From positions 2,057,501-2,121,500 of the forward strand of contig NZ_CP060296.1 of NCBI RefSeq assembly GCF_014303735.1: DNA of 64,000 bases, read 5' to 3'. This DNA comes from Variovorax sp. PAMC28562 (GTDB taxonomy: Bacteria > Pseudomonadota > Gammaproteobacteria > Burkholderiales > Burkholderiaceae_C). The position numbers and the translations under genes were made by a program. The notes beneath the pieces are model-generated. The model made no database searches and was not told where the DNA came from. It saw only the letters and a list, made by a program, of their open reading frames with translations. Numbering within the stretch: the stretch's first letter is position 1; every line of letters begins with the position of its first letter. Positions 1-64,000 of the stretch are shown here, piece after piece.

Positions 1-11
1 CCCGAAAACGC

Positions 12-1487
12 TTACTGCTCTTCGCCCCAGGCAAACCCGTCGCGGGCGATCATCGCGCTCGATGCGCTCGGCCCCCAAGTGCCCGCGGCGTATGGGCGCG
101 GTGCGCCGTCGGCACCCCAGCTGTCGATCAGCGGTTCGACCCAGCGCCACGCTTCTTCCTGCTCGTCGCTGCGCACGAAAAGATTCAGCCGACCGGCGAT
201 CACGTCGAGCAGCAGGCGCTCATACGCGCCCACGCGTTCTGCGCCGAATCGCTTGTCGAAGTCGAGGTCGAGCTGCACCGGCGCCAGCGGCACCATGTCG
301 CTGCGCACGCCGCCCTTGATGGTGACGCGCTGGTCTTGCGCCTGGGCGAGCAGATGCAGTTCGAGCCCGTCTTTCGGTTGCAGGTTGATGACCAGCTTGT
401 TCGCGACACCGACCGGCGTGCGAAAGATCGCATGCGGCGCTGGCCGAAAATTCATCTCGATGCGAGCGTCTCGCGAGCCCAGCCGCTTGCCGGTGCGAAT
501 GTAGATTGGCACGCCGGCCCAGCGCCAGTTCTCGATCTCGGTGCGCAGCGCCACGAAGGTCTCGGTGCGGCTGTCGGGCGGCACGCCGGCTTCTTCCTTG
601 TAGCCCGGCACGCGTTCACCGTAGGCCGTGCCCGCGGTGTACTGCCCGCGAATCGCATGCAGGCCCAGCGTCTCTGGCGTCCAGCGCTTCAGCGAGCGCA
701 ACACCTTCAGCTTTTCGTCGCGAATAGCATCGGCGTGCGCGTTGATCGGTGGCTCCATGCCGATGGCGCACACCAACTGCAGCGCATGGTTCTGCACCAT
801 GTCGCGCAAGGCGCCGGTCTGGTCGTAGAAGGCTCCGCGCTTCTCGACGCCCAGGTCCTCCGCGATCGTGATCTGGATGTTGGCGATGTGCTCGCGGCGC
901 CAGATCGGCTCGAACAACGAGTTGCCGAAGCGCAGCGCGAACAGGTTTTGCACCGAGGGCTTGCCGAGGTAGTGATCGATGCGGAACACCTGGTTCTCGT
1001 GCAGCACCTTGCGCACTGCCGCGTTGATCGCCTGGTTCGATGCGAGGTCGTGGCCCAGCGGCTTCTCGAGCACCACGCGGGTTTGCGGACCGTTGAGGCC
1101 GGCCGCTGCGATCTGCTCGACCACCTGCGTGAAGAGCGAAGGCGCGGTGGCGACGTACATCACCACGGTCTCGGCGTTGCGCGTTTTGAGCAGGTCGGCG
1201 AGCTGTGCGTAGTCGGATGGCTTGGACAGGTCCATGCGCTGGAACGTCAGCATCTCGGAGAACTTCTTGAACTCGTCCTCGCTCGGCCGCTTGGCGCCTT
1301 CGACGGCTTTGAAGCGCGAGCGGATCAGCTCACGATAGGCGTCTTCTGTGAGGTCTTCGCGCGAGACGCCGATGATGCGGCCCTCGGCCGGAAGGCTGCC
1401 ATGTCGGAATGCCTGGAACAGCGCCGGCATCAGCTTGCGCCATGCCAGGTCGCCGGTGCCGCCGAACAAAACGAGATCGAAACTCAT
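12..1487 (-). CDS. zwf: Glucose-6-phosphate 1-dehydrogenase
   Basis: This enzyme oxidises glucose 6-phosphate to 6-phosphogluconolactone with NAD(P)+, the entry step of the Entner-Doudoroff and pentose phosphate routes in the cytoplasm. The 491-residue product has the N-terminal nucleotide-binding motif FGGTGDLAWRK (residues 8-18), EKPLGHD (141-147) and the active-site signature RIDHYLGK (169-176), and the length is normal for the family. The frame stays open 42 codons upstream, but that extension has no family similarity and the conserved fold begins right after the ATG at 1487, so I chose that start. It is divergent from an ABC importer gene. tal and pgi lie a few kb away on the other strand, as in related Comamonadaceae. 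Confidence 0.96.
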   Translation of the reverse strand: MSFDLVLFGGTGDLAWRKLMPALFQAFRHGSLPAEGRIIGVSREDLTEDAYRELIRSRFKAVEGAKRPSEDEFKKFSEMLTFQRMDLSKPSDYAQLADLLKTRNAETVVMYVATAPSLFTQVVEQIAAAGLNGPQTRVVLEKPLGHDLASNQAINAAVRKVLHENQVFRIDHYLGKPSVQNLFALRFGNSLFEPIWRREHIANIQITIAEDLGVEKRGAFYDQTGALRDMVQNHALQLVCAIGMEPPINAHADAIRDEKLKVLRSLKRWTPETLGLHAIRGQYTAGTAYGERVPGYKEEAGVPPDSRTETFVALRTEIENWRWAGVPIYIRTGKRLGSRDARIEMNFRPAPHAIFRTPVGVANKLVINLQPKDGLELHLLAQAQDQRVTIKGGVRSDMVPLAPVQLDLDFDKRFGAERVGAYERLLLDVIAGRLNLFVRSDEQEEAWRWVEPLIDSWGADGAPRPYAAGTWGPSASSAMIARDGFAWGEEQ

Positions 1488-1547
1488 GGGGGTGACTTGT
1501 GTGGATGGTGGAGAAGGGTGGCACGGGTGACCATGCATCACTTTAAT

Positions 1548-1559
1548 GGTAGTTGTACC
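1548..1559. promoter_or_regulatory. Candidate operator palindrome in the zwf upstream region
   Basis: The sequence GGTA-GTTG-TACC is a short inverted repeat about 60 bases upstream of the zwf start, inside the zwf/importer divergent region. HexR (RpiR family) often controls zwf through a palindrome with GTA and TAC half-sites, so this is a plausible but weak candidate. The match is short and could be chance. Confidence 0.22.
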
Positions 1560-1653
1560 GATGCTGAAAACGCGCTGACTTTGATAGGCTGACCCGTGGC
1601 CCGAGCGGGCCATTTTGTTTGCAGTGCAGGATCAACGTCGGGCGTAAGGGCAC

Positions 1654-2664
1654 ATGAAAAAACTTCTTGGTACGGTGGTATTGCTCGTTGCGTCTGGTGC
1701 GGCGTCGGCCCAGCAAGTCAACGTGATCTGCTCGGTGCAGGCCGATTGGTGCAACATGATCGCCACGGTCTACGCAAAGACCACTGGCGTCAGGATCAAC
1801 CTGGCGCTCAAGGGCTCGGGCGAGGCACTGGCCCAACTCGTCGCGGAAAAGGACAACCCGAAGACGGACGTCTGGTTCGGCGGCACCGGCGACCCGCACC
1901 TGCAGGCGGCTGAATCGAGCCTCACGCTCGAATACAAATCGCCGTCGTTGCCGCAGCTTTATCCGTGGGCGCAGCAGCAGGCGCAACAGTCGGGCTACAA
2001 GACCGTCGGCATCTACTCCGGACCGCTCGGTTTCGGTTACAACACCGAGCTGCTGAAGAAGAAAAAGCTGGCTGCACCCACCAGTTGGGCCGACCTGCTC
2101 AAGCCCGAATACAAGGGTGAAATCCAGGTCGCCAACCCGGCATCGAGCGGCACGGCCTACACGATGATCGCCACGCTGGTGCAACTCATGGGCGAAGACA
2201 AGGCCTTCGACTATCTCAAGGCGCTGCACAAGAACGTCAGCCAGTACACCCGCTCGGGCACCGGCCCGATCAAGGCGGTGGCACGCGGTGAAACGGCGGT
2301 GTCGATCAGCTTCGTGCACGACGCGCCGCAAGAAAAGATGCAGGGCTTTCCGGTCGAGACCGCCACGCCGAGCGAAGGCACCGGCGCCGAGATCGGTTCG
2401 ATGAGCATCGTCAAGGGTGCACGCAATCTGGAGCAGGCCAAGAAGTTCTACGAGTGGGCGCTGACGCCGCAGGCGCAGACCTTCGGCGCTGCCGCCAAGC
2501 AGTACCAGTTGCCATCGAACAGGGCGACGCCGGTCGATGCCAACGTACCCGACTTCAAGAAGATCAAGCTCATCAATTACGACTACAAGAAGTACGGTGA
2601 GAGCGCGGAGCGTCGCCGGCTGATCGCGCGTTGGGAAAAAGACGTCAACTCGCTTCCGCATTGA
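1654..2664 (+). CDS. ABC transporter periplasmic substrate-binding protein (FbpA/AfuA or aminoethylphosphonate type)
   Basis: This 336-residue secreted binding protein has a classical signal peptide of about 19 residues ending ASA before QQVNVICS. The mature part looks like the family 1/6 solute-binding proteins that serve ferric iron or 2-aminoethylphosphonate importers, with the ANPASSGTAY block near the ligand cleft. It is the first gene of a three-gene operon: the permease starts immediately after its stop and the ATPase follows. Which of these substrates it binds cannot be decided from sequence reading alone; phosphonate, iron and polyamine relatives look alike. It is transcribed divergently from zwf. 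Confidence 0.8.
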   Translation: MKKLLGTVVLLVASGAASAQQVNVICSVQADWCNMIATVYAKTTGVRINLALKGSGEALAQLVAEKDNPKTDVWFGGTGDPHLQAAESSLTLEYKSPSLPQLYPWAQQQAQQSGYKTVGIYSGPLGFGYNTELLKKKKLAAPTSWADLLKPEYKGEIQVANPASSGTAYTMIATLVQLMGEDKAFDYLKALHKNVSQYTRSGTGPIKAVARGETAVSISFVHDAPQEKMQGFPVETATPSEGTGAEIGSMSIVKGARNLEQAKKFYEWALTPQAQTFGAAAKQYQLPSNRATPVDANVPDFKKIKLINYDYKKYGESAERRRLIARWEKDVNSLPH

Positions 2665-4947
2665 GTGACGGCTCGAGTGCGCACCCAGTCAAGCGTGATG
2701 AAGCGTGATGTGAAGGGCAAGCGCAACGCCGCGATCTGGCTCTGTCTCGCGGCGGGATTTTTCGGCTACGTGGTCCTGCCGTGGTACGCCATTCAGGACA
2801 CCAGCTGGTACGAAGCATTGCCCCGAATCTTCAGCGGCGACGAGGCTGCCAATGGCGTGTTGCAGGCGGCAACGCACGGGCGGGTCTGGCTGGTCGCGGG
2901 CGTCGTCGGGCTCGCGCTGTGCACCATCGGTGCGCTGCTGCCAGCCGGCCGTGCGCAGGGCCGCTGGCTGCTCGTCGGCGGGCTCGTCGGCGCGGTCGGC
3001 ATTTCGCTCTCCGGCTTCCTGATCGGTGCCCGGGGCTGGAGCGCGGGCTGGCTCAACAGCGCTTTCGGCGAGCTCGCGGTCAATCAGTTCGGCATCGGTG
3101 CCGGCGGCTTCGTGGCGTTGCTCGCGCTCATCCTGCTGTGCGCCTTCGGGCTGGCGCGGCTCGGCTTCTTCAAGGGCGATCTGTTCGTCTCGGGAGCGGT
3201 CATCGGCTGCGGCGTGCTGATGGCGCTCTTCATCGCCTACCCGGTGAGCAAGGCGCTGGCCGGCGCCTTCTTCGACGAAGACGGCCATGCGTCGCTGTCG
3301 GCCTTCGTCGGCCGTGTCTTCATGGAGCGTATCTGGGGCCTGAGTTGTCTGGCCGGCGGGCTGCGCTGCGGCGTCGCATGGAACACACTGGCGCTGGCGC
3401 TGGTCACCGCCGTTGGCACCACCTTTCTAGGCACGTCGATGGCGCTGATGGCCGAGCGCGGGCACAGGCGCTGGCAAAGCCCGATGCGCGTGCTCGCGGT
3501 GTTGCCGATCATCACACCGCCGTTCGTCGTCGGGCTCGGGCTCATCCTGTTGTTCGGCCGCGCCGGGGTCGTCAACCAGTTGCTGGAAAGCGGGTTCGGC
3601 ATCGAGCCGTCACGCTGGTTCTACGGGCTCAAGGGCCTGATCATCGCGCAGCTCTTTGCCTTCACGCCCATCGCTTTCATGATCATGCGCGGCGTGGTGC
3701 AGGGCATCGCGCCGAGCCTCGAAGAAGCCGCGCAAATGTTGCGCGCCGACCGGCGTCGCACCTTCTTCACCATCACGCTGCCGTTGCTGAAGCCGGGGCT
3801 GGCCAATGCGTTTTTGGTCGGCTTCATCGAGAGCATGGCCGACTTTGGCAACCCGGTGGTGGTGGGTGGCGATTTCTCGGTGCTGGCGACCGATGTGTTC
3901 TTCGCCATCGTCGGCGCGCAGAACGATCCGGGGCGGGCGTCTTCGCTGGCCTGGATCCTCACCTTCTTCGCGCTCGGCGTCTTCGCGCTGCAGCGCGGCC
4001 TGCTCGGCAAACAAAACTTCACCACGGTCAGCGGCAAGGGTGATGCCGGTATCGCGATGCCGCTGCCCGACGGGGTGCGGCGCACGATCTACGCCATCGC
4101 CTTTCCTTGGATCGTGTTCACGTTGGTGGTCTATCTGTTCGCTTTTGCCGGGGGCTTCGTGCAGACCTGGGGCCGCGACTACAGCCCGACGCTCGCCCAC
4201 TTCAAGACGGCGTTCTCGCTCGAGTGGGGGCAGTTCGGACTCGTGTGGGCCGGGACCGCGTGGAACTCGCTCTTCACCACGCTCAAGCTGGCCGGCATTT
4301 CGGCACCGATCACCGCATCGCTCGGCTTGCTGATCGCCTGGCTCCTGGCGCGCAACGAGTTCAAGGGGCAGGGGTTGTTCGAGTTCGCGGCATTGCTGGC
4401 ATTTGCGATACCGGGCACGGTGCTGGGCGTGAGCTACATCCTGGCTTTCAACGTGCCGCCGCTGGAGCTCACCGGCACCGGACTCATCATCGTGCTGTGC
4501 TTCATGTTTCGCAATTTGCCGGTCGGCGTGCGCGCCGGCACCGCGGCTTTCAAGCAGCTCGACCGCTCGCTGGACGAGGCCTCGCTGATGCTGCGCGCGT
4601 CGACTTCGCAAACGCTCTTCAAGATCGTGCTGCCGCTGTTGAAGCCCGCGCTGGTGGCTGCGCTGGTCTACAGCTTCGTGCGGGCGATGACGACGGTGAG
4701 CGCCGTGATTTTTCTCGTCACGGCCGAGAACGAACTGGCGACGACCTACATCATCGGCCGCGTCGGCAATGGCGACTACGGCGTTGCGCTCGCGTACTGC
4801 ACCGTGCTGATCGTGCTGATGTCTGCGGTCATCGCGCTGATCCAGTGGGCGGTCGGCGAGCGCAGGCTGGGGCGGCGCGGCGCCGATGGGGCAAGCACGG
4901 GGGCGGACACGAAGACCGTGGCCGCATCCGCGTTGCCGGCACACTGA
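2665..4947 (+). CDS. Fused double-domain ABC permease (FbpB-type)
   Basis: This 760-residue inner-membrane permease carries two binding-protein-dependent transport domains in one chain. Each ends in an EAA loop: EEAAQMLRADRRRTFF in the first half and DEASLMLRASTSQTLFK in the second, both followed by LPLLKP. Fused FbpB-like permeases usually have about 500-550 residues. Here roughly 220 extra hydrophobic N-terminal residues add about five or six membrane segments before the first domain. A GTG at 2665 abuts the upstream stop, and an in-frame ATG at 2698 would shorten the protein by 11 residues; the start is uncertain. The gene sits between its binding protein and its ATPase. Confidence 0.85.
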   Translation: MTARVRTQSSVMKRDVKGKRNAAIWLCLAAGFFGYVVLPWYAIQDTSWYEALPRIFSGDEAANGVLQAATHGRVWLVAGVVGLALCTIGALLPAGRAQGRWLLVGGLVGAVGISLSGFLIGARGWSAGWLNSAFGELAVNQFGIGAGGFVALLALILLCAFGLARLGFFKGDLFVSGAVIGCGVLMALFIAYPVSKALAGAFFDEDGHASLSAFVGRVFMERIWGLSCLAGGLRCGVAWNTLALALVTAVGTTFLGTSMALMAERGHRRWQSPMRVLAVLPIITPPFVVGLGLILLFGRAGVVNQLLESGFGIEPSRWFYGLKGLIIAQLFAFTPIAFMIMRGVVQGIAPSLEEAAQMLRADRRRTFFTITLPLLKPGLANAFLVGFIESMADFGNPVVVGGDFSVLATDVFFAIVGAQNDPGRASSLAWILTFFALGVFALQRGLLGKQNFTTVSGKGDAGIAMPLPDGVRRTIYAIAFPWIVFTLVVYLFAFAGGFVQTWGRDYSPTLAHFKTAFSLEWGQFGLVWAGTAWNSLFTTLKLAGISAPITASLGLLIAWLLARNEFKGQGLFEFAALLAFAIPGTVLGVSYILAFNVPPLELTGTGLIIVLCFMFRNLPVGVRAGTAAFKQLDRSLDEASLMLRASTSQTLFKIVLPLLKPALVAALVYSFVRAMTTVSAVIFLVTAENELATTYIIGRVGNGDYGVALAYCTVLIVLMSAVIALIQWAVGERRLGRRGADGASTGADTKTVAASALPAH

Positions 4948-4960
4948 ACACGAGGCAGTC

Positions 4961-6013
4961 ATGACGACCCACGGCATCGAATTTCGCAACGTCTCCAAGC
5001 GCTACGGCAGCGACGCCAACGCGCCACTCGCGGTCAAAGGGATCAGCTTCGAGGTGCCGCAAGGCACGCTGACCACCATCCTGGGTCCGTCGGGCTGCGG
5101 CAAGACGACCACGCTGCGCATGATCGCGGGGCTCGAATCGCCGACCTCGGGCTCGATCTTCATAGGCGGCCGCGACGTCACGACGCTCGGGCCGGCCGAG
5201 CGCAACGTCAGCATGATGTTCCAGAGCTACGCGCTCTTTCCGCACATGGACGTGATTCAGAACGTGGCCTACGGTTTGCGCATGAGCGGTGTCAAGAAAG
5301 ACGAGGCGACGTCGCGTGCGCGCGAGGCCTTGCGCGGTGTCGGACTTGTCGGCTTCGACACGCGTTTGCCCAGCGAGCTTTCAGGTGGACAGCAGCAACG
5401 CGTGGCGCTGGCGCGCGCGCTGGTGCTGGAGCCCGCGGTGCTGTTGTTCGACGAGCCGTTGTCGAACCTCGACGCCCGCCTGCGCCGCGAGATGCGCGAA
5501 GAGATCCGCACGCTGCAGCAACGGCTGAAGCTGACGGTCGCCTATGTCACGCACGACCAGAGCGAGGCGCTGGCGGTGAGCGACCAGATCATCGTGATGG
5601 ACCAAGGCGTCATTGCGCAACGCGGCACGCCCGAGCAGCTCTACGGCAAGCCTGAAAGCGAATTCGTCGCCGGCTTCATGGGCGAGGCGATGGTGTTCCC
5701 GGCCATGGCGCAGCCCGATGGCGTGGTCACGCTCGGCCCGCTCACGCTGGGGTCGCGCTACAGCAGCGTGGTGCCGGGTGTCGTCAAGGTGGCCGTGCGG
5801 CCGGAAGCTTGGCTCCTCGGCTCGGCCGTCGGCATCGAGGCGACGCTGCGCAAGGCGACCTACCTCGGCAGCTTCTACGAGTACGTTTTCGACACGGCGC
5901 TCGGTGCGGTGTTCGTGGTGTCTTACGACCTCGCGCGTCCGTTGGCTGCCGGCGTAAAGACAACGTTGTCGCTCGGCAACCATGGCGTTTCGGTGGTGCC
6001 TGCGGCGGCTTGA
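4961..6013 (+). CDS. ABC transporter ATP-binding protein (FbpC/PotA type)
   Basis: This 350-residue cytoplasmic ATPase energises the importer encoded just upstream. It has Walker A GPSGCGKTT (residues 42-50), the signature LSGGQQQRVALARA, Walker B followed by DEPLSNLDARL, and a C-terminal TOBE-like domain as in FbpC, PotA and MalK relatives. I took the ATG at 4961 because the conserved domain begins there and it lies 13 bases after the permease stop; a longer in-frame reading would overlap the permease. It completes a binding protein-permease-ATPase operon. Confidence 0.92.
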   Translation: MTTHGIEFRNVSKRYGSDANAPLAVKGISFEVPQGTLTTILGPSGCGKTTTLRMIAGLESPTSGSIFIGGRDVTTLGPAERNVSMMFQSYALFPHMDVIQNVAYGLRMSGVKKDEATSRAREALRGVGLVGFDTRLPSELSGGQQQRVALARALVLEPAVLLFDEPLSNLDARLRREMREEIRTLQQRLKLTVAYVTHDQSEALAVSDQIIVMDQGVIAQRGTPEQLYGKPESEFVAGFMGEAMVFPAMAQPDGVVTLGPLTLGSRYSSVVPGVVKVAVRPEAWLLGSAVGIEATLRKATYLGSFYEYVFDTALGAVFVVSYDLARPLAAGVKTTLSLGNHGVSVVPAAA

Positions 6014-6047
6014 GCGCGCCGGGTGGCTCCTGCGGTCCAATGGCGGC

Positions 6048-6719
6048 ATGAACATCGTTTTCGATCTGGGCGCCGTGCTGTTGACATGGGAACCCGTGGC
6101 GCTGGTGCAGGCGCACCTCGGCGCCCATGCACCGACCGCCGAGGCCGCGCACGTGCTGGCACGCGACATGTTTCACCATGAAGACTGGCTCGGTTTCGAC
6201 CGCGGCACCCATCCGCTGGACGTCGCGATCGGACTGATGGCGACGCGCCTGGGCCTGCCGGCCGACAAGCTCGACGCGTTGCTGGCCCCTATGGGCGAGC
6301 GGCTGGCGCCGATCGCGGTCACGGTCGAACTGCTTGACGGGCTACGCCAGCGCCGTGATGCCGGCGAAGACCTGAAGCTGTACTACCTGTCGAACATGCC
6401 GGTGCCGTATGCGCGCGCGCTGGAGCGGCGGATGTCGTTCCTGCAATGGTTCGACGGCGGCATTTTTTCAGGTGATGTGAAGCTGCTCAAGCCGCAACGC
6501 GAGATCTACGCGTTACTGGCAGATCGTTTTGCGCTGAAGCCCCAGGTGACCGTGTTCATCGACGATTCCATGGCGAATGTGGACGCAGCGCGTGTCTTCG
6601 GCTGGCACGCCGTGCATTGCGAGTCGCCGACTGCGCTGCCTGAACAGCTGGCCCGTCAGATGACTGCGTTGTCGGGGACCACGGGGGACCGCCGCCACGA
6701 AGGCAATCGTCGGATCTGA
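6048..6719 (+). CDS. HAD-superfamily hydrolase (YihX-like)
   Basis: This 223-residue protein has a HAD fold of the IA subclass. Motif I is FDLGAVLL near the N-terminus, where the usual second Asp is replaced by Gly as in YihX-like sugar phosphatases. Motif II is in LYYLSNMP, the motif III Lys lies in VKLLKPQ, and motif IV is IDDSMANVDAA. It probably dephosphorylates a small phosphorylated metabolite; YihX acts on alpha-glucose 1-phosphate, but the substrate here is unknown. The start is placed at the ATG before NIVFDLG; upstream in-frame codons overlap the ABC ATPase gene and are not conserved. It closely follows the importer operon. Confidence 0.85.
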   Translation: MNIVFDLGAVLLTWEPVALVQAHLGAHAPTAEAAHVLARDMFHHEDWLGFDRGTHPLDVAIGLMATRLGLPADKLDALLAPMGERLAPIAVTVELLDGLRQRRDAGEDLKLYYLSNMPVPYARALERRMSFLQWFDGGIFSGDVKLLKPQREIYALLADRFALKPQVTVFIDDSMANVDAARVFGWHAVHCESPTALPEQLARQMTALSGTTGDRRHEGNRRI

Positions 6720-6727
6720 GGCGACCG

Positions 6728-7501
6728 TCAGGGAGTCGTGGTGGTGACTGCGCGCTTCTGTGACAACGTCGACTGGCTGCCCGATGGCGGCGTGAAAGCC
6801 GCCGACCCCACCGGCTCGCCAGTCCGCACCACCTTGTCGACGTCGAACCCCAGAGTCCGTGCGTATTCGAGTTCGGCGGCAAGCGTTGCCTCGTCGACCC
6901 GCGGCGCGCGCGACAGCACCCAGAGGTAGTCGCGATCCGGCGTGCCGACCAGCGCGACCTGGTAGTCGCGGTCGAGCTTCAGGATCCAGTAGTCGCCCCA
7001 AACTGCCGGCAGCCAACTTAGCCAGGCAGGTGCGAAGCGCACTTTCAACCTGCCTGCGCCAGGCTGGCCGATCACTGGAACGACGTGTGCAGAGCCCACC
7101 GCTTCGTCGAAACTACCGTCGGCCAGCATGCAGCGGTTGCGCACCTCGAATGTGCCGTCGGCCAGCTGCGTGTAGTCGGCCGACACCGGGCCGGTGCACT
7201 TTTTTTCGAACCGGTTGGGCAACCGGGCCTGTTCGTGCCAGACGCCCGAGTAGCGCTTGAGGTCGACAGGTGCCACGACTTGCAGCGGCGCCCGCATCAA
7301 CGGCGCGCCGTCTGCCGGGCCGCCCATGGATTGAGCGCGTGCAGTTCGTGCGCTGGTCAACGCGATCAGCGTGAGGAAACCGCCCACGCAGAAGGCGGCG
7401 GCAAGCGTTCCGATGGACACGTTGCGGGCCTGGTCTTCGGATCCGAAACGGGGTCGAGAAGCTGACGACGGGAGCGGCTCGCGGCTGCGGCGAAAGGACA
7501 T
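6728..7501 (-). CDS. Lipocalin family protein (Blc-like), exported
   Basis: This 257-residue protein contains a bacterial lipocalin domain, starting with the GxW-type motif YSGVWHEQARLPNRFEKKC and including a tract like WGDYWILKLDRDYQVALVG. Blc-like lipocalins bind fatty acids or lysophospholipids in the envelope. Ahead of the domain is a polar leader of about 30 residues and one hydrophobic segment ending in ARAQS, so it is either a signal peptide or a membrane anchor. No lipobox Cys is seen, unlike E. coli Blc. A strong AGGAGG ribosome site precedes the ATG. The gene converges on the HAD gene and is divergent from tal. Confidence 0.85.
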   Translation of the reverse strand: MSFRRSREPLPSSASRPRFGSEDQARNVSIGTLAAAFCVGGFLTLIALTSARTARAQSMGGPADGAPLMRAPLQVVAPVDLKRYSGVWHEQARLPNRFEKKCTGPVSADYTQLADGTFEVRNRCMLADGSFDEAVGSAHVVPVIGQPGAGRLKVRFAPAWLSWLPAVWGDYWILKLDRDYQVALVGTPDRDYLWVLSRAPRVDEATLAAELEYARTLGFDVDKVVRTGEPVGSAAFTPPSGSQSTLSQKRAVTTTTP

Positions 7502-7693
7502 TGATTCCTCCTGATGTGACGGGTTGGAAATGCTGGACCGAAAACTCCCGAGGCGGTGTCGGTGACGGACCACGGGGACTGTCGGCATCGGCGCTATTTG
7601 CCGTCGACTTTGCATCCCGGAGGCTGCATCAAAACATGCAGGCCGCTCATCCCGGTACAAGCATTCGCCGACTTCGCGCAGGATAATGTTTCG

Positions 7694-8644
7694 ATGAACC
7701 AACTCGACGCTCTTCGCCAATGGACCGCCGTGGTCGCCGACACCGGTGACTTTCGGCAATTCGTGCAGTACAAACCGCAGGACGCGACGACCAATCCGTC
7801 GCTCATCCTGAAGGCCGTGCAAAAGCCGGACTACCGACCGCTGCTCGACGAAGCGGTTTCCAAATTCAAGGGCAAGCCGATCGACGAGGTGATCGACCGG
7901 CTTCTGGTTCGCTTCGGCACCGAGATCCTGTCGATCATTCCGGGCCGCGTGTCGACCGAAGTCGATGCACGACTCAGCTTCGATACCGCTGCGACGGTGG
8001 CACGGGCCGACCGTATCGTGGCGCTGTATCGCGCAGAAGGCATCGACGTCGAAAAGCGCGTGCTCATCAAGGTCGCGTCGACGTGGGAAGGCATCGAGGC
8101 CGCCCGCCAGCTGCAGCTGAAGGGCATCAACTGCAACCTCACGCTGCTGTTCTCGTACGCGCAAGCGGTGGCGTGCGGCGCGGCCAAGGTCAAGCTGATC
8201 TCGCCCTTCGTCGGGCGCATCTACGACTGGTACAAAAAGACAGGTGGCGCCAAGTGGGAGGAGGCCGCCAACGCGGGCGCCAACGACCCGGGCGTGAAGT
8301 CGGTCCAGCAGATTTTCGATTACTACAAGAGCCAGGGCATCAAGACCGAAGTCATGGGCGCGAGCTTTCGCAACGTTGGCCAGATCGCTGCACTGGCGGG
8401 CTGCGACCTGTTGACCATCAGCCCCGAACTGCTGGGCGAACTGGCGGCGAGCGAAGCGCCGTTGCCGCATGCACTCGATGCGTCGGCTGCGGCCAAGCTC
8501 GATATCCAACCGGCTTCTTACGACGAGCCAGCGTTCCGCTTTGCGATGAACGAGGATGCGATGGCCACCGAGAAACTGGCCGAGGGTATTCGTGCCTTCG
8601 CCGCCGATGCGATCAAGCTTGAAAAGTTGATGGAGGCCAAGTGA
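7694..8644 (+). CDS. tal: Transaldolase
   Basis: Transaldolase moves a dihydroxyacetone unit between sugar phosphates in the non-oxidative pentose phosphate pathway. The 316-residue protein matches TalB in length. It has the substrate-site motif DATTNPSL (residues 30-37) and the Schiff-base lysine K126 within [17 protein letters not shown]. The ATG at 7694 gives the family-typical N-terminus; the open frame upstream has no similarity. The stop overlaps the start of pgi by four bases (GTGA), so the two genes are translationally coupled. Confidence 0.97.
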
Positions 8645-10212
8645 GCGCCGCGGGCGTGCCCTTGGCATCTGGCTACTTGCGGGCCGACAACGCGCCGACC
8701 TGGGCCGCGTTGCAGGCGCACTTCGAAGCGTCCGGCAAGTCGCTCGATTTGCGCGAAGCTTTTGCATCGGACCCGCAGCGCGTCGCTTCGCTGAGTCAGT
8801 CGGCGCCTCATGTCTTCGCCGACATGTCGAAGAACCTGACCGACGTGGCAACTGAAAAGTTGTTGCTGGCGCTGGCACGCGAATGCGGCCTCGAAGCGCA
8901 CCGAGACGCGATGTTCGCCGGTGACCACATCAACATCACCGAAGACCGCGCGGTGCTGCACACGCTGCTGCGCGCGCCGGCCACCAACGGCATGACCGGC
9001 AAGCTGGCCGAGGTGCACGCCACGCTCGATGCGATGCTGGCGTATGCCGAAAAGGTACGCGCCGATCACACGATCACCGACGTGGTCAACATCGGTATCG
9101 GTGGCTCCGACCTCGGTCCGCAGATGGCGGTGCTGGCCATGGCCGAGTACGTTGCGCCGGGCAAGCGTTTTCACTTCGTCTCGAACGTCGACGGCCACGA
9201 ACTGGCCGGCGTGCTCAAGGGTCTGGCCCCGGAACACACGCTGTTCCTGATCGCGTCGAAGACCTTCACCACCGCCGAGACGATGACCAACGCACAGTCG
9301 GCCAAGCGCTGGTTCGAGCAGGCCGGCGGCGTCGACATCGCGCAGCATTTCGCGGCTCTCACGACCAATGTCGAAGCGGCCAAAGCCTTCGGCATCGACA
9401 CGACTTTCGGCTTTTGGGATTGGGTCGGCGGGCGCTACTCGTTGTGGTCCGCCATCGGGTTGCCGATCGCGCTGGCCATCGGTGCCGACGGCTTTCGTGC
9501 GTTGCTGGCTGGCGCGCATGCGATGGACGAACACTTTAGGACCGCGCCGCTGGCGCAAAACCTGCCAGTGCGGCTCGGCCTGCTCGACGTCTGGTATCGC
9601 AACTTCCATCGCTTCACGACGCGCAGCATCGCGCCATATCACAGCGCGTTGAAGCGACTGCCGGCGTACCTGCAGCAGCTCGAGATGGAGAGCAACGGCA
9701 AGCAGGTCGACCTCGACGGCAAGCTGCTGCCTTTCGGCACGTCGCCGGTGTTGTGGGGCGAGCCGGGCACCAACGGACAGCACGCGTATTTTCAAATGTT
9801 GCACCAGGGCACCGACGTGACGCCGCTCGAGTTCATCGGCGTGCGCGATGCATCGCACGATCTCGATGGGCATCACCCGAAGCTGCTGGCCAACTGCATC
9901 GCGCAGGCGCAGGCGCTGATGGTCGGCAAGCAGGACGCTGGCGGCCACAAGAACTTTCCGGGCAATCGGCCCAGCACTTTCTTCGTGTTCGAGAAGCTCA
10001 CGCCGGAAACGCTCGGCGCGTTCCTGGCGATGTACGAGCATCGCGTGTTCACCAGTGGCGCGCTGTGGGGCATCAACAGCTTCGACCAGTGGGGCGTGGA
10101 ACTCGGCAAGGTGCTGGCGCGGGACATCGAGCCGCGGCTGGCTTCGGGGGACACGTCCGGGCTCGACGCTTCGACGGCCGGTTTGCTGGAGCGCCTGCGT
10201 CCGGCAGCTTAA
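8641..10212 (+). CDS. pgi: Glucose-6-phosphate isomerase
   Basis: This enzyme interconverts glucose 6-phosphate and fructose 6-phosphate. The 523-residue protein carries two classic family signatures: [15 protein letters not shown] in the sugar-phosphate site, and the region containing [13 protein letters not shown] with the catalytic Glu and His. The GTG start overlaps the tal stop by four bases. With zwf and tal nearby it links fructose 6-phosphate, for example from the polyol operon downstream, to the hexose phosphate pool. Confidence 0.97.
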
Positions 10213-10238
10213 GTGGCTTGCACGGCCACTCCGCCTTT

Positions 10239-10584
10239 ATGATCCTTTGGGGTTTTCCCATGGGACTACAAAGAGGAGTTCGCCGATTTCACGGGTCGTG
10301 CTTCGCGATCCGAGTATTGGTGGTTCGTCCTCGCGTATCTGATCGCCTTGTTTGTCGGCGCGCTGATTCACCGCTTCGTGCAGGGCTTGGTGGTGCTGGT
10401 GTTTATCGTGCCGATCATTGCAGTCGGCGCGCGCCGCCTCCATGACATCGGCAAGACCGGCTGGCTGATGCTGCTCGGGCTGATTCCGCTCGTCAACTTC
10501 GTCCTCCTGTACTTCACGGTGCAGCCGTCGCAGCCTGAGACCAACCAGTGGGGCGCTCCACCCACCACGGTGCCGGTCGTTTAG
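10239..10584 (+). pseudogene. DUF805 family membrane protein with an apparent 5' frameshift
   Basis: From about 10261 the frame encodes a clear DUF805 protein: EEFADFTGRASRSEYWWF, two or three membrane segments, GARRLHDIGKTGW, and LIPLVNFVLLYF near the end. That frame has no ATG, GTG or TTG before TTG 10348 and is closed by a TGA at 10240. The ATGs at 10239 and 10260 are in another frame. A single-base change within the homopolymer-rich stretch TTTGGGGTTTTCCCATGGG would join ATG 10239 to the DUF805 frame. So this is either a recent frameshift or a sequencing error in a homopolymer; otherwise a truncated 78-residue protein could start at TTG 10348. Confidence 0.6.
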
Positions 10585-10606
10585 GCGCTCGAAATTTGCA
10601 CCCTCG

Positions 10607-10630
10607 AAGGCCGCCTTGCGCGGCCTTTTT
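10607..10630 (+). terminator. Rho-independent terminator after the DUF805 gene
   Basis: An 8-bp perfect stem, AAGGCCGC with GCGGCCTT around a five-base loop, runs directly into a T tract. It lies 23 bases after the DUF805 stop and separates the tal-pgi-DUF805 unit from the polyol operon. Confidence 0.85.
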
Positions 10631-10698
10631 CACGTCGCCAGGGTCAAACTACATCCTGTATTGCTCGAATCAGGGAATCCACTAGCCAATCAATGCAT

Positions 10699-10728
10699 GA
10701 AAGTACCGGATGTGGCGATCGAAGTACC
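10699..10728 (+). promoter_or_regulatory. Direct repeat AAGTACC x2, candidate AraC-type activator site
   Basis: Two copies of AAGTACC (10701-10707 and 10722-10728) lie in the same orientation exactly 21 bp apart, about two helical turns, roughly 75-100 bases upstream of the smoE start. AraC/XylS activators bind such direct repeats, and the regulator at the end of this operon belongs to that family. The assignment is inferred from spacing and context. Confidence 0.35.
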
Positions 10729-10763
10729 AAAGCCGCAATCCGCAATCTACAGAATCCTTCCCA

Positions 10764-10782
10764 CAGCGATCGGTGGTCGCTG
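10764..10782. repeat. Inverted repeat just upstream of smoE
   Basis: CAGCGA and TCGCTG flank a seven-base centre close before the smoE ribosome site. It could be an operator or a 5'-leader hairpin; nothing decides between them. Confidence 0.25.
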
Positions 10783-10802
10783 ATCACAACAGGAGACTAT
10801 TC

Positions 10803-12110
10803 ATGAAGCGTTTTGCCAAAGCGGGCCTTGTCCTCGCACTCACCGCTGCCGGGTTCGCCCATGCCGCCACGGAATTGGTCATTGCCACCGTGAACAACGG
10901 CCACATGATCGAAATGCAGAAGCTCACGCCGTTCTTCGAGAAGGCCAACCCCGACATCAAGCTCAAGTGGGTAACGCTCGAAGAAGGCACCCTGCGCCAG
11001 CGCGTGACCACCGACATCGCCACCAAGGGCGGCCAGTTCGACGTGATGACCATCGGCCTCTATGAAACACCGATCTGGTCGAAGAAGGGCTGGCTCAAGC
11101 CCATCGCCACCGACGCGGCATACGACGTCGACGACCTGCTGCCCGCGATTCGCAGCGGCCTCTCGACCGACGGCAAGCTGTACGCCGCACCGTTCTACGG
11201 CGAGAGCTCGATGCTGATGTACCGCAAGGACCTGGCAGACAAGCTCGGCATCAAGATCTCCGACAACCCAACGTGGACCGAAGTCAGGGCGTTCGCCGAC
11301 AAGGCCAACGATCCGAAGGCGGGTGTCTACGGCATGTGCCTGCGCGGCAAGCCGGGTTGGGGCGACAACATGGCCTTCCTGACCACGCTGGTGAACACCA
11401 ACGGCGGCCAGTGGTTCGACATGAAGTGGAAGCCGCAGATCGACACCAAGCCCTGGCATGACGCCGTCACTTTCTACGTCGACATGATGAAGAAAGACGG
11501 CCCTCCTGGCGCGTCGGCCAACAGCTTCAACGAGAACCTGGCGCTGTTCAACGAAGGCAAGTGCGCTGCATGGGTCGACGCGACCATCGCGGCATCGTTC
11601 ATCAGCGACCCGAAGCAGTCGAAGGTGGCCGACAAGGTCGCCTTCGCGCAGGCACCGACCGCCACGACGCCCAAGGGCGCCAACTGGCTCTGGTCGTGGA
11701 ACCTCGCCATCCCCGCCAGCTCGAGCAAGGATGAAGCTGCGCAGAAGTTCATCAAGTGGGCAACGTCGAAGGACTACATCAACCTGGTCGCCAAGGAAAC
11801 GGGCTGGGCTTCGGTGCCGACCGGCACGCGCAAGTCGACCTACGCCAACCCTGAATTCCAGAAGGTGGCCAAGTTTGCAGAAGCCGAGAAGAAGGCCATC
11901 GACACCGCTAACCTGACCGACAGCACGCTGCCGAAGTCACCTTACGTCGGTGTGCAGTACGCGGCGATTCCGGAGTTCCAGGCGATCGGCGTGGCTGTGG
12001 GCCAGCAGATGAGCGCGGCGCTGTCGGGCAAGGTCACTGTCGACCAGGCGTTGAAGACATCGCAGACTGCGGCCGAGCGTGAGATGAAAAAGGGCGGCTA
12101 CTACAAGTAG
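10803..12110 (+). CDS. smoE: Polyol ABC transporter substrate-binding protein (SmoE/MtlE type)
   Basis: This 435-residue periplasmic protein has a signal peptide ending FAHA before ATELVIATV and a family 1 solute-binding domain. It is the first gene of an operon with two permeases, an ATPase, a mannitol dehydrogenase and a sorbitol-type dehydrogenase, which identifies mannitol/sorbitol as the likely ligand. A good AGGAG site precedes ATG 10803; an upstream in-frame extension lacks a signal peptide and is rejected. The downstream gap holds two REP-like hairpins, which could keep this gene's mRNA level above that of the permeases. Confidence 0.9.
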   Translation: MKRFAKAGLVLALTAAGFAHAATELVIATVNNGHMIEMQKLTPFFEKANPDIKLKWVTLEEGTLRQRVTTDIATKGGQFDVMTIGLYETPIWSKKGWLKPIATDAAYDVDDLLPAIRSGLSTDGKLYAAPFYGESSMLMYRKDLADKLGIKISDNPTWTEVRAFADKANDPKAGVYGMCLRGKPGWGDNMAFLTTLVNTNGGQWFDMKWKPQIDTKPWHDAVTFYVDMMKKDGPPGASANSFNENLALFNEGKCAAWVDATIAASFISDPKQSKVADKVAFAQAPTATTPKGANWLWSWNLAIPASSSKDEAAQKFIKWATSKDYINLVAKETGWASVPTGTRKSTYANPEFQKVAKFAEAEKKAIDTANLTDSTLPKSPYVGVQYAAIPEFQAIGVAVGQQMSAALSGKVTVDQALKTSQTAAEREMKKGGYYK

Positions 12111-12121
12111 TCCGTTTTCAT

Positions 12122-12157
12122 CCCCTCTCCTCGCGGGGAGAGGGCCAGGGTGAGGGG
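12122..12157 (+). repeat. REP-like hairpin repeat, copy 1
   Basis: A stem of the form CCCTCTCC-tcgc-GGGGAGAGGG is followed by a CCAGGGTGAGGGG tail. This CCCTCTCCC...GGGAGAGGG...GTGAGGG pattern recurs in many proteobacterial genomes. It lies 12 bases after the smoE stop, opposite in orientation to a second copy 37 bases downstream. Confidence 0.75.
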
Positions 12158-12194
12158 GCATCGGCATATCCACATCAACAGTGGTCTATGTCGC

Positions 12195-12233
12195 TCTCCC
12201 TCACCCCAACCCTCTCCCGCAACGGGAGAGGGG
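12195..12233 (-). repeat. REP-like hairpin repeat, copy 2 (inverted)
   Basis: The same element as the copy at 12122 in reverse orientation: CTCCCTCACCCCAA and then CCCTCTCCC-gcaa-CGGGAGAGGG. The two copies form an inverted pair in the smoE-smoF gap, 26 bases before the smoF start. Confidence 0.75.
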
Positions 12234-12258
12234 GCAATCGCCAGCGAGGAATACAAAA

Positions 12259-13116
12259 ATGAAAAGAATACTGCCGCGCGCCCTCATGGCGCCCGCCGTG
12301 CTCACGCTCTTCCTCTGGATGATCGTGCCGCTGTTGATGACGTTGTACTTTTCGTTCGTCAACTACAACCTCATGCAGCCGGGCGAGCGCACCTTCGCCG
12401 GCATCGAGAACTTTCACTACTTCGTGACCGACCCCGACTTCTGGCCGGCGGTGTGGAACACGCTGATGCTGATCGGCAGCGTCATCATCATCACGGTGGT
12501 GGGCGGGGTGCTGTTGGCCTTGCTGGTCAACGAACCGTTTCCGGGCCGCGGCATCGTGCGCGTGCTGCTCATCTCGCCGTTCTTCGTCATGCCCGCGGTC
12601 AACGCGCTGCTGTGGAAGCACATGATGATGAATCCGATCTACGGGGTGCTGGCCGACCTGTGGCGCTTCTTCGGTGCGACGCCGGTCGACTGGCTGACCG
12701 ACGTGCCGCTGTTCTCGATCATCATCATGGTGGCATGGCAATGGCTGCCTTTTGCCTGCCTGATTTTCATCACATCGCTGCAGTCGCTCGACCGTGAACA
12801 GATGGAAGCCGCGCGCATGGACGGCGCGACCGGGCCGCAGCGATTCTTCTACCTGACCATTCCGCATCTGGGCCGCCCGATGGCGGTGGTGATCATGATC
12901 GAGATGATCTTTTTGCTCAGCATCTTTGCCGAGATCGCCATCACCACCAACGGTGGTCCGGGCAACGAGAGCACCAACATGACCTACCTGATCTTCAAGC
13001 AGTCGCTGATGAATTTCGACGTGGGTGTGGCCTCCGCCGGTGCGCTGTTCGCGGTGGTGTTCGCCAACATCGTGGCCGTGTTTTTGATTCGCATCATCGG
13101 CAAGAACCTGGACTGA
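12259..13116 (+). CDS. smoF: Polyol ABC transporter permease (SmoF/MtlF type)
   Basis: This 285-residue inner-membrane permease of the MalF class has six predicted membrane segments. It carries an EAA loop, EAARMDGATGPQRFFYLTIP, that docks to the ATPase. The ATG at 12259 is preceded by AGCGAGGA. A longer in-frame reading would translate the REP-like element and is rejected. It pairs with SmoG, whose gene starts nine bases after this stop. Confidence 0.92.
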   Translation: MKRILPRALMAPAVLTLFLWMIVPLLMTLYFSFVNYNLMQPGERTFAGIENFHYFVTDPDFWPAVWNTLMLIGSVIIITVVGGVLLALLVNEPFPGRGIVRVLLISPFFVMPAVNALLWKHMMMNPIYGVLADLWRFFGATPVDWLTDVPLFSIIIMVAWQWLPFACLIFITSLQSLDREQMEAARMDGATGPQRFFYLTIPHLGRPMAVVIMIEMIFLLSIFAEIAITTNGGPGNESTNMTYLIFKQSLMNFDVGVASAGALFAVVFANIVAVFLIRIIGKNLD

Positions 13117-13125
13117 GAGGCAAGC

Positions 13126-13962
13126 ATGCAAGTCACCAAACCCCCCAGCAATTTTCTGCCGCTGACGCTGCGTACCGTCGGTGCGTGGGCCGTCACGCTG
13201 ATCCTGTTCTTTCCGCTCGGCTGGCTGTTCCTCACCGCCTTCAAGACGGAATTGCAGGCGATCCACGTGCCGCCGCTCTTTGTCTTCGAGCCGACGATGG
13301 ACAACTTCACCGAGGTGCAGCGTCGCAGCGACTACCTGCTGTACGCGCGCAACTCGCTCATCACCAGCCTGGGCTCGACCATCATCGGCCTGCTGATCGC
13401 GGCGCCCGCCGCATATTCGATGGCGTTCTTTCGCACCAAGCGAACACGCGACATCCTGATGTGGATGCTGTCGACGAAGATGATGCCGGCGGTCGGCGCG
13501 CTGGTGCCGATCTATGTCATGGCGCAGACGGTCGGCATGCTCGACTCGCTGACGGCGCTGACCATCGTCTTCACGCTGTCTAACCTGCCGATCATGGTGT
13601 GGATGCTCTACACCAGCTACAAGGACATCCCGCCGGAGATCCTCGAAGCGGCGCGCATGGACGGCGCCAGTCTCTGGAAAGAGTTCCGCCACGTGGTGCT
13701 GCCGCTGTCGGTCGGCGGCCTCGCATCGACCGGCCTGCTGTGCCTGGTGCTGAGCTGGAACGAGGCTTTCTGGGCGCTCAACCTCACGTCCGCCAAAGCC
13801 GGCACGCTGGCCACGCTGATCGCTTCGTACTCGAGCCCCGAAGGTTTGTTCTGGGCCAAGCTGTCGGCAGCTTCGCTGATGGCCATCGCGCCCATCGTGG
13901 TCTTCGGCTGGTTCAGCCAAAAACAACTCGTCCAAGGCCTGACCTTTGGCGCAGTGAAGTAA
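13126..13962 (+). CDS. smoG: Polyol ABC transporter permease (SmoG/MtlG type)
   Basis: This 278-residue permease of the MalG class has six predicted membrane segments and an EAA loop, EAARMDGASLWKEFRHVVLP. It forms the second half of the polyol import channel with SmoF. A GAGAGG ribosome site precedes its ATG, and the ATPase gene follows after 16 bases. Confidence 0.93.
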   Translation: MQVTKPPSNFLPLTLRTVGAWAVTLILFFPLGWLFLTAFKTELQAIHVPPLFVFEPTMDNFTEVQRRSDYLLYARNSLITSLGSTIIGLLIAAPAAYSMAFFRTKRTRDILMWMLSTKMMPAVGALVPIYVMAQTVGMLDSLTALTIVFTLSNLPIMVWMLYTSYKDIPPEILEAARMDGASLWKEFRHVVLPLSVGGLASTGLLCLVLSWNEAFWALNLTSAKAGTLATLIASYSSPEGLFWAKLSAASLMAIAPIVVFGWFSQKQLVQGLTFGAVK

Positions 13963-13978
13963 TCAAGGAGACGAATCA

Positions 13979-15019
<1,041 letters not shown>

Positions 15020-15040
15020 GGCACCAACGCAAAGGACATC

Positions 15041-16456
15041 GTGACCACCAGTGAACCCGATCGGGTAATCCTTCATCTCGGGCTCGGCTCGTTTCATCGG
15101 GCGCATCAGGCTGTGTACCTGCAACGCCTCATAGAGGCCGGCGACACGCGATGGTCGATCACCGGCGCCAACCTGCGCGGCGACATGGCCCCGGTGCTCG
15201 ATGCATTGCAGGCGCAGGGCGGCCGCTACACGCTGGAGACGGTGTCGCCCGCGGGCGAGTATCGCTACGAGCGCATCGAATCGATTCGCAAGGTGTTGCC
15301 GTGGGAGCCGACGCTCGCTGCGGTGATCGCCTGCGGCGCTGCACCGGCCACGCGCATCGTCTCTTTCACGGTGACCGAAGCCGGCTACTACCTGGACCCG
15401 AAGGACAAGCTCGACCTGTCGTTCGCCGACTTGTCGGGCGATGTCGAGCGGGCACGCACGGGCGAAGCGGGGCAAACCATCTACGGCGCTCTCTGCGCCA
15501 TCCTGCGGGCGCGCAAGGCCGCCAATGCAGGGCCTGTCACGCTGCTCAACTGCGACAACCTGCGCCACAACGGCGAGCGCTTTCGGGCTGGCCTGCTGGA
15601 ATTCATCGGCATGACCGGCGACGACGCGTTGCTGCAATGGGTGCGAACGAACACGACTTCGCCCAACGCGATGGTCGACCGCATCACGCCGCGCCCGCCG
15701 CCAGAGTTGCGCGACCGGGTGAAAACAGCGACCAGCTGGGACGACGCCGTGCCTGTCACCGGAGAGAGCTTTATCCAGTGGGTGGTCGAAGACGACTTCA
15801 TTGCGGAGCGGCCCGACTGGGGTCGCGTCGGCGTGCAACTGGTCGATTCGGTGGCGCCTTATGAAGAGGCCAAGATCCGCATCCTCAACGCGACGCACAG
15901 CTGCATCGCCTGGGCCGGCACGCTCATCGGGCTCGACTTCATCCACGAAGGTACGCACGACGCGGCGATTCGCAAGATGGCATTCGACTACGTCACCGAC
16001 GACGTGATTCCGTGCCTGAGCTCGCCCACGTCGCCGGGGCCGATCGACCTCCCGGCGTACCGGGATGTGGTGCTCGACCGCTTCGGCAACCCTGCCATCC
16101 GCGACACCAACCAGCGCGTCGCGATGGACGGCTTCTCGAAGATCCCCGGCTTTGTCGCACCGACGGTGCGAGAGCGGCTGGCGGCGGGCGAATCGATCGA
16201 CAGCGTGGCCATGTTGCCGGCGCTGTTCCTTGCTTTCTTGCAGCGTTGGCATCGCGGCGTGCTGCCGTACGAGTACCACGACCAGAGCATGGATGTGGCG
16301 GCGGCGCATGCTTTGTGCGACGCGGTCGACCCGGTCGAGACGATGTGTGCCGATGTAGCGCTGTGGGGCTCTGCGGCGAGCGACGCGCGGCTGGTGGATG
16401 CGGTGCGCGCTGCCAGCGAAAAAGTGACGCGCTTCGTCGAAGGCGCACCGGCATGA
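15041..16456 (+). CDS. mtlK: Mannitol 2-dehydrogenase, long-chain polyol dehydrogenase family
   Basis: This 471-residue enzyme oxidises D-mannitol to D-fructose with NAD+. It has an N-terminal Rossmann start, ILHLGLGSFHRAHQAVYL, and the family's catalytic block KIRILNATHSCIAWAGTLIG with the active Lys followed by the N/H cluster. The length matches bacterial mannitol 2-dehydrogenases, although arabinitol or fructuronate relatives are close. A GTG start is used behind an AAAGGA ribosome site. Its stop overlaps smoS by four bases (ATGA). Confidence 0.92.
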   Translation: MTTSEPDRVILHLGLGSFHRAHQAVYLQRLIEAGDTRWSITGANLRGDMAPVLDALQAQGGRYTLETVSPAGEYRYERIESIRKVLPWEPTLAAVIACGAAPATRIVSFTVTEAGYYLDPKDKLDLSFADLSGDVERARTGEAGQTIYGALCAILRARKAANAGPVTLLNCDNLRHNGERFRAGLLEFIGMTGDDALLQWVRTNTTSPNAMVDRITPRPPPELRDRVKTATSWDDAVPVTGESFIQWVVEDDFIAERPDWGRVGVQLVDSVAPYEEAKIRILNATHSCIAWAGTLIGLDFIHEGTHDAAIRKMAFDYVTDDVIPCLSSPTSPGPIDLPAYRDVVLDRFGNPAIRDTNQRVAMDGFSKIPGFVAPTVRERLAAGESIDSVAMLPALFLAFLQRWHRGVLPYEYHDQSMDVAAAHALCDAVDPVETMCADVALWGSAASDARLVDAVRAASEKVTRFVEGAPA

Positions 16457-17301
16457 CCGCAGTCACAGGCGCCATCGACGCCATCGCTTCGACGGCTGCT
16501 ACGACCGCCGCGAGGAGCGGCAGCTTCGCGGGCCGGCACATCCTGTTGACCGGCGCAGGCGGCGGCATCGGCCTCGCCGTGGCGCAAGCGTTCGCGGCCG
16601 AAGGCGCTCTCTGCAGCGTGGTCGACCGATCGCCGACCGCCTCCGACGAGGCCGCCGCATTGCATCAGTCGCATCCGGCTCAGGTCCACTACATCGGCGC
16701 CGACGTCACCGACTCCCGCGCCATCGCCGACATGCTGGCCTCCGCCACGCAGCGCTTCGGCCCGGTGCACACGCTCTTCAATAACGCGGCGCTGTTCGAC
16801 CTGGCACCGCTGCTCGACAGCGACGAGGCCTCGTTCGACCGCCTGTTCGCAGTCAACGTCAAAGGCATGTTCTTCGTCATGCAGGCCGTGCTGCGGCAGA
16901 TGGTCGAAGGCGCTACGCCGGGCGCGTCGATCATCAACCTGGCGTCGCAGGCCGGCCGCCGTGGCGAGGCACTGGTGTCGCACTACTGCGCCACCAAGGC
17001 GGCCGTCATCAGCTACACGCAGAGCGCCGCACTGGCGATGGCGCCGCACGGAATTCGCGTCAACGCGATTTCGCCGGGTGTGGTCGACACGCCGATGTGG
17101 GCGCATGTCGACAGCCTGTTCGCCAAGGCCGAAGGCTTGCCGCTGGGTGAAAAGAAGCGGCGCGTCGGGCTCGAAGTGCCGCTCGGCCGCATGGGCAAGC
17201 CGGGCGATATCGCCGGCGCTGCGCTGTTCCTGGCGAGCGAGGCGGCGAGCTACATCACGGCGCAAACCTTGAATGTCGACGGTGGTAACGTCATGAGCTG
17301 A
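16453..17301 (+). CDS. smoS: Sorbitol/polyol dehydrogenase, SDR family (SmoS-like)
   Basis: This 282-residue short-chain dehydrogenase should oxidise sorbitol or a related polyol to a ketose. It has the cofactor motif TGAGGGIG, NNAALFDLAP, ASQAGRRGEALV and the catalytic YCATK (Y178, K182). NNAALFDLAP, the GRRGEALV block and LPLGEKKRRVG are close to the sorbitol dehydrogenase SmoS of Rhodobacter as I remember it. About 24 extra Ala/Thr-rich residues precede the fold. The start overlaps the mannitol dehydrogenase stop, so it is coupled to it. Together the two enzymes handle both common hexitols brought in by SmoEFGK. Confidence 0.88.
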   Translation: MTAVTGAIDAIASTAATTAARSGSFAGRHILLTGAGGGIGLAVAQAFAAEGALCSVVDRSPTASDEAAALHQSHPAQVHYIGADVTDSRAIADMLASATQRFGPVHTLFNNAALFDLAPLLDSDEASFDRLFAVNVKGMFFVMQAVLRQMVEGATPGASIINLASQAGRRGEALVSHYCATKAAVISYTQSAALAMAPHGIRVNAISPGVVDTPMWAHVDSLFAKAEGLPLGEKKRRVGLEVPLGRMGKPGDIAGAALFLASEAASYITAQTLNVDGGNVMS

Positions 17302-17316
17302 ACGGTTTTTCCGTTC
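17300..17316 (+). terminator. Weak hairpin after smoS
   Basis: GAACGG-TTTTT-CCGTTC forms a six-base stem directly at the smoS stop. It lacks a following T tract, so it may be only an mRNA 3'-end stabiliser or a weak terminator. Confidence 0.35.
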
Positions 17317-17367
17317 TGCTCCAGCCTTCGCTCGTCACTGCTTCATGCCCGCTTTCCCGACTGCTCG

Positions 17368-18375
17368 ATGACCGCCGCACGCCAACGCCACTTGCCTCGC
17401 CACCGCGAGCCGGAGATGGAGCGCGACTTCGCGCGCTCACCGGCGCTCGGCTACGAGGCGCCTGACGAAAGCGGGTTGGTGCGCTGCCTTGCGCACGGCT
17501 TTCCGAGCCCGCTGGTGCGCTGGCATTTTCATGAAGAGTACGAGCTGCACCTGATCACCGAAACGTCAGGCAAGGCCTTCGTGGGCGACTGGATCGGACC
17601 GTTCCAGCCCGGCCATCTTGTGCTGTGCGGCCCCAAGCTGCCGCACAACTGGATCTCGCTCGATGCGCCGGAAGGTGGTGCCGCCGGGCGCGATCGCGTC
17701 ATCCAGTTCCGGCACGAGCCGATCGAACGTGCGGCCGTTGAAATTCCTGAATTGCGCGAGGTCATGCACCTGCTCGATCGCGCTCGCAACGGCATCGAAT
17801 TTTTCGGCTTGTCGGAGCGTGCGCGGCTGCATTGGGATCACATCAAGGCGTCGCGCGGGGTGCGGCGCTTTGGCGTGTTTTGCGACTTCATGGCCGACCT
17901 GTCGCAGTGCACCGACTACCGGTTGCTGTCCAGCGTTCAGATGCAGGGCGTCGAGGGCGATGCCGAGGTCGACCAGATCAACGGCATCGTCAACCGCATC
18001 ACCGCCAACCTCGCCGAGCCGATTGCGATGTCGGAGGTGGCTGCGGAACTGGGCATGAGCGAAAGCAAGTTCAGCCGTTTCTTCAGGCGCTCGACCGGCA
18101 ACAGCTTTACCGATTTCGTGAACCGCGTGCGCATCAACAGCGCGTGCCATCTGCTGATGCAGACCGACCACTACGTCACCGACATCTGCTACCAAGTCGG
18201 CTTTAACAACGTGGCCAACTTCAACCGGCGCTTCCTGGAAATCAAGGGCATGACGCCCAGCGAATTCCGGCGCCAGGCCGATCACCGCTTCGGCGGATCG
18301 ACGGTGCCGTTGAATGCTCTGGCACCGTCGAGTCTTCAGGCGCCGACGCCGACCAGTACCGGCGTCGCGCGGTAG
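17368..18375 (+). CDS. AraC-family transcriptional regulator
   Basis: This 335-residue regulator has an N-terminal cupin-like sensor domain (VRWHFHEEYELHLI, PGHLVLCGPKLPHNW) and a C-terminal AraC/XylS double helix-turn-helix at about residues 205-300 (MSESKFSRFFRRSTGNSF; YQVGFNNVANFNRRF). By position it most likely activates the polyol operon that ends 66 bases upstream, like MtlR in Pseudomonas, with polyol as inducer. Start choice is open: ATG 17368, or ATG 17416 which has GAGCCGGA just upstream and gives 319 residues. Its 3' end overlaps msrA, on the opposite strand, by 40 bases. Confidence 0.88.
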   Translation: MTAARQRHLPRHREPEMERDFARSPALGYEAPDESGLVRCLAHGFPSPLVRWHFHEEYELHLITETSGKAFVGDWIGPFQPGHLVLCGPKLPHNWISLDAPEGGAAGRDRVIQFRHEPIERAAVEIPELREVMHLLDRARNGIEFFGLSERARLHWDHIKASRGVRRFGVFCDFMADLSQCTDYRLLSSVQMQGVEGDAEVDQINGIVNRITANLAEPIAMSEVAAELGMSESKFSRFFRRSTGNSFTDFVNRVRINSACHLLMQTDHYVTDICYQVGFNNVANFNRRFLEIKGMTPSEFRRQADHRFGGSTVPLNALAPSSLQAPTPTSTGVAR

Positions 18376-19124
18376 CGATCGGGAAACACCTTCTTCAGGT
18401 TCTCGATTTTCGGCAGGTCGTTGAAGACGATGTACGGCTGGTTCGGATTGCGCGTCAGGTAGTCTTGGTGATAGCCCTCCGCCGGAAAGAAGGCTTTTTG
18501 CGTTTCGATGGTCGTGGCGATCGGACCGCCGAAAGTCTTGGCCGCGTCGAGTTGGGCGATATAGGCCTTGGCGACGCGCGCCTGCTCGGGCGATTGCGCG
18601 AACACGGTCGAGCGGTATTGCGTGCCCCGGTCCGGCCCCTGGCGATTGAGTTCGGTCGGGTTGTGCGCGACCGAAAAGTAGATCTGCAGGATCCGACCGT
18701 AGCTGATCTGCTTGGGGTCGTAGGTGATGCGAACGGCTTCGGCATGGCCGGTGCTGCCCGAGCCGACCGACTCGTACCTGGCCGTCTTCTCGTCCCCGCC
18801 GGCATAGCCCGACACCGCGCTCGTCACGCCCTTGACGTGCTGGAACACTCCCTGCACGCCCCAGAAACAGCCGCCGGCGACGACGGCCGTTTCGGTGGCG
18901 GCAGTGGACGCCGCGGCGGCACTCGCCGCATCGTCGGCTGGTGCCGGAATGACGACGGCATTCTCGGCAGCGAACGAAGGCACTGCCTTCCAGAGTGCTG
19001 CGCCACCGAGCAATGCCACCGCGGAAAGCAGCGTGCGGCGTGCCAGCACCGAGCGTGTTGCCGATGCGGATGTGGCGGCGGAGACGGTTGCTCTGGCCTG
19101 GTGGTTCGATTGTTTGTTGTTCAT
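18336..19124 (-). CDS. msrA: Exported peptide-methionine (S)-S-oxide reductase
   Basis: MsrA reduces the S epimer of methionine sulfoxide in proteins. The 262-residue product has the catalytic motif GGCFWGVQG with C86, and further family blocks GYAGGDEKTARYESV, STGHAEAVRITYDP, and EGYHQDYL near the C-terminus. Unlike cytoplasmic MsrA (about 180-210 residues) it starts with an 80-residue leader containing LARRTLLSAVALLGGAAL, a hydrophobic and possibly Tat-like segment, then an Ala-rich linker. I infer a periplasmic location. Its ATG overlaps the stop of the DipZ-like gene by four bases, tying it to a thiol-electron donor. The end overlaps the AraC gene tail. Confidence 0.93.
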   Translation of the reverse strand: MNNKQSNHQARATVSAATSASATRSVLARRTLLSAVALLGGAALWKAVPSFAAENAVVIPAPADDAASAAAASTAATETAVVAGGCFWGVQGVFQHVKGVTSAVSGYAGGDEKTARYESVGSGSTGHAEAVRITYDPKQISYGRILQIYFSVAHNPTELNRQGPDRGTQYRSTVFAQSPEQARVAKAYIAQLDAAKTFGGPIATTIETQKAFFPAEGYHQDYLTRNPNQPYIVFNDLPKIENLKKVFPDRYRATPVLVGVGA

Positions 19125-20452
19125 ACGGGTTTCGCGTCCTTTCGTGCTTCTTCCAGCAGTTGCTGAATAACCTGTTCCGACTTTTCGTATTCGCCTTCAC
19201 CGAAGTGGTGAAAGCGGATGCGGCCTTTGGCATCGACGAAGTAATGCGCCGGCCAATAATTGTTGTTGAAGGCGCGCCAGATGGCAAAGCTGTTGTCGAT
19301 CGCGACCGGGAAAGTCACGTCGAGCTCGCTGACCGCGCGCTTCACATTGTTGATGTTTTTCTCGAATGCGAACTCGGGCGCATGCACGCCGACCACAACG
19401 AGCCCTTGGTCCTTGTACTTGCGGTTCCACTCACGCACATAGGGCAGGGCGTTGCGGCAGTTGATGCAGCCGAAAGTCCAGAAGTCGACCAGCACCACCT
19501 TGCCGCGCAATTGCTCGGCCGTGAGCGGTGGCGAGTTGAGCCATTCGACGGCGCCTGAGAAGCCCGGTAACGCGCCTTCGTCAGGCAGCGAGAGCGGGGC
19601 GAAGCGCGGCACGGCGGGCGCCTGCACCTTGATGAAGGCAGCGGGGTCGTTTGCAGTGGGGGGACGGGCAGCATCCGATGTCTGGTCGAGCGCCGCGTGC
19701 GGCCGCAGGCGCTCCAGCAAGCCACGCTCGATCGACGCACCGCCGCTGCCCGACGAGAGCTGCGCGAGCACGCCGGTGTCGAGGCCGAGCGACACCGCTG
19801 CAACGCCGGCCAGCACCGCGACGCCCAGGCCTTTGCGCAACCATTCGCCAGCGCCGATCGTCCGCTTAAGGAAGGCGAACACGCGGCCACCGAGCAGCAA
19901 TGCGGCGGCAAGCGACGTCATGGCGCCGGCCGCGTAGGCCAGCAGCAAGAGAGAGGTGTGAACGGTCGGTCCTTGCAACGCTGCACCGGTGAGGATGAGC
20001 CCGAGCACCGGTCCGGCGCAAGGTGCCCACAAGAGGCCGGTTGCCACGCCGAGCAGCAGCGAGGGCACGACGGGGCTGCGTACGCCGCCGTCAGATGCGA
20101 CGCGCTGGTTTTGGCTGCGCGTCGCCGAATTCAATAGTCCGGAGCCGAGCGCGACCAGCGGCCGCGTGACGCGCTCCGCAAGGCGAGGCGCGATCAGCAT
20201 CACACCCATGACCCCGAGCAGCACGATGGCCGCCATGCGTCCGTATTCATTGGCCTCGACGGCCCAAGCGCCGGCTACCGCACCGAGCGACGCGACGCCT
20301 GCGAAAGTCAGCGCCATGCCGACGAGCAGCGGCAACCCGCTCTTGACGAAAGGCTGGTCGACCCGCGCGAAGACGAAGGGCACTACGGGCAGGATGCAGG
20401 GCGCCAGGATTGTCAGCGCTCCGCCCAGATAGGACAGGATGAAATAGATCAT
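19121..20452 (-). CDS. DipZ-like thiol electron transporter (CcdA domain plus TlpA-type thioredoxin)
   Basis: This 443-residue inner-membrane protein has a CcdA/DsbD-like domain (residues 1-225, about six to eight membrane segments). Its redox cysteines lie in APCILPVVPF (C19) and WAPCAGPVLG (C145). A periplasmic thioredoxin-like domain follows from about residue 290, with active site FGCINCRN (C329, C332). It can carry electrons from cytoplasmic thioredoxin across the membrane and pass them to periplasmic thiol enzymes. The coupled downstream gene is exported MsrA, so this is its likely reductant, comparable to Neisseria PilB, where a thioredoxin-like domain is fused to Msr domains. A role in cytochrome c maturation is the alternative. 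Confidence 0.88.
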   Translation of the reverse strand: MIYFILSYLGGALTILAPCILPVVPFVFARVDQPFVKSGLPLLVGMALTFAGVASLGAVAGAWAVEANEYGRMAAIVLLGVMGVMLIAPRLAERVTRPLVALGSGLLNSATRSQNQRVASDGGVRSPVVPSLLLGVATGLLWAPCAGPVLGLILTGAALQGPTVHTSLLLLAYAAGAMTSLAAALLLGGRVFAFLKRTIGAGEWLRKGLGVAVLAGVAAVSLGLDTGVLAQLSSGSGGASIERGLLERLRPHAALDQTSDAARPPTANDPAAFIKVQAPAVPRFAPLSLPDEGALPGFSGAVEWLNSPPLTAEQLRGKVVLVDFWTFGCINCRNALPYVREWNRKYKDQGLVVVGVHAPEFAFEKNINNVKRAVSELDVTFPVAIDNSFAIWRAFNNNYWPAHYFVDAKGRIRFHHFGEGEYEKSEQVIQQLLEEARKDAKPV

Positions 20453-20497
20453 GGGATCCTCAGATTGGCGAAGCGCTGTCGGGAAAGGCTGGAACGC

Positions 20498-20767
20498 TTA
20501 CTTCTTCATCTCATCCTTGCCCATCGAGTCTTTCTTCATGCCGTCTTTGGCCATGCCGTCTTTGGCCATGCCGTCCTTTGCCATCGAGTCCTTCTTCATG
20601 CCGTCCTTTGACATCGAGTCCTTCGTCATGCCGTCCTTGGCCATGGAGTCTTTGCTCATCGAGCCCTTGGCCATGCCGTCGTCCTTTTTCATTTCGTCGG
20701 CGGCAAAGGCCGAAACGGAACCGATGGCCATGCAGGTGGCGATGAGTGCTGCGGAGAATTTGTTCAT
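20498..20767 (-). CDS. Methionine-rich MxKDx pentapeptide-repeat secreted protein (MrpX-like)
   Basis: This 89-residue protein starts with a signal peptide (residues 1-23, ending SAFAA). The rest is nearly all pentapeptides of the form M-x-K-D-x: eleven full repeats from residue 32 to 86, such as MAKDG, MTKDS and MKKDS. The mature 66 residues hold 13 Met and otherwise Lys, Asp, Gly, Ser and Ala, with no Cys. It belongs to the MxKDx repeat family. In Azospira suillum a Met-rich peptide of this kind (MrpX) soaks up hypochlorite and is repaired by a YedY-type reductase; the neighbours here fit that role. An AAGGAC ribosome site precedes the ATG. Confidence 0.85.
   Translation of the reverse strand: MNKFSAALIATCMAIGSVSAFAADEMKKDDGMAKGSMSKDSMAKDGMTKDSMSKDGMKKDSMAKDGMAKDGMAKDGMKKDSMGKDEMKK
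20502..20676 (-). repeat. 15-bp tandem repeat array inside the MxKDx gene
   Basis: The pentapeptide repeats are encoded by tandem 15-bp units, for example CATGCCGTCTTTGGC repeated in direct succession on the plus strand, with variants such as CATCGAGTCCTTCTT. Near-identical neighbouring units suggest growth and loss by slippage. The reading frame is kept because the unit is a multiple of three. Confidence 0.8.
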
Positions 20768-20875
20768 TTCAGTTGTCCTTCGAGTGAGTCGTTTGAAAAA
20801 TAGAGAAGATAAAAATGGCGCGGTTCGAAATGAACTCGGCCTTGCGCTTCAGTAGCGCTGAGCCTTTCCGGGGGC

Positions 20876-21663
<788 letters not shown>

Positions 21664-21667
<4 letters not shown>

Positions 21668-22359
21668 GCGGCTTCTCCGTTGTTGGCGGCTTCGCTTGTT
21701 GTCTTGCCTGCCGAATTACCGGCATCTCCGCCGGCCCCGGCACGGCCGCTCAGCATCGTGAGCAAGGTCTTCGGCACCAGCGCGACCATCACCAGATGCA
21801 CCGCGACAAAGCCCACCAGCAGCGCCATCGCGACGAAGTGAATGCGGCGGGCAAAGTCATAGCCGCCCAGCAGATCGCGCAACATCGCGAATTGCACCGA
21901 CTTCCAGAGCACCAGGCCCGACAGCACCAGCACGGTGATGTCGAGCATCACGAAGAGGTAGGCGAAACGCTGCACGCTGTTGTAGTGGCGCGGGTCGGCG
22001 TGCGACAGCTTGCCGTGCAGCGCGGCAAGCCCATCGCGCACGATGCCGCCGACCGACAGTGGAAAGAACTTGCGGAACAGCCGACGGCTCACGATGTTGA
22101 GCGAAAGGTAGACGAGGCCGTTGGCGGCCAGCAACCACATCGCCGCGAAGTGCCACTGCAAAGCGCCGCCGAGCCAACCGCCGAGCGTGATCGCGCCGGG
22201 AATCTCGAAAGGAAAGAACGGCGCCGCGTTGTAGATGCGCCAGCCGCTGGTCACCAGCATCAGCACGGCCAGCGCATTGAGCCAATGCGTGATGCGCATC
22301 CAGACCGGGTGAATCGGCTTGAACTTCGGGGTGACTGAATCGCTTTGCATGGCTGGCAT
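21664..22359 (-). CDS. Cytochrome b561-type membrane subunit (YedZ1-like electron donor)
   Basis: This 231-residue integral membrane protein resembles the di-heme b-type cytochrome family of Ni/Fe-hydrogenases and thiosulfate reductases. It has about four membrane segments with conserved His near the first (HPVWMRITHWLNAL), in LQWHFAAMW and in RRIHFVAMALLVGFVAVH. It is expected to take electrons from quinol and feed the coupled periplasmic molybdoenzyme, the part MsrQ plays for MsrP, though it does not look like MsrQ. A second in-frame ATG at 22350 is an alternative start. It opens the minus-strand repair operon and is divergent from the two-component genes. Confidence 0.85.
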
Positions 22360-22385
22360 TCTTGGCCGTACCCGTTGGCCGATTC

Positions 22386-22412
22386 ATCACGAAGAGTTCA
22401 ATTAATCGTGAT
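22386..22412. promoter_or_regulatory. Inverted repeat in the divergent msr-island/two-component promoter
   Basis: ATCACGA and TCGTGAT form a perfect 7-bp inverted repeat around a 13-base AT-rich centre. It lies in the 89-base gap between the cytochrome b gene and the response-regulator gene. Its place and symmetry suit an operator for the adjacent OmpR-type regulator, which is my inference. A second inverted repeat, CCCGCG-N7-CGCGGG, lies at 22417-22435. Confidence 0.45.
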
Positions 22413-22448
22413 AACTCCCGCGGCCATATCGCGGGACAATCCGACGAC

Positions 22449-23171
22449 ATGGAAACTGCCAAACGCGTGCTGATCGTCGAGGACGATGCCCATATCGCCG
22501 AGCTGCTGCGCATGCATCTGCACGACGAGGGCTATGCCGTGACGCACGCCGCCGACGGCCATGCCGGCATCCGCGAACTGGAGCGCGGCAGCTGGGACGC
22601 ATTGATCCTCGATCTGATGCTGCCCGGCGTCGACGGCCTCGAGATCTGCCGCCGCGCCCGCGCCATGACGCGCTACACGCCGATCATCATCACCAGTGCG
22701 CGGTCCAGCGAAGTGCATCGCATCCTCGGCTTGGAGCTGGGCGCCGACGACTACCTCGCCAAGCCTTTCTCGGTGCTGGAGCTGGTGGCGCGGGTGCGGG
22801 CGCTGTTGCGGCGCACCGAGGCGCTGGCGCGCAATGCACGCATGGAGTCGGGCCGGCTCGATCTCGGCAACCTCGGCATCGACCCGGTGGCGCGCGAGGT
22901 GCAGGTCGACGGCAAGCCGATCGAGCTCACGCCACGCGAGTTCGATCTGCTCTATTTCTTCGCGCGCCACCCCGGTCGCGTGTTCTCGCGGCTCGATCTG
23001 CTGAACCAGGTGTGGGGCTACCAGCACGATGGCTACGAGCACACCGTCAACACGCACATCAACCGGCTGCGCATGAAGGTCGAGTCCGACGCCGCGGCGC
23101 CGCGGCGCATCCTGACCGTGTGGGGCCGCGGCTACAAGCTGGCGGCGGATGTCGAGGAGGCCGCCGCATGA
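22449..23171 (+). CDS. OmpR/PhoB-family response regulator
   Basis: This 240-residue regulator has a receiver domain with acidic pocket VEDD, phosphoacceptor D55 in LILDLMLPG and the conserved K105 in LAKPFS. A winged-helix DNA-binding domain follows (ELTPREFDLLYFFARHPGRV; HTVNTHINRLRMK). It is coupled by ATGA overlap to a histidine kinase. Because the pair is divergent from the methionine-repair operon across an 89-base gap, it probably controls it, as HprSR controls msrPQ in E. coli. The ATG at 22449 begins the receiver fold; earlier in-frame codons are not conserved. Confidence 0.93.
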   Translation: METAKRVLIVEDDAHIAELLRMHLHDEGYAVTHAADGHAGIRELERGSWDALILDLMLPGVDGLEICRRARAMTRYTPIIITSARSSEVHRILGLELGADDYLAKPFSVLELVARVRALLRRTEALARNARMESGRLDLGNLGIDPVAREVQVDGKPIELTPREFDLLYFFARHPGRVFSRLDLLNQVWGYQHDGYEHTVNTHINRLRMKVESDAAAPRRILTVWGRGYKLAADVEEAAA

Positions 23172-24721
23172 CGCGCTCGACGCCCTCCGGGTGGTCGATG
23201 CCGTCGAGCCTGTCGACGCGTCTGTCGATCGTCTTTGCGGTGCTGCTGCTGGCGTGCTGCGGCGTGTCGGCCTGGCTGCAGATGGCGGGCAGCGACCGAC
23301 ACGAGCAGGAAGTGACGCAGCGCCTGTCGATCGGCCTGGCCGCGCACATCGCCGGCAATGCCGAGCTGATGAAGCGCGACGGCCTCAACCCGTCGGCCGT
23401 GCACGAGCTGTTCGACCAGCTGATGGCGGTCAACCCGAGCGTCGAGGTCTATTTGCTGGACGCCGAGGGGCGCATCGTCGGACAAGCCGCGCCGCCGGGG
23501 CATCTGAAGCACGACCGCGTCGACCTCGGCCCGGTAAAGCGCTTGCTGGCGGGCGCCGCATTGCCGATTCTGGGCGACGACCCACGCGGCGGACTGGAAG
23601 GACAGGATGTGTCTGGGGCACAAGGCGTGCAACCCTCGCAGGGCGGCCGCAAAGTCTTCAGCGCGGCACCGTTGAAGGTCGATGGCCGCGATGCAGGCTA
23701 TGTGTACGTCGTGCTGTCCGGCGAAGACCGCGAAGCCCTGGTCGCGAACCTGGGCGCCGGCACCGTGCTGCGAACGACGCTGTGGTCGATGGCATGGGTC
23801 GCTTTGCTCGGCCTCATCGCGGGGCTGGTCGCCTTCCGGCTCATCACGCGGCCGTTGCGCCAGCTGACCGACGCCGTGCAACGCTTCGAGCGCGATGGCG
23901 TCGCAGCCATCGATCCGGCAACGCCGGCCTTCGCACAGGTCGCACGCGGCGACGACGAGATCGCCACGCTCGGCAAAGCCTTTCAGAAGATGACGCTGCG
24001 CATTGCCGAGCAATGGCGCGAACTCACCGCGCTGGACCAGCAGCGCCGCGAACTCTTCGCCAACATCTCGCATGACCTCCGCACGCCCCTGACCTCGCTG
24101 CACGGCTATCTCGAAACCCTGCTGATGAAGGCCGACACGCTGGCGCTGGCCGACCGGCGCCGCTATCTCGAGATCGCGCTCGGCCAAAGCCGCAAGGTCG
24201 GCCGCCTGGCGCAGGAATTGTTCGAACTGGCGCGTCTCGAGTCCGGCGTGGTCAAGCCCGACAAGGAGAGCTTCGCGCTGGCCGATCTGGTGCAGGACGT
24301 GTTCCAGAAGTTCGAGCTCGCCGCCGAAGCACGCCGTCAGCGCCTGGTGCCGCAGATTGCGTCCGGCCTGCCGGTGGTCACGGCCGATCTGGGAATGATC
24401 GAACGCGTGCTGACCAACCTGCTCGACAACGCGATCCGCCACACGCCAGAGGGCGGCGAGATCGTCGTGCAATTGCGGCCCGCCGAAGCGGGGGAGGATG
24501 GTGTGGCCGGCGTACAGGTCGAGATCAGCGACACCGGCCCCGGTATCCCCAAAGAGCTGCAGCCCGTCCTTTTCACCCGCCCTGCCTTCTCGTCGTCCGG
24601 CGGCCGCAGTGGCGGCCTCGGCCTGATGATCGTGCGCCGCATCCTGCAACTGCACGGCAGCGAAATCCGCCTGCTCCCCCAACCCGGCAAAGGCGCAGTC
24701 TTCGCCTTTCAGCTCAGCTAA
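23168..24721 (+). CDS. Two-component sensor histidine kinase
   Basis: This 517-residue membrane kinase has a first membrane segment at about residues 16-40 and a periplasmic sensor region to about 200. A second segment, ALLGLIAGLVAFRLI, and a HAMP linker follow. The HisKA box is NISHDLRTPLTSLHGYLE with the phospho-His at residue 302, and the ATPase domain has LLDNAIRHTPEGGEI and SDTGPGIP. The sensor region shows no known domain to me and no obvious Met or Cys cluster, so the signal is unknown. Its start overlaps the response-regulator stop. Transcription ends at a shared hairpin before groEL. Confidence 0.93.
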   Translation: MTRSTPSGWSMPSSLSTRLSIVFAVLLLACCGVSAWLQMAGSDRHEQEVTQRLSIGLAAHIAGNAELMKRDGLNPSAVHELFDQLMAVNPSVEVYLLDAEGRIVGQAAPPGHLKHDRVDLGPVKRLLAGAALPILGDDPRGGLEGQDVSGAQGVQPSQGGRKVFSAAPLKVDGRDAGYVYVVLSGEDREALVANLGAGTVLRTTLWSMAWVALLGLIAGLVAFRLITRPLRQLTDAVQRFERDGVAAIDPATPAFAQVARGDDEIATLGKAFQKMTLRIAEQWRELTALDQQRRELFANISHDLRTPLTSLHGYLETLLMKADTLALADRRRYLEIALGQSRKVGRLAQELFELARLESGVVKPDKESFALADLVQDVFQKFELAAEARRQRLVPQIASGLPVVTADLGMIERVLTNLLDNAIRHTPEGGEIVVQLRPAEAGEDGVAGVQVEISDTGPGIPKELQPVLFTRPAFSSSGGRSGGLGLMIVRRILQLHGSEIRLLPQPGKGAVFAFQLS

Positions 24722-24732
24722 AAAGCGAACGA

Positions 24733-24761
24733 AAAAAGGCCCGCACGAAGCGGGCCTTTTA
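24733..24761. terminator. Bidirectional Rho-independent terminator between the kinase gene and groEL
   Basis: AAAAGGCCCGC and GCGGGCCTTTT pair around a short ACGAA loop, with an A tract on one side and a T tract on the other, so it can serve both the plus-strand kinase gene and the minus-strand groESL operon. Confidence 0.88.
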
Positions 24762-24811
24762 GTTGGTGAGGTGCAGCAGCGGACACAAGGTGCCGCGCAA
24801 CCTCGGGGGGA

Positions 24812-26467
<1,656 letters not shown>

Positions 26468-26490
26468 TTACTCCGATGAGATGGGGTTGA

Positions 26491-26781
26491 TTACTTCTCG
26501 ACGACTGCGAACAGGTCGTCTTCCTTCATGACAAGCAGCTCGTCGCCATCGACCTTGACGGTCTGGCCGCTGTACTTGCCGAACAGAACGCGGTCGCCGA
26601 CCTTGACGCTCATGGCGAGCAGTTCGCCCTTGTCGGTCTTCTTGCCCGGGCCAACGGCCAGCACTTCACCCTGATCGGGCTTTTCGGCAGCGTTGTCGGG
26701 GATCACGATGCCCGAGGCAGTCTTGGTTTCGCTTTCAATGCGCTTGACGATCACACGATCGGCCAAAGGACGAAGTTTCAT
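26491..26781 (-). CDS. groES: Co-chaperonin GroES (Hsp10)
   Basis: This 96-residue protein caps GroEL. It starts [16 protein letters not shown] and has the mobile-loop region [31 protein letters not shown] precedes the ATG at 26781; an in-frame extension upstream runs through the promoter leader and is rejected. It is first in the operon, directly downstream of a CIRCE element and a heat-shock promoter. Confidence 0.98.
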
Positions 26782-26864
26782 AGCATCTCCTGAATAGAAA
26801 CGGGTTTGGTTTGAGGGTGCCGGACCGAACGGCTGGCTGCCCAATCGACTGGAGGTGAGCACTG

Positions 26865-26891
26865 TTAGCACTCGTCCTCAGCGAGTGCTAA
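26865..26891. promoter_or_regulatory. CIRCE element (HrcA operator) of groESL
   Basis: TTAGCACTC, nine bases, GAGTGCTAA is a perfect match to the CIRCE consensus. It sits in the groES leader, between the predicted promoter and the coding region, where HrcA represses chaperonin transcription. Confidence 0.97.
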
Positions 26892-26919
26892 TGATAAGGG
26901 CATTCGTTCAGGTTTCAAG
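26892..26919 (-). promoter_or_regulatory. Probable RpoH (sigma-32) promoter of groESL
   Basis: Read on the minus strand, CTTGAAA (complement of 26913-26919) is followed after 12 bases by CCCTTATCA (complement of 26892-26900). This resembles the sigma-32 -35 CTTGAAA and -10 CCCCATNTA. It abuts the CIRCE element, so dual RpoH and HrcA control is likely. Confidence 0.65.
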
Positions 26920-27038
26920 GGCGCATGTAAGCCGATGTAGGCGGCTTCTGGCGTGGGCTCGCGCTGTTGACCACGCCATATTTGTGCGTCGCCTGCACGA
27001 AAGTCGTGCGCCATCGAACAGTAAACAGGAGACGACAA

Positions 27039-27368
27039 ATGGATTTCGAAGGCATTTATTGCTTCGACACGGCCTCTGTGCGCTTTGCGTTCTATCCGGA
27101 CGGCGACGACGGCGCCCGCATCCTCGGGCTGATCTCAGAACAGACCTTGCGTGACGTCTGCGGTGCTCGTGATGGCAGCAGCGAAAGCTTGCTCGCAACT
27201 TGCCGCAGTCACTTCAGCCTGATCCGGGACAAGGCGATCGAACTGTATTTCGCAGATCCCTCACGCGCAGTGGTGCTGACGACGGGCGACTTCGCTCGCC
27301 CGGCAATCCCGGCAATGCAGGCGTCGAAGGTTTCATCACAAGCAGCCGGCGCTGCTGCCCGGGCCTGA
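27039..27368 (+). CDS. Small hypothetical protein (possibly DUF1488-like)
   Basis: This 109-residue protein has no clear family that I can name with certainty. The pattern (VRFAFYPDGDDGARILGLIS, a central helix-rich part, then AVVLTTGDF) resembles small DUF1488 proteins, in which a short domain ends near a similar T-x-x-DF motif; this is a weak impression. It has no signal peptide or membrane segment. A strong AACAGGAGA ribosome site lies before ATG 27039, supporting expression. It is divergent from groESL and ends 137 bases before the glucan cluster. Confidence 0.65.
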   Translation: MDFEGIYCFDTASVRFAFYPDGDDGARILGLISEQTLRDVCGARDGSSESLLATCRSHFSLIRDKAIELYFADPSRAVVLTTGDFARPAIPAMQASKVSSQAAGAAARA

Positions 27369-27505
27369 ACGAACAGCGCGCGCCGCATACGCGCTTCTCT
27401 CTGACACGCGAAGGCGCCCGGTGCTCTTCGCGGCGCTCGCCTTTGACCCAACAATGGCCTTGAACTTGCGGTCGTTGTCGTCGATTCTCGGCCATCGATC
27501 ATCGA

Positions 27506-29491
27506 TTGAACGCAGCGAAAGTGTCCCTCGTGATTCCAGAAATCCGATCTCCCCATACCCAACCCGTCGATTCCCAATCCCCTGGTACCCAGTCTCGCCA
27601 GGCTCAGGACGCCTATCTCTTTCGCGAGGGCACCCATGCTCGGCTCTACGATCTGTTGGGCTGCCATGTGAATCCCGAAGGCGGCGCGTCGTTCGCGGTC
27701 TGGGCCCCCAACGCGGAGTCCGTCTCGGTTATCGGCGACTGGAACTACTGGTCCGGAGATGCCGATCCGCTGCAACTGCGCGACGACGGCACCGGCATCT
27801 GGCAAGGCTCGGTAGCAGACGCGCAGCCGGGCCAGACATACAAGTACCGCATTCGCTCGCGCTTCAACGGCTATGTCGTCGACAAGGCCGATCCGGTCGC
27901 GTTCTACGCAGAGCACGCGCCCGCTACCGCATCACGCATTTGGTCGATGGACTACGAATGGAACGACGACGCGTGGATGGCATCGCGCGGCGCTCGCAAT
28001 GCGCTCGACGCGCCGATGTCGACGTACGAGTTGCACCTCGGCTCTTGGCGTCGCCACGATGGCGAGTTCCTCGGCTACCGCGAAATCGCGCATCAGCTCG
28101 CTGAATACATGTTGAAGATGGGCTTCACCCATGTGGAATTGATGCCCGTCACCGAGCACCCGTTCTATGGTTCATGGGGCTACCAGACCACCGGCTACTT
28201 CGCGCCGACCTCGCGCTTCGGTACGCCGCAAGACTTCATGTACATGGTGGACCATCTGCACCAGAACAACATCGGTGTGCTGCTCGACTGGGTGCCTTCG
28301 CACTTTCCGACCGACGAGCACGGGCTGCAGTATTTCGACGGCACGCATCTGTTCGAGCATGCCGATCCGCGTCAGGGCTTTCACCCGGAGTGGAGTTCGA
28401 GCATCTTCAACTACGGGCGCAACGAGGTCCGCAGCTTTCTGACGTCGTCCGGCCTGTTTTGGCTCGACAAGTACCACCTCGATGGATTGCGCGTGGACGC
28501 AGTCGCGTCGATGCTCTACCTCGACTATGCGCGGAAAGACGGTGAGTGGATTCCCAACAAGTTCGGTGGTCGCGAGAACCTCGAGGCCATCGAGTTCTTG
28601 CAAACCCTGAACCGCGCGGTGTACCGCGAATTCCCCGATACGGTGACCATCGCGGAGGAGTCGACCGCTTGGCCCAACGTTTCGCGCCCCACCGACATGG
28701 ACGGCCTCGGCTTCGGCATGAAGTGGAACATGGGCTGGATGCACGACGACCTGGCCTACATGAAGGAAGACCCGGTCTACCGCAAGTACCACCACGGCCA
28801 GATGACGTTTTCGCTGGTGTATGCCTTCAATGAAAACTTCGTGCTGCCGCTCTCGCACGACGAGGTGGTCTATGGCAAGGGTTCGCTCATCAACAAGATG
28901 CCGGGCGACCCTTGGCAGCAGTTCGCCAATCTGCGCGCGCTGTTCGGGTTCATGTGGGGACACCCTGGCAAGAAGCTGCTTTTCATGGGCGGTGAATTCG
29001 GCCAGCGCCGCGAGTGGACGCACGACGGTGAGCTCGAATGGTGGTCGACGTCGCTAGAGGGCCACTCAGGCCTGCAACATTTCGTAGCCGAGCTCAACCG
29101 GGTGTACCGTGACACGCCTGCGCTGTACCAACTCGACTTCAGTGCCAACGGCTTCGAGTGGATTGCGGCCGACGATGCAGATGCCAGCGTATTCGCCTTC
29201 TTGCGCAAGGCGCACGATGGCACTGCTCCGGTGCTGGTGGTGAGCAACATGACGCCACTGCCCCGGACCAACTATCTGCTCGGCGTGCCATTGGGTGGGG
29301 AGTGGCGTGAAGTGATCAACAGCGATGCCGGTGAATTCGGCGGCGCAGGATGGGGCAACCTGGGGGGTGTCGAGTCGTCGCCGGTGCGCTCTCATGGCCG
29401 GCCGCATTCTGTTTGCCTGACCTTGCCACCCCTTTCGACCCTTATTTTTCAATACGTGCCCCATGCCAAAAAAGACAGCACCGCCCGCTGA
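27506..29491 (+). CDS. glgB: 1,4-alpha-glucan branching enzyme
   Basis: GlgB makes alpha-1,6 branches in glycogen-like glucan. The product of up to 661 residues has an N-terminal CBM48 domain (FAVWAPNAESVSVIGDWNYW) and a GH13 catalytic domain with EHPFYGSWGYQTTGY, DGLRVDAVASM holding the nucleophile Asp, IAEEST with the acid Glu, and LSHDEVVYGKGS. A C-terminal beta domain follows. The start is uncertain: no ATG precedes the conserved YLFREGTHARLYD block, and TTG 27506, GTG 27521 and GTG 27530 are all possible. The stop lies 29 bases inside glgE, so the two are coupled. It heads the alpha-glucan/trehalose cluster. Confidence 0.96.
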   Translation: MNAAKVSLVIPEIRSPHTQPVDSQSPGTQSRQAQDAYLFREGTHARLYDLLGCHVNPEGGASFAVWAPNAESVSVIGDWNYWSGDADPLQLRDDGTGIWQGSVADAQPGQTYKYRIRSRFNGYVVDKADPVAFYAEHAPATASRIWSMDYEWNDDAWMASRGARNALDAPMSTYELHLGSWRRHDGEFLGYREIAHQLAEYMLKMGFTHVELMPVTEHPFYGSWGYQTTGYFAPTSRFGTPQDFMYMVDHLHQNNIGVLLDWVPSHFPTDEHGLQYFDGTHLFEHADPRQGFHPEWSSSIFNYGRNEVRSFLTSSGLFWLDKYHLDGLRVDAVASMLYLDYARKDGEWIPNKFGGRENLEAIEFLQTLNRAVYREFPDTVTIAEESTAWPNVSRPTDMDGLGFGMKWNMGWMHDDLAYMKEDPVYRKYHHGQMTFSLVYAFNENFVLPLSHDEVVYGKGSLINKMPGDPWQQFANLRALFGFMWGHPGKKLLFMGGEFGQRREWTHDGELEWWSTSLEGHSGLQHFVAELNRVYRDTPALYQLDFSANGFEWIAADDADASVFAFLRKAHDGTAPVLVVSNMTPLPRTNYLLGVPLGGEWREVINSDAGEFGGAGWGNLGGVESSPVRSHGRPHSVCLTLPPLSTLIFQYVPHAKKDSTAR

Positions 29492-31574
29492 GGTCGCCGC
29501 AGTTTCCAAGGTCGCCAAAGCGGCGCAGTCGACACCAGCAGGCCATATTTCCTTTCCATCAGACAGCGGCGGCGATGGCCGCGTCCGTGCGGTCATCGAT
29601 GCCGTGTTGCCTGCCGTCGATGCCGGCCGCTTCGCCATCAAGTGCGTTGCCGGCGACACGGTAAAGATCACCGCGCATTGCTTCACCGACGGACACGACG
29701 CGGTGCGCGCGATGCTGCGCTGGAGCGCGGATGCCGGTGATGGTGGGCGTGATTGGCACGAGGTACCGATGAAGGCGCTCGTCAACGATGTATGGGAGGC
29801 CAGCTTTGCACCGCCGTCGATAGGTCGCTTCGTCTACACGGTGGCGGCATGGGTCGATCCGTTCGAATCCTGGCATCACGAAATGGTGCGGCGGATCGAG
29901 CCCGAAGACATCCGCATCGCGTCACAGGTCGGCGCCATGGACATCATCGCCGCAGCGGAGCGGGCGCAGGCTGCGGACGGCGACACGCTCTTGCGATGGG
30001 CCAAGGCGTTGCAGACCGCGGCGCTCGACGCTGACCACGACGTGAACGCACTCAAGGCTCTGGCGCTCGACGAAACGCTGGGCGAGTTGGCCGGGCGCTA
30101 TCCGGACCGTCGCTTCGAGACGCGCTACGCCACCGAGCTACCGCTCTTCGCGGACCGCAAACGTGCGCGCTTCAGCAGCTGGTACGAGCTGTTTCCGCGT
30201 TCTGCCTCGCCCGAGCCGGGCCGACACGGTACCTTCAAGGATGTCGAGGCGCGGCTGCCGGCCATCGCCGAGATGGGTTTCGATGTCTTGTACTTTCCGC
30301 CGATCCATCCAGTCGGGCGCATGCAACGCAAGGGCAAGAACAACGCTCTCGTCGCGGGTAAAGACGATGTCGGCAGCCCGTGGGCCATCGGTGCTGCGGA
30401 AGGCGGCCACAAGTCGATCCTGGCGGAGCTGGGCACGCCGGACGATTTCAGGCAACTGGTGCAGAAGGCCACCGGCCTTGGCCTGGACATCGCGCTCGAC
30501 ATCGCCTTTCAATGCGCCCCCGACCATCCGTACGTGAAGGCGCATCCGGCGTGGTTTCGCTGGCGTCCCGACGGCACGGTGCAGTACGCCGAGAACCCAC
30601 CCAAGAAGTACCAGGACATCTACCCGTTCAACTTCGAGAGCGACGACTGGCGCGCGATGTGGGCCGAGTTGAAGAGCGTGTTCGATCACTGGATCGGCGA
30701 GGGCGTAAAGATCTTTCGCGTCGACAACCCGCACACCAAGGCGTTTCCGTTTTGGGAGTGGGTCATCGGCGAGGTCAAGAAGGAACATCCTGACGTGCTG
30801 TTCCTGGCCGAGGCTTTCACGCGGCCCAAGGTCATGCACCGGCTGGCCAAGCTGGGCTTCTCGCAGTCGTACACCTACTTCACCTGGCGCAACAGCAAGC
30901 AGGAGCTGACCGAGTACTTCACCGAACTGTCGACGGGCCCGGGCAGCGACTACTTCCGCCCCAACGTGTGGCCCAACACGCCCGACATCCTGCACGAGCA
31001 ATTGCAGGGCGGCGAGGCGTCGCTCTACATGACGCGGCTGGTGCTGGCGGCCACCTTGTCTGCCAACTACGGCATCTACGGACCGGCCTACGAATTGCGC
31101 GACCACTTGCCCCGCAGTTCCGGAAGCGAGGAATACCTCAACTCCGAGAAGTACCAGTTGCGTACCTGGAACCATGACGATGCGCAAAGCCTCGCGCCTT
31201 TTATTGCGCGGGTGAACCGTATCCGGCATGACAACCCAGCCTTGCAGGCCGACCGCAGTCTGCGGTTCTTGCCGGTCGAAAACGATCAGCTCATCGCCTA
31301 TGCCAAAGAGTCCGAAGACGGGAGCAATGTGATCGTGACCGTAGTCAACCTCGACCGTTACAACGTGCAGTCGGGCTGGATCGGTCTGGACGCTGCGTCG
31401 ATTGGCGTGGAGCCCGGCGAGTCGTTCCAGATGCACGACCTCCTGAGCAACCAGCGCTTCATCTGGCAGGGCGAATTTCACTTCGTCCAACTAGAGCCGC
31501 ATACTGTTCCCGCACATATTTTCGTGGTCCGTCGGCGCAGTCGCACCGAGCGTGATTTCGACTATTTTCTCTAG
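29463..31574 (+). CDS. glgE: Alpha-1,4-glucan:maltose-1-phosphate maltosyltransferase
   Basis: GlgE transfers maltose from maltose 1-phosphate onto growing alpha-1,4-glucan. The 703-residue protein has the diagnostic ARFSSWYELFPRS motif, PPIHPVGRMQRKGKNN, the nucleophile Asp in IFRVDNPHTKAFPFWEW and the acid Glu in LFLAEAFTRPKVM. Its N-terminus holds a roughly 35-residue Ala/Lys-rich extension before the fold. It overlaps glgB by 29 bases and is followed by the TreS-maltokinase gene that makes its donor. This is the GlgE route of glucan synthesis; no glgA or glgC lies in the window. Confidence 0.96.
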   Translation: MPKKTAPPAEVAAVSKVAKAAQSTPAGHISFPSDSGGDGRVRAVIDAVLPAVDAGRFAIKCVAGDTVKITAHCFTDGHDAVRAMLRWSADAGDGGRDWHEVPMKALVNDVWEASFAPPSIGRFVYTVAAWVDPFESWHHEMVRRIEPEDIRIASQVGAMDIIAAAERAQAADGDTLLRWAKALQTAALDADHDVNALKALALDETLGELAGRYPDRRFETRYATELPLFADRKRARFSSWYELFPRSASPEPGRHGTFKDVEARLPAIAEMGFDVLYFPPIHPVGRMQRKGKNNALVAGKDDVGSPWAIGAAEGGHKSILAELGTPDDFRQLVQKATGLGLDIALDIAFQCAPDHPYVKAHPAWFRWRPDGTVQYAENPPKKYQDIYPFNFESDDWRAMWAELKSVFDHWIGEGVKIFRVDNPHTKAFPFWEWVIGEVKKEHPDVLFLAEAFTRPKVMHRLAKLGFSQSYTYFTWRNSKQELTEYFTELSTGPGSDYFRPNVWPNTPDILHEQLQGGEASLYMTRLVLAATLSANYGIYGPAYELRDHLPRSSGSEEYLNSEKYQLRTWNHDDAQSLAPFIARVNRIRHDNPALQADRSLRFLPVENDQLIAYAKESEDGSNVIVTVVNLDRYNVQSGWIGLDAASIGVEPGESFQMHDLLSNQRFIWQGEFHFVQLEPHTVPAHIFVVRRRSRTERDFDYFL

Positions 31575-31606
31575 CCTTTTCGGTTTCAATAAAAGCCTCG
31601 ACGCCC

Positions 31607-34600
31607 ATGAATGCACCCGTGCCCGCCCTTGCCCTTGAGACACCGGAGATCGACATCAGCGACGACCCGCAGTGGTATCGCGATGCCGTGATCTACCAGC
31701 TCAACGTCAAGGCGTTTTTCGATACCAACGACGACGGCGTCGGCGACTTCAAGGGCGTGACGGCCAAGCTCGACTATGTAAAGGATCTGGGCGTCAACAC
31801 GATCTGGCTGATGCCGTTCTATCCGTCACCGCTGCGGGACGACGGCTACGACATTGCCGGATACGACGATGTGCATCCGCAGTACGGCACGCTGGCCGAC
31901 TTCCGCGAAATGATGGCCGAGGCGCACAAGCGCGGCTTGCGCGTCATCACCGAACTGGTCATCAACCACACGTCCGACCAGCATCCGTGGTTTCAAGCCG
32001 CGCGCAATGCGCCGCCCGGCTCGCCCGAGCGCAACTTCTACGTGTGGAGCGACACCGACCAGATCTATCAAGGAACCCGGATCATCTTCACCGACACGGA
32101 GAAGTCGAACTGGACCTGGGACCCGGTTGCCAAGCAATTCTTCTGGCATCGCTTTTTCAGTCATCAGCCCGACCTGAATTTCGACAACCCGGCGGTGATG
32201 GAGGCGGTGCTGAAGACCATGCGTTTCTGGCTCGACATGGGTGTCGACGGGTTCCGGCTCGACGCCATTCCCTACCTCGTGGAGCGTGACGGGACCAGCA
32301 ACGAAAACCTGCCCGAAACGCACGCCGTCATCAAGCAGCTGCGCGCCGCCATCGACGCCGAATACAAGAATCGCTTCTTGCTGGCCGAAGCGAACATGTG
32401 GCCCGAAGACGTGCGCGAATATTTCGGCGACGGCGACGAGTGCCACATGGCGTACCACTTTCCGTTGATGCCGCGCATGTACATGGCGATCGCGCAGGAG
32501 GACCGGCATCCGATCGTCGAAATCATGCAGCAGACGCCGGAGATTCCGGAAGGCTGCCAGTGGGCCATCTTCCTGCGCAACCACGACGAGCTCACGCTCG
32601 AAATGGTGACCAGCAAGGAGCGCGACTACATGTACACCATGTATGCCGCCGACATGCGGGCGCGCATCAACCTGGGCATTCGCCGCCGGCTCGCGCCGCT
32701 CATGGAAAACGACATCGATCGCGTCAAGCTCATGAACGGCATGCTGCTGTCGATGCCGGGTTCTCCGATCATTTATTACGGTGACGAAATCGGCATGGGT
32801 GACAACGTGTTCGTCGGTGACCGCAACGGCGTGCGCACCCCGATGCAATGGAGCCCCGACCGCAACGCCGGCTTCTCGCGGGCCGACCCGCAGCGGCTGT
32901 ATCTGCAGCCGATCATGGACGCGATGTACGGATACGAAGCGCTCAACGTCGAGGCGCAGGCGCGCGACAGCAGCTCGCTGCTCAACTGGACCAAGCGCAT
33001 GCTGGCGGTGCGCAAGACCAGCTTCGCCTTCGGCCGCGGCAAGCGCATTTTTTTGAAGCCGGGCAACCGCAAGATCCTCGCGTACCTGAGCGTCCACGAA
33101 GACGAAACGCTGTTGCACGTGTTCAACCTGTCGCGCGCTGCGCAGCCGGTCGAGCTCGATCTGTCGGCCTATAAAACGCGCGTGCCGGTCGAGATGCTCG
33201 GCCGCACCTCGTTCCCGCCCATCGGCGAGCTGCCTTACATGCTCACGCTGCCGTCGTTCGGCTTCTACTGGTTCCGTCTGGCGAGCGATGCCGCGATGCC
33301 GAGCTGGCACCAGGAAGAGGTGGCGCTGCAAGACCGGCCGACGCTCGTGCTGTTCGACGGCTGGACCAGCTTTTTCCGGGAGCGCGTGATGCCGTGGCGC
33401 ATGGGCATGGCCGACCGCATGCGCGTGCAGTTCGAGACCGACACGCTGCCGCGTCACATCGAAATCCAGCGCTGGTATGCGACCAAAGGTACCGCCGTGT
33501 CGCGCGCCAGGCTGGCCGACTACGCTGTCTGGGAGATGCCGGGGTCCAGCTGGATGCTGCCCATCCTGAAGCTCGACGGACCGCCGGACGACGACACTTA
33601 TTTCATGCCGCTCGCGCTTGCATGGGAAGACACCGAAGAAGAACGCGTCATGCGCCTGACGCCGGCCGCACTCGCCAAGATCCGGCAACAGGCCAATGTC
33701 GGCGTCATGGCCGATGCGTTCTACGACGAGCCTTTCTGTCGCGCTTTGGTGCAGGCGATCGAGGTCGGCAAGGAACTGACCACCGTCGGCGGCAAGATGA
33801 AGTTCAGCGCTACCGCCGCCTTCAAGGCTGCCAACATCGACGTGCGCGAGATGCCGGTGTCGCGCCCGAGTGCGATGAGCAGCAATACCGTCGTCACGCT
33901 GGACGACACCCTGTTCCTGAAGGGCTATCGCCGGCTGCGCGAGGGTGTCAACCCCGAGCTCGAGATGGGTCGTTTCCTGACCGATGTGGTGCACTACCCG
34001 AACTGCGTTCCGGTGCTGGGCGCACTCGAATACTTCGGCACCGATGGCAGCGTGATGACGCTGGCGCTGGTGCAGTCGCATGTGCAGAACCAGGGCGACG
34101 GCTGGGACTACACGCTCGGCTATCTCGAACGCTATCTGGAAGAGTTGCGTACCGCGGGCGCTGCAGCCGGCGCTGCAGCCGGCGAGGAGCTATCGACGGT
34201 CAAGGCGCATGGTGGTTTCCTGGCACTGGCTGCGATGCTGGGCAAGCGCACGGCTGAGCTGCACCTGGCGTTGGCCACGCGCACCGGCGATGCAGCCTTC
34301 GATCCCGAGCCGCTGGCGGCGGCGGACGTGGCCGGCTATCGCGACCGCGCCGTCGCCGAATCGAACAGCACGCAGGCCTTGCTGCGCGAACGCATCGGGC
34401 AGCTGCCGGCATCGGTTCAGGTCTATGCGCAGGCATTCCTGTCGAGCGGCGCGGCCCTGCAGACACAGCTCGCTGCAGCGCACGGTGCCTCGCAGGTCGG
34501 CGGCATCAAGACGCGCTACCACGGCGACTATCACCTGGGGCAGGTGCTGGTCACGGCCAACGACTTCGTCATCATCGATTTCGAGGGCGAGCCGGCCCGC

Positions 34601-34960
34601 ACCTTCCAGGAGCGGCGCGCCAAGGGTTCGCCACTGCGGGACGTGGCCGGCATGCTGCGGTCGTTCAACTACGCACGCTGGTCGGCACTGCGCCGCATCG
34701 CGCAGACCGCTGAAGAGCTGGAACGGCTCGAGCCCGACGCCAAGGCCTGGGAGTCCGCAACGCGCGATGCCTTTTTGCAAGCGTATACGGCGACCTTGTC
34801 CGGCAAGGGCGCAGCACCGATCGATATCGAATTGCTCCGTCTGTTCGAAATCGAGAAGGCGCTCTACGAACTGCGCTACGAACTCAACAATCGCATCGAC
34901 TGGGCTCAGGTTCCGCTGCAAGGCGTGCTGGCACTGATCGACTCGAACGCCGCGCGCTGA
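31607..34960 (+). CDS. treS: Trehalose synthase-maltokinase fusion
   Basis: This 1117-residue bifunctional protein interconverts trehalose and maltose (TreS, about residues 20-550) and phosphorylates maltose to maltose 1-phosphate (maltokinase/Pep2, about 580-1117). The GH13 part has DPQWYRDAVIYQLNVKAF, GFRLDAIPYL with the nucleophile, LLAEANMWPEDV and FLRNHDELT. The kinase part has HGDYHLGQVL with the catalytic Asp and VIIDFEGEPARTF with the metal-binding Asp. The substrate for GlgE is therefore produced by the gene next to it. Such TreS-Mak fusions are well known. Confidence 0.95.
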   Translation: MNAPVPALALETPEIDISDDPQWYRDAVIYQLNVKAFFDTNDDGVGDFKGVTAKLDYVKDLGVNTIWLMPFYPSPLRDDGYDIAGYDDVHPQYGTLADFREMMAEAHKRGLRVITELVINHTSDQHPWFQAARNAPPGSPERNFYVWSDTDQIYQGTRIIFTDTEKSNWTWDPVAKQFFWHRFFSHQPDLNFDNPAVMEAVLKTMRFWLDMGVDGFRLDAIPYLVERDGTSNENLPETHAVIKQLRAAIDAEYKNRFLLAEANMWPEDVREYFGDGDECHMAYHFPLMPRMYMAIAQEDRHPIVEIMQQTPEIPEGCQWAIFLRNHDELTLEMVTSKERDYMYTMYAADMRARINLGIRRRLAPLMENDIDRVKLMNGMLLSMPGSPIIYYGDEIGMGDNVFVGDRNGVRTPMQWSPDRNAGFSRADPQRLYLQPIMDAMYGYEALNVEAQARDSSSLLNWTKRMLAVRKTSFAFGRGKRIFLKPGNRKILAYLSVHEDETLLHVFNLSRAAQPVELDLSAYKTRVPVEMLGRTSFPPIGELPYMLTLPSFGFYWFRLASDAAMPSWHQEEVALQDRPTLVLFDGWTSFFRERVMPWRMGMADRMRVQFETDTLPRHIEIQRWYATKGTAVSRARLADYAVWEMPGSSWMLPILKLDGPPDDDTYFMPLALAWEDTEEERVMRLTPAALAKIRQQANVGVMADAFYDEPFCRALVQAIEVGKELTTVGGKMKFSATAAFKAANIDVREMPVSRPSAMSSNTVVTLDDTLFLKGYRRLREGVNPELEMGRFLTDVVHYPNCVPVLGALEYFGTDGSVMTLALVQSHVQNQGDGWDYTLGYLERYLEELRTAGAAAGAAAGEELSTVKAHGGFLALAAMLGKRTAELHLALATRTGDAAFDPEPLAAADVAGYRDRAVAESNSTQALLRERIGQLPASVQVYAQAFLSSGAALQTQLAAAHGASQVGGIKTRYHGDYHLGQVLVTANDFVIIDFEGEPARTFQERRAKGSPLRDVAGMLRSFNYARWSALRRIAQTAEELERLEPDAKAWESATRDAFLQAYTATLSGKGAAPIDIELLRLFEIEKALYELRYELNNRIDWAQVPLQGVLALIDSNAAR

Positions 34961-34991
34961 GGCGCGCTCGTTCCTTCACTGGAGAGACATC

Positions 34992-35696
34992 ATGGAAAGC
35001 TTCGGCATCCAACTCGAACCCTTGCGCGCCGTACTGTTTCAGGTCGGTGCCTTCATCCCGCGACTGTTGATCGCCATCGTGGTGATCATCGGTGGCTGGC
35101 TCATCGCCAAGGTGGTGCGGCTGGTCGTCACCAAGGCGTTGCGCGCCATCAACTTCAACGTGCTCACGGAGCGCGCCGGGCTCGACAACTTCTTGCGGCA
35201 GGGCGGCGTGGCGAGCGACACCACTGCCATCTTCGGCATCCTGGCGTACTGGCTCGTCATCCTCGCGGCGCTGCTGATCGCCTTCAACGGCCTGGGCCTG
35301 ACCTACATCACCGACCTGCTGGGGCGCGTGGTCTGGTTCGTGCCCAACGTGTTCGTCGCGCTGCTGGTGCTGGCCTTCGGCTCGTACTTCGCCAAGTTCG
35401 TCGGCGACACGGTGCTCGCCTATTGCCGCAACATCAAGCTGCAGGACGCGGCCTTCGTCGCCAAGCTGGCGCAATACGCGATCATGGTTTTCGTGGTGCT
35501 CATCGCGCTCGACCAGGTCAGGGTCGGCGGCGACATCGTGCGGCAAAGTTTCCTGGTGATTCTGGGCGGCATCGTTTTTGCACTGGCACTGGCCTTTGGC
35601 CTCGGCGGCAAGGACTGGGCGGCCGAACGCATCGAGCAGTGGTGGCCGCGTGACAAGAAAAAAATCAAGGACTCCATGGACGACAAGCTCCGATGA
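34992..35696 (+). CDS. Small MscS-like / TM-helix-repeat membrane protein
   Basis: This 234-residue inner-membrane protein has about five membrane segments: LLIAIVVIIGGWLIAKVVRL, AYWLVILAALLIAFNGLGL, VWFVPNVFVALLVLAFG, YAIMVFVVLIALDQ and ILGGIVFALALAFGLGGKDWA. The last one with its GLGGKD tail resembles the pore-side segment of MscS relatives and the conserved TM-helix family, but the beta and C-terminal domains of true MscS are absent. Lying inside a trehalose cluster with its own GGAGAG site, it may act in osmotic adjustment; this is inference. A scaffold or regulator role is equally open. Confidence 0.75.
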   Translation: MESFGIQLEPLRAVLFQVGAFIPRLLIAIVVIIGGWLIAKVVRLVVTKALRAINFNVLTERAGLDNFLRQGGVASDTTAIFGILAYWLVILAALLIAFNGLGLTYITDLLGRVVWFVPNVFVALLVLAFGSYFAKFVGDTVLAYCRNIKLQDAAFVAKLAQYAIMVFVVLIALDQVRVGGDIVRQSFLVILGGIVFALALAFGLGGKDWAAERIEQWWPRDKKKIKDSMDDKLR

Positions 35697-35718
35697 AAAC
35701 CACTGAAACGACCAGAGC

Positions 35719-37587
35719 ATGAAGCGCGGACACGCTATGCCTTTCGGCGCGACGGTGTTGGCCGAGGGCGGAGTCTCGTTCCGCCTGTGGGCGCCGTCGA
35801 TGACACCTGTGGTCCTGGAGCGTGAGCCGCAGGGCGGTCATACAGAGGCGCCGGTCGAGCATCAGATGCTTTTGGGTACCGATGGGTTTCACTCGGTCAC
35901 CGTCCCCGAGGCGAGTGCCGGCGACCTCTACCGCTTTCGCATGCCCGATGGATTGCGCGCGCCCGATCCGGCATCGCGCTACAACCCGAAGGATGTGCAC
36001 GGCGCCAGCCAGGTCATCGACACGGGCGCCTATGACTGGCGCGACGAAGCTTGGCGCGGCCGCCCCTGGTCGGAAGCGGTGATCTACGAATTGCATATCG
36101 GCACGTTCACGCCCGAAGGCACTTTCACGGCGGCCACCGCCCGACTTGCCGCACTCGCCGAACTGGGCGTGACGACGATCGAGGTGATGCCGCTCGCCGA
36201 CTTCCCCGGCCTGCGCAACTGGGGCTACGACGGCGTGCTGCAGTACGCACCCGATGCGACCTACGGCACACCCGACGAGCTCAAGGCGTTCGTCGACGCA
36301 GCCCACGGGTTCGGCCTGATGGTCTTGATCGACGTGGTCTACAACCACTTCGGGCCTGAAGGCAATTACCTGCATGCGTACTGCCCGCAGTTCTTCAATC
36401 CGGCGCACCAGACGCCATGGGGCGCCGCCATCAACTACGACGGCGAAGCATCGCGCACGGTACGCGACTTCTTCGTCCACAACGCGCTGTACTGGGTCGA
36501 GGAATATCACTTCGACGGTCTGCGCATGGACGCCATCCACGCCATCCGCGACGACTCGCCACAGCACATCATTCGCGAAGTGACAGAGAGCTTGCGCGCC
36601 GGTCCGGGGCGCACGCGGCACATCCATGTGGTGCTCGAAAACGAACTCAACGAAGCGTCGTTTCTGGAGCGTGACGACGATGGCCATCCGCGCGACGGCA
36701 CGGCCCAGTGGAACGACGACCTGCACCACGCGGCCCACGTGCTGACCACTGGTGAAACCGACGGCTACTACGGCGACTACGCCGACGTACCGGTCGCGCA
36801 ATTCGCCCGCGCGCTGGCGGAAGGCTTCGTCTACCAAGGCCAGCCTTCGCCTTACCGCGAAGGCGAGACGCGGGGCGAGTCGTCGATGCATTTGCCGTCG
36901 GCGGCCTTCGTATCGTTCTTGCAGACGCACGACCAAGTCGGCAACCGCGCTTTCGGCGAGCGCATTCATGCACTCGGCGACGAGGTCTTGCTGCACGCTG
37001 CTTACGCGTGCGTGCTGTTGTCGCCGCATGCACCGATGCTCTTCATGGGCGAGGAGTACGCAGCGTCGACGCCGTTCCAATACTTCTGCGATTTCGGGCC
37101 TGAGCTGGCCGATGCCGTGTCGAACGGTCGGCGCGAGGAGTTCGGTCGCTTCGCGACCTTCTCGACCGATGAAGCCCGAGCGCGCATTCCCGATCCGAAC
37201 GCCGAGTCGACGTTCCTCGCGTCGAAGCTGCGATGGGACGAGCGTGAGATCGAACCGCATGCGCGGTGGTTGCGCTTCATCGGTGATTTGCTGGCCGTGC
37301 GACAGCGTGCGGTCGTGCCGCATCTGACGGGCCTGCGCGGTGCCGGCACCTTTTCGTGCGATGGAGATGGTGGGATTCTTCGAGTCGTCTGGCAGCTCGA
37401 CGGAGAGCTTGCGGCGGCCACCACGCTCTATGTGCTGGCCAACTTCGGCCGCGACAGCGCTGACGGCATCGTCATGCCGCGCGGCCACATGATCTACAGG
37501 TCGGACGCAGAGCCGACCGGCGACGCCACCTTGCGCCTCGCGCGCGGTGGCGTTCTAGTCACCCTCGAGGAGCCTTCGAATGTCTAG
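35719..37587 (+). CDS. treZ: Malto-oligosyltrehalose trehalohydrolase
   Basis: TreZ releases trehalose from the maltooligosyl-trehalose ends made by TreY. The 622-residue protein has an N-terminal CBM48-like domain (VSFRLWAPSMTPVVLE) and a GH13 domain with FDGLRMDAIHAI (nucleophile Asp), VLENELNEA (acid Glu) and LQTHDQVGNRAFGER. It contains the typical PLADFPGLRNWGYDG. The stop overlaps the start of the MalQ-TreY gene by eight bases, so partner enzymes are made together. Confidence 0.95.
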   Translation: MKRGHAMPFGATVLAEGGVSFRLWAPSMTPVVLEREPQGGHTEAPVEHQMLLGTDGFHSVTVPEASAGDLYRFRMPDGLRAPDPASRYNPKDVHGASQVIDTGAYDWRDEAWRGRPWSEAVIYELHIGTFTPEGTFTAATARLAALAELGVTTIEVMPLADFPGLRNWGYDGVLQYAPDATYGTPDELKAFVDAAHGFGLMVLIDVVYNHFGPEGNYLHAYCPQFFNPAHQTPWGAAINYDGEASRTVRDFFVHNALYWVEEYHFDGLRMDAIHAIRDDSPQHIIREVTESLRAGPGRTRHIHVVLENELNEASFLERDDDGHPRDGTAQWNDDLHHAAHVLTTGETDGYYGDYADVPVAQFARALAEGFVYQGQPSPYREGETRGESSMHLPSAAFVSFLQTHDQVGNRAFGERIHALGDEVLLHAAYACVLLSPHAPMLFMGEEYAASTPFQYFCDFGPELADAVSNGRREEFGRFATFSTDEARARIPDPNAESTFLASKLRWDEREIEPHARWLRFIGDLLAVRQRAVVPHLTGLRGAGTFSCDGDGGILRVVWQLDGELAAATTLYVLANFGRDSADGIVMPRGHMIYRSDAEPTGDATLRLARGGVLVTLEEPSNV

Positions 37588-40500
37588 TCCCCGCGCGCAC
37601 AGCGACATCGAGGCCGTGCAGCGCCTCTGCGCGCACTTCGGTATCTCGACCGACTATCACGACGTGTGGGGCAACCACCATCGCGTCGCGCGAGAGCATC
37701 TCGTGGGCTTGCTCGCGGAGTTCGATGTGGTGCTCGACGACACGCTCGATGCGACAGCGGCACTCGATGCAGCTCAACGTGGCGACTGGTCCGAGACGCT
37801 GCCGCCGGTGCTGGCCATGCAGGCGGGCGCCGCCGAATGGTCCATCGCGCTGCGCCTGCCGGCGACCGCGCACCACGTGCGCTGGCGGCTCGAAGAAGAG
37901 GGCGGCGCAGTGCACAGCGGCGACATCGATGCGCGCGCGTTGCCCGACACCGCGTATGCGGAGCTCGATGGCACCGGCTGGTACGAACGTCGGTTGACGA
38001 TGACGCTGCGTCTGCCCGCGGGCTACCACCGTTTCAGCATCGAGGGCGCCACCGCGCCGCATGGCGGAGCCGTCGCAGGCACTTCGACTGGCATGCCAAG
38101 CGGGCTCAATGTTCACGCCACGACACTCGTCATCAGCGCGCCCGAGCACTGTCATCGGCCGGTCGCACTGCAAGGCGATGGTCGTGTCTGGGGGCCAGCG
38201 GTGCAGCTCTATTCGCTGCGCTCGCAGCACAACTGGGGCATCGGCGACTTCGGCGATCTGGCGCAACTGGTCGGCATCATGGCCGAGCGAGGCGCCGACA
38301 TCATCGGCCTGAGCCCGCTGCATGCGCTGTTCTCGCACAACCCCGCGCATGCCAGCCCGTACAGCCCGTCGTCGCGGCAGCAGATCAACGTGCTGTACAT
38401 CGACGTGCAGGCGGTCGATGAGTTCAACGCGTGCGATCCGGCGCGACGCCTGGTGCGCTCGGCCAGTTTCCAGTCGCGCCTCGCCGACCTGCGAGCGGCA
38501 TCTCTGGTCGACTATCCCGGCGTGGCTGCCGCCAAGTTCGAAGTGCTCGAACTCCTGTTCGCGCACTTCCGCGCGCAGCATGTATCGGCCGACGGCAAGA
38601 GCGCTTCGACCGATTCGCGCAGTACGCGTGGCGAAGCATTCTTCGCCTTTGTCCAAGAGCGAGGCGAGGCCTTGCGTCGGCATGCGCTGTTCGAGGCGTT
38701 GCAAGCGCACTTTCATCTGATCGACGACTCGATCTGGGGCTGGCCGGTGTGGCCCGATGCCTACCGCGACCCGGCTTCGCCCGAGGTCGCCGCATTCGCC
38801 TCGGAGCATGCCGATCGCGTGCTCTTCCATCTCTACCTGCAATGGGTCGCCGTCGAGCAACTGGTGCGGGTGAACTCGCGTTGCAAGGCGCTCGGACTCG
38901 GCATCGGTCTCTTCCTGGATCTTGCTGTGTCTGTCGATCGCGGAGGCTCCGATGTGTGGGGCGAGCCGTCGGCTTTCGGTGCTGGCGCCAGCGTCGGCGC
39001 GCCGCCGGACGAGTTCAATCCGAACGGCCAGAGCTGGGGCTTGCCGCCCTTGCGGCCAGACCATCTGCGCGCCAGCGGCTACCGCATCTTCATCGAGACC
39101 TTGCGCGCCAACATGCGCGGCGCGGGCGCCTTGCGTATCGACCACGTGATGGGGCTGATGCGCCTGTTCTGGGTGCCCCAAGGACGCACCGCACGCGATG
39201 GCGCTTATGTGCACTACGCGCTGCACGAGATGATGGCGATCGTCGCGCTCGAGAGCCAACGCAACCATTGCATGGTGGTGGGCGAAGACCTCGGCACCGT
39301 GGCCGACGAGATGCGCGCAGCGCTGTCCCGGTCCGAAGTGCATTCGTACCGGCTCTTGTACTTCGAGCGCTGGCCCAACGGCGACTTCAAAGCGCCTGCC
39401 GAGTACCCGCGTCATGCGCTGGTCGCCGTCAGCACGCACGACCTGGCCACACTGGCCGGCTGGTGGTCGAGCCACGACCTGCGCCTGCGCTGGCAACTCG
39501 GCTTGTTCCCCAATGAGCAAACCTTCGAGAAGCAATTGCTCGATCGTGCGCAGGAGCGCGTGCGCCTGCTGCTGGCGGTGCAGCATGCCGGCCTTCTCAC
39601 GGGCGAGCAGGTGGCCGAGGCGACCGGCAGCCAGACCTTGCCGGCGCTCGCGGTGCAGGCCGTGCACCTGTACCTGGCGATGGCGCCCTCGGCGCTGATG
39701 CTGGTCCAGCTCGAAGACGCTCTGGGTTCGGTCGAGCAGGCCAACTTGCCCGGCACGACCGACCAGCAACCGAACTGGCGTCGCAAGCTGCCGATCGATC
39801 TCGATGCCGTCGGTGCCGATGGCGATGCGCGCAAGCTGTTCGACGCGATGGCCGGAGTGCGACCGCGTGCAGCCGTGGCGGGTTCCGCGATGGCCGCGAG
39901 CCTGCAGACACGCGTGCCGCGCGCCACTTACCGGCTCCAGTTCCACAAGGATTTCGGCTTCGACGATGCGGTCCGCATTCTTCCGTATCTCGCGCAGCTC
40001 GGCGTGAGCCATGTGTACTGCTCGCCGATCCAGCGGGCACGCGCGGGCAGCATGCACGGCTACGACGTGGTGGCGCACGACGAAGTCAATCCGGAGATCG
40101 GCGGTGCCGAAGGCTTCGCACGATTCATCGGTGCCTTGCGGCAGCACGGGCTCGGGCAGTTGCTCGACATGGTGCCCAACCACATGGGCGTGCTGGGCGC
40201 CGACAACGCATGGTGGCTCGACGTGCTCGAGAACGGCCAGGCGTCGCACTTCGCGCAACACTTCGACATCGACTGGCAACCGCTCAACATCGAGCTCACC
40301 GGCAAGGTGCTGCTGCCCGTGCTGGGCGGCCACTACGGCGAGGTGCTGCAGAACGGCGAGATCGCGCTGCGCTTCGACGCTGCCGAGGGCAGTCTGGCGC
40401 TCAACTACTTCGAGCATCGGTTTCCGCTGGCGCCCGAGAGCTATACCGATGTGTTGCTGGCTGCATCGCGACACGTCGAAGACGCCGATGTCGCAGCGGG

Positions 40501-42814
40501 TGCCGCGAGCATCGCGTCGGCCTTCGGCCATCTGCCGGGTCGCAATGAAACCGAGCCGCAGGCGCGCGCCGAGCGTGCGCGCGACAAGGAGCTGCTGAAG
40601 GCGCGTCTGGCGCGTCTGTGCACCAGGTCGCCGGCGCTGACGGAAGCCATCGCAGCGTCGGTCGACACGGTGAACAGCGATGACACTCGCGATCAGTTGC
40701 ACGCGTTGATCGAAGCGCAGGCGTATCGCCTGGCTTACTGGCGCGTTGCGGCGGACGAGATCAACTACCGCCGCTTCTTCGACATCAACGATCTGGCCGC
40801 GTTGCGCATGGAGCGCGACGAGGTGTTCGAGGCCACGCAATCATTCGCGCTCGACCTGGCCGCAGCCGGCGTGGTGGACGGTCTGCGTATCGACCATCCC
40901 GATGGTCTGTACGACCCGGCGCGCTACTTCCTGCAATTGCAGCAAGGCTATGCGCGGCGGGCGCGCCTGACGTTGCCCGATGTCGATGCGCAGGGTCGAC
41001 CGGCGCGCCCGCTCTATGTCGTCGCAGAGAAGATCGCGGCGGCCAACGAAGAGGTGCCGGAGAGCTGGCATGTGCACGGCACCACGGGCTACCGCTTTGC
41101 CAACGTCGCCAACGGCGTGCTGGTCGATGCCGCGGCGGGGCCTGAAGTCGAACGCATCTGGCGCGACTTCAGCGGTGTCGATGCGTGCTTCGAGGCGCTC
41201 TCGCATGTCGGCAAGCGCGACGTGATTCGCACCGCGCTGGCGTCCGAGCTCAACGTGCTCGCGACCGAGTTGGTGCGACTCGCGCGCGCCGATCGCAGCA
41301 CGCGCGACTACACGCTCAACGCGCTGCGCCGCGCACTCGCCGAGGTCGCGGTGTGCCTGCCGGTGTACCGCACGTACTTCGTGCACAGCGCTTCGGAGCA
41401 AGACCAGCACTTCATCGCGCGCGCGGTGGAAGAGGCGCGGCGGCAGAGCCAGGACTCGGACTTGTCGGTGTTCGACTTCGTGCACCAGAGCCTGCTGGGC
41501 GAAGCCGTGCCGCTGGCATCGGCTGATCTGCAAGGGCGCGTGCACCACTTCGCGCGGCGCTTCCAGCAGTTCAGCGCACCGGTGTCGGCGAAGGGGGTCG
41601 AAGACACGGCCTTCTACCGTTACTTTCCGCTGAGTTCGCTGAACGAAGTGGGCGGCGAGCCGGGCACCTTCGGGATGACGGTGACCGAGTTTCACAGCGC
41701 CAGTGCCGACCGCGCGCTGCGCTGGCCGCACACCATGCTGGCGACGTCCACGCACGACAACAAGCGCTCCGAAGACGTGCGCAATCGCATCGACGTTCTT
41801 TCGGAAATGCCGGCTGCGTGGCAGGCCGCGTTGACGCGATGGTCGGAGATGAACCAGCGCGTGCGCGACCGGCTTCAAGCCGAAGGCGCGCCGAGCGATT
41901 CACCTTCGCGTGCCGACGAATACCTGCTCTACCAAACCCTGCTCGGCACGCTGCCGCCCGATGGACTCGAGGATGAAACGCTCGCGCCGTATGCCGAGCG
42001 CATCGTGCAATACCTCTTGAAGGCGGCGCGCGAATCCAAATCGCACACGCGATGGACCGCGCCCGACGAGGCCTACGAAGCGGCGCTCGAAGGCTTCATA
42101 CGCGAACTGCTGGCCGGCGTTCAGGGCAACGTGTTTCTGCGCGATTTGCAGGCTTTTGGCGATACCGTGGCCTGGCTCGGCGCGTGGAACAGCATCACGC
42201 TGATGTTGCTCAAGTACGGCTCGCCGGGCGTTCCCGATCTGTACCAGGGCAACGAGTTGATGGACCTGAGCCTGGTCGATCCGGACAACCGCCGACCGGT
42301 CGACTACGACTGCCGGCAACGCTGGCTGCAACAGCTCGATGACTTGCCGCAAGGGCGGGGCCTGGCCGATGAAGTGGGCTCGCTGGCACGTGCACCGCAC
42401 GATGGCCGGGCCAAGCTGTGGGTGGTGCGGCGCCTCCTGGCATTGCGTCGCGACAAGTCTGCTTTGTTCCGCGACGGCGGGTATGCCGCGCTCGGCATCG
42501 ACGGTCCGAAGTCCGAGCATGCATTGGCGTTCGAGCGGCGGCTCGACGACGATGTGCTCATCGTCGCGGCGGTGCGCCGATTCGCAGGGCTCACTGCGAC
42601 GACCGGGCCGGACAGCGGCGTACCTGCATTGCCGGGTGGCGAGGTCTGGCAGGGCACGGTGCTTCGTCTGCCGAATGCGCCTGAAGGCAGCGCGTGGGAA
42701 AACTTGTTGACCGGCGAACGCCTGGTCGTCGAGCAAGGCGCGCTGCAGCTCTCATCGTTGTTCGGCAAGTTCCCCGGTGCGGCGCTCGTGCCGTGGTCGG
42801 ATCGTTCGGCCTGA
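37580..42814 (+). CDS. malQ-treY: 4-alpha-glucanotransferase / malto-oligosyltrehalose synthase fusion (MalQ-TreY)
   Basis: One 1744-residue chain joins two enzymes. Residues 1 to about 750 are MalQ (GH77): QLYSLRSQHNWGIGDFGDL, LRIDHVMGLMRLFWVP with the nucleophile, VVGEDLGTV with the acid Glu, and VSTHDLATLAGWW. From about residue 772 comes TreY: PRATYRLQFHKDFGFDDAV, DMVPNHMGV, DGLRIDHPDGLYDP, VAEKI, GTTGY and ATSTHDNKRSEDVR. MalQ would lengthen or reshuffle short glucans, and TreY converts their reducing ends to trehalosyl units for TreZ. All catalytic motifs of both halves look intact, and I see no internal stop or frameshift. GAGGAG precedes the ATG. Confidence 0.94.
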   Translation: MSSPRAHSDIEAVQRLCAHFGISTDYHDVWGNHHRVAREHLVGLLAEFDVVLDDTLDATAALDAAQRGDWSETLPPVLAMQAGAAEWSIALRLPATAHHVRWRLEEEGGAVHSGDIDARALPDTAYAELDGTGWYERRLTMTLRLPAGYHRFSIEGATAPHGGAVAGTSTGMPSGLNVHATTLVISAPEHCHRPVALQGDGRVWGPAVQLYSLRSQHNWGIGDFGDLAQLVGIMAERGADIIGLSPLHALFSHNPAHASPYSPSSRQQINVLYIDVQAVDEFNACDPARRLVRSASFQSRLADLRAASLVDYPGVAAAKFEVLELLFAHFRAQHVSADGKSASTDSRSTRGEAFFAFVQERGEALRRHALFEALQAHFHLIDDSIWGWPVWPDAYRDPASPEVAAFASEHADRVLFHLYLQWVAVEQLVRVNSRCKALGLGIGLFLDLAVSVDRGGSDVWGEPSAFGAGASVGAPPDEFNPNGQSWGLPPLRPDHLRASGYRIFIETLRANMRGAGALRIDHVMGLMRLFWVPQGRTARDGAYVHYALHEMMAIVALESQRNHCMVVGEDLGTVADEMRAALSRSEVHSYRLLYFERWPNGDFKAPAEYPRHALVAVSTHDLATLAGWWSSHDLRLRWQLGLFPNEQTFEKQLLDRAQERVRLLLAVQHAGLLTGEQVAEATGSQTLPALAVQAVHLYLAMAPSALMLVQLEDALGSVEQANLPGTTDQQPNWRRKLPIDLDAVGADGDARKLFDAMAGVRPRAAVAGSAMAASLQTRVPRATYRLQFHKDFGFDDAVRILPYLAQLGVSHVYCSPIQRARAGSMHGYDVVAHDEVNPEIGGAEGFARFIGALRQHGLGQLLDMVPNHMGVLGADNAWWLDVLENGQASHFAQHFDIDWQPLNIELTGKVLLPVLGGHYGEVLQNGEIALRFDAAEGSLALNYFEHRFPLAPESYTDVLLAASRHVEDADVAAGAASIASAFGHLPGRNETEPQARAERARDKELLKARLARLCTRSPALTEAIAASVDTVNSDDTRDQLHALIEAQAYRLAYWRVAADEINYRRFFDINDLAALRMERDEVFEATQSFALDLAAAGVVDGLRIDHPDGLYDPARYFLQLQQGYARRARLTLPDVDAQGRPARPLYVVAEKIAAANEEVPESWHVHGTTGYRFANVANGVLVDAAAGPEVERIWRDFSGVDACFEALSHVGKRDVIRTALASELNVLATELVRLARADRSTRDYTLNALRRALAEVAVCLPVYRTYFVHSASEQDQHFIARAVEEARRQSQDSDLSVFDFVHQSLLGEAVPLASADLQGRVHHFARRFQQFSAPVSAKGVEDTAFYRYFPLSSLNEVGGEPGTFGMTVTEFHSASADRALRWPHTMLATSTHDNKRSEDVRNRIDVLSEMPAAWQAALTRWSEMNQRVRDRLQAEGAPSDSPSRADEYLLYQTLLGTLPPDGLEDETLAPYAERIVQYLLKAARESKSHTRWTAPDEAYEAALEGFIRELLAGVQGNVFLRDLQAFGDTVAWLGAWNSITLMLLKYGSPGVPDLYQGNELMDLSLVDPDNRRPVDYDCRQRWLQQLDDLPQGRGLADEVGSLARAPHDGRAKLWVVRRLLALRRDKSALFRDGGYAALGIDGPKSEHALAFERRLDDDVLIVAAVRRFAGLTATTGPDSGVPALPGGEVWQGTVLRLPNAPEGSAWENLLTGERLVVEQGALQLSSLFGKFPGAALVPWSDRSA

Positions 42815-42831
42815 AGCGTCGATGCTTCAGG
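42810..42831. terminator. Hairpin between convergent genes
   Basis: CCTGAAGC-gtcgat-GCTTCAGG is a perfect 8-bp stem at the stop of the MalQ-TreY gene, just before the convergent phospholipase D-family gene. There is no T tract, so it may be a 3'-end hairpin rather than a full terminator. Confidence 0.45.
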
Positions 42832-42843
42832 AGATGCCGGGCG

Positions 42844-44460
42844 TCACAGCAAGTCGCTCGGCACGAACCAGGAGAAGAACAGCAGCTTGAGCCGCACGAT
42901 CATGCTGGCCTCGGGCTCGTCGTTGAAGACGTCGCCCGTGCCGTCGGTGCTGAACCACTGAACCTGATCGGTGCCGGGCTTCAGCGCCAGCCGGTAAACC
43001 CCCTGTGCTTCGTCGATCTGGAACGCTTCGATCAGTTGGTGCGCAAGCTCGAAGCTTTGCACCCGCACGCCCAACTCGGTGTTGAGCCGGGCCGAGCGCG
43101 GATCGAAATTCATCGAGCCGACCAGCACCGATTCGCGATCGATCAGCGCAAGTTTGGCGTGCAAGCGGCCACGCGATTGTGCGAACGTCTTGCGCAAGTT
43201 GAGGCTGCGCTTGATCTGCGCCGAGCTGACTTCGTACAGCTCGACGCCGAGCTTGAGCATCGCGACCCGGTAGTTGTTGTAGTTGATGTTGACCAGTGGC
43301 TCGTCGGTATCGGCGAGCGAATTGGTTCCGACGGTCATGCTCACGCCGCGGTCGCGCAGCTGCCGCATCTGCGCGAGGCCCGCGTCGCCGGGAATGAAAT
43401 AGGGCGAGATCACCACGATGTCCGAGCGGGCGCTGTCGAAGAGCGCGTGCGTGCGCTCGGCCAGCGTTTGCGGCGTGCTGAAGCGGCCGGTGATGGAGCT
43501 GCCGCTGCCTTCGTCGAGTGCCTTCAACGGACTGTCGGCGGCGGCTTGGGCGCTGGCACGGATGAGGTCGAGGCGGCCCTGCGCCAAGGCGACGCCGATG
43601 GGCGCATCGCCGAACATGTCGGCGTCGGGCACGGGCGCCGGTTCTGGTGCCGAAGACGGCGCAGTCAGCACGTCGAAGTTGGCGCGCAGCTGTTCTCGCG
43701 AGGCGTGTGGCACGGCAATGCGCGCCAACGAATAGACCACCTCGCTGTTCCAGTAGGTGTCGAAGAGCGCCGAAAGTTCGGTCACGACCGACCCGGCCAT
43801 CATCAGGTCGAGGTCGATGAAGTTGTCGCCGGCACCGCGCAGGAAGTACTCGTCGGCGAGATTGCGACCGCCCGCGATCGCCATCGCGCCGTCGGCCACG
43901 AAGAGCTTGTTGTGCATCCGGTGGTTGAGTCGTCGGAACTCGCTTGCAAAGCTGATCCAGCGCGTCGCCATGCTCTCGCGGCCGGAAGCGAAAGGGTTGA
44001 ACAGGCGCACTTCGACATTCGGGTAAGACGCCAGGCCGAGGAGCATCGGATCGAGGCCGCCCGTGTAGAAATCGTCCAGCAGCAAGCGCACCCGTACACC
44101 GCGCAAGGCGGCGTTACGCAGTTCTCGCAAGATCAATTTGCCGGTCTTGTCGTTGCCGAGCAGGTAGTACTGCAGATCGAGCGACGACTGTGCGCGGCGG
44201 ATGAGTTGCAGCCGCGCATCGAGAGCGAACTCGGGTTGCGGCAAGGCACGAATGCCCGACAGCGCGGTGCTCCCGTCGGGAGGCTCGGCACGGTAGGGCG
44301 CGGTGAGGCGCCCCAGTTCGGTCGTGGTCGATACCGCGATTGCATGCACCGGTGGCGCGGTCGAGGGCGCGGGCAAACCGGCACAGGCGTTGAGCAGCAG
44401 CACGCCGAGGGCGAATGACCAGCGCCAGAGCGACGAGCCGCAGTGAAAGACGATGCGCAT
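42844..44460 (-). CDS. Phospholipase D-family lipoprotein (cardiolipin synthase-like)
   Basis: This 538-residue protein has a lipoprotein signal (hydrophobic stretch then LLLNAC at about residues 21-26). It carries two HKD motifs, HNKLFVADGAMAIAGGRN and HAKLALIDRESVLVGSMN. QSSLDLQYYLLGNDKTG precedes the first. The pattern is that of ClsC/YmdC-like cardiolipin synthases, which act on phospholipids at the envelope; nuclease-type relatives are less likely given the lipobox. It converges with the glucan cluster and is divergent from the TonB receptor gene, with 107 bases between them. Confidence 0.87.
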   Translation of the reverse strand: MRIVFHCGSSLWRWSFALGVLLLNACAGLPAPSTAPPVHAIAVSTTTELGRLTAPYRAEPPDGSTALSGIRALPQPEFALDARLQLIRRAQSSLDLQYYLLGNDKTGKLILRELRNAALRGVRVRLLLDDFYTGGLDPMLLGLASYPNVEVRLFNPFASGRESMATRWISFASEFRRLNHRMHNKLFVADGAMAIAGGRNLADEYFLRGAGDNFIDLDLMMAGSVVTELSALFDTYWNSEVVYSLARIAVPHASREQLRANFDVLTAPSSAPEPAPVPDADMFGDAPIGVALAQGRLDLIRASAQAAADSPLKALDEGSGSSITGRFSTPQTLAERTHALFDSARSDIVVISPYFIPGDAGLAQMRQLRDRGVSMTVGTNSLADTDEPLVNINYNNYRVAMLKLGVELYEVSSAQIKRSLNLRKTFAQSRGRLHAKLALIDRESVLVGSMNFDPRSARLNTELGVRVQSFELAHQLIEAFQIDEAQGVYRLALKPGTDQVQWFSTDGTGDVFNDEPEASMIVRLKLLFFSWFVPSDLL

Positions 44461-44567
44461 GCAGTTCCGGCGGTTGAAGACAATCTAGACGATGAAGGGG
44501 TCGGGATCGAAGTGGCCCGGGAACCGGAGCATATGCGGGTCTAGACACCTGCAGCAAAATCGATCGG

Positions 44568-46721
44568 ATGAAACGACACATCCTGAAGGTCGCCGCTTTC
44601 CAGTCGATCACTGCGCTGCTGGCGCAAGGGCTCGTGAGTGTGCCGGCCGGTGCCCAGACCGCGGCGGATACGGCGCCCGCGCTGCCCACGTTGCCCGCAA
44701 TCACCGTATCGACGCCCCGTGGCGCCGCCTCGCCTTTCGATGTCGCCGGCTCGGTCGACCGGGTCGAAGGCAGCGATCTGCGCAACGACAAGCTGCAGGT
44801 CAACCTCTCTGAAAGTCTGGGCGCGGTGCCCGGCCTGCTGGTGCAGAACCGCCAGAACTATGCGCAAGACCTGCAGTTGTCCATACGCGGCTTCGGTGCC
44901 CGATCGACCTTCGGCGTGCGTGGGGTGCGCATCTACGTCGACGGCATTCCGGCCACGTTGCCGGACGGGCAAGGTCAGACGTCGAACATCGACATCGGCT
45001 CGGTCGATCGCGTCGAGGTGCTGCGCGGACCTTTCTCGGCGCTCTACGGCAACTCGTCGGGCGGCGTGATGCAGGTGTTCACCGAAAACGGAGCGGGACC
45101 ACCCAAGCTCAGCTATTCGTTTGCCGCTGGCGCCTACGGTGCGTTGCGCCAAAGCACGATGGTCAGCGGCTCGTCCGGCGCCGTCGATTACTTGCTGAGC
45201 GGCAGCCACTTCAGCATCGATGGTTACCGCGCGCACAGCGCTGCGCAACGCGACATCGTCAACGGCAAGCTGGGCATCGCGCTGGACAACGGCGACAAGC
45301 TCACGCTGGTGGTCAACAGCGTCCACTTGAAGGCACAGGACGCACTCGGTCTCACGGCGGACCAGTACGCGATGGCGCCCCGCAGCGCGCCACTCGCGGT
45401 GCAATACGACACGCGCAAGACGGTCGATCAGACCCAGGCTGGCCTGACCTACGAGCGGCGCATCGACGCGTCGCAAACGTTGCGCCTGATGGTCTACACG
45501 GGCGAGCGAAAGACGACGCAGTTTCAGGCGATCCCGCCATCGGCTCAATTGAACCCGCTGCAGTCGGGCGGCGTGATCAATCTGGCACGCGATTACGGCG
45601 GCATCGACTTGCGCTGGTCTGCCAAGCTACAACTGGCCGACCGTCCCTTCGACATCGTCGCGGGCCTGGCGTACGACAGCCTGCGCGAATGGCGTACGGG
45701 CTATGAAAACTACATCGGTCGCATCACGGCGCCCATCCTCGGCGTGCAGGGCCGGCTGCGTCGCAACGAGCGCAACACCGTGTGGAACCTGGACCCCTAC
45801 GCGCAGGCGACGTGGCAGTTCGCCGAGCGCTGGACGCTCGAAGCCGGCGTGCGACGCAGTGCGGTGCACTTCGATTCGCAAGACCGCTACATCATCGGCG
45901 CCAACGGCAATGACAGCGGCAGCGCCCGGTACGAAAAGACCTTGCCTGTCGTGTCACTGCGCTACGAGGTGACACCGGATGTGGCGGTGTACACCTCGGC
46001 CGGCCGAGGTTTCGAGACGCCGACGCTCAACGAGCTGTCGTACCGCGCTGGCGGCGCCAGCGGACTCAACTTCGCGTTGCAGCCGGCCGTCAACGACAGC
46101 GTGGAAGTAGGGGCCAAGGCCAAGGTCGGCGGTGGGTTGCTGACCGCCGCGTTGTTCCGCACCGGCACGCGGGACGAAATCGTCACCAACACCAACATCG
46201 GCGGTCGCGCCACCTTTCAGAACGCGGGGCGTACCCGTCGCGATGGGTTCGAGTTGGGATGGCAACACGAGACCGCGAACTATTGGCGCACGCAGCTCGC
46301 CTACACCTTGCTCGACGCGCGTTACCGGGATCAGTTCTGCTCGCCGTCACCTTGTGCCGCGAACAACACCGTGGCGGCCGGCAATCGAATACCTGGCATC
46401 GCGAGACAGTCGGTCTTCGCGTCGTTCGGCTGGGCGCCTCCGGAGGGCTGGCATGCGGGTGCGGAGCTGCGGGCACTGAGCCGCATCCAGGCCAACGATG
46501 TCAACAACGCGCGCGCGCCAGGCTACATGCTGGCCGCACTCGAAGCGGGCTATGCGAAGCGGCTCGAGCATTGGGAGTTGAACGCGTTCGCGCGGGTCGA
46601 CAACCTGTTCAACCGACGCTATGTCGGCTCGGTCATCGTGAACGAAGGCAATGCGCGGTACTACGAACCGGCGCCCGGGCGTAACTGGACGGTGGGCGCG
46701 GGCGCTTCCTATCGCTTCTGA
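44568..46721 (+). CDS. TonB-dependent outer-membrane receptor
   Basis: This 717-residue receptor has a signal peptide ending AGAQ, a TonB-box-like segment (LPAITVSTPRG), and a plug domain with IRGFGARSTFGVRGVRIYVDG and VEVLRGPFSALYGNSSGGV. A 22-strand-type barrel ends in GAGASYRF, a typical C-terminal aromatic. It resembles FecA-type siderophore receptors; the ligand is not evident. No FecA-type signalling extension precedes the plug, and no sigma/anti-sigma pair or siderophore genes lie nearby. The short upstream region shows no cobalamin riboswitch. Confidence 0.92.
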   Translation: MKRHILKVAAFQSITALLAQGLVSVPAGAQTAADTAPALPTLPAITVSTPRGAASPFDVAGSVDRVEGSDLRNDKLQVNLSESLGAVPGLLVQNRQNYAQDLQLSIRGFGARSTFGVRGVRIYVDGIPATLPDGQGQTSNIDIGSVDRVEVLRGPFSALYGNSSGGVMQVFTENGAGPPKLSYSFAAGAYGALRQSTMVSGSSGAVDYLLSGSHFSIDGYRAHSAAQRDIVNGKLGIALDNGDKLTLVVNSVHLKAQDALGLTADQYAMAPRSAPLAVQYDTRKTVDQTQAGLTYERRIDASQTLRLMVYTGERKTTQFQAIPPSAQLNPLQSGGVINLARDYGGIDLRWSAKLQLADRPFDIVAGLAYDSLREWRTGYENYIGRITAPILGVQGRLRRNERNTVWNLDPYAQATWQFAERWTLEAGVRRSAVHFDSQDRYIIGANGNDSGSARYEKTLPVVSLRYEVTPDVAVYTSAGRGFETPTLNELSYRAGGASGLNFALQPAVNDSVEVGAKAKVGGGLLTAALFRTGTRDEIVTNTNIGGRATFQNAGRTRRDGFELGWQHETANYWRTQLAYTLLDARYRDQFCSPSPCAANNTVAAGNRIPGIARQSVFASFGWAPPEGWHAGAELRALSRIQANDVNNARAPGYMLAALEAGYAKRLEHWELNAFARVDNLFNRRYVGSVIVNEGNARYYEPAPGRNWTVGAGASYRF

Positions 46722-46898
46722 GGCGATGCGCGCCGGCTTGCAACGCCGGCAATGGGCTGCGAGTTGCAGGGACAAGGCGGCTGTGAGTCCCGCACACCAG
46801 CGCCACAGGCTAGGCTGCAACGCGAGTCCGCAATCCGGAGCTGTCGATGACCGCGGTGACTTTCCGAGCCTGACGTTCCAACTTTTTAAAGACCTTCT

Positions 46899-47078
46899 AT
46901 GCCAGACGACGAACGCTGTTGCGGAACCGGTACCTGCATCATCGATGCGCGGGGCCACTGCTGGTGCGGCCAACAATGGGACGGAGAAAAAATGTGCCGT
47001 CCCAGCCAGCTCGAAGCACCCTCTGGCACGCCCGAAGCGCCGCAAAAGCAGCTGGGCACCCAAGCAGAATCCTCTTGA
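46899..47078 (+). CDS. Small Cys-rich protein (59 aa)
   Basis: A 59-residue reading frame starts at ATG 46899 and has a dense cysteine cluster: ERCCGTGTCIIDARGHCWCG, then a sixth Cys in EKMCRPS, and a polar tail. Cys spacing of CC-x4-C-x7-C-x-C-x9-C suggests a metal- or Fe-S-binding site or disulfides; I cannot name a domain. There is no signal peptide, so I assume it is cytoplasmic. Its stop TGA overlaps the TTG start of the DUF3429 gene, so the two are probably translated together. Confidence 0.7.
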   Translation: MPDDERCCGTGTCIIDARGHCWCGQQWDGEKMCRPSQLEAPSGTPEAPQKQLGTQAESS

Positions 47079-47527
47079 CCGCAACTGTCCCGCTGGGCCC
47101 GACCCGTTGGGCACAGGCGCTTGGCTACGGTGGTTTGATGCCGTTCGTCGGGCTTGCGTTGGCGGTCTGGCTGCTGGGGCCGACCGACCGTGCCCGCAGC
47201 CTTTCAGCTCTGGTGGCCTACGGCGCTTCCATCCTCGGTTTTTTGGGTGCCGTCCACTGGGGCCTTGTCATGCGCGATGCGTCGGGTGGTCGGTCGACGG
47301 GTTCGCTCGTGTGGGGCGTGACACCCGCCCTGGTCGCCTGGATTGCGTTGCTGATCGACCCTGTGACGGGTCTCTGGATGGTCGCCGCCGGACTGTGGGC
47401 CTGTTTTGCGGTGGACAGCGTGACGTACCCGCACTTCGGAGTTCGCGGCTGGTTGCCGATGCGTCTGGCGCTGACCGTGGTCGCGAGTCTTTGCTGCGCT
47501 GCGGGTGCGATCAAGGTGATGCAATGA
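47075..47527 (+). CDS. DUF3429 family membrane protein
   Basis: This 150-residue inner-membrane protein has about five membrane segments (GGLMPFVGLALAVWLL, AYGASILGFLGAVHWGLV, LVWGVTPALVAWIALLI and others). ILGFLGAVHWG is the hallmark of DUF3429, whose function is unknown. The frame is open much further upstream, but family similarity begins after a TTG at 47075 that overlaps the preceding stop as TTGA, and this gives the usual family length. Its own stop overlaps the next gene's ATG by four bases (ATGA). Confidence 0.82.
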   Translation: MTATVPLGPTRWAQALGYGGLMPFVGLALAVWLLGPTDRARSLSALVAYGASILGFLGAVHWGLVMRDASGGRSTGSLVWGVTPALVAWIALLIDPVTGLWMVAAGLWACFAVDSVTYPHFGVRGWLPMRLALTVVASLCCAAGAIKVMQ

Positions 47528-47787
47528 ACGAAGCCGCGATGCCAAGTCTCAGCGATGCCGATATCTCCCGCATCGTCGAAATGGCCTGGGAGGATCGCAC
47601 CGCATTCGAGGCGATCGCGCTGCAGTTCGGTCTGAACGACTCGGCGGTCGTCGCCCTCATGAGGCGTCAGTTGAAGCCCGCCTCGTTCAGGACGTGGCGC
47701 AAACGAATGGCCGGCCGGGTGACCAAACATGCGGCGCTGCGCAGCGCCGAAGTGCAGCGCCACCGCGCGACCCACACGCGGCAGTAG
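47524..47787 (+). CDS. TIGR03643/DUF2805 family protein
   Basis: This 87-residue protein starts at ATG 47524, overlapping the DUF3429 stop. It matches the small family with ISRIVEMAWEDRTAFEAI, GLNDSAVVALMRRQLKP and SFRTWRKRMAGR, a helix-turn-helix-like protein of unknown function that is often a neighbour of photolyase-type genes. The C-terminus is basic, ending in a His/Arg-rich tail. No photolyase gene is in the window. It closes a three-gene coupled unit. Confidence 0.85.
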   Translation: MNEAAMPSLSDADISRIVEMAWEDRTAFEAIALQFGLNDSAVVALMRRQLKPASFRTWRKRMAGRVTKHAALRSAEVQRHRATHTRQ

Positions 47788-47832
47788 CTGACGTAGCGGG
47801 AGTTACCCGCCGCAGCTCGTCGTAAGCCCGCC

Positions 47833-49014
47833 TTACAGGCCGGCCGCTGCCCGCAGCTTGGGCGCGATGCTGGTGTTTTCCCAGGTGAACTCGGGCTCTT
47901 CGCGGCCGAAGTGGCCGTAGGCGGCAGTCTTCTGGTAGATCGGGCGGAGCAGGTCGAGCATCTGGATGATCCCCTTCGGACGCAGGTCGAAATGCTCGCG
48001 CACCAGGGCGGCTATCTTCTCGTCGGAGATCAGGCCCGTGCCTTCGGTGTAGACCGTGATGTTCATCGGCTCGGCCACGCCGATCGCATAGGCCACCTGG
48101 ATCTGGCATTGCCGCGCGATGCCGGCGGCCACGATGTTCTTGGCCACGTAACGCGCGGCGTAGGCGGCCGAGCGGTCGACCTTCGACGGGTCCTTGCCCG
48201 AGAACGCGCCACCGCCGTGCGGGCAGGCGCCGCCGTAGGTGTCGACGATGATCTTTCGTCCTGTCAGGCCGCAATCGCCTTGCGGGCCGCCGATGACAAA
48301 GCGGCCGGTCGGATTGATCAGGTATCGGGTGTTCTTCAGCCATTCCTTCGGTAGCACCGGCTTGATGATCTCTTCGATGATGGCTTCGGTGAACGAGGCC
48401 TTCATCTTGGTTTGCGTCTCGCTCTGGTCGGGATGGTGCTGGGTGGAAAGCACCACGGTGTCGATGCTGTGCGGCTTGCCATCGAGGTAGCGCATGGTCA
48501 CCTGGCTCTTGGCATCGGGGCGCAGGAAAGGCAGACGGCCGTCCTTGCGCAATTGCGCCTGGCGTTCCACGAGGCGGTGTGCGTAGTAGATGGGCGCGGG
48601 CATCAGCTCGGGCGTCTCGTCGCAGGCGTAGCCGAACATCAGGCCCTGGTCACCGGCGCCGGTGTTCAGGTGGTCGTCCGATGCGTGGTCGACGCCTTGC
48701 GCGATGTCGTTGGACTGCTTGTCGTAGCAGACCATCACGGCGCAACCCTTGTAGTCGATGCCGTACTCGGTGTTGTCGTAGCCGATGCGCTTGATAGTGT
48801 CGCGCGCCACCTGGATGTAGTCGACGTGCGCGTTGGTGGTGATCTCGCCGGCGAGCACCACCAGGCCGGTGTTGGTCAGCGTTTCAGCGGCGACCCGGCT
48901 GCGCGGGTCCTGCTCGAAAATCGCATCGAGGATCGCGTCAGAAATCTGGTCGGCAACCTTGTCGGGGTGGCCTTCGGAGACGGATTCGGAAGTGAAGAGA
49001 AAGTCGTTCGCCAT
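47833..49014 (-). CDS. metK: S-adenosylmethionine synthase
   Basis: MetK makes S-adenosylmethionine from methionine and ATP. The 393-residue enzyme has [20 protein letters not shown] at the N-terminus, the ATP motif [12 protein letters not shown], and the P-loop-like [16 protein letters not shown]. The ATG at 49014 gives the canonical [15 protein letters not shown] start; an ATG six codons upstream is possible. It is divergent from the acyltransferase pair. I looked for a recognisable SAM riboswitch upstream and did not see one. Confidence 0.98.
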
Positions 49015-49260
49015 TTTTTGAAACTCCATCAAAGTTGAAAAGGCGCGTTGCCGATTCCTTTGGGATCTCTGGCGAACGCTTTAGCAGAATGCCGATATGG
49101 CAATGCACAATCGCTCGGCGCTTGTGCGTGTCGCCCTGCAAGTAGTTCCATTAACTCAGCGACAATTTGAATTCTATTCGAGCTGCGCCGAGTGCGCATC
49201 GCCTGTGAATTTCATGTGCCGATGCGCAGGCTTCGTGTTTCAAAACCCCCCTCGTTTTCG

Positions 49261-50115
49261 ATGATCACTCTGTTCCGCCTGCTCGCCCGCGTGCCGCTGC
49301 CATGGATGCATCGGATCGGCGCGGGGCTGGGCTGGCTGGTGTATGCGTGCTCTCCGACTTACCGCGGGCGCATGAAGGCCAACGCCGAGGCGGCGGGTTT
49401 CACGCGTGCGCAATACCGGCCTGCCATCGGCGCGGCCGGAAAGATGGTCGCGGAGCTGCCGTGGCTCTGGCTGCGACCACCCGGCGTCAGTGTGCTGACG
49501 CGTGTGCGCTGGTTCAATGAAGACGTGTTCGAGCAGGCACTCGCCACGGGGCGCGGCGTCATTCTCGCGACGCCCCATGTCGGCAGCTGGGAGATGATCG
49601 GCCAAGCCATCGCGGAGCGCTTCGCACCGGAGCACGGGCCGCTCACCGTGCTGTACCGCCCGGCGCGCAAGGCCTGGCTTGCGGACCTCACCGCAGGGTC
49701 GCGCGACCGGCCCGGCCTGAAGGCGCTGCCCACCACGCTGGCCGGCGTGCGCGGCCTGATGCGCGTGATGCGCAGCGGCGGCTACACCGGCCTGTTGCCC
49801 GACCAGGTGCCACCGCAAGGGCAGGGCGTGTGGGCGCCGTTCTTCGGCCGGCCGGCCTACACCATGACCTTGCTGGCGCGCCTTGCGCAGCAGACCGGCG
49901 CGCAGGTCCTCATGACCTGGTGTGAACGGCTGCCCGATGCGCGTTTTGTGATCCACTTCGAGGCAGTCGATGCGCCCGCGTTGCACGACGCTGGCGCGAC
50001 ACCCGAGGCCGCCGCCACTGCAATGAATGAGACCTTGATGCGACTGATCGAACGACTGCCCGGACAGTACCTTTGGGGCTATGGCCGCTACAAGCGACCG
50101 AGGGACGAAGCGTGA
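49261..50115 (+). CDS. LpxL/HtrB-family lipid A acyltransferase
   Basis: This 284-residue protein is a lysophospholipid-type acyltransferase of the lipid A family, anchored in the inner membrane by an N-terminal hydrophobic region. The catalytic HX4E motif is HVGSWE (H106, E111) in VILATPHVGSWEMIG, and LLPDQVPPQGQGVWAPFFG is the typical downstream block. It should add a secondary acyl chain to lipid A; chain length is unknown. The start at ATG 49261 begins the conserved region; GTG 49192 would add 23 unrelated residues. The stop overlaps the next acyltransferase start (GTGA). Confidence 0.9.
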   Translation: MITLFRLLARVPLPWMHRIGAGLGWLVYACSPTYRGRMKANAEAAGFTRAQYRPAIGAAGKMVAELPWLWLRPPGVSVLTRVRWFNEDVFEQALATGRGVILATPHVGSWEMIGQAIAERFAPEHGPLTVLYRPARKAWLADLTAGSRDRPGLKALPTTLAGVRGLMRVMRSGGYTGLLPDQVPPQGQGVWAPFFGRPAYTMTLLARLAQQTGAQVLMTWCERLPDARFVIHFEAVDAPALHDAGATPEAAATAMNETLMRLIERLPGQYLWGYGRYKRPRDEA

Positions 50116-50987
50116 GCCTCGGTGCCAAGCTCGGCATCGGCTTCATGCGCATGCTGGCGCACGTGCCGTTGCCATTGATTCGCGGTTTCGGTGCCGCCAT
50201 GGGCGTCTTGCTGCACACCGTCGCGCGACCGCGGCGGCACGTGGTCGACGTCAACCTGAAGCTCTGCTTTCCGGACTGGACGCCGCAACGGCGCCGCCGC
50301 GTGGCGCGCGAAACCTTCGTACATGTGGCACAGGCCTGGCTCGACCGCAGCTGGCTGTGGCATGCGCCGCTCGCGGTGGTCCAGGCGCGGTTGAATCTGC
50401 ACGGCGCCTTGAGCGAGCTCGAAGGCGAGGCGCCGACCATCGTGTTCGCGCCGCACTTCTGCGGGCTCGATGCGGGCGGCACGGCGCTGTCGATCGGCGT
50501 TCCGCGTCCATGGACTTCGATCTTCACGCCGCAGCGCAATCCGCTCATCAACGACTGGCTGGAGGTGGGCCGCACGCGCTTTCATCGCGAGGTGCGGGTG
50601 TTCGATCGCACCTCGGGCGTGAAGCCGATCGTGAGCGGCTTGCGCAAGGGCGGCTTGTTGTACCTGTTACCCGACATGAATTTTGGGCCGCAGGAGTCGA
50701 TCTTCGTGCCGTTTTACGGGGTGCCGGCGGCCACTGTGCCGTCGCTGTCGCGCTTCGCCCGGCTGGGTCGCGCGAAGATCGTGCCGGTGCTCTCGCGGAT
50801 GACGAAGACCGGCTACGACATCGAAGTGCTCCCGTCGTGGCAGAACTTTCCGACCGACGACGTGGAGGCCGATACCGCCTTGATGAACAAGCGTCTCGAA
50901 GGCTACATAGACACCATGCCGTCGCAGTATTACTGGGTACACCGGCGTTTCAAGACGCGGCCTGACGGCGAGCCCGCGGTCTATTGA
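50112..50987 (+). CDS. Second LpxL/LpxM-family acyltransferase
   Basis: This 291-residue paralogue of the upstream gene has HX4D in FAPHFCGLDAGG (H115, D120) and YLLPDMNFGPQESIFVPFYG. It uses a GTG start that overlaps the preceding stop. The tandem pair probably installs the two secondary acyl chains of lipid A, with order and specificity unresolved. It converges on the hydrolase gene across a 15-base gap. Confidence 0.9.
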   Translation: MSLGAKLGIGFMRMLAHVPLPLIRGFGAAMGVLLHTVARPRRHVVDVNLKLCFPDWTPQRRRRVARETFVHVAQAWLDRSWLWHAPLAVVQARLNLHGALSELEGEAPTIVFAPHFCGLDAGGTALSIGVPRPWTSIFTPQRNPLINDWLEVGRTRFHREVRVFDRTSGVKPIVSGLRKGGLLYLLPDMNFGPQESIFVPFYGVPAATVPSLSRFARLGRAKIVPVLSRMTKTGYDIEVLPSWQNFPTDDVEADTALMNKRLEGYIDTMPSQYYWVHRRFKTRPDGEPAVY

Positions 50988-51002
50988 CCGCTGGGTCGCG
51001 GG

Positions 51003-51920
51003 CTATCGATTCAGGAAAGTCTCGATCTCCCGTGCCACCAGCGCAGGCTGCTCGTGGACGATCCAGTGGGTCGCGTTCGGCACCTTCTTGACCGTCAGAT
51101 TCGGCACGTAGTCTTCAAGCCCATCGAGCAGGCCCGGCAGCAGCGCGGCATCGTCGAGCGCCCAGAAGACGAAGGTCGGCACATCCACGGTGAAGCGCTC
51201 GCGCGGCAGCACGGGGATGCTGTCGATCCAACCCCCTGCCGCATCGGGCAAAGGCGGCTTCATCGGTGTCACGCGGTACAGGTTGCAGGCACCGGTCAGT
51301 CCGGCGCTCCACACCTCGCGGTACTGGTCCTTGACCGCTTCGGTGAGCCAGCCGAAGCCGTCCGGGCCTGCCTTCATCAAAGTGAAGAACGGCCACATGC
51401 GCTTGAAGTCGTCGGCTGACAGCAAAACCTCGGCATCGGGCCGCGACAGGAAGTGCATGTAGGCACTGGCCTTCTGCTGCGCCGGGTTGTCGCGCAACTC
51501 CCGCATGAAGGTGCCGGGATGCGGTGAATTGATGATGACCAGCTTGCCGACCTGCGCCGGAAAGGCGTTGCCGTAACCCCATGCGAACGCGCCGCCCCAG
51601 TCGTGCGCGACCAGCGCGGCCATGCTGCCGTCGGCGCTTTCGGTCGCGACGAGTTGCTGGATGTCCTGGATCAACAGATGCGCCTTGTAACTGGCCACGT
51701 CGGTTGGTGCGCTGGATTTCTCGAAGCCTCGCAGATTGGGCGCGACACAGCGATAACCACCGTGCGCATCGCTCGAAAAATACGCGAGCAACTCGTCCCA
51801 GATGAACGCTGCCTCCGGGAAGCCGTGCAGAAATACCATCAAGGGCCGTCCCGGCTTGCCGGCGGCCCGGCAACTCAGCGTGGTGCCGTTGGGCAAGGTG
51901 CGTTGAAAGGTCTCGATCAT
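51003..51920 (-). CDS. Alpha/beta hydrolase (epoxide hydrolase-like)
   Basis: This 305-residue hydrolase has the oxyanion motif HGFPEAAFIW, a nucleophile elbow VAHDWGGAFAW with Asp as nucleophile, a cap domain, and the catalytic His in NATHWIVHEQP. An Asp nucleophile points to epoxide hydrolase or haloalkane dehalogenase relatives rather than esterases; the substrate is unknown. CAGGAG precedes the ATG. It lies 24 bases downstream of engB on the same strand. Confidence 0.87.
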   Translation of the reverse strand: MIETFQRTLPNGTTLSCRAAGKPGRPLMVFLHGFPEAAFIWDELLAYFSSDAHGGYRCVAPNLRGFEKSSAPTDVASYKAHLLIQDIQQLVATESADGSMAALVAHDWGGAFAWGYGNAFPAQVGKLVIINSPHPGTFMRELRDNPAQQKASAYMHFLSRPDAEVLLSADDFKRMWPFFTLMKAGPDGFGWLTEAVKDQYREVWSAGLTGACNLYRVTPMKPPLPDAAGGWIDSIPVLPRERFTVDVPTFVFWALDDAALLPGLLDGLEDYVPNLTVKKVPNATHWIVHEQPALVAREIETFLNR

Positions 51921-51944
51921 CAGTTCGTCTCCTGTTGTTTTGAC

Positions 51945-52670
51945 TCAGTCTGGATCGGCAGGCGCCTCTTTCGCCGCCGGCTCGGGCACTTCAGGATGTG
52001 CCCATCGCCAGATCAACTCGGCCGCCTCGCCGACGCCCTGTTTCTTCAGGGCAGAAAACAGTTTGACCTCGCCGCCGCCGCTCTGCAGTCGCGCAATCGA
52101 CAGTGCCTTTGCGCCTTCGGAGCGGGTCAGCTTGTCGGATTTGGTGAGCAGCACGAGAAACTTCAGCCCTTCGGCGACGCGGGGCCGAATCACGTCGAGC
52201 AGGATCTCGTCGAGTTCGGTCAGGCCGTGCCGCGGGTCGCACATCAGCACGACGCCGCGCAGCGTTTCGCGCGTCATGAGGTAGTTGCCCATCACGCGTT
52301 GCCATCGCAGCTTGGCTTCTTTGGGCACGGCTGCGTAGCCGTAGCCGGGCAGGTCGGCCAGCACGGCATCGTCTACCTTTTGCTTGCCCAGACCGAAGAG
52401 GTTGATGTGCTGGGTGCGCCCCGGCGTCTTCGATGCGAAGGCCAGCCGCGTTTGCTGCGTCAACGTGTTGATGGCAGTGGACTTGCCTGCGTTGGAGCGC
52501 CCGACGAAAGCGAATTCCGGGAGGTCGAGCGGCGGCAAGTGTTCCAGTTGCGGTGCACTGGTCAGGAAATGGGCGGTGTGCAGCCAGCCGAGCGCGATGC
52601 GTTCGCGTTCGGCGGTTGCGGGGTCCGGGCCGGGCCGGGTGTGGGCCGGCTTCGGCGAAGGGGTGGTCAT
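51945..52670 (-). CDS. engB: Ribosome biogenesis GTP-binding protein EngB/YsxC
   Basis: This 241-residue GTPase assists assembly of the large ribosomal subunit. G1 is GRSNAGKS (residues 57-64), G3 DLPGYGYA and G4 LTKSDK. The ATG at 52670 gives the usual short polar N-terminus; an ATG nine codons upstream (52697) overlaps the predicted promoter of the divergent cytochrome gene and is less likely. EngB next to a cytochrome c4 gene is a common arrangement in this group. Confidence 0.95.
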   Translation of the reverse strand: MTTPSPKPAHTRPGPDPATAERERIALGWLHTAHFLTSAPQLEHLPPLDLPEFAFVGRSNAGKSTAINTLTQQTRLAFASKTPGRTQHINLFGLGKQKVDDAVLADLPGYGYAAVPKEAKLRWQRVMGNYLMTRETLRGVVLMCDPRHGLTELDEILLDVIRPRVAEGLKFLVLLTKSDKLTRSEGAKALSIARLQSGGGEVKLFSALKKQGVGEAAELIWRWAHPEVPEPAAKEAPADPD

Positions 52671-52740
52671 CTGTAGGCTTTCGGAACGGGGCGCCATTGT
52701 AGAATCGCGGCGTTTTGCGCCATAAATTCGAGCCCCTGAT

Positions 52741-53385
52741 ATGAAGTTTGTTGCCCATTTTCTGCTTGCAGCCCTCCTGGGCATCGCCGTCAGTTCGAGC
52801 TTCGCTGCAGATGAGCCCGCGGCCGCGCCGGCCAAGCCAGCCAAGCCGGATCTGGTCAAAGGCGAGGCGGCGTTCGCTGCCAAGGCCTGCGCTTCGTGCC
52901 ATAACGCGGACGGTAACTCGGCGGTGCCGGCCAACCCCAAGCTGGCGCAACAACACCCGGAGTATTTGTACAAGCAGTTGGTCGAGTTCAAGGCCGGCAA
53001 GCGCAAGAACGCGGTCATGCAGGGAATGGCCGCCACGTTGAGCGACGATGAAATGCGTGACATCGCGTGGTTCATGGGCTCCATAAAAATGAAGCCAGGC
53101 TTCGCGAAAGACAAGGCAACGGTCGCACTTGGAGAAAAGATCTATCGCGGCGGCATCGCCGATCGCCAGATTCCAGCTTGCGCCGGTTGCCACAGTCCCG
53201 ATGGTGCGGGTATTCCCGCACAGTACCCGCGGCTCGGAGGCCAGCACGCCGACTACATCGCGACCGAACTCACCATGTTTCGCGATAACGTCCGCACGAA
53301 CAGTATCCAGATGACGGGTGTCGCTGCCAAGCTTAACGACCGCGAGATCAAGGCTGTGTCTGATTACATTGCCGGATTGCGCTGA
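52741..53385 (+). CDS. Di-heme cytochrome c4-type protein
   Basis: This 214-residue periplasmic electron carrier has a signal peptide ending SSFAA and two heme c sites, CASCH (residues 50-54) and CAGCH (147-151), each followed by a distal Met region. The two-domain layout is cytochrome c4, which feeds terminal oxidases. TAGAAT at 52700-52705 is a fair -10 box upstream. It precedes the System II maturation genes resB and ccsA, which attach its hemes. Confidence 0.92.
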   Translation: MKFVAHFLLAALLGIAVSSSFAADEPAAAPAKPAKPDLVKGEAAFAAKACASCHNADGNSAVPANPKLAQQHPEYLYKQLVEFKAGKRKNAVMQGMAATLSDDEMRDIAWFMGSIKMKPGFAKDKATVALGEKIYRGGIADRQIPACAGCHSPDGAGIPAQYPRLGGQHADYIATELTMFRDNVRTNSIQMTGVAAKLNDREIKAVSDYIAGLR

Positions 53386-53390
53386 ACTTG

Positions 53391-53477
53391 CCCCCAGGTT
53401 GGCTCACTGCGTGTAGCCGGTCACCCCCTGACCGGGGGCAGCACCAGCGGCCCGGCGAAGCCGGTTCCGCGGTGCTT
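53391..53477. repeat. Palindromic hairpin repeat of Comamonadaceae type
   Basis: Two perfect or near-perfect hairpins lie in tandem. CCCCC-tgacc-GGGGG spans 53424-53438. A longer one spans 53440-53476: AGCACC, GCGG and CCGGC pair with GCCGG, CCGC and GGTGCT around a GAA loop with small bulges. I recall this GGCCCGGCGAAGCCGGTTCCGCGG pattern as dispersed between genes in Comamonadaceae genomes. Its function is unknown. Confidence 0.65.
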
Positions 53478-53544
53478 CACGAACAGAAGCGCATGAAACG
53501 CAGTAGTCGTTTTTGAACTAACCGCCAATAAATCAGACCAACAG

Positions 53545-53577
53545 GCGGGCTTATCCAGGGGGATGGCCCGCTTTTTT
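53545..53577 (+). terminator. Rho-independent terminator before resB
   Basis: GCGGGC (53545-53550) pairs with GCCCGC (53566-53571) around a 15-base loop and is followed by six T. It ends the cytochrome c4 transcript and overlaps an in-frame ATG at 53563, which argues against that ATG as the resB start. Confidence 0.75.
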
Positions 53578-53583
53578 GCTTTC

Positions 53584-55794
53584 ATGTCTATCTCCACCCA
53601 CGGTCTTCGTGTTCGTCGCGGCCCGCAATCGCTTCGCGCGGCGGTGGAACTGTTTTCGTCGATGCGGTTCGCGATCTCGTTGCTGACCATCATCTGCATC
53701 GCATCGATCATCGGCACGGTGCTGAAGCAACACGAACCGATCGGCAACTACATCAACCAGTTCGGCCCGTTTTGGTCCGAGCTTTTTCATACCGCCAAGC
53801 TCGATTCGATTTACAGCGCTTGGTGGTTTTTACTGATCCTGCTTTTTCTGGTGATCAGCACGTCGTTGTGCATCGGGCGCAACACGCCGCGTATCGCGGC
53901 CGACCTCAAGACTTTCAAGGAAGACATCCGCGCGCAGAGCCTGAAGGCTTTCGGCCAGCGCGCCGAGACGGTGCTGGCTGAAACGCCGGAGGCCGCAGCC
54001 AATCGCATCGGGCAGTTGCTTGCGGGCGGCGGCTGGAAGGTGAAGCTGCAGCGGCGGGACTTGTCGGTGAGCGCCGCCAACGGCTCGCCGGATGCTTCAG
54101 GCTGGATGGTCGCTGCGCGCGCCGGCGGCGCCCATAAGCTCGGCTACATCGCGGCCCACAGCGCCATCGTCTTGATATGCCTTGGGGGCCTGCTCGATGG
54201 CGACCTCGTGGTGCGTGCGCAGACCTGGTTCAACGGCAAGAGCGTGTTCGCCGGCGGCGGCATGATCGCCGACGTCGCGCCAGAGCATCGCCTGTCTGCC
54301 AGCAATCCGACCTTTCGCGGCAACATCCTGGTGCCCGAGGGCGGCCGATCGAGCGTCGCGATCCTGAACCAGTCCGACGGTGTGTTGTTGCAAGAGCTGC
54401 CGTTCTCGATCGAGCTCAAGAAGTTCATCGTCGACTACTACTCGACCGGCATGCCCAAGCTCTTTGCCAGCGAGGTGGTGCTGCACGACCGCGAAACCGG
54501 CAAGGAGACGCCGGCGCGCATCGAAGTGAACCACCCGGCGAGCTACAAGGGCGTCGAGATCTACCAGTCGAGCTTCGACGACGGCGGATCGAGCGTAAAG
54601 CTCAAGGCGGTGCCGATGGCGGCCGCCGCCAAGCCTTTCGAGGTCGAAGGCGTGATCGGCGGGCCGTCTGTCGCCATCACCAACGGGGCCGACAAGCTCA
54701 CGCTCGAGTTCGCTGCGCTGCGGGTCATCAACGTCGAGAACTTTGCCGACCCGCAGGCCAACGGCGCGGTCGACGTGCGCAAGGTCGACCTTCGGCACGA
54801 TTTCGAGTCGCGCCTGGGTGCCGCGAACAAAACCGACAAGCCCAAGACGCTGCGCAACATCGGCCCGAGCATCGGTTACAAGCTGCGCGACGCAGCGGGG
54901 CAGGCACGCGAGTACCAGAACTACATGATCCCGGTCGACACCGGCGACGGCCAGCCGGTGTTCTTGCTCGGCATGCGCGAACGGCCCGAAGACCAGTTCC
55001 GTTACCTGCGCGTGCCGGCCGACGATCAAGGCTCGATGGATGGTTTCGTGCGCATGCGCAGCGCGCTGGCCGACCCGGCCCTGCGGGCCCGCGCCATCGA
55101 TCGCTACATCGCGCGCGCCGCCGATCCGAAGCGGCCAGAACTCGGCGAGCAGCTGCGTACCTCGGCGACGCGTGCGCTGGCCCTGTTCTCTGGCGCTGAA
55201 CGAGCACGCTCCGACGCAGTGAGCGCCGGCGGCTGGCAGGCCATCGCCGAGTTCATGGAGGTCAATGTGCCGAAGGCCGAGCGCGAGCGGGCCGGCGCGG
55301 TGCTGGTACGCATCCTGAACGACGTGCTGTTCGAGGTGCTCAACCTGAGCCGCGAAACGGCGGGCCTCGCTGCCTTGCCGCCCGATGACAAGTCGCAGGC
55401 TTTCCTGACGCAATCGGTGCTGGCGATCAGCGACGCGCACTTCTATCCGGCACCGGTCGCGATGATGATGACGGACTTCAAGCAGGTGCAGGCCAGCGTG
55501 TTCCAGGTAGCGCGTGCGCCGGGCAAGAACGTGGTCTATCTCGGCTGCCTGTTGCTCATCACCGGCATTTTTGCGATGCTGTACGTGCGCGAGCGTCGGC
55601 TCTGGATCTGGCTTTCGCCGAAGCGCGCCGAGGGTGACGTGGTGTCGGGCACCGACGCATCGATGGCCTTTTCGGTGAACCGCAAAACGCTCGACAGCGA
55701 CCGTGAGTTCGAGCATCTGAAGCACAAGTTGCTGGCCTTCTCGAAGCAGAATCCGGTTTCTCCAGTTTCCCCAGACTCCCCCCAGACTCCCTGA
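53584..55794 (+). CDS. resB: Cytochrome c biogenesis protein ResB/Ccs1
   Basis: ResB is half of the System II heme exporter/lyase complex in the inner membrane. The 736-residue protein has three N-terminal membrane segments, including MRFAISLLTIICIASIIGTV and WWFLLILLFLVISTSLCIG. A long periplasmic domain follows, then a fourth segment near the C-terminus (VVYLGCLLLITGIFAMLYV) before a cytoplasmic tail. I chose ATG 53584 because the in-frame ATG 53563 lies within a terminator hairpin and its seven added residues are not family-like. ccsA follows 26 bases downstream. Confidence 0.93.
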   Translation: MSISTHGLRVRRGPQSLRAAVELFSSMRFAISLLTIICIASIIGTVLKQHEPIGNYINQFGPFWSELFHTAKLDSIYSAWWFLLILLFLVISTSLCIGRNTPRIAADLKTFKEDIRAQSLKAFGQRAETVLAETPEAAANRIGQLLAGGGWKVKLQRRDLSVSAANGSPDASGWMVAARAGGAHKLGYIAAHSAIVLICLGGLLDGDLVVRAQTWFNGKSVFAGGGMIADVAPEHRLSASNPTFRGNILVPEGGRSSVAILNQSDGVLLQELPFSIELKKFIVDYYSTGMPKLFASEVVLHDRETGKETPARIEVNHPASYKGVEIYQSSFDDGGSSVKLKAVPMAAAAKPFEVEGVIGGPSVAITNGADKLTLEFAALRVINVENFADPQANGAVDVRKVDLRHDFESRLGAANKTDKPKTLRNIGPSIGYKLRDAAGQAREYQNYMIPVDTGDGQPVFLLGMRERPEDQFRYLRVPADDQGSMDGFVRMRSALADPALRARAIDRYIARAADPKRPELGEQLRTSATRALALFSGAERARSDAVSAGGWQAIAEFMEVNVPKAERERAGAVLVRILNDVLFEVLNLSRETAGLAALPPDDKSQAFLTQSVLAISDAHFYPAPVAMMMTDFKQVQASVFQVARAPGKNVVYLGCLLLITGIFAMLYVRERRLWIWLSPKRAEGDVVSGTDASMAFSVNRKTLDSDREFEHLKHKLLAFSKQNPVSPVSPDSPQTP

Positions 55795-55820
55795 CAACGC
55801 GGGTATCCAGGACAAAGCGC

Positions 55821-57137
55821 ATGACTACGACGACCCTCACTCTCAACGACAGCTGGCGGTCGCGCCGCGACACCTTCGACTGGGTGTTTGCCGCGCTGGT
55901 GCTGGCCGGCGGGCTCTTTGCGTTCACGCGCTACGGCGCCTCGATGGACTATTACGAAAAGCCCATCCTGCTGGCCGCCATGGTCGCCGGCGTGTCGCTC
56001 GGCTGGTTCTGGCGGCCGCTGCGGGTGTTGGCCCTGGTTGTGGCCTTCGCGTCGCTGTTGGCGATCAGCTCGTACCAGGGCGACCTCGGGCGTGCCGATT
56101 CGGTGTTCTGGCTCAAGTACTTCCTGTCGAGCCAGTCGGCCATCCTGTGGATGAGCGTGCTGTTCTTCATGAGCACGACCTTTTACTGGCTCGGCTTGTT
56201 CGGTGGACGTCAAGGCAACGCACTCGAACTCATCGGCTCGCGCATTGCATGGGCCGGCGTCACCATGGCGCTGATCGGCACGATGGTGCGCTGGTACGAG
56301 AGCCACCTGCTCGGCCCCGACATCGGCCACATCCCGGTCAGCAACCTGTACGAGGTGTTCGTGCTGTTCAGCTGGCTGACGACCAGCTTTTATCTCTACT
56401 TCGAATCGACCTACAAGACCCGCTCGATGGGCGCCTTCGTGATGCTGGTGGTCAGTGCGGCGGTCGGCTTTCTGCTCTGGTACACGCTGGTCAAAGGCGC
56501 ACATGAGATCCAGCCGCTGGTGCCGGCGCTGCAAAGCTGGTGGATGAAGCTGCACGTGCCCGCCAACTTCATCGGCTACGGCACTTTCTCGCTGGCCGCG
56601 ATGGTCGCCTTTGCCTACCTCATCAAGGAACAAGCGCAGGAAAAACGCTGGTACAAGCTCACGCCCATCTGGCTGCTGGGTGTGGCGCTCTGCTTCGTGC
56701 CTGTGGCGTTTCGCCAGCGTGTGCAGGAAGCCGGCGGCAGTTACTGGGTGGTGTATGCGGGTATCTCGGCACTGATCGCCGCGGGCATTCTGTTGGGTCG
56801 CAAGCGCATCGCTGCACGGTTGCCGTCGAACGAGGTGCTGGACGATGTCATGTACAAGTCCATCACCGTGGGCTTCGCCTTCTTTACGATCGCGACGGTG
56901 CTCGGCGCGCTGTGGGCGGCGGACGCCTGGGGCGGCTACTGGAGTTGGGACCCCAAGGAAACCTGGGCGCTGATCGTCTGGCTCAACTACGCGGCCTGGC
57001 TGCACATGCGGCTCGTCAAGGGTTTGCGCGGCACTGTGGCGGCCTGGTGGGCGTTGGGTGGCCTGGCGGTGACCACCTTCGCGTTCCTGGGCGTCAACAT
57101 GTTCCTGAGCGGGTTGCACAGCTACGGGACGTTGTAG
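55821..57137 (+). CDS. ccsA: Cytochrome c biogenesis protein CcsA (CcsB-type heme handler)
   Basis: This 438-residue membrane protein carries the WWD-type heme-handling motif [19 protein letters not shown] with conserved His in the flanking loops, on a scaffold of about eight or more membrane segments. With ResB it forms the System II cytochrome c synthase. About 90 N-terminal residues with extra hydrophobic segments precede the conserved core, as usual for betaproteobacteria. Confidence 0.95.
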
Positions 57138-57241
57138 GGTCGATTCAGCGTCCATCGAATCCGGGCGAGCGACTTGCGCGTAACCAAAGCAGGGTCGTGC
57201 ACGAACTAACTTTTGCAACAACGATTCCGCGAAAGGTTTCC

Positions 57242-58234
<993 letters not shown>

Positions 58235-58236
58235 CC

Positions 58237-58926
58237 ATGGCAACGTCCGGGCCCGTGCTCGTGCTCAACAAGCTGTTGCTGCACAAGGCCGCAAAGCCGA
58301 TCATCTTTCTGGTCTGCCTGCTGCCATTTATTCGGCTGGGCTACGGTGCTTTCACCGACGGACTTGGCGCCAATCCGGCGGAATTCCTGATCCGTGCGGC
58401 GGGCGACTGGACGCTGCGCTTTGTCTGCATCGTGCTGGCGGTCACGCCACTGCGTGTGATGACCAAGCTGAGCGGCTTGGCACGATTCCGCCGCATGCTC
58501 GGGCTCTTTGCCTACTTCTACGTCGTGTTTCACCTGCTGAGTTACAGCTGGTTCGACATGGGTTTCGACATTGCAGACATCGCGAAAGACATTGCCAAGC
58601 GGCCGTTTATTCTGGTGGGCTTTGCGGCCTTCGTGCTGCTCACGCCACTCGCGGCAACATCGTTCAATCGGGCTATCAAGGCGATGGGCGCCAAGCGCTG
58701 GCAGATGCTGCACAAGCTGGTTTATGTAATCGCCGGGCTCGGGCTGCTGCACTTCTTCTGGATGCGTGCGGGCAAGAACAATTTCAACGACGTGTTCGTC
58801 TACGCCGCCATCGTCGCAGCACTCCTCGGATGGCGCGTCTGGCACTTTTTCAGCAAGAAAAAGAAGATGCAATCGTCACCGGTGGTGCGTCCTCAGCCTT
58901 CGCGGGGAAGCTCGCTGCGGAGCTGA
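58237..58926 (+). CDS. msrQ: Heme-binding membrane subunit MsrQ
   Basis: MsrQ (YedZ) passes electrons from the quinone pool to MsrP. The 229-residue protein has about six membrane segments with heme-ligand His in YFYVVFHLLSYSWFDMGF and in LHKLVYVIAGLGLLHFFWM, the typical MsrQ layout. The 3' end overlaps lysA, on the opposite strand, by 34 bases. Confidence 0.95.
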   Translation: MATSGPVLVLNKLLLHKAAKPIIFLVCLLPFIRLGYGAFTDGLGANPAEFLIRAAGDWTLRFVCIVLAVTPLRVMTKLSGLARFRRMLGLFAYFYVVFHLLSYSWFDMGFDIADIAKDIAKRPFILVGFAAFVLLTPLAATSFNRAIKAMGAKRWQMLHKLVYVIAGLGLLHFFWMRAGKNNFNDVFVYAAIVAALLGWRVWHFFSKKKKMQSSPVVRPQPSRGSSLRS

Positions 58927-60197
58927 TCCTCGAGCGTTTCGCGACGGCGGATCAATGTGGCTCGGTCGCCGCTGACCATCACTTCGGCGGCGCGGCCTCG
59001 CGTGTTGTAGTTGCTCGACATGCTCATGCAATACGCGCCTGAAGAGAGCACTGCGAGCAGATCGCCGGCTTGCACATTGAGCGAGCGGTCCCGGCCGATC
59101 CAGTCGCCGCTTTCGCAGATCGGACCGACCACGTCGTAAATCGTCCCGTCATCCGATCCACCAGATCGCATCTGCAGCGGCACGATATTCTGAAAGGCCT
59201 GGTACATCGCAGGACGCGGCAGGTCATTCATCGCCGCGTCGATGATGCAGAAGTTCTTGTCTTCACCCGGCTTGACGTAGAGCACTTCTGTCACGCACAC
59301 CCCGGCGTTGCCCACCAGTGAACGACCGGGTTCGATGATCAGCTTGCGATTGCCGAAACCGCGCGCATCGAGCCGGGCCAGCAACTGCTTCCACAGCGCA
59401 TCGGCAGCCGGTGGCACCTCTCCGTTGTAGTCGATGCCCAAGCCACCACCGAAGTCAAGATGATGGATTGGTACGCCCGCGGCTTCGATGGCTTCGACCA
59501 GATCGAGGATGCGTTCGCACGCATCCAGGTAAGGAGACATCTCGGTGATCTGCGACCCGATGTGGCAATCGATTCCTACGACGTCCAGTCCTGGCAGCTT
59601 CGCCGCATGGCGGTATGCGTGCAGTGCACGGTCGTGCGCGATGCCGAACTTGTTCCCCTTGAGACCCGTAGAGATATACGGATGCGTCTTGGGGTCGACG
59701 TTCGGGTTGATGCGAATGCTGATGCGGGCTCGTTGGTTGCTGGTCGATGCCACTTCGTCCAACACGTCGAGTTCGGCTTCGCTTTCAACGTTGAAGCAAC
59801 CGATGCCGGCGTCCAGCGCCTGCTTCATCTCTGCGCGTGTCTTGCCGACGCCGGAAAAAATGATGCGGGCCGGATCGGCACCGACCGCGAGTGCACGCGA
59901 GAGCTCACCGCCCGACACGATGTCGAAGCCACAACCGGCTTCGGCAAAGACGCGCAGCACGCCGAGCGACGAATTGGCCTTCATCGCATAACAGATCAGC
60001 GCGTCCCTGCCGTCGAAGCCGCGTTGATAAGCGCCGAGCGCATCGAGCATCCACTGCTTCGAATAGACGAAAAGAGGCGTGCCGTGTTCGCGCGCCAGCG
60101 CAGCGAGCGACATGGCCTCAATTTGCAGTGTGTCGTCTCGTCGCGCGATGTGGGGATGGCCTGGAAGCGTCGCGGGTTCCTGGAGCTCTGCCGTCAC
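58893..60197 (-). CDS. lysA: Diaminopimelate decarboxylase
   Basis: LysA makes lysine from meso-diaminopimelate with PLP. The 434-residue enzyme has the PLP lysine K73 in ICYAMKANSS, the glycine-rich HLDFGGGLGIDY, EPGRSLVGNAG, and CESGDWIGRD with the substrate Cys. It starts at a GTG that overlaps the lptM stop by four bases (GTGA), supporting this start over later codons. Its end overlaps msrQ. Confidence 0.96.
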   Translation of the reverse strand: MTAELQEPATLPGHPHIARRDDTLQIEAMSLAALAREHGTPLFVYSKQWMLDALGAYQRGFDGRDALICYAMKANSSLGVLRVFAEAGCGFDIVSGGELSRALAVGADPARIIFSGVGKTRAEMKQALDAGIGCFNVESEAELDVLDEVASTSNQRARISIRINPNVDPKTHPYISTGLKGNKFGIAHDRALHAYRHAAKLPGLDVVGIDCHIGSQITEMSPYLDACERILDLVEAIEAAGVPIHHLDFGGGLGIDYNGEVPPAADALWKQLLARLDARGFGNRKLIIEPGRSLVGNAGVCVTEVLYVKPGEDKNFCIIDAAMNDLPRPAMYQAFQNIVPLQMRSGGSDDGTIYDVVGPICESGDWIGRDRSLNVQAGDLLAVLSSGAYCMSMSSNYNTRGRAAEVMVSGDRATLIRRRETLEDQLRSELPREG

Positions 60198-60457
60198 TTG
60201 GTGGTCCCGCTTGTTTCAGGCGTTCCGGGCGGAGTCGTCATGGCTCGTGTTCCGGTTCCGCCCGGAGTTGCCTCGGTGCCGGGCGCTGCCGGCGTTGCAA
60301 TCGGGGCATCCGTTGCGCCAGGCAAGCGTGGCGTCAGAAGGTCGGGCAGGGTTGCGCGATCCTTGGCTGCCGCATCCTTGGAAAGATAGAGCGGTCCGCG
60401 CTGACCGCAGCCGCTCAGTACGACGAGTGACGCCGCGCACAATACAGCAGCAAGCAT
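60194..60457 (-). CDS. lptM: LptM-like lipoprotein
   Basis: This 87-residue lipoprotein has a short signal peptide and lipobox LSGC followed by GQRGPLYLS, the hallmark of LptM (YifL), which helps the LptD translocon mature. The tail after about residue 45 is Pro/Thr/Gly-rich and probably disordered. I chose ATG 60457 because longer in-frame starts would run into the divergent cyaY leader and spoil the signal peptide. It is coupled to lysA, the usual arrangement. Confidence 0.87.
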   Translation of the reverse strand: MLAAVLCAASLVVLSGCGQRGPLYLSKDAAAKDRATLPDLLTPRLPGATDAPIATPAAPGTEATPGGTGTRAMTTPPGTPETSGTTK

Positions 60458-60556
60458 CGACGTGCGAACCGTATGGCGACCTCTGCAGACCCTGTGCAGG
60501 TCGCGGCGGTGGTCGCTCACTAGAATTTGGAGAACATTCAACATGGCGAAATTGTA

Positions 60557-60889
60557 ATGACCGACCTCGAATACCTGGACCACGCTGAATCCGCGCTCGC
60601 CGCCATCGAGCAAGCCTGCGATCGTATCAACGACGCGACCGATGCGGACATCGACAATCAGCGTGTCGGGGGAATGATCACGATCACTTTTCCCAACGCA
60701 AGCCAGTTGATCGTGAACCTGCAAGCGCCGTTGAAAGAGATCTGGCTCGCGGCGCGGTCGGGCGGTTACCACTATCGTCACGATGGCGCGGCTTGGGTCG
60801 ACACCAAGACCGGCAGAGAGTTGTTCTCGCAATTTTCAGAAGAAGCCAGCACGCAAGCGGGGTTGCCGCTCGAGTTCACCGCCGACTAA
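60557..60889 (+). CDS. cyaY: Iron-sulfur assembly protein CyaY (frataxin)
   Basis: This 110-residue frataxin homologue regulates iron delivery in Fe-S cluster assembly. It has the acidic first helix ([18 protein letters not shown]), the strand [20 protein letters not shown], and [18 protein letters not shown]. It is divergent from lptM-lysA and converges on mrcA. The ATG at 60557 gives the family N-terminus. Confidence 0.95.
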
Positions 60890-60911
60890 CTGCCGATCGA
60901 ACGAAGCCAGC

Positions 60912-63317
60912 CTAGTTCCGGAACAGATCCAGGATTCGATTGCGCTCTTCGGGTGGCGGCGTCGGCGCAACGGGCGCACCGGTGAGCGCCTCGGCTGGCA
61001 CCACCGGCGCCGTGTCCAGACCCAGGCTCGCCACACCACGGCCTGGCGCGTAGTCGTCGAAGTACCACTCGCCACCGACGTTGACCACGCCCGATGGCGG
61101 GGGCAACTCGGCTACCGGGACGCCCTTGAGGGCAGTCTCCATATACGAGATCCAGATCGGCAGACTCAGCCCGCCGCCCGTCTCGCGGTCGCCGAGCTTG
61201 CGGGGCGTGTCGTAACCCATCCAGGCAATGGCTGCCATGGTCGGTTGGAAGCCGGCAAACCAGGCATCGAGCGAATCGTTGGTGGTACCGGTCTTGCCAT
61301 AAATGTCGGTGCGCTTGAGCGTCGCCTGTGCCTTGGCCGCGGTCCCGCCGCTGGCCACTGACTGCAGCAGGCTGTCGATCATCCAGGCATTGCGCTGAGG
61401 AATTGCGCGGATGGTTTCGTTTAACAGCGGCGGCTGCTTTTCGACGAGCACCTTGTCCTTGTGATCGGTGACTCGGGTCACGAGATACGGGTTGACACGA
61501 TAGCCGCCATTGGCGAACACCGAATAGGCCGTCGCCATCTGCATCGGTGTGACCGAACCGGCACCGAGCGCCATCGGCAAATAAGCCGGATGCTTTTCGC
61601 GGTCGAAGCCGAAGTTGGTGATCCAGTCTTGCGCATAGTGAGTGCCAATCGACTGCAGGATGCGGATCGAGACCAGATTCTTCGACTTCATCAGCGCCCG
61701 GCGCATCGACATCGGCCCTTCGAAGCCGCCGTCGTAGTTCTTGGGCTCCCACGGTTGACCGCCTGTGGTGCCGGCATCGAAGAAGAGCGGGGCGTCGTTG
61801 ATGACGGTCGCCGGCGAGAAGCCTTTTTCGAGCGCCGCCGAGTAGATGAAGGGCTTGAAGCTGGAGCCCGGCTGTCGCCATGCCTGGGTGACGTGGTTGA
61901 ACTTGTTCTTGTTGAAGTCGAAGCCCCCGACCATCGCCTTGATCGCGCCATCGCGCGGATCGAGCGCGACGAACGCGCCTTCGACCTCTGGCAGCTGGGT
62001 GATTTCCCAAGTGTTCTTCGGTGTCTTGGCAACACGGATCACTGCACCACGGCGGATCTTGATGTTGGGGGGTGCCTTGTCGGACAGTCCGGATTGCGGC
62101 AGCTTCAGGCCTTCGCCGGTGATCTGAACCGCCTCGCCATCGGCGCGCACCGCATTGACTTCTTTCGGCGAAGCTTTGAGCACGACCACCGAAAGCAAGT
62201 CGCCGTTGTCCGGATGGTCGCTCAGCGCGTCGTCGATAGCTTCGTCGAATTCCTTCGGGTCGGCCGGCAAGTCGACGAATTTCTCGGGGCCGCGGTAGAT
62301 CTGGCGGCGTTCGAAATCCATGATGCCTTTGCGCAGCGCTTTGTAAGCGGCTGCCTGGTCGGCGGCCACGAGCGAGGTGTAGACCTTGAGGCCGCGTGTG
62401 TAGGTGCTGTCTCCGTATTGCGCATACATCAGCTGACGCACGGTCTCGGCCACATATTCAGCGTGCAGCCGGTTCGTGTCCTGGCCGTCGCGAAGCTGGA
62501 GGTCTTCTTTCTTTGCCACTGCCGCCTGGTCGACCGTGATGAAGCCTGCTTCCTGCATGCGGTCGATCACGTACAGCTGTCGGCCGCGCGCGCGAGACGG
62601 ATTGTTGACGGGATTGTTGGCGCCCGGCGCCTTGGGTAACCCTGCCAGCATGGCGGCCTGCGCGATAGAAATATCTTGCAGCGGCTTGCCGAAGTAAGCC
62701 TCCGAGGCGGCCGCGAAGCCGTAGGCGCGGTTGCCCAGATAGATCTGGTTCAGATAGATCTCGAATATCTGGTCCTTGCTCAGCATGTGCTCGAGCTTGA
62801 AGGTCAGCAAGATCTCATAGATCTTGCGGGTGAGCGTCTTTTCCGAGCTCAAGTACACGTTGCGCGCCACCTGCATCGTGATCGTGGAGGCGCCCTGGCT
62901 TTTCACGCGGTTGACGTTGGCCAGCCCTGCGCGAACCACGCCCTTGTAGTCGACGCCGCCATGTTCATAGAAGCGGGCATCTTCAGCCGCGAGGACTGCG
63001 TCTTTCATCACCTTCGGGATGGTGGCGATCGGGGTAAGGTTCCGGCGTTCTTCGCCGAATTCGCCGATCAGCGTGCCTTCCGAAGAGAAGACTCTCAGCG
63101 GCAACTTGGGTCGATAGTCAGAGAGCTCGGAAATGTCTGGAAGGTTGGGATATGCCACCGCCAACGCGACGGCGATCACACACAGAATCGACACCACGGC
63201 GGCAACAGCAAGCCCCAATGTCCAGAAAATGATCCGCAAAAGCCAGGTCAGCCATACCGACCTTTCAGGGGGTGGAGCGGGCTTGCGGGGGCCGTCGGGG
63301 CGTGTTGAGTCGGGCAT
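60912..63317 (-). CDS. mrcA: Penicillin-binding protein 1A, bifunctional
   Basis: This 801-residue peptidoglycan synthase has a cytoplasmic Pro-rich start, one membrane anchor (ISIL-type segment near residues 30-60) and a GT51 glycosyltransferase domain (AAEDARFYEHGGVDYKG; GASTITMQVARNVYLS). An OB-like insert precedes a transpeptidase domain with GSSFKPFIY (nucleophile Ser), SKN and KTGTTND. I chose ATG 63317; the upstream GTG at 63335 would fall at or before the transcription start implied by the TATAAT box at 63341-63346. It is divergent from pilM, as in most related genomes. Confidence 0.95.
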   Translation of the reverse strand: MPDSTRPDGPRKPAPPPERSVWLTWLLRIIFWTLGLAVAAVVSILCVIAVALAVAYPNLPDISELSDYRPKLPLRVFSSEGTLIGEFGEERRNLTPIATIPKVMKDAVLAAEDARFYEHGGVDYKGVVRAGLANVNRVKSQGASTITMQVARNVYLSSEKTLTRKIYEILLTFKLEHMLSKDQIFEIYLNQIYLGNRAYGFAAASEAYFGKPLQDISIAQAAMLAGLPKAPGANNPVNNPSRARGRQLYVIDRMQEAGFITVDQAAVAKKEDLQLRDGQDTNRLHAEYVAETVRQLMYAQYGDSTYTRGLKVYTSLVAADQAAAYKALRKGIMDFERRQIYRGPEKFVDLPADPKEFDEAIDDALSDHPDNGDLLSVVVLKASPKEVNAVRADGEAVQITGEGLKLPQSGLSDKAPPNIKIRRGAVIRVAKTPKNTWEITQLPEVEGAFVALDPRDGAIKAMVGGFDFNKNKFNHVTQAWRQPGSSFKPFIYSAALEKGFSPATVINDAPLFFDAGTTGGQPWEPKNYDGGFEGPMSMRRALMKSKNLVSIRILQSIGTHYAQDWITNFGFDREKHPAYLPMALGAGSVTPMQMATAYSVFANGGYRVNPYLVTRVTDHKDKVLVEKQPPLLNETIRAIPQRNAWMIDSLLQSVASGGTAAKAQATLKRTDIYGKTGTTNDSLDAWFAGFQPTMAAIAWMGYDTPRKLGDRETGGGLSLPIWISYMETALKGVPVAELPPPSGVVNVGGEWYFDDYAPGRGVASLGLDTAPVVPAEALTGAPVAPTPPPEERNRILDLFRN

Positions 63318-63340
63318 TGAGCGGGATGGAGTCACCGCGC

Positions 63341-63370
63341 ATTATAAAAAGTGAAATGCGCCGTATTGAA
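63341..63370 (-). promoter_or_regulatory. Probable sigma-70 promoter of mrcA
   Basis: On the minus strand a perfect TATAAT (complement of 63341-63346) is preceded 18 bases upstream by TTCAAT, a moderate -35 match. Transcription would begin at about 63334, which supports ATG 63317 as the mrcA start. Confidence 0.6.
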
Positions 63371-63548
63371 AGCGCCAACGCGCATAAAGTCGGCCGCGAA
63401 AATTCGTGACCTTTGTTGCAGGTCTCGTGACCTTTTGACAACGGATGCGCGCTCTACACCTTCTTCAGCTTTGTTGCCGGTGATTGTTGCTGATAGCATG
63501 CAACCACTCGCAAATATTTCCAATCGTTACAACCGACAGGACCGTAAC

Positions 63549-64000
63549 TTGACCGACTTGGGATCGCTTTTTCGCCGGCAGCCTGCGCCATTGCTCGGCT
63601 TGGACGTTAGTTCGTCCAGCGTCAAGCTGGTAGAACTCGGTCGCGATGCCACCGGGAAACTGGTGCTGGAACGTTGCGCCATAGAACCGCTGGAACGCGG
63701 ATGGATCACCGACGGCAACGTCGAGAAGTTCGACGAAGTTGCTGAAGCCGTGCGTCGCGTGGTCCGCAAAAGTGGCACCCGCACTAAAAACGTCGCACTG
63801 GCTTTGCCGCCTTCTGCCGTGATCACCAAGAAGATCGTGCTTCCGGGCGGTATGAGCGAGCAGGAACTCGAACTGCAGGTCGAGTCCGAAGCCAACCAAT
63901 ACATTCCCTTTTCCCTAGACGAAGTTAGTCTTGACTTCTGCGTGATGGGGCAGAGCGCCAACTCCACGGGAGACGTCGAGGTGCTCATAGCGGCATCCCG
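63549..64000 (+). CDS. pilM: Type IV pilus inner-membrane platform protein PilM, cut by the window end
   Basis: The first 150 codons of PilM, an actin-like cytoplasmic ATPase fold that links PilN and PilO to the pilus motor, run off the window edge. Visible are LLGLDVSSSSVKLVELG, the phosphate-binding loop of the fold, and ALALPPSAVITKKIVLPGGM. The likely start is TTG 63549 behind GACAGGA; an in-frame ATG at 63498 would add 17 residues lacking similarity. The rest of a pilMNOPQ operon is expected beyond the window. Confidence 0.9.
   Translation, partial: MTDLGSLFRRQPAPLLGLDVSSSSVKLVELGRDATGKLVLERCAIEPLERGWITDGNVEKFDEVAEAVRRVVRKSGTRTKNVALALPPSAVITKKIVLPGGMSEQELELQVESEANQYIPFSLDEVSLDFCVMGQSANSTGDVEVLIAAS

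Follow-up and report, generated by a model that had tools for sequence, protein, structure and literature searches.

The locus described here, from the soil bacterium Variovorax sp. PAMC28562, is probably an Orh-type, oxidant-responsive operon for methionine redox repair in the cell envelope, with two repair arms. By sequence comparison the core of the locus is of the Orh type, a kind already described; the apparent novelty lies in the regulon, with its proposed joint control of both repair arms. The window referred to below is the whole 64,000-nucleotide stretch of DNA that was analysed. The locus contains the following features:

18336..19124, minus strand, exported MsrA (PF01625, E 2e-57, and TIGR00401, both over cut-off)
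19121..20452, minus strand, DipZ-like thiol transporter (Redoxin over cut-off)
20498..20767, minus strand, secreted MXKDX peptide (TIGR02953 penta_MxKDx, 85.8 bits, cut-off 41)
20876..21667, minus strand, MsrP-like molybdoenzyme, or Mo enzyme (PF00174)
21664..22359, minus strand, b561-type membrane cytochrome (PF01292, E 6e-23)
22387..22414, minus strand, 28-bp near-palindromic operator TTATCACGATTAATTGAACTCTTCGTGA in the divergent gap, a predicted response-regulator site
22449..23171, plus strand, OmpR/PhoB-type response regulator, OrhR-like (PF00072, Response_reg, and PF00486, Trans_reg_C)
23168..24721, plus strand, membrane histidine kinase, OrhK-like (HAMP, HisKA, and HATPase_c)

An open reading frame check returned all seven genes of the original prediction at these coordinates, with an 89-base gap between the divergent groups. 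The two 4-base overlaps of the original prediction are present, at the cytochrome/Mo enzyme and dipZ/msrA junctions, and the total is three rather than two, as the regulator and kinase genes overlap as well. The composition profile and tRNA scan of the window show nothing unusual.

The relatives used for comparison are the best 80 of 576, chosen by Mo-enzyme similarity. Among these 80, the cytochrome gene is located upstream of the Mo-enzyme gene in 76, the other four being contig ends, and an MXKDX gene is located downstream in 77. The three relatives without the peptide are L092, L097, and L101. A genus sample of 37 genomes, including that of the window, was sorted by the presence of a Mo-enzyme orthologue (at least 78% identity) and of an over-cut-off MXKDX peptide. 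Both are present in 17 genomes and neither is present in 20 (Fisher 6e-11). Within these 20, G004 and G029 encode a 54-56% identical Mo enzyme without an MXKDX peptide, and G024 contains an MXKDX match below the cut-off. Chance co-location of the genes is ruled out because of these linkage counts and the genus-wide co-occurrence. A class-wide MXKDX survey matched 15 of 369 genomes at E 0.001, three of them over the cut-off, and is too sparse for use. A second, weak MXKDX-like peptide is encoded elsewhere in this genome (L002).

The MXKDX peptide is 89 amino acids in length and scores over the curated cut-off of its family. With the signal peptide read and cut by eye, the mature part has 67 residues, 13 of which are methionine. 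The Mo enzyme has a twin-arginine and lipobox signal with invariant R34 and R35, and G52 and C53, in the relatives' alignment, and is by sequence a membrane-anchored Tat lipoprotein. The Mo-ligand-type C150, within a CVEGWS motif, is also invariant in the relatives. The structure model of this enzyme, of moderate confidence (mean pLDDT 66) and used for the fold only, is nearest to MsrP/YedY (1xdy/1xdq, Foldseek E 3e-11). Identity to MsrP is 34% over 134 residues, and a CVExWS motif is common to both. The cytochrome has near-invariant histidines at H17, H25, H70, H120, H174, and H188 in 80 sequences and is presumed to be the electron conduit from quinol to the Mo enzyme. Met86 of the kinase, within a segment taken as extracytoplasmic, is invariant in 38 of 38 sequences.

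The DipZ-like protein has a C-terminal thioredoxin domain with a CxxC motif, and the best PDB match of residues 290-440 is the solved DipZ 2hyx (E 8e-48). It does not have the extra C-terminal domain of the longer DipZ (607-aa relative). The Pfam search gave no match for the N-terminal part, which is read as CcdA-like from its two cysteines and its similarity to other DipZ proteins. The MsrA of the locus carries a twin-arginine-type signal and a single cysteine; among solved structures, the closest to it is the MsrA domain in 3bqe, a bifunctional MsrA/MsrB. A single cysteine from the catalytic motif onward is found in 39 of 40 MsrAs of the relatives' loci, and single-cysteine MsrA also occurs in all ten split-form msr loci described below; the other MsrA of this genome has five cysteines. 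The gene arrangement expected of a DipZ-fed exported Msr is present, in that a thiol transporter with a thioredoxin domain adjoins an exported MsrA, and dipZ-like/msrA pairs are found elsewhere too.

Downstream of the core, the best 80 of 576 relatives contain msrA in 33 loci, msrB in 12, and dipZ or part of it in 8. The original prediction named a lack of linkage in relatives as grounds for rejecting it; the linkage is firm for the cytochrome (76 of 80) and the peptide (77 of 80), but looser for msrA and rarer for dipZ. No msrA lies within 5 kb downstream in 47 of the 80, 12 of which have less than 3 kb of sequence there. The fused dipZ-msrA beside the Mo cassette is rare, being complete only in the window and L035 and partial in L054 and L109. 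In the Achromobacter locus L067, the gap between the peptide gene and msrA is an msrB. In other genomes, a gap of about 600 bp between dipZ and msrA was considered as an msrB gene and rejected; in L146, the case read, this stretch codes for the additional C-terminal domain found in longer DipZ proteins. The peptide is also found with MsrB-DipZ-MsrA at L041, in a genome (G060) without a Mo-enzyme match, and with MsrB-MsrA or MsrB-DipZ at L040 and L158. The genome of L040 has a 68% Mo-enzyme relative on another contig, and L158 is just 3.4 kb long.

The operator is the sole site in the 4.69-Mb genome at three or fewer mismatches to the first pattern, and again the sole site on both strands at two or fewer mismatches to a looser pattern. 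At the relatives' loci, operators score at least 21 of 28 bases, and the shuffled maximum is 18. In the best 80 of 576 relatives, an operator is present between the regulator and cytochrome genes in 36 of 36 two-component-type loci and 0 of 14 sigma-type loci. It also precedes the cytochrome gene in 10 of the 24 loci without an adjacent regulator. Neither operator nor adjacent regulator is present in 14 of the 80, two of which have a sigma-type promoter element.

Each of the ten genomes with an operator but no adjacent regulator has, on another contig, a gene for a regulator that is 73-77% identical. Among 28 genomes with an operator-free locus, such a regulator is present in 1 (Fisher 2e-8). 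An off-contig regulator had been predicted from the orphan operators, and it was found in ten of ten. In all ten, the genes for this regulator and its kinase point away from msrB and msrA across an intervening operator; dipZ is present in seven. Both msrB and msrA of this split form carry twin-arginine-type signals. The 139 kb of regulator/msr loci contain 11 sites at 20 of 28 bases or more; the consensus reversed, or shuffled in five ways, gives none. The two arms that are fused in one operon in the window thus form two operons with one operator each in these ten relatives.

Genome scans returned two operator sites (0-1 mismatch) in each of the ten split-form genomes. Extra sites with two mismatches are found before msrA in G745 and, in G753, before the genes for an exported MsrB and an exported DipZ-type thioredoxin. 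Single two-mismatch sites are weak, because three of the six off-locus ones have no neighbour from the two arms and, as a control, the reversed operator pattern gives six matches in 40 genomes. In the control genome G717 (locus L092), the regulator is present with an operator at msrB (1 mismatch) and none before the cytochrome operon. Since an operator precedes both arms and the regulator lies beside the msr genes in ten genomes, one two-component system appears to govern both the quinol-fed Mo arm and the thiol-fed Msr arm. The common operator and the ten split-form genomes bear out the original prediction that the Met-rich peptide, the Mo arm, the MsrA/DipZ arm, and the two-component system belong together.

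The closest published system, from uropathogenic E. coli, is OrhRK, which is accompanied by c3566-c3568 for a cytochrome B, an MsrP-like protein, and a Met-rich peptide (PMC8550376). There, the regulator binds the promoter, mutants grow and survive less under tert-butyl hydroperoxide, the signal is tert-butyl hydroperoxide or H2O2, and the operon reads on into hemolysin genes (PMC8550376). The E. coli module used for comparison is the plasmid-borne L135, which is equated with OrhRK/C3566-C3568 by gene content. Identity to L135 is 66% for the regulator and 47% for the kinase, and the whole five-protein set has 66, 47, 58, 61, and 54%. Gene order is the same in both, with regulator and kinase divergent from the cytochrome, Mo-enzyme, and Met-rich peptide genes. 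The predicted operator of the window occupies the place of the published Orh inverted repeat, upstream of the cytochrome gene; this repeat is TCACA-N15-TGTGA as published (PMC8550376) and TCACA-N15-CGTGA in L135. Unlike the window, the operon as described in E. coli has no DipZ or MsrA, and the description includes no second-arm operator (PMC8550376).

Other systems share parts of this arrangement. The SigF/NrsF-YedYZ-MrpX system of Azospira suillum, likened here by description, also has a Met-rich periplasmic peptide, a Mo reductase, and a dedicated regulator, but is controlled by an ECF sigma factor and another promoter element (PMC4623255, PMC8315932). The window is not of this type, as a two-component system stands in place of the divergent ECF sigma and NrsF genes. 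Of the best 80 of 576 relatives, 14 have the Mo-enzyme family of the window next to an ECF sigma gene in divergent orientation, and NrsF is present in 12 of these 14. Regulator type agrees with the branching of a tree built from 84 Mo enzymes, and the 66 rows with a label imply about three changes between two-component and sigma control; the count is approximate, as many of the forks are open and the L135 and L134 branches are long. BcrS/AbcS-BcrXQP of Brucella has an MXKDX peptide and an MsrPQ-like pair, is HOCl-induced, and differs in being under an ECF sigma factor and in having no thiol arm in its description (PMC8315932). The two-arm idea has a precedent in two perchlorate islands, where exported msrA/msrB are added to sigF/nrsF-yedYZ-mrpX; these differ in their sigF/nrsF control and tie to perchlorate reduction, and DipZ is not mentioned in the account (PMC4623255). 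The streptococcal CcdA-Etrx-MsrAB and Haemophilus periplasmic MsrAB systems likewise pair an extracytoplasmic Msr with a thioredoxin-type partner, and neither a Met-rich peptide nor a Mo arm is mentioned in the accounts compared (PMC3914529, PMC7034828, PMC9404787). The original prediction did not know the exact combination as a described system; novelty is not supported for the core, given the publication of OrhRK/c3566-c3568 (PMC8550376), Brucella bcrXQP (PMC8315932), and the perchlorate islands (PMC4623255).

The original prediction also likened the locus to E. coli msrPQ under HprSR, with which it shares a Mo enzyme, a membrane cytochrome, and two-component control. The cytochrome and regulator are not orthologous, however, and this kinship is ruled out by family scores, identities, and the separate canonical msrPQ about 33 kb away in the window. 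The regulator is 38% identical to HprR, against 66% to the OrhR-like protein, and scores 156.5 bits in the HprR family (cut-off 353). The kinase is 23% identical to HprS. The cytochrome belongs to PF01292 and MsrQ to PF01794. With the MsrP model (cut-off 207), the score is 79 bits for the Mo enzyme of the locus and 481 for the other Mo enzyme of the window.

In the proposed mechanism, oxidation outside the cytoplasm would be sensed by the kinase, which would lead to phosphorylation of the regulator. The regulator would then bind the predicted 28-bp operator and induce all five genes of the operon. Once exported, the MXKDX peptide, with about one methionine per five residues, would absorb oxidant as methionine sulfoxide. 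In the first arm, electrons from the quinol pool would pass through the b561-type cytochrome to the membrane-anchored MsrP-like Mo enzyme, which would reduce the methionine sulfoxide of the peptide and of envelope proteins. In the second arm, DipZ would move thiol electrons over the membrane to its own thioredoxin domain, by which the single-cysteine MsrA would be recycled. The operon of the window contains no msrB, and reduction of the R form of the sulfoxide would therefore depend on the Mo arm. In relatives, one regulator would serve the arms in separate operons, one operator apiece; in the window they are fused.

Part of this scheme is contested by a reading in which the locus is an ordinary five-gene Orh core as in E. 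coli, and dipZ-msrA is a co-regulated pair for envelope repair in general, without action on the peptide. The core occurs without msrA within 5 kb downstream in 47 of the best 80 of 576 relatives (12 with short flanks), none of the annotated genes past the peptide gene in Rahnella L133 is an msrA, and hemolysin genes come next in E. coli (PMC8550376). The 4.3-kb stretches L146, L148, and L149 contain dipZ-msrA pairs without a peptide match. This reading is unlikely, though it deserves consideration, as it is opposed by the operator common to both arms, and by the occurrence of the peptide with MsrB-DipZ-MsrA in L041, whose genome has no Mo-enzyme match, and with some of these partners in L040 and L158. 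The Mo enzyme may instead reduce another small S- or N-oxide, or oxidise a substrate, leaving the peptide to be regenerated by the thiol arm only. The low MsrP likeness (34% over 134 residues; 79 bits against 207), the cytochrome partner different from MsrQ, the moderate model confidence, and the absence of an activity measurement for this subfamily from the published accounts compared would all fit. Set against these are MsrP/YedY as nearest solved structure, the common CVExWS motif, the Met-rich peptide adjoining the enzyme in 77 of the best 80 of 576 relatives, and the phenotype described for E. coli under peroxide (PMC8550376), which make another substrate rather improbable.

Copper or silver handling, in which a two-component system like CopRS/CusRS would control the Met-rich peptide as a sponge for Cu(I), is very improbable. 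Methionine-rich sequences can bind Cu(I), and the regulator and kinase match heavy-metal families, though only below the cut-offs. The relatives' peptides, however, have a median of 0 histidines and 0 cysteines (n = 77), and the recurrent partners are methionine sulfoxide reductases. The 4 identified of 17 flanking clusters (at least 5 loci each) are an ECF factor, NrsF, a methyltransferase, and a LuxR-type protein. Within the preferred reading of an Orh-type operon with two repair arms, the full proposal is that one Orh-family system runs a two-fuel cycle, in which a non-MsrPQ b561/Mo lipoprotein and DipZ/MsrB/single-cysteine MsrA both serve one MXKDX peptide, with the operator kept whether the arms are fused or split. 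The chances for and against this full form are about even.

A Mo reductase is thought to recycle sacrificial Met-rich peptides, and the published accounts compared contain no explanation for the recurrence of thiol-based Msr beside such peptides. The same effector cassette stands under regulators of two kinds that are unrelated to each other, and a particular promoter element goes with each kind. With a short operator from which member operons can be predicted across genomes, the response becomes a directly testable regulon. The operator offers a way to find envelope oxidant-defence genes in Burkholderiales and Pseudomonas, and a search for it could reach peptide genes whose repeats defeat ordinary homology searches.

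The locus (window 18336..24721) carries msrA, a dipZ-like gene, and the genes for the Met-rich secreted MXKDX peptide, an MsrP-like molybdoenzyme (Mo enzyme), and a cytochrome b on the minus strand, with a response regulator and a histidine kinase on the plus strand. All seven genes of the original prediction are present as ORFs at the coordinates it gave, and were assigned to families. The two 4-base overlaps it reported also exist, but the list was incomplete, as the regulator and kinase genes overlap by 4 bases too. The operon lacks msrB. An AraC-family gene (17368-18375, plus strand) is convergent with msrA and overlaps its 3' end by 40 bases, and groEL/groES (24812-26871, minus strand) lie convergent behind the kinase. 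Relatives L049, L051, and L118 also have groES/groEL near the locus, and L059 has part of groEL at its edge.

The Mo enzyme has twin arginines (R34 R35) and a lipobox (G52 C53) that are invariant in two alignments (28 and 25 sequences). Because of these features it appears to be a Tat-exported lipoprotein, unlike soluble MsrP. Its predicted structure (mean pLDDT 66) has 1xdy/1xdq as best Foldseek matches (E 3e-11) and points to an MsrP-like fold. The partner protein is a b561-type cytochrome (PF01292) in which six histidines are near-invariant.

The host genome is a single 4.69 Mb contig and contains other MsrP-like and MXKDX-like genes.

Other MsrP-like and MXKDX-like genes of the host
Window 57242-58234, plus strand: canonical msrP (481 bits, cut-off 207)
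Window 58237-58926, plus strand: msrQ (172 bits, cut-off 130)
Contig stretch L002 1477-1836, minus strand: second, weaker MXKDX-like peptide (119 aa, below the family cut-off)

The msrP and msrQ genes follow a ccsB gene approximately 33 kb from the locus, and the strain therefore has two MsrP-like systems. The L002 peptide has a signal-like start and a Gly-rich part followed by M-x-K/N repeats.

Relatives were surveyed using the best 80 of 576 matches to the Mo enzyme. The cytochrome gene is directly upstream in 76 of these 80 (the four misses are contig ends), and an MXKDX gene is downstream in 77 (absent in L092, L097, and L101). Within 5 kb downstream, msrA is present in 33, msrB in 12, and dipZ or part of it in eight; 12 of the 47 loci without msrA have less than 3 kb of downstream sequence. 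The predicted linkage thus holds for the core and is looser for msrA and dipZ. The fused dipZ-msrA form is rare beside the Mo cassette. In the 77 MXKDX peptides, with signals cut roughly, the median Met content is 12 in 64 residues, and the medians for His and Cys are both 0. Within the genus (37 genomes), the Mo enzyme and MXKDX occur together in 17 and are both scored absent in 20; of these 20, two carry a Mo enzyme of lower identity (54-56%) and one shows an MXKDX match under the cut-off. In Bordetella genomosp. 2 (L079 5664-13567), the cytochrome-Mo-MXKDX-msrA stretch is tandemly doubled; both copies match with nearly the same score, and the operator occurs twice, 4.8 kb apart.

The same 80 loci can be sorted by the regulator beside the cytochrome: a divergent two-component system (36), an ECF sigma factor (14), neither (24), or cut by a contig end (6). 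NrsF accompanies the sigma factor in 12 of the 14; Pfam confirmed one protein of each of these two families. A 28-bp element (consensus approximately TTATCACGATTAATTGAACTTTGCGTGA), the predicted response regulator operator, is present in 36/36 two-component-type, 0/14 sigma-type, 10/24 regulator-less, and 2/2 scorable cut loci. Loci were counted as positive when 21 or more of the 28 bases matched; shuffled sequences reached 18 at most. The second element, GTAACC-N-CGAA, resembles the published BcrS site (available text of PMC8315932) and is present in 10/14 sigma-type, 0/36 two-component-type, and 2/24 other loci. Because each element tracks its own regulator type, the effector cassette must have switched regulator and promoter element jointly. 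The Mo-enzyme tree (n = 84) needs three regulator-type changes among 66 labelled rows, with many weak forks. Neither operator nor adjacent regulator was seen in 14 of the 80 loci, two of which have the sigma-type element.

The ten loci with an operator and no adjacent regulator belong to nine Pseudomonas and one Bordetella. A genuine operator predicts that the regulator is encoded at another place in each of these genomes. It was found in 10/10, at 73-77% identity and on a different contig from the cytochrome operon (next paralogue at most 44%). Among 28 controls, genomes whose locus lacks the operator (14 regulator-less, 14 sigma-type; searched at E 1e-55), this level was reached in one, G717 (the Pseudomonas of L092); weaker homologues occur at 56% and 46%, one each. 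In 10/10, the regulator and kinase genes at this distant site diverge from an operon of msrB then msrA, which includes dipZ in seven genomes; a second operator copy separates the two divergent sets in every genome. Both Msr products have twin-arginine-type signals. G717 (L185) has msrB, dipZ, and the operator in a like arrangement, as far as this shorter locus reaches.

Across 139 kb of these 11 distant loci, 11 sites score at least 20/28; the reversed consensus and five shuffled versions give no such site. In a scan of 40 genomes, each of the ten genomes with a distant regulator has two close sites (0-1 mismatch). Six 2-mismatch sites lie away from known loci: one precedes msrA (G745), and two in G753 precede, respectively, msrB with an export signal and the gene for an exported thioredoxin of DipZ type. 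For the remaining three, no neighbouring gene belonging to either arm was found. Lone 2-mismatch sites are weak by themselves because six matches to the reversed pattern occur in the 40 genomes. A free exported thioredoxin (L239 5197-5814), part of which shares 81% identity with the thioredoxin domain of DipZ, has its own operator-like site, and comparable stand-alone domains lie after MXKDX in L029 and L112.

MXKDX also occurs with the thiol arm away from the Mo arm. In L041, an ECF gene is divergent from MXKDX, and the peptide gene is followed by a FecR-like gene (just below its Pfam threshold) and then msrB, dipZ, and msrA. No Mo-enzyme match turned up in the genome of L041 (G060). L040 has MXKDX, msrB, and msrA, although its genome encodes a Mo-enzyme relative (68%) on a different contig; in L158 (3.4 kb), the tail end of an MXKDX match is present together with msrB and dipZ. 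From the catalytic motif onward, MsrA has a single Cys in 39/40 sequences of relatives' loci and 10/10 distant operons, as against five Cys in the other MsrA of the host, which is consistent with direct recycling by the partner thioredoxin domain.

According to the available text of PMC8550376, OrhR of uropathogenic E. coli binds the c3566 promoter, which is preceded by an inverted repeat (TCACA-N15-TGTGA), and OrhK/OrhR activate c3566-c3568 (cytochrome B, MsrP-like, and Met-rich peptide); c3564-c3567 mutants show poorer growth and survival under tert-butyl hydroperoxide. An E. coli plasmid module (L135), likened to these CFT073 genes by its gene order, has TCACA-N15-CGTGA at the operator position. 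Its identities to the locus are 66% for the regulator, 47% for the kinase, 58% for the cytochrome, 61% for the Mo enzyme, and 54% for the peptide. The cytochrome/Mo-enzyme stretch is matched in 349 of 5426 E. coli genomes, with no match covering 80% of it; 75 of 362 match places are on plasmids. On pCFSAN029787_02 (L131), the module adjoins IS26 and aminoglycoside-resistance genes, the regulator gene is broken, and no kinase lies within the stretch. The available texts also describe bcrXQP (MXKDX with MsrPQ-like genes, ECF-controlled, HOCl-induced; PMC8315932) and sigF/nrsF-yedYZ-mrpX, with exported msrA and msrB added in two islands (PMC4623255). The available portions of open PubMed Central texts contain no description of one two-component system governing both the Mo and DipZ/Msr arms, or of the operator as a regulon-wide element; both would be new here.

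The proposed mechanism draws on sequence for gene content and order, the operator, the ten-genome two-operon layout, the single-Cys exported MsrA, and the Mo-enzyme lipobox and b561-type partner; regulator binding and peroxide resistance would carry over from the E. coli system. The kinase would sense oxidation, perhaps via Met86 or Met68 (present in 38/38 and 33/38 sequences). Quinol would supply electrons to the Mo arm, DipZ would pass electrons to MsrA, and the MXKDX peptide would be a substrate common to both arms. MsrP accepts both sulfoxide forms, and because the window operon has no msrB, the Mo arm may be required for the R-sulfoxide.
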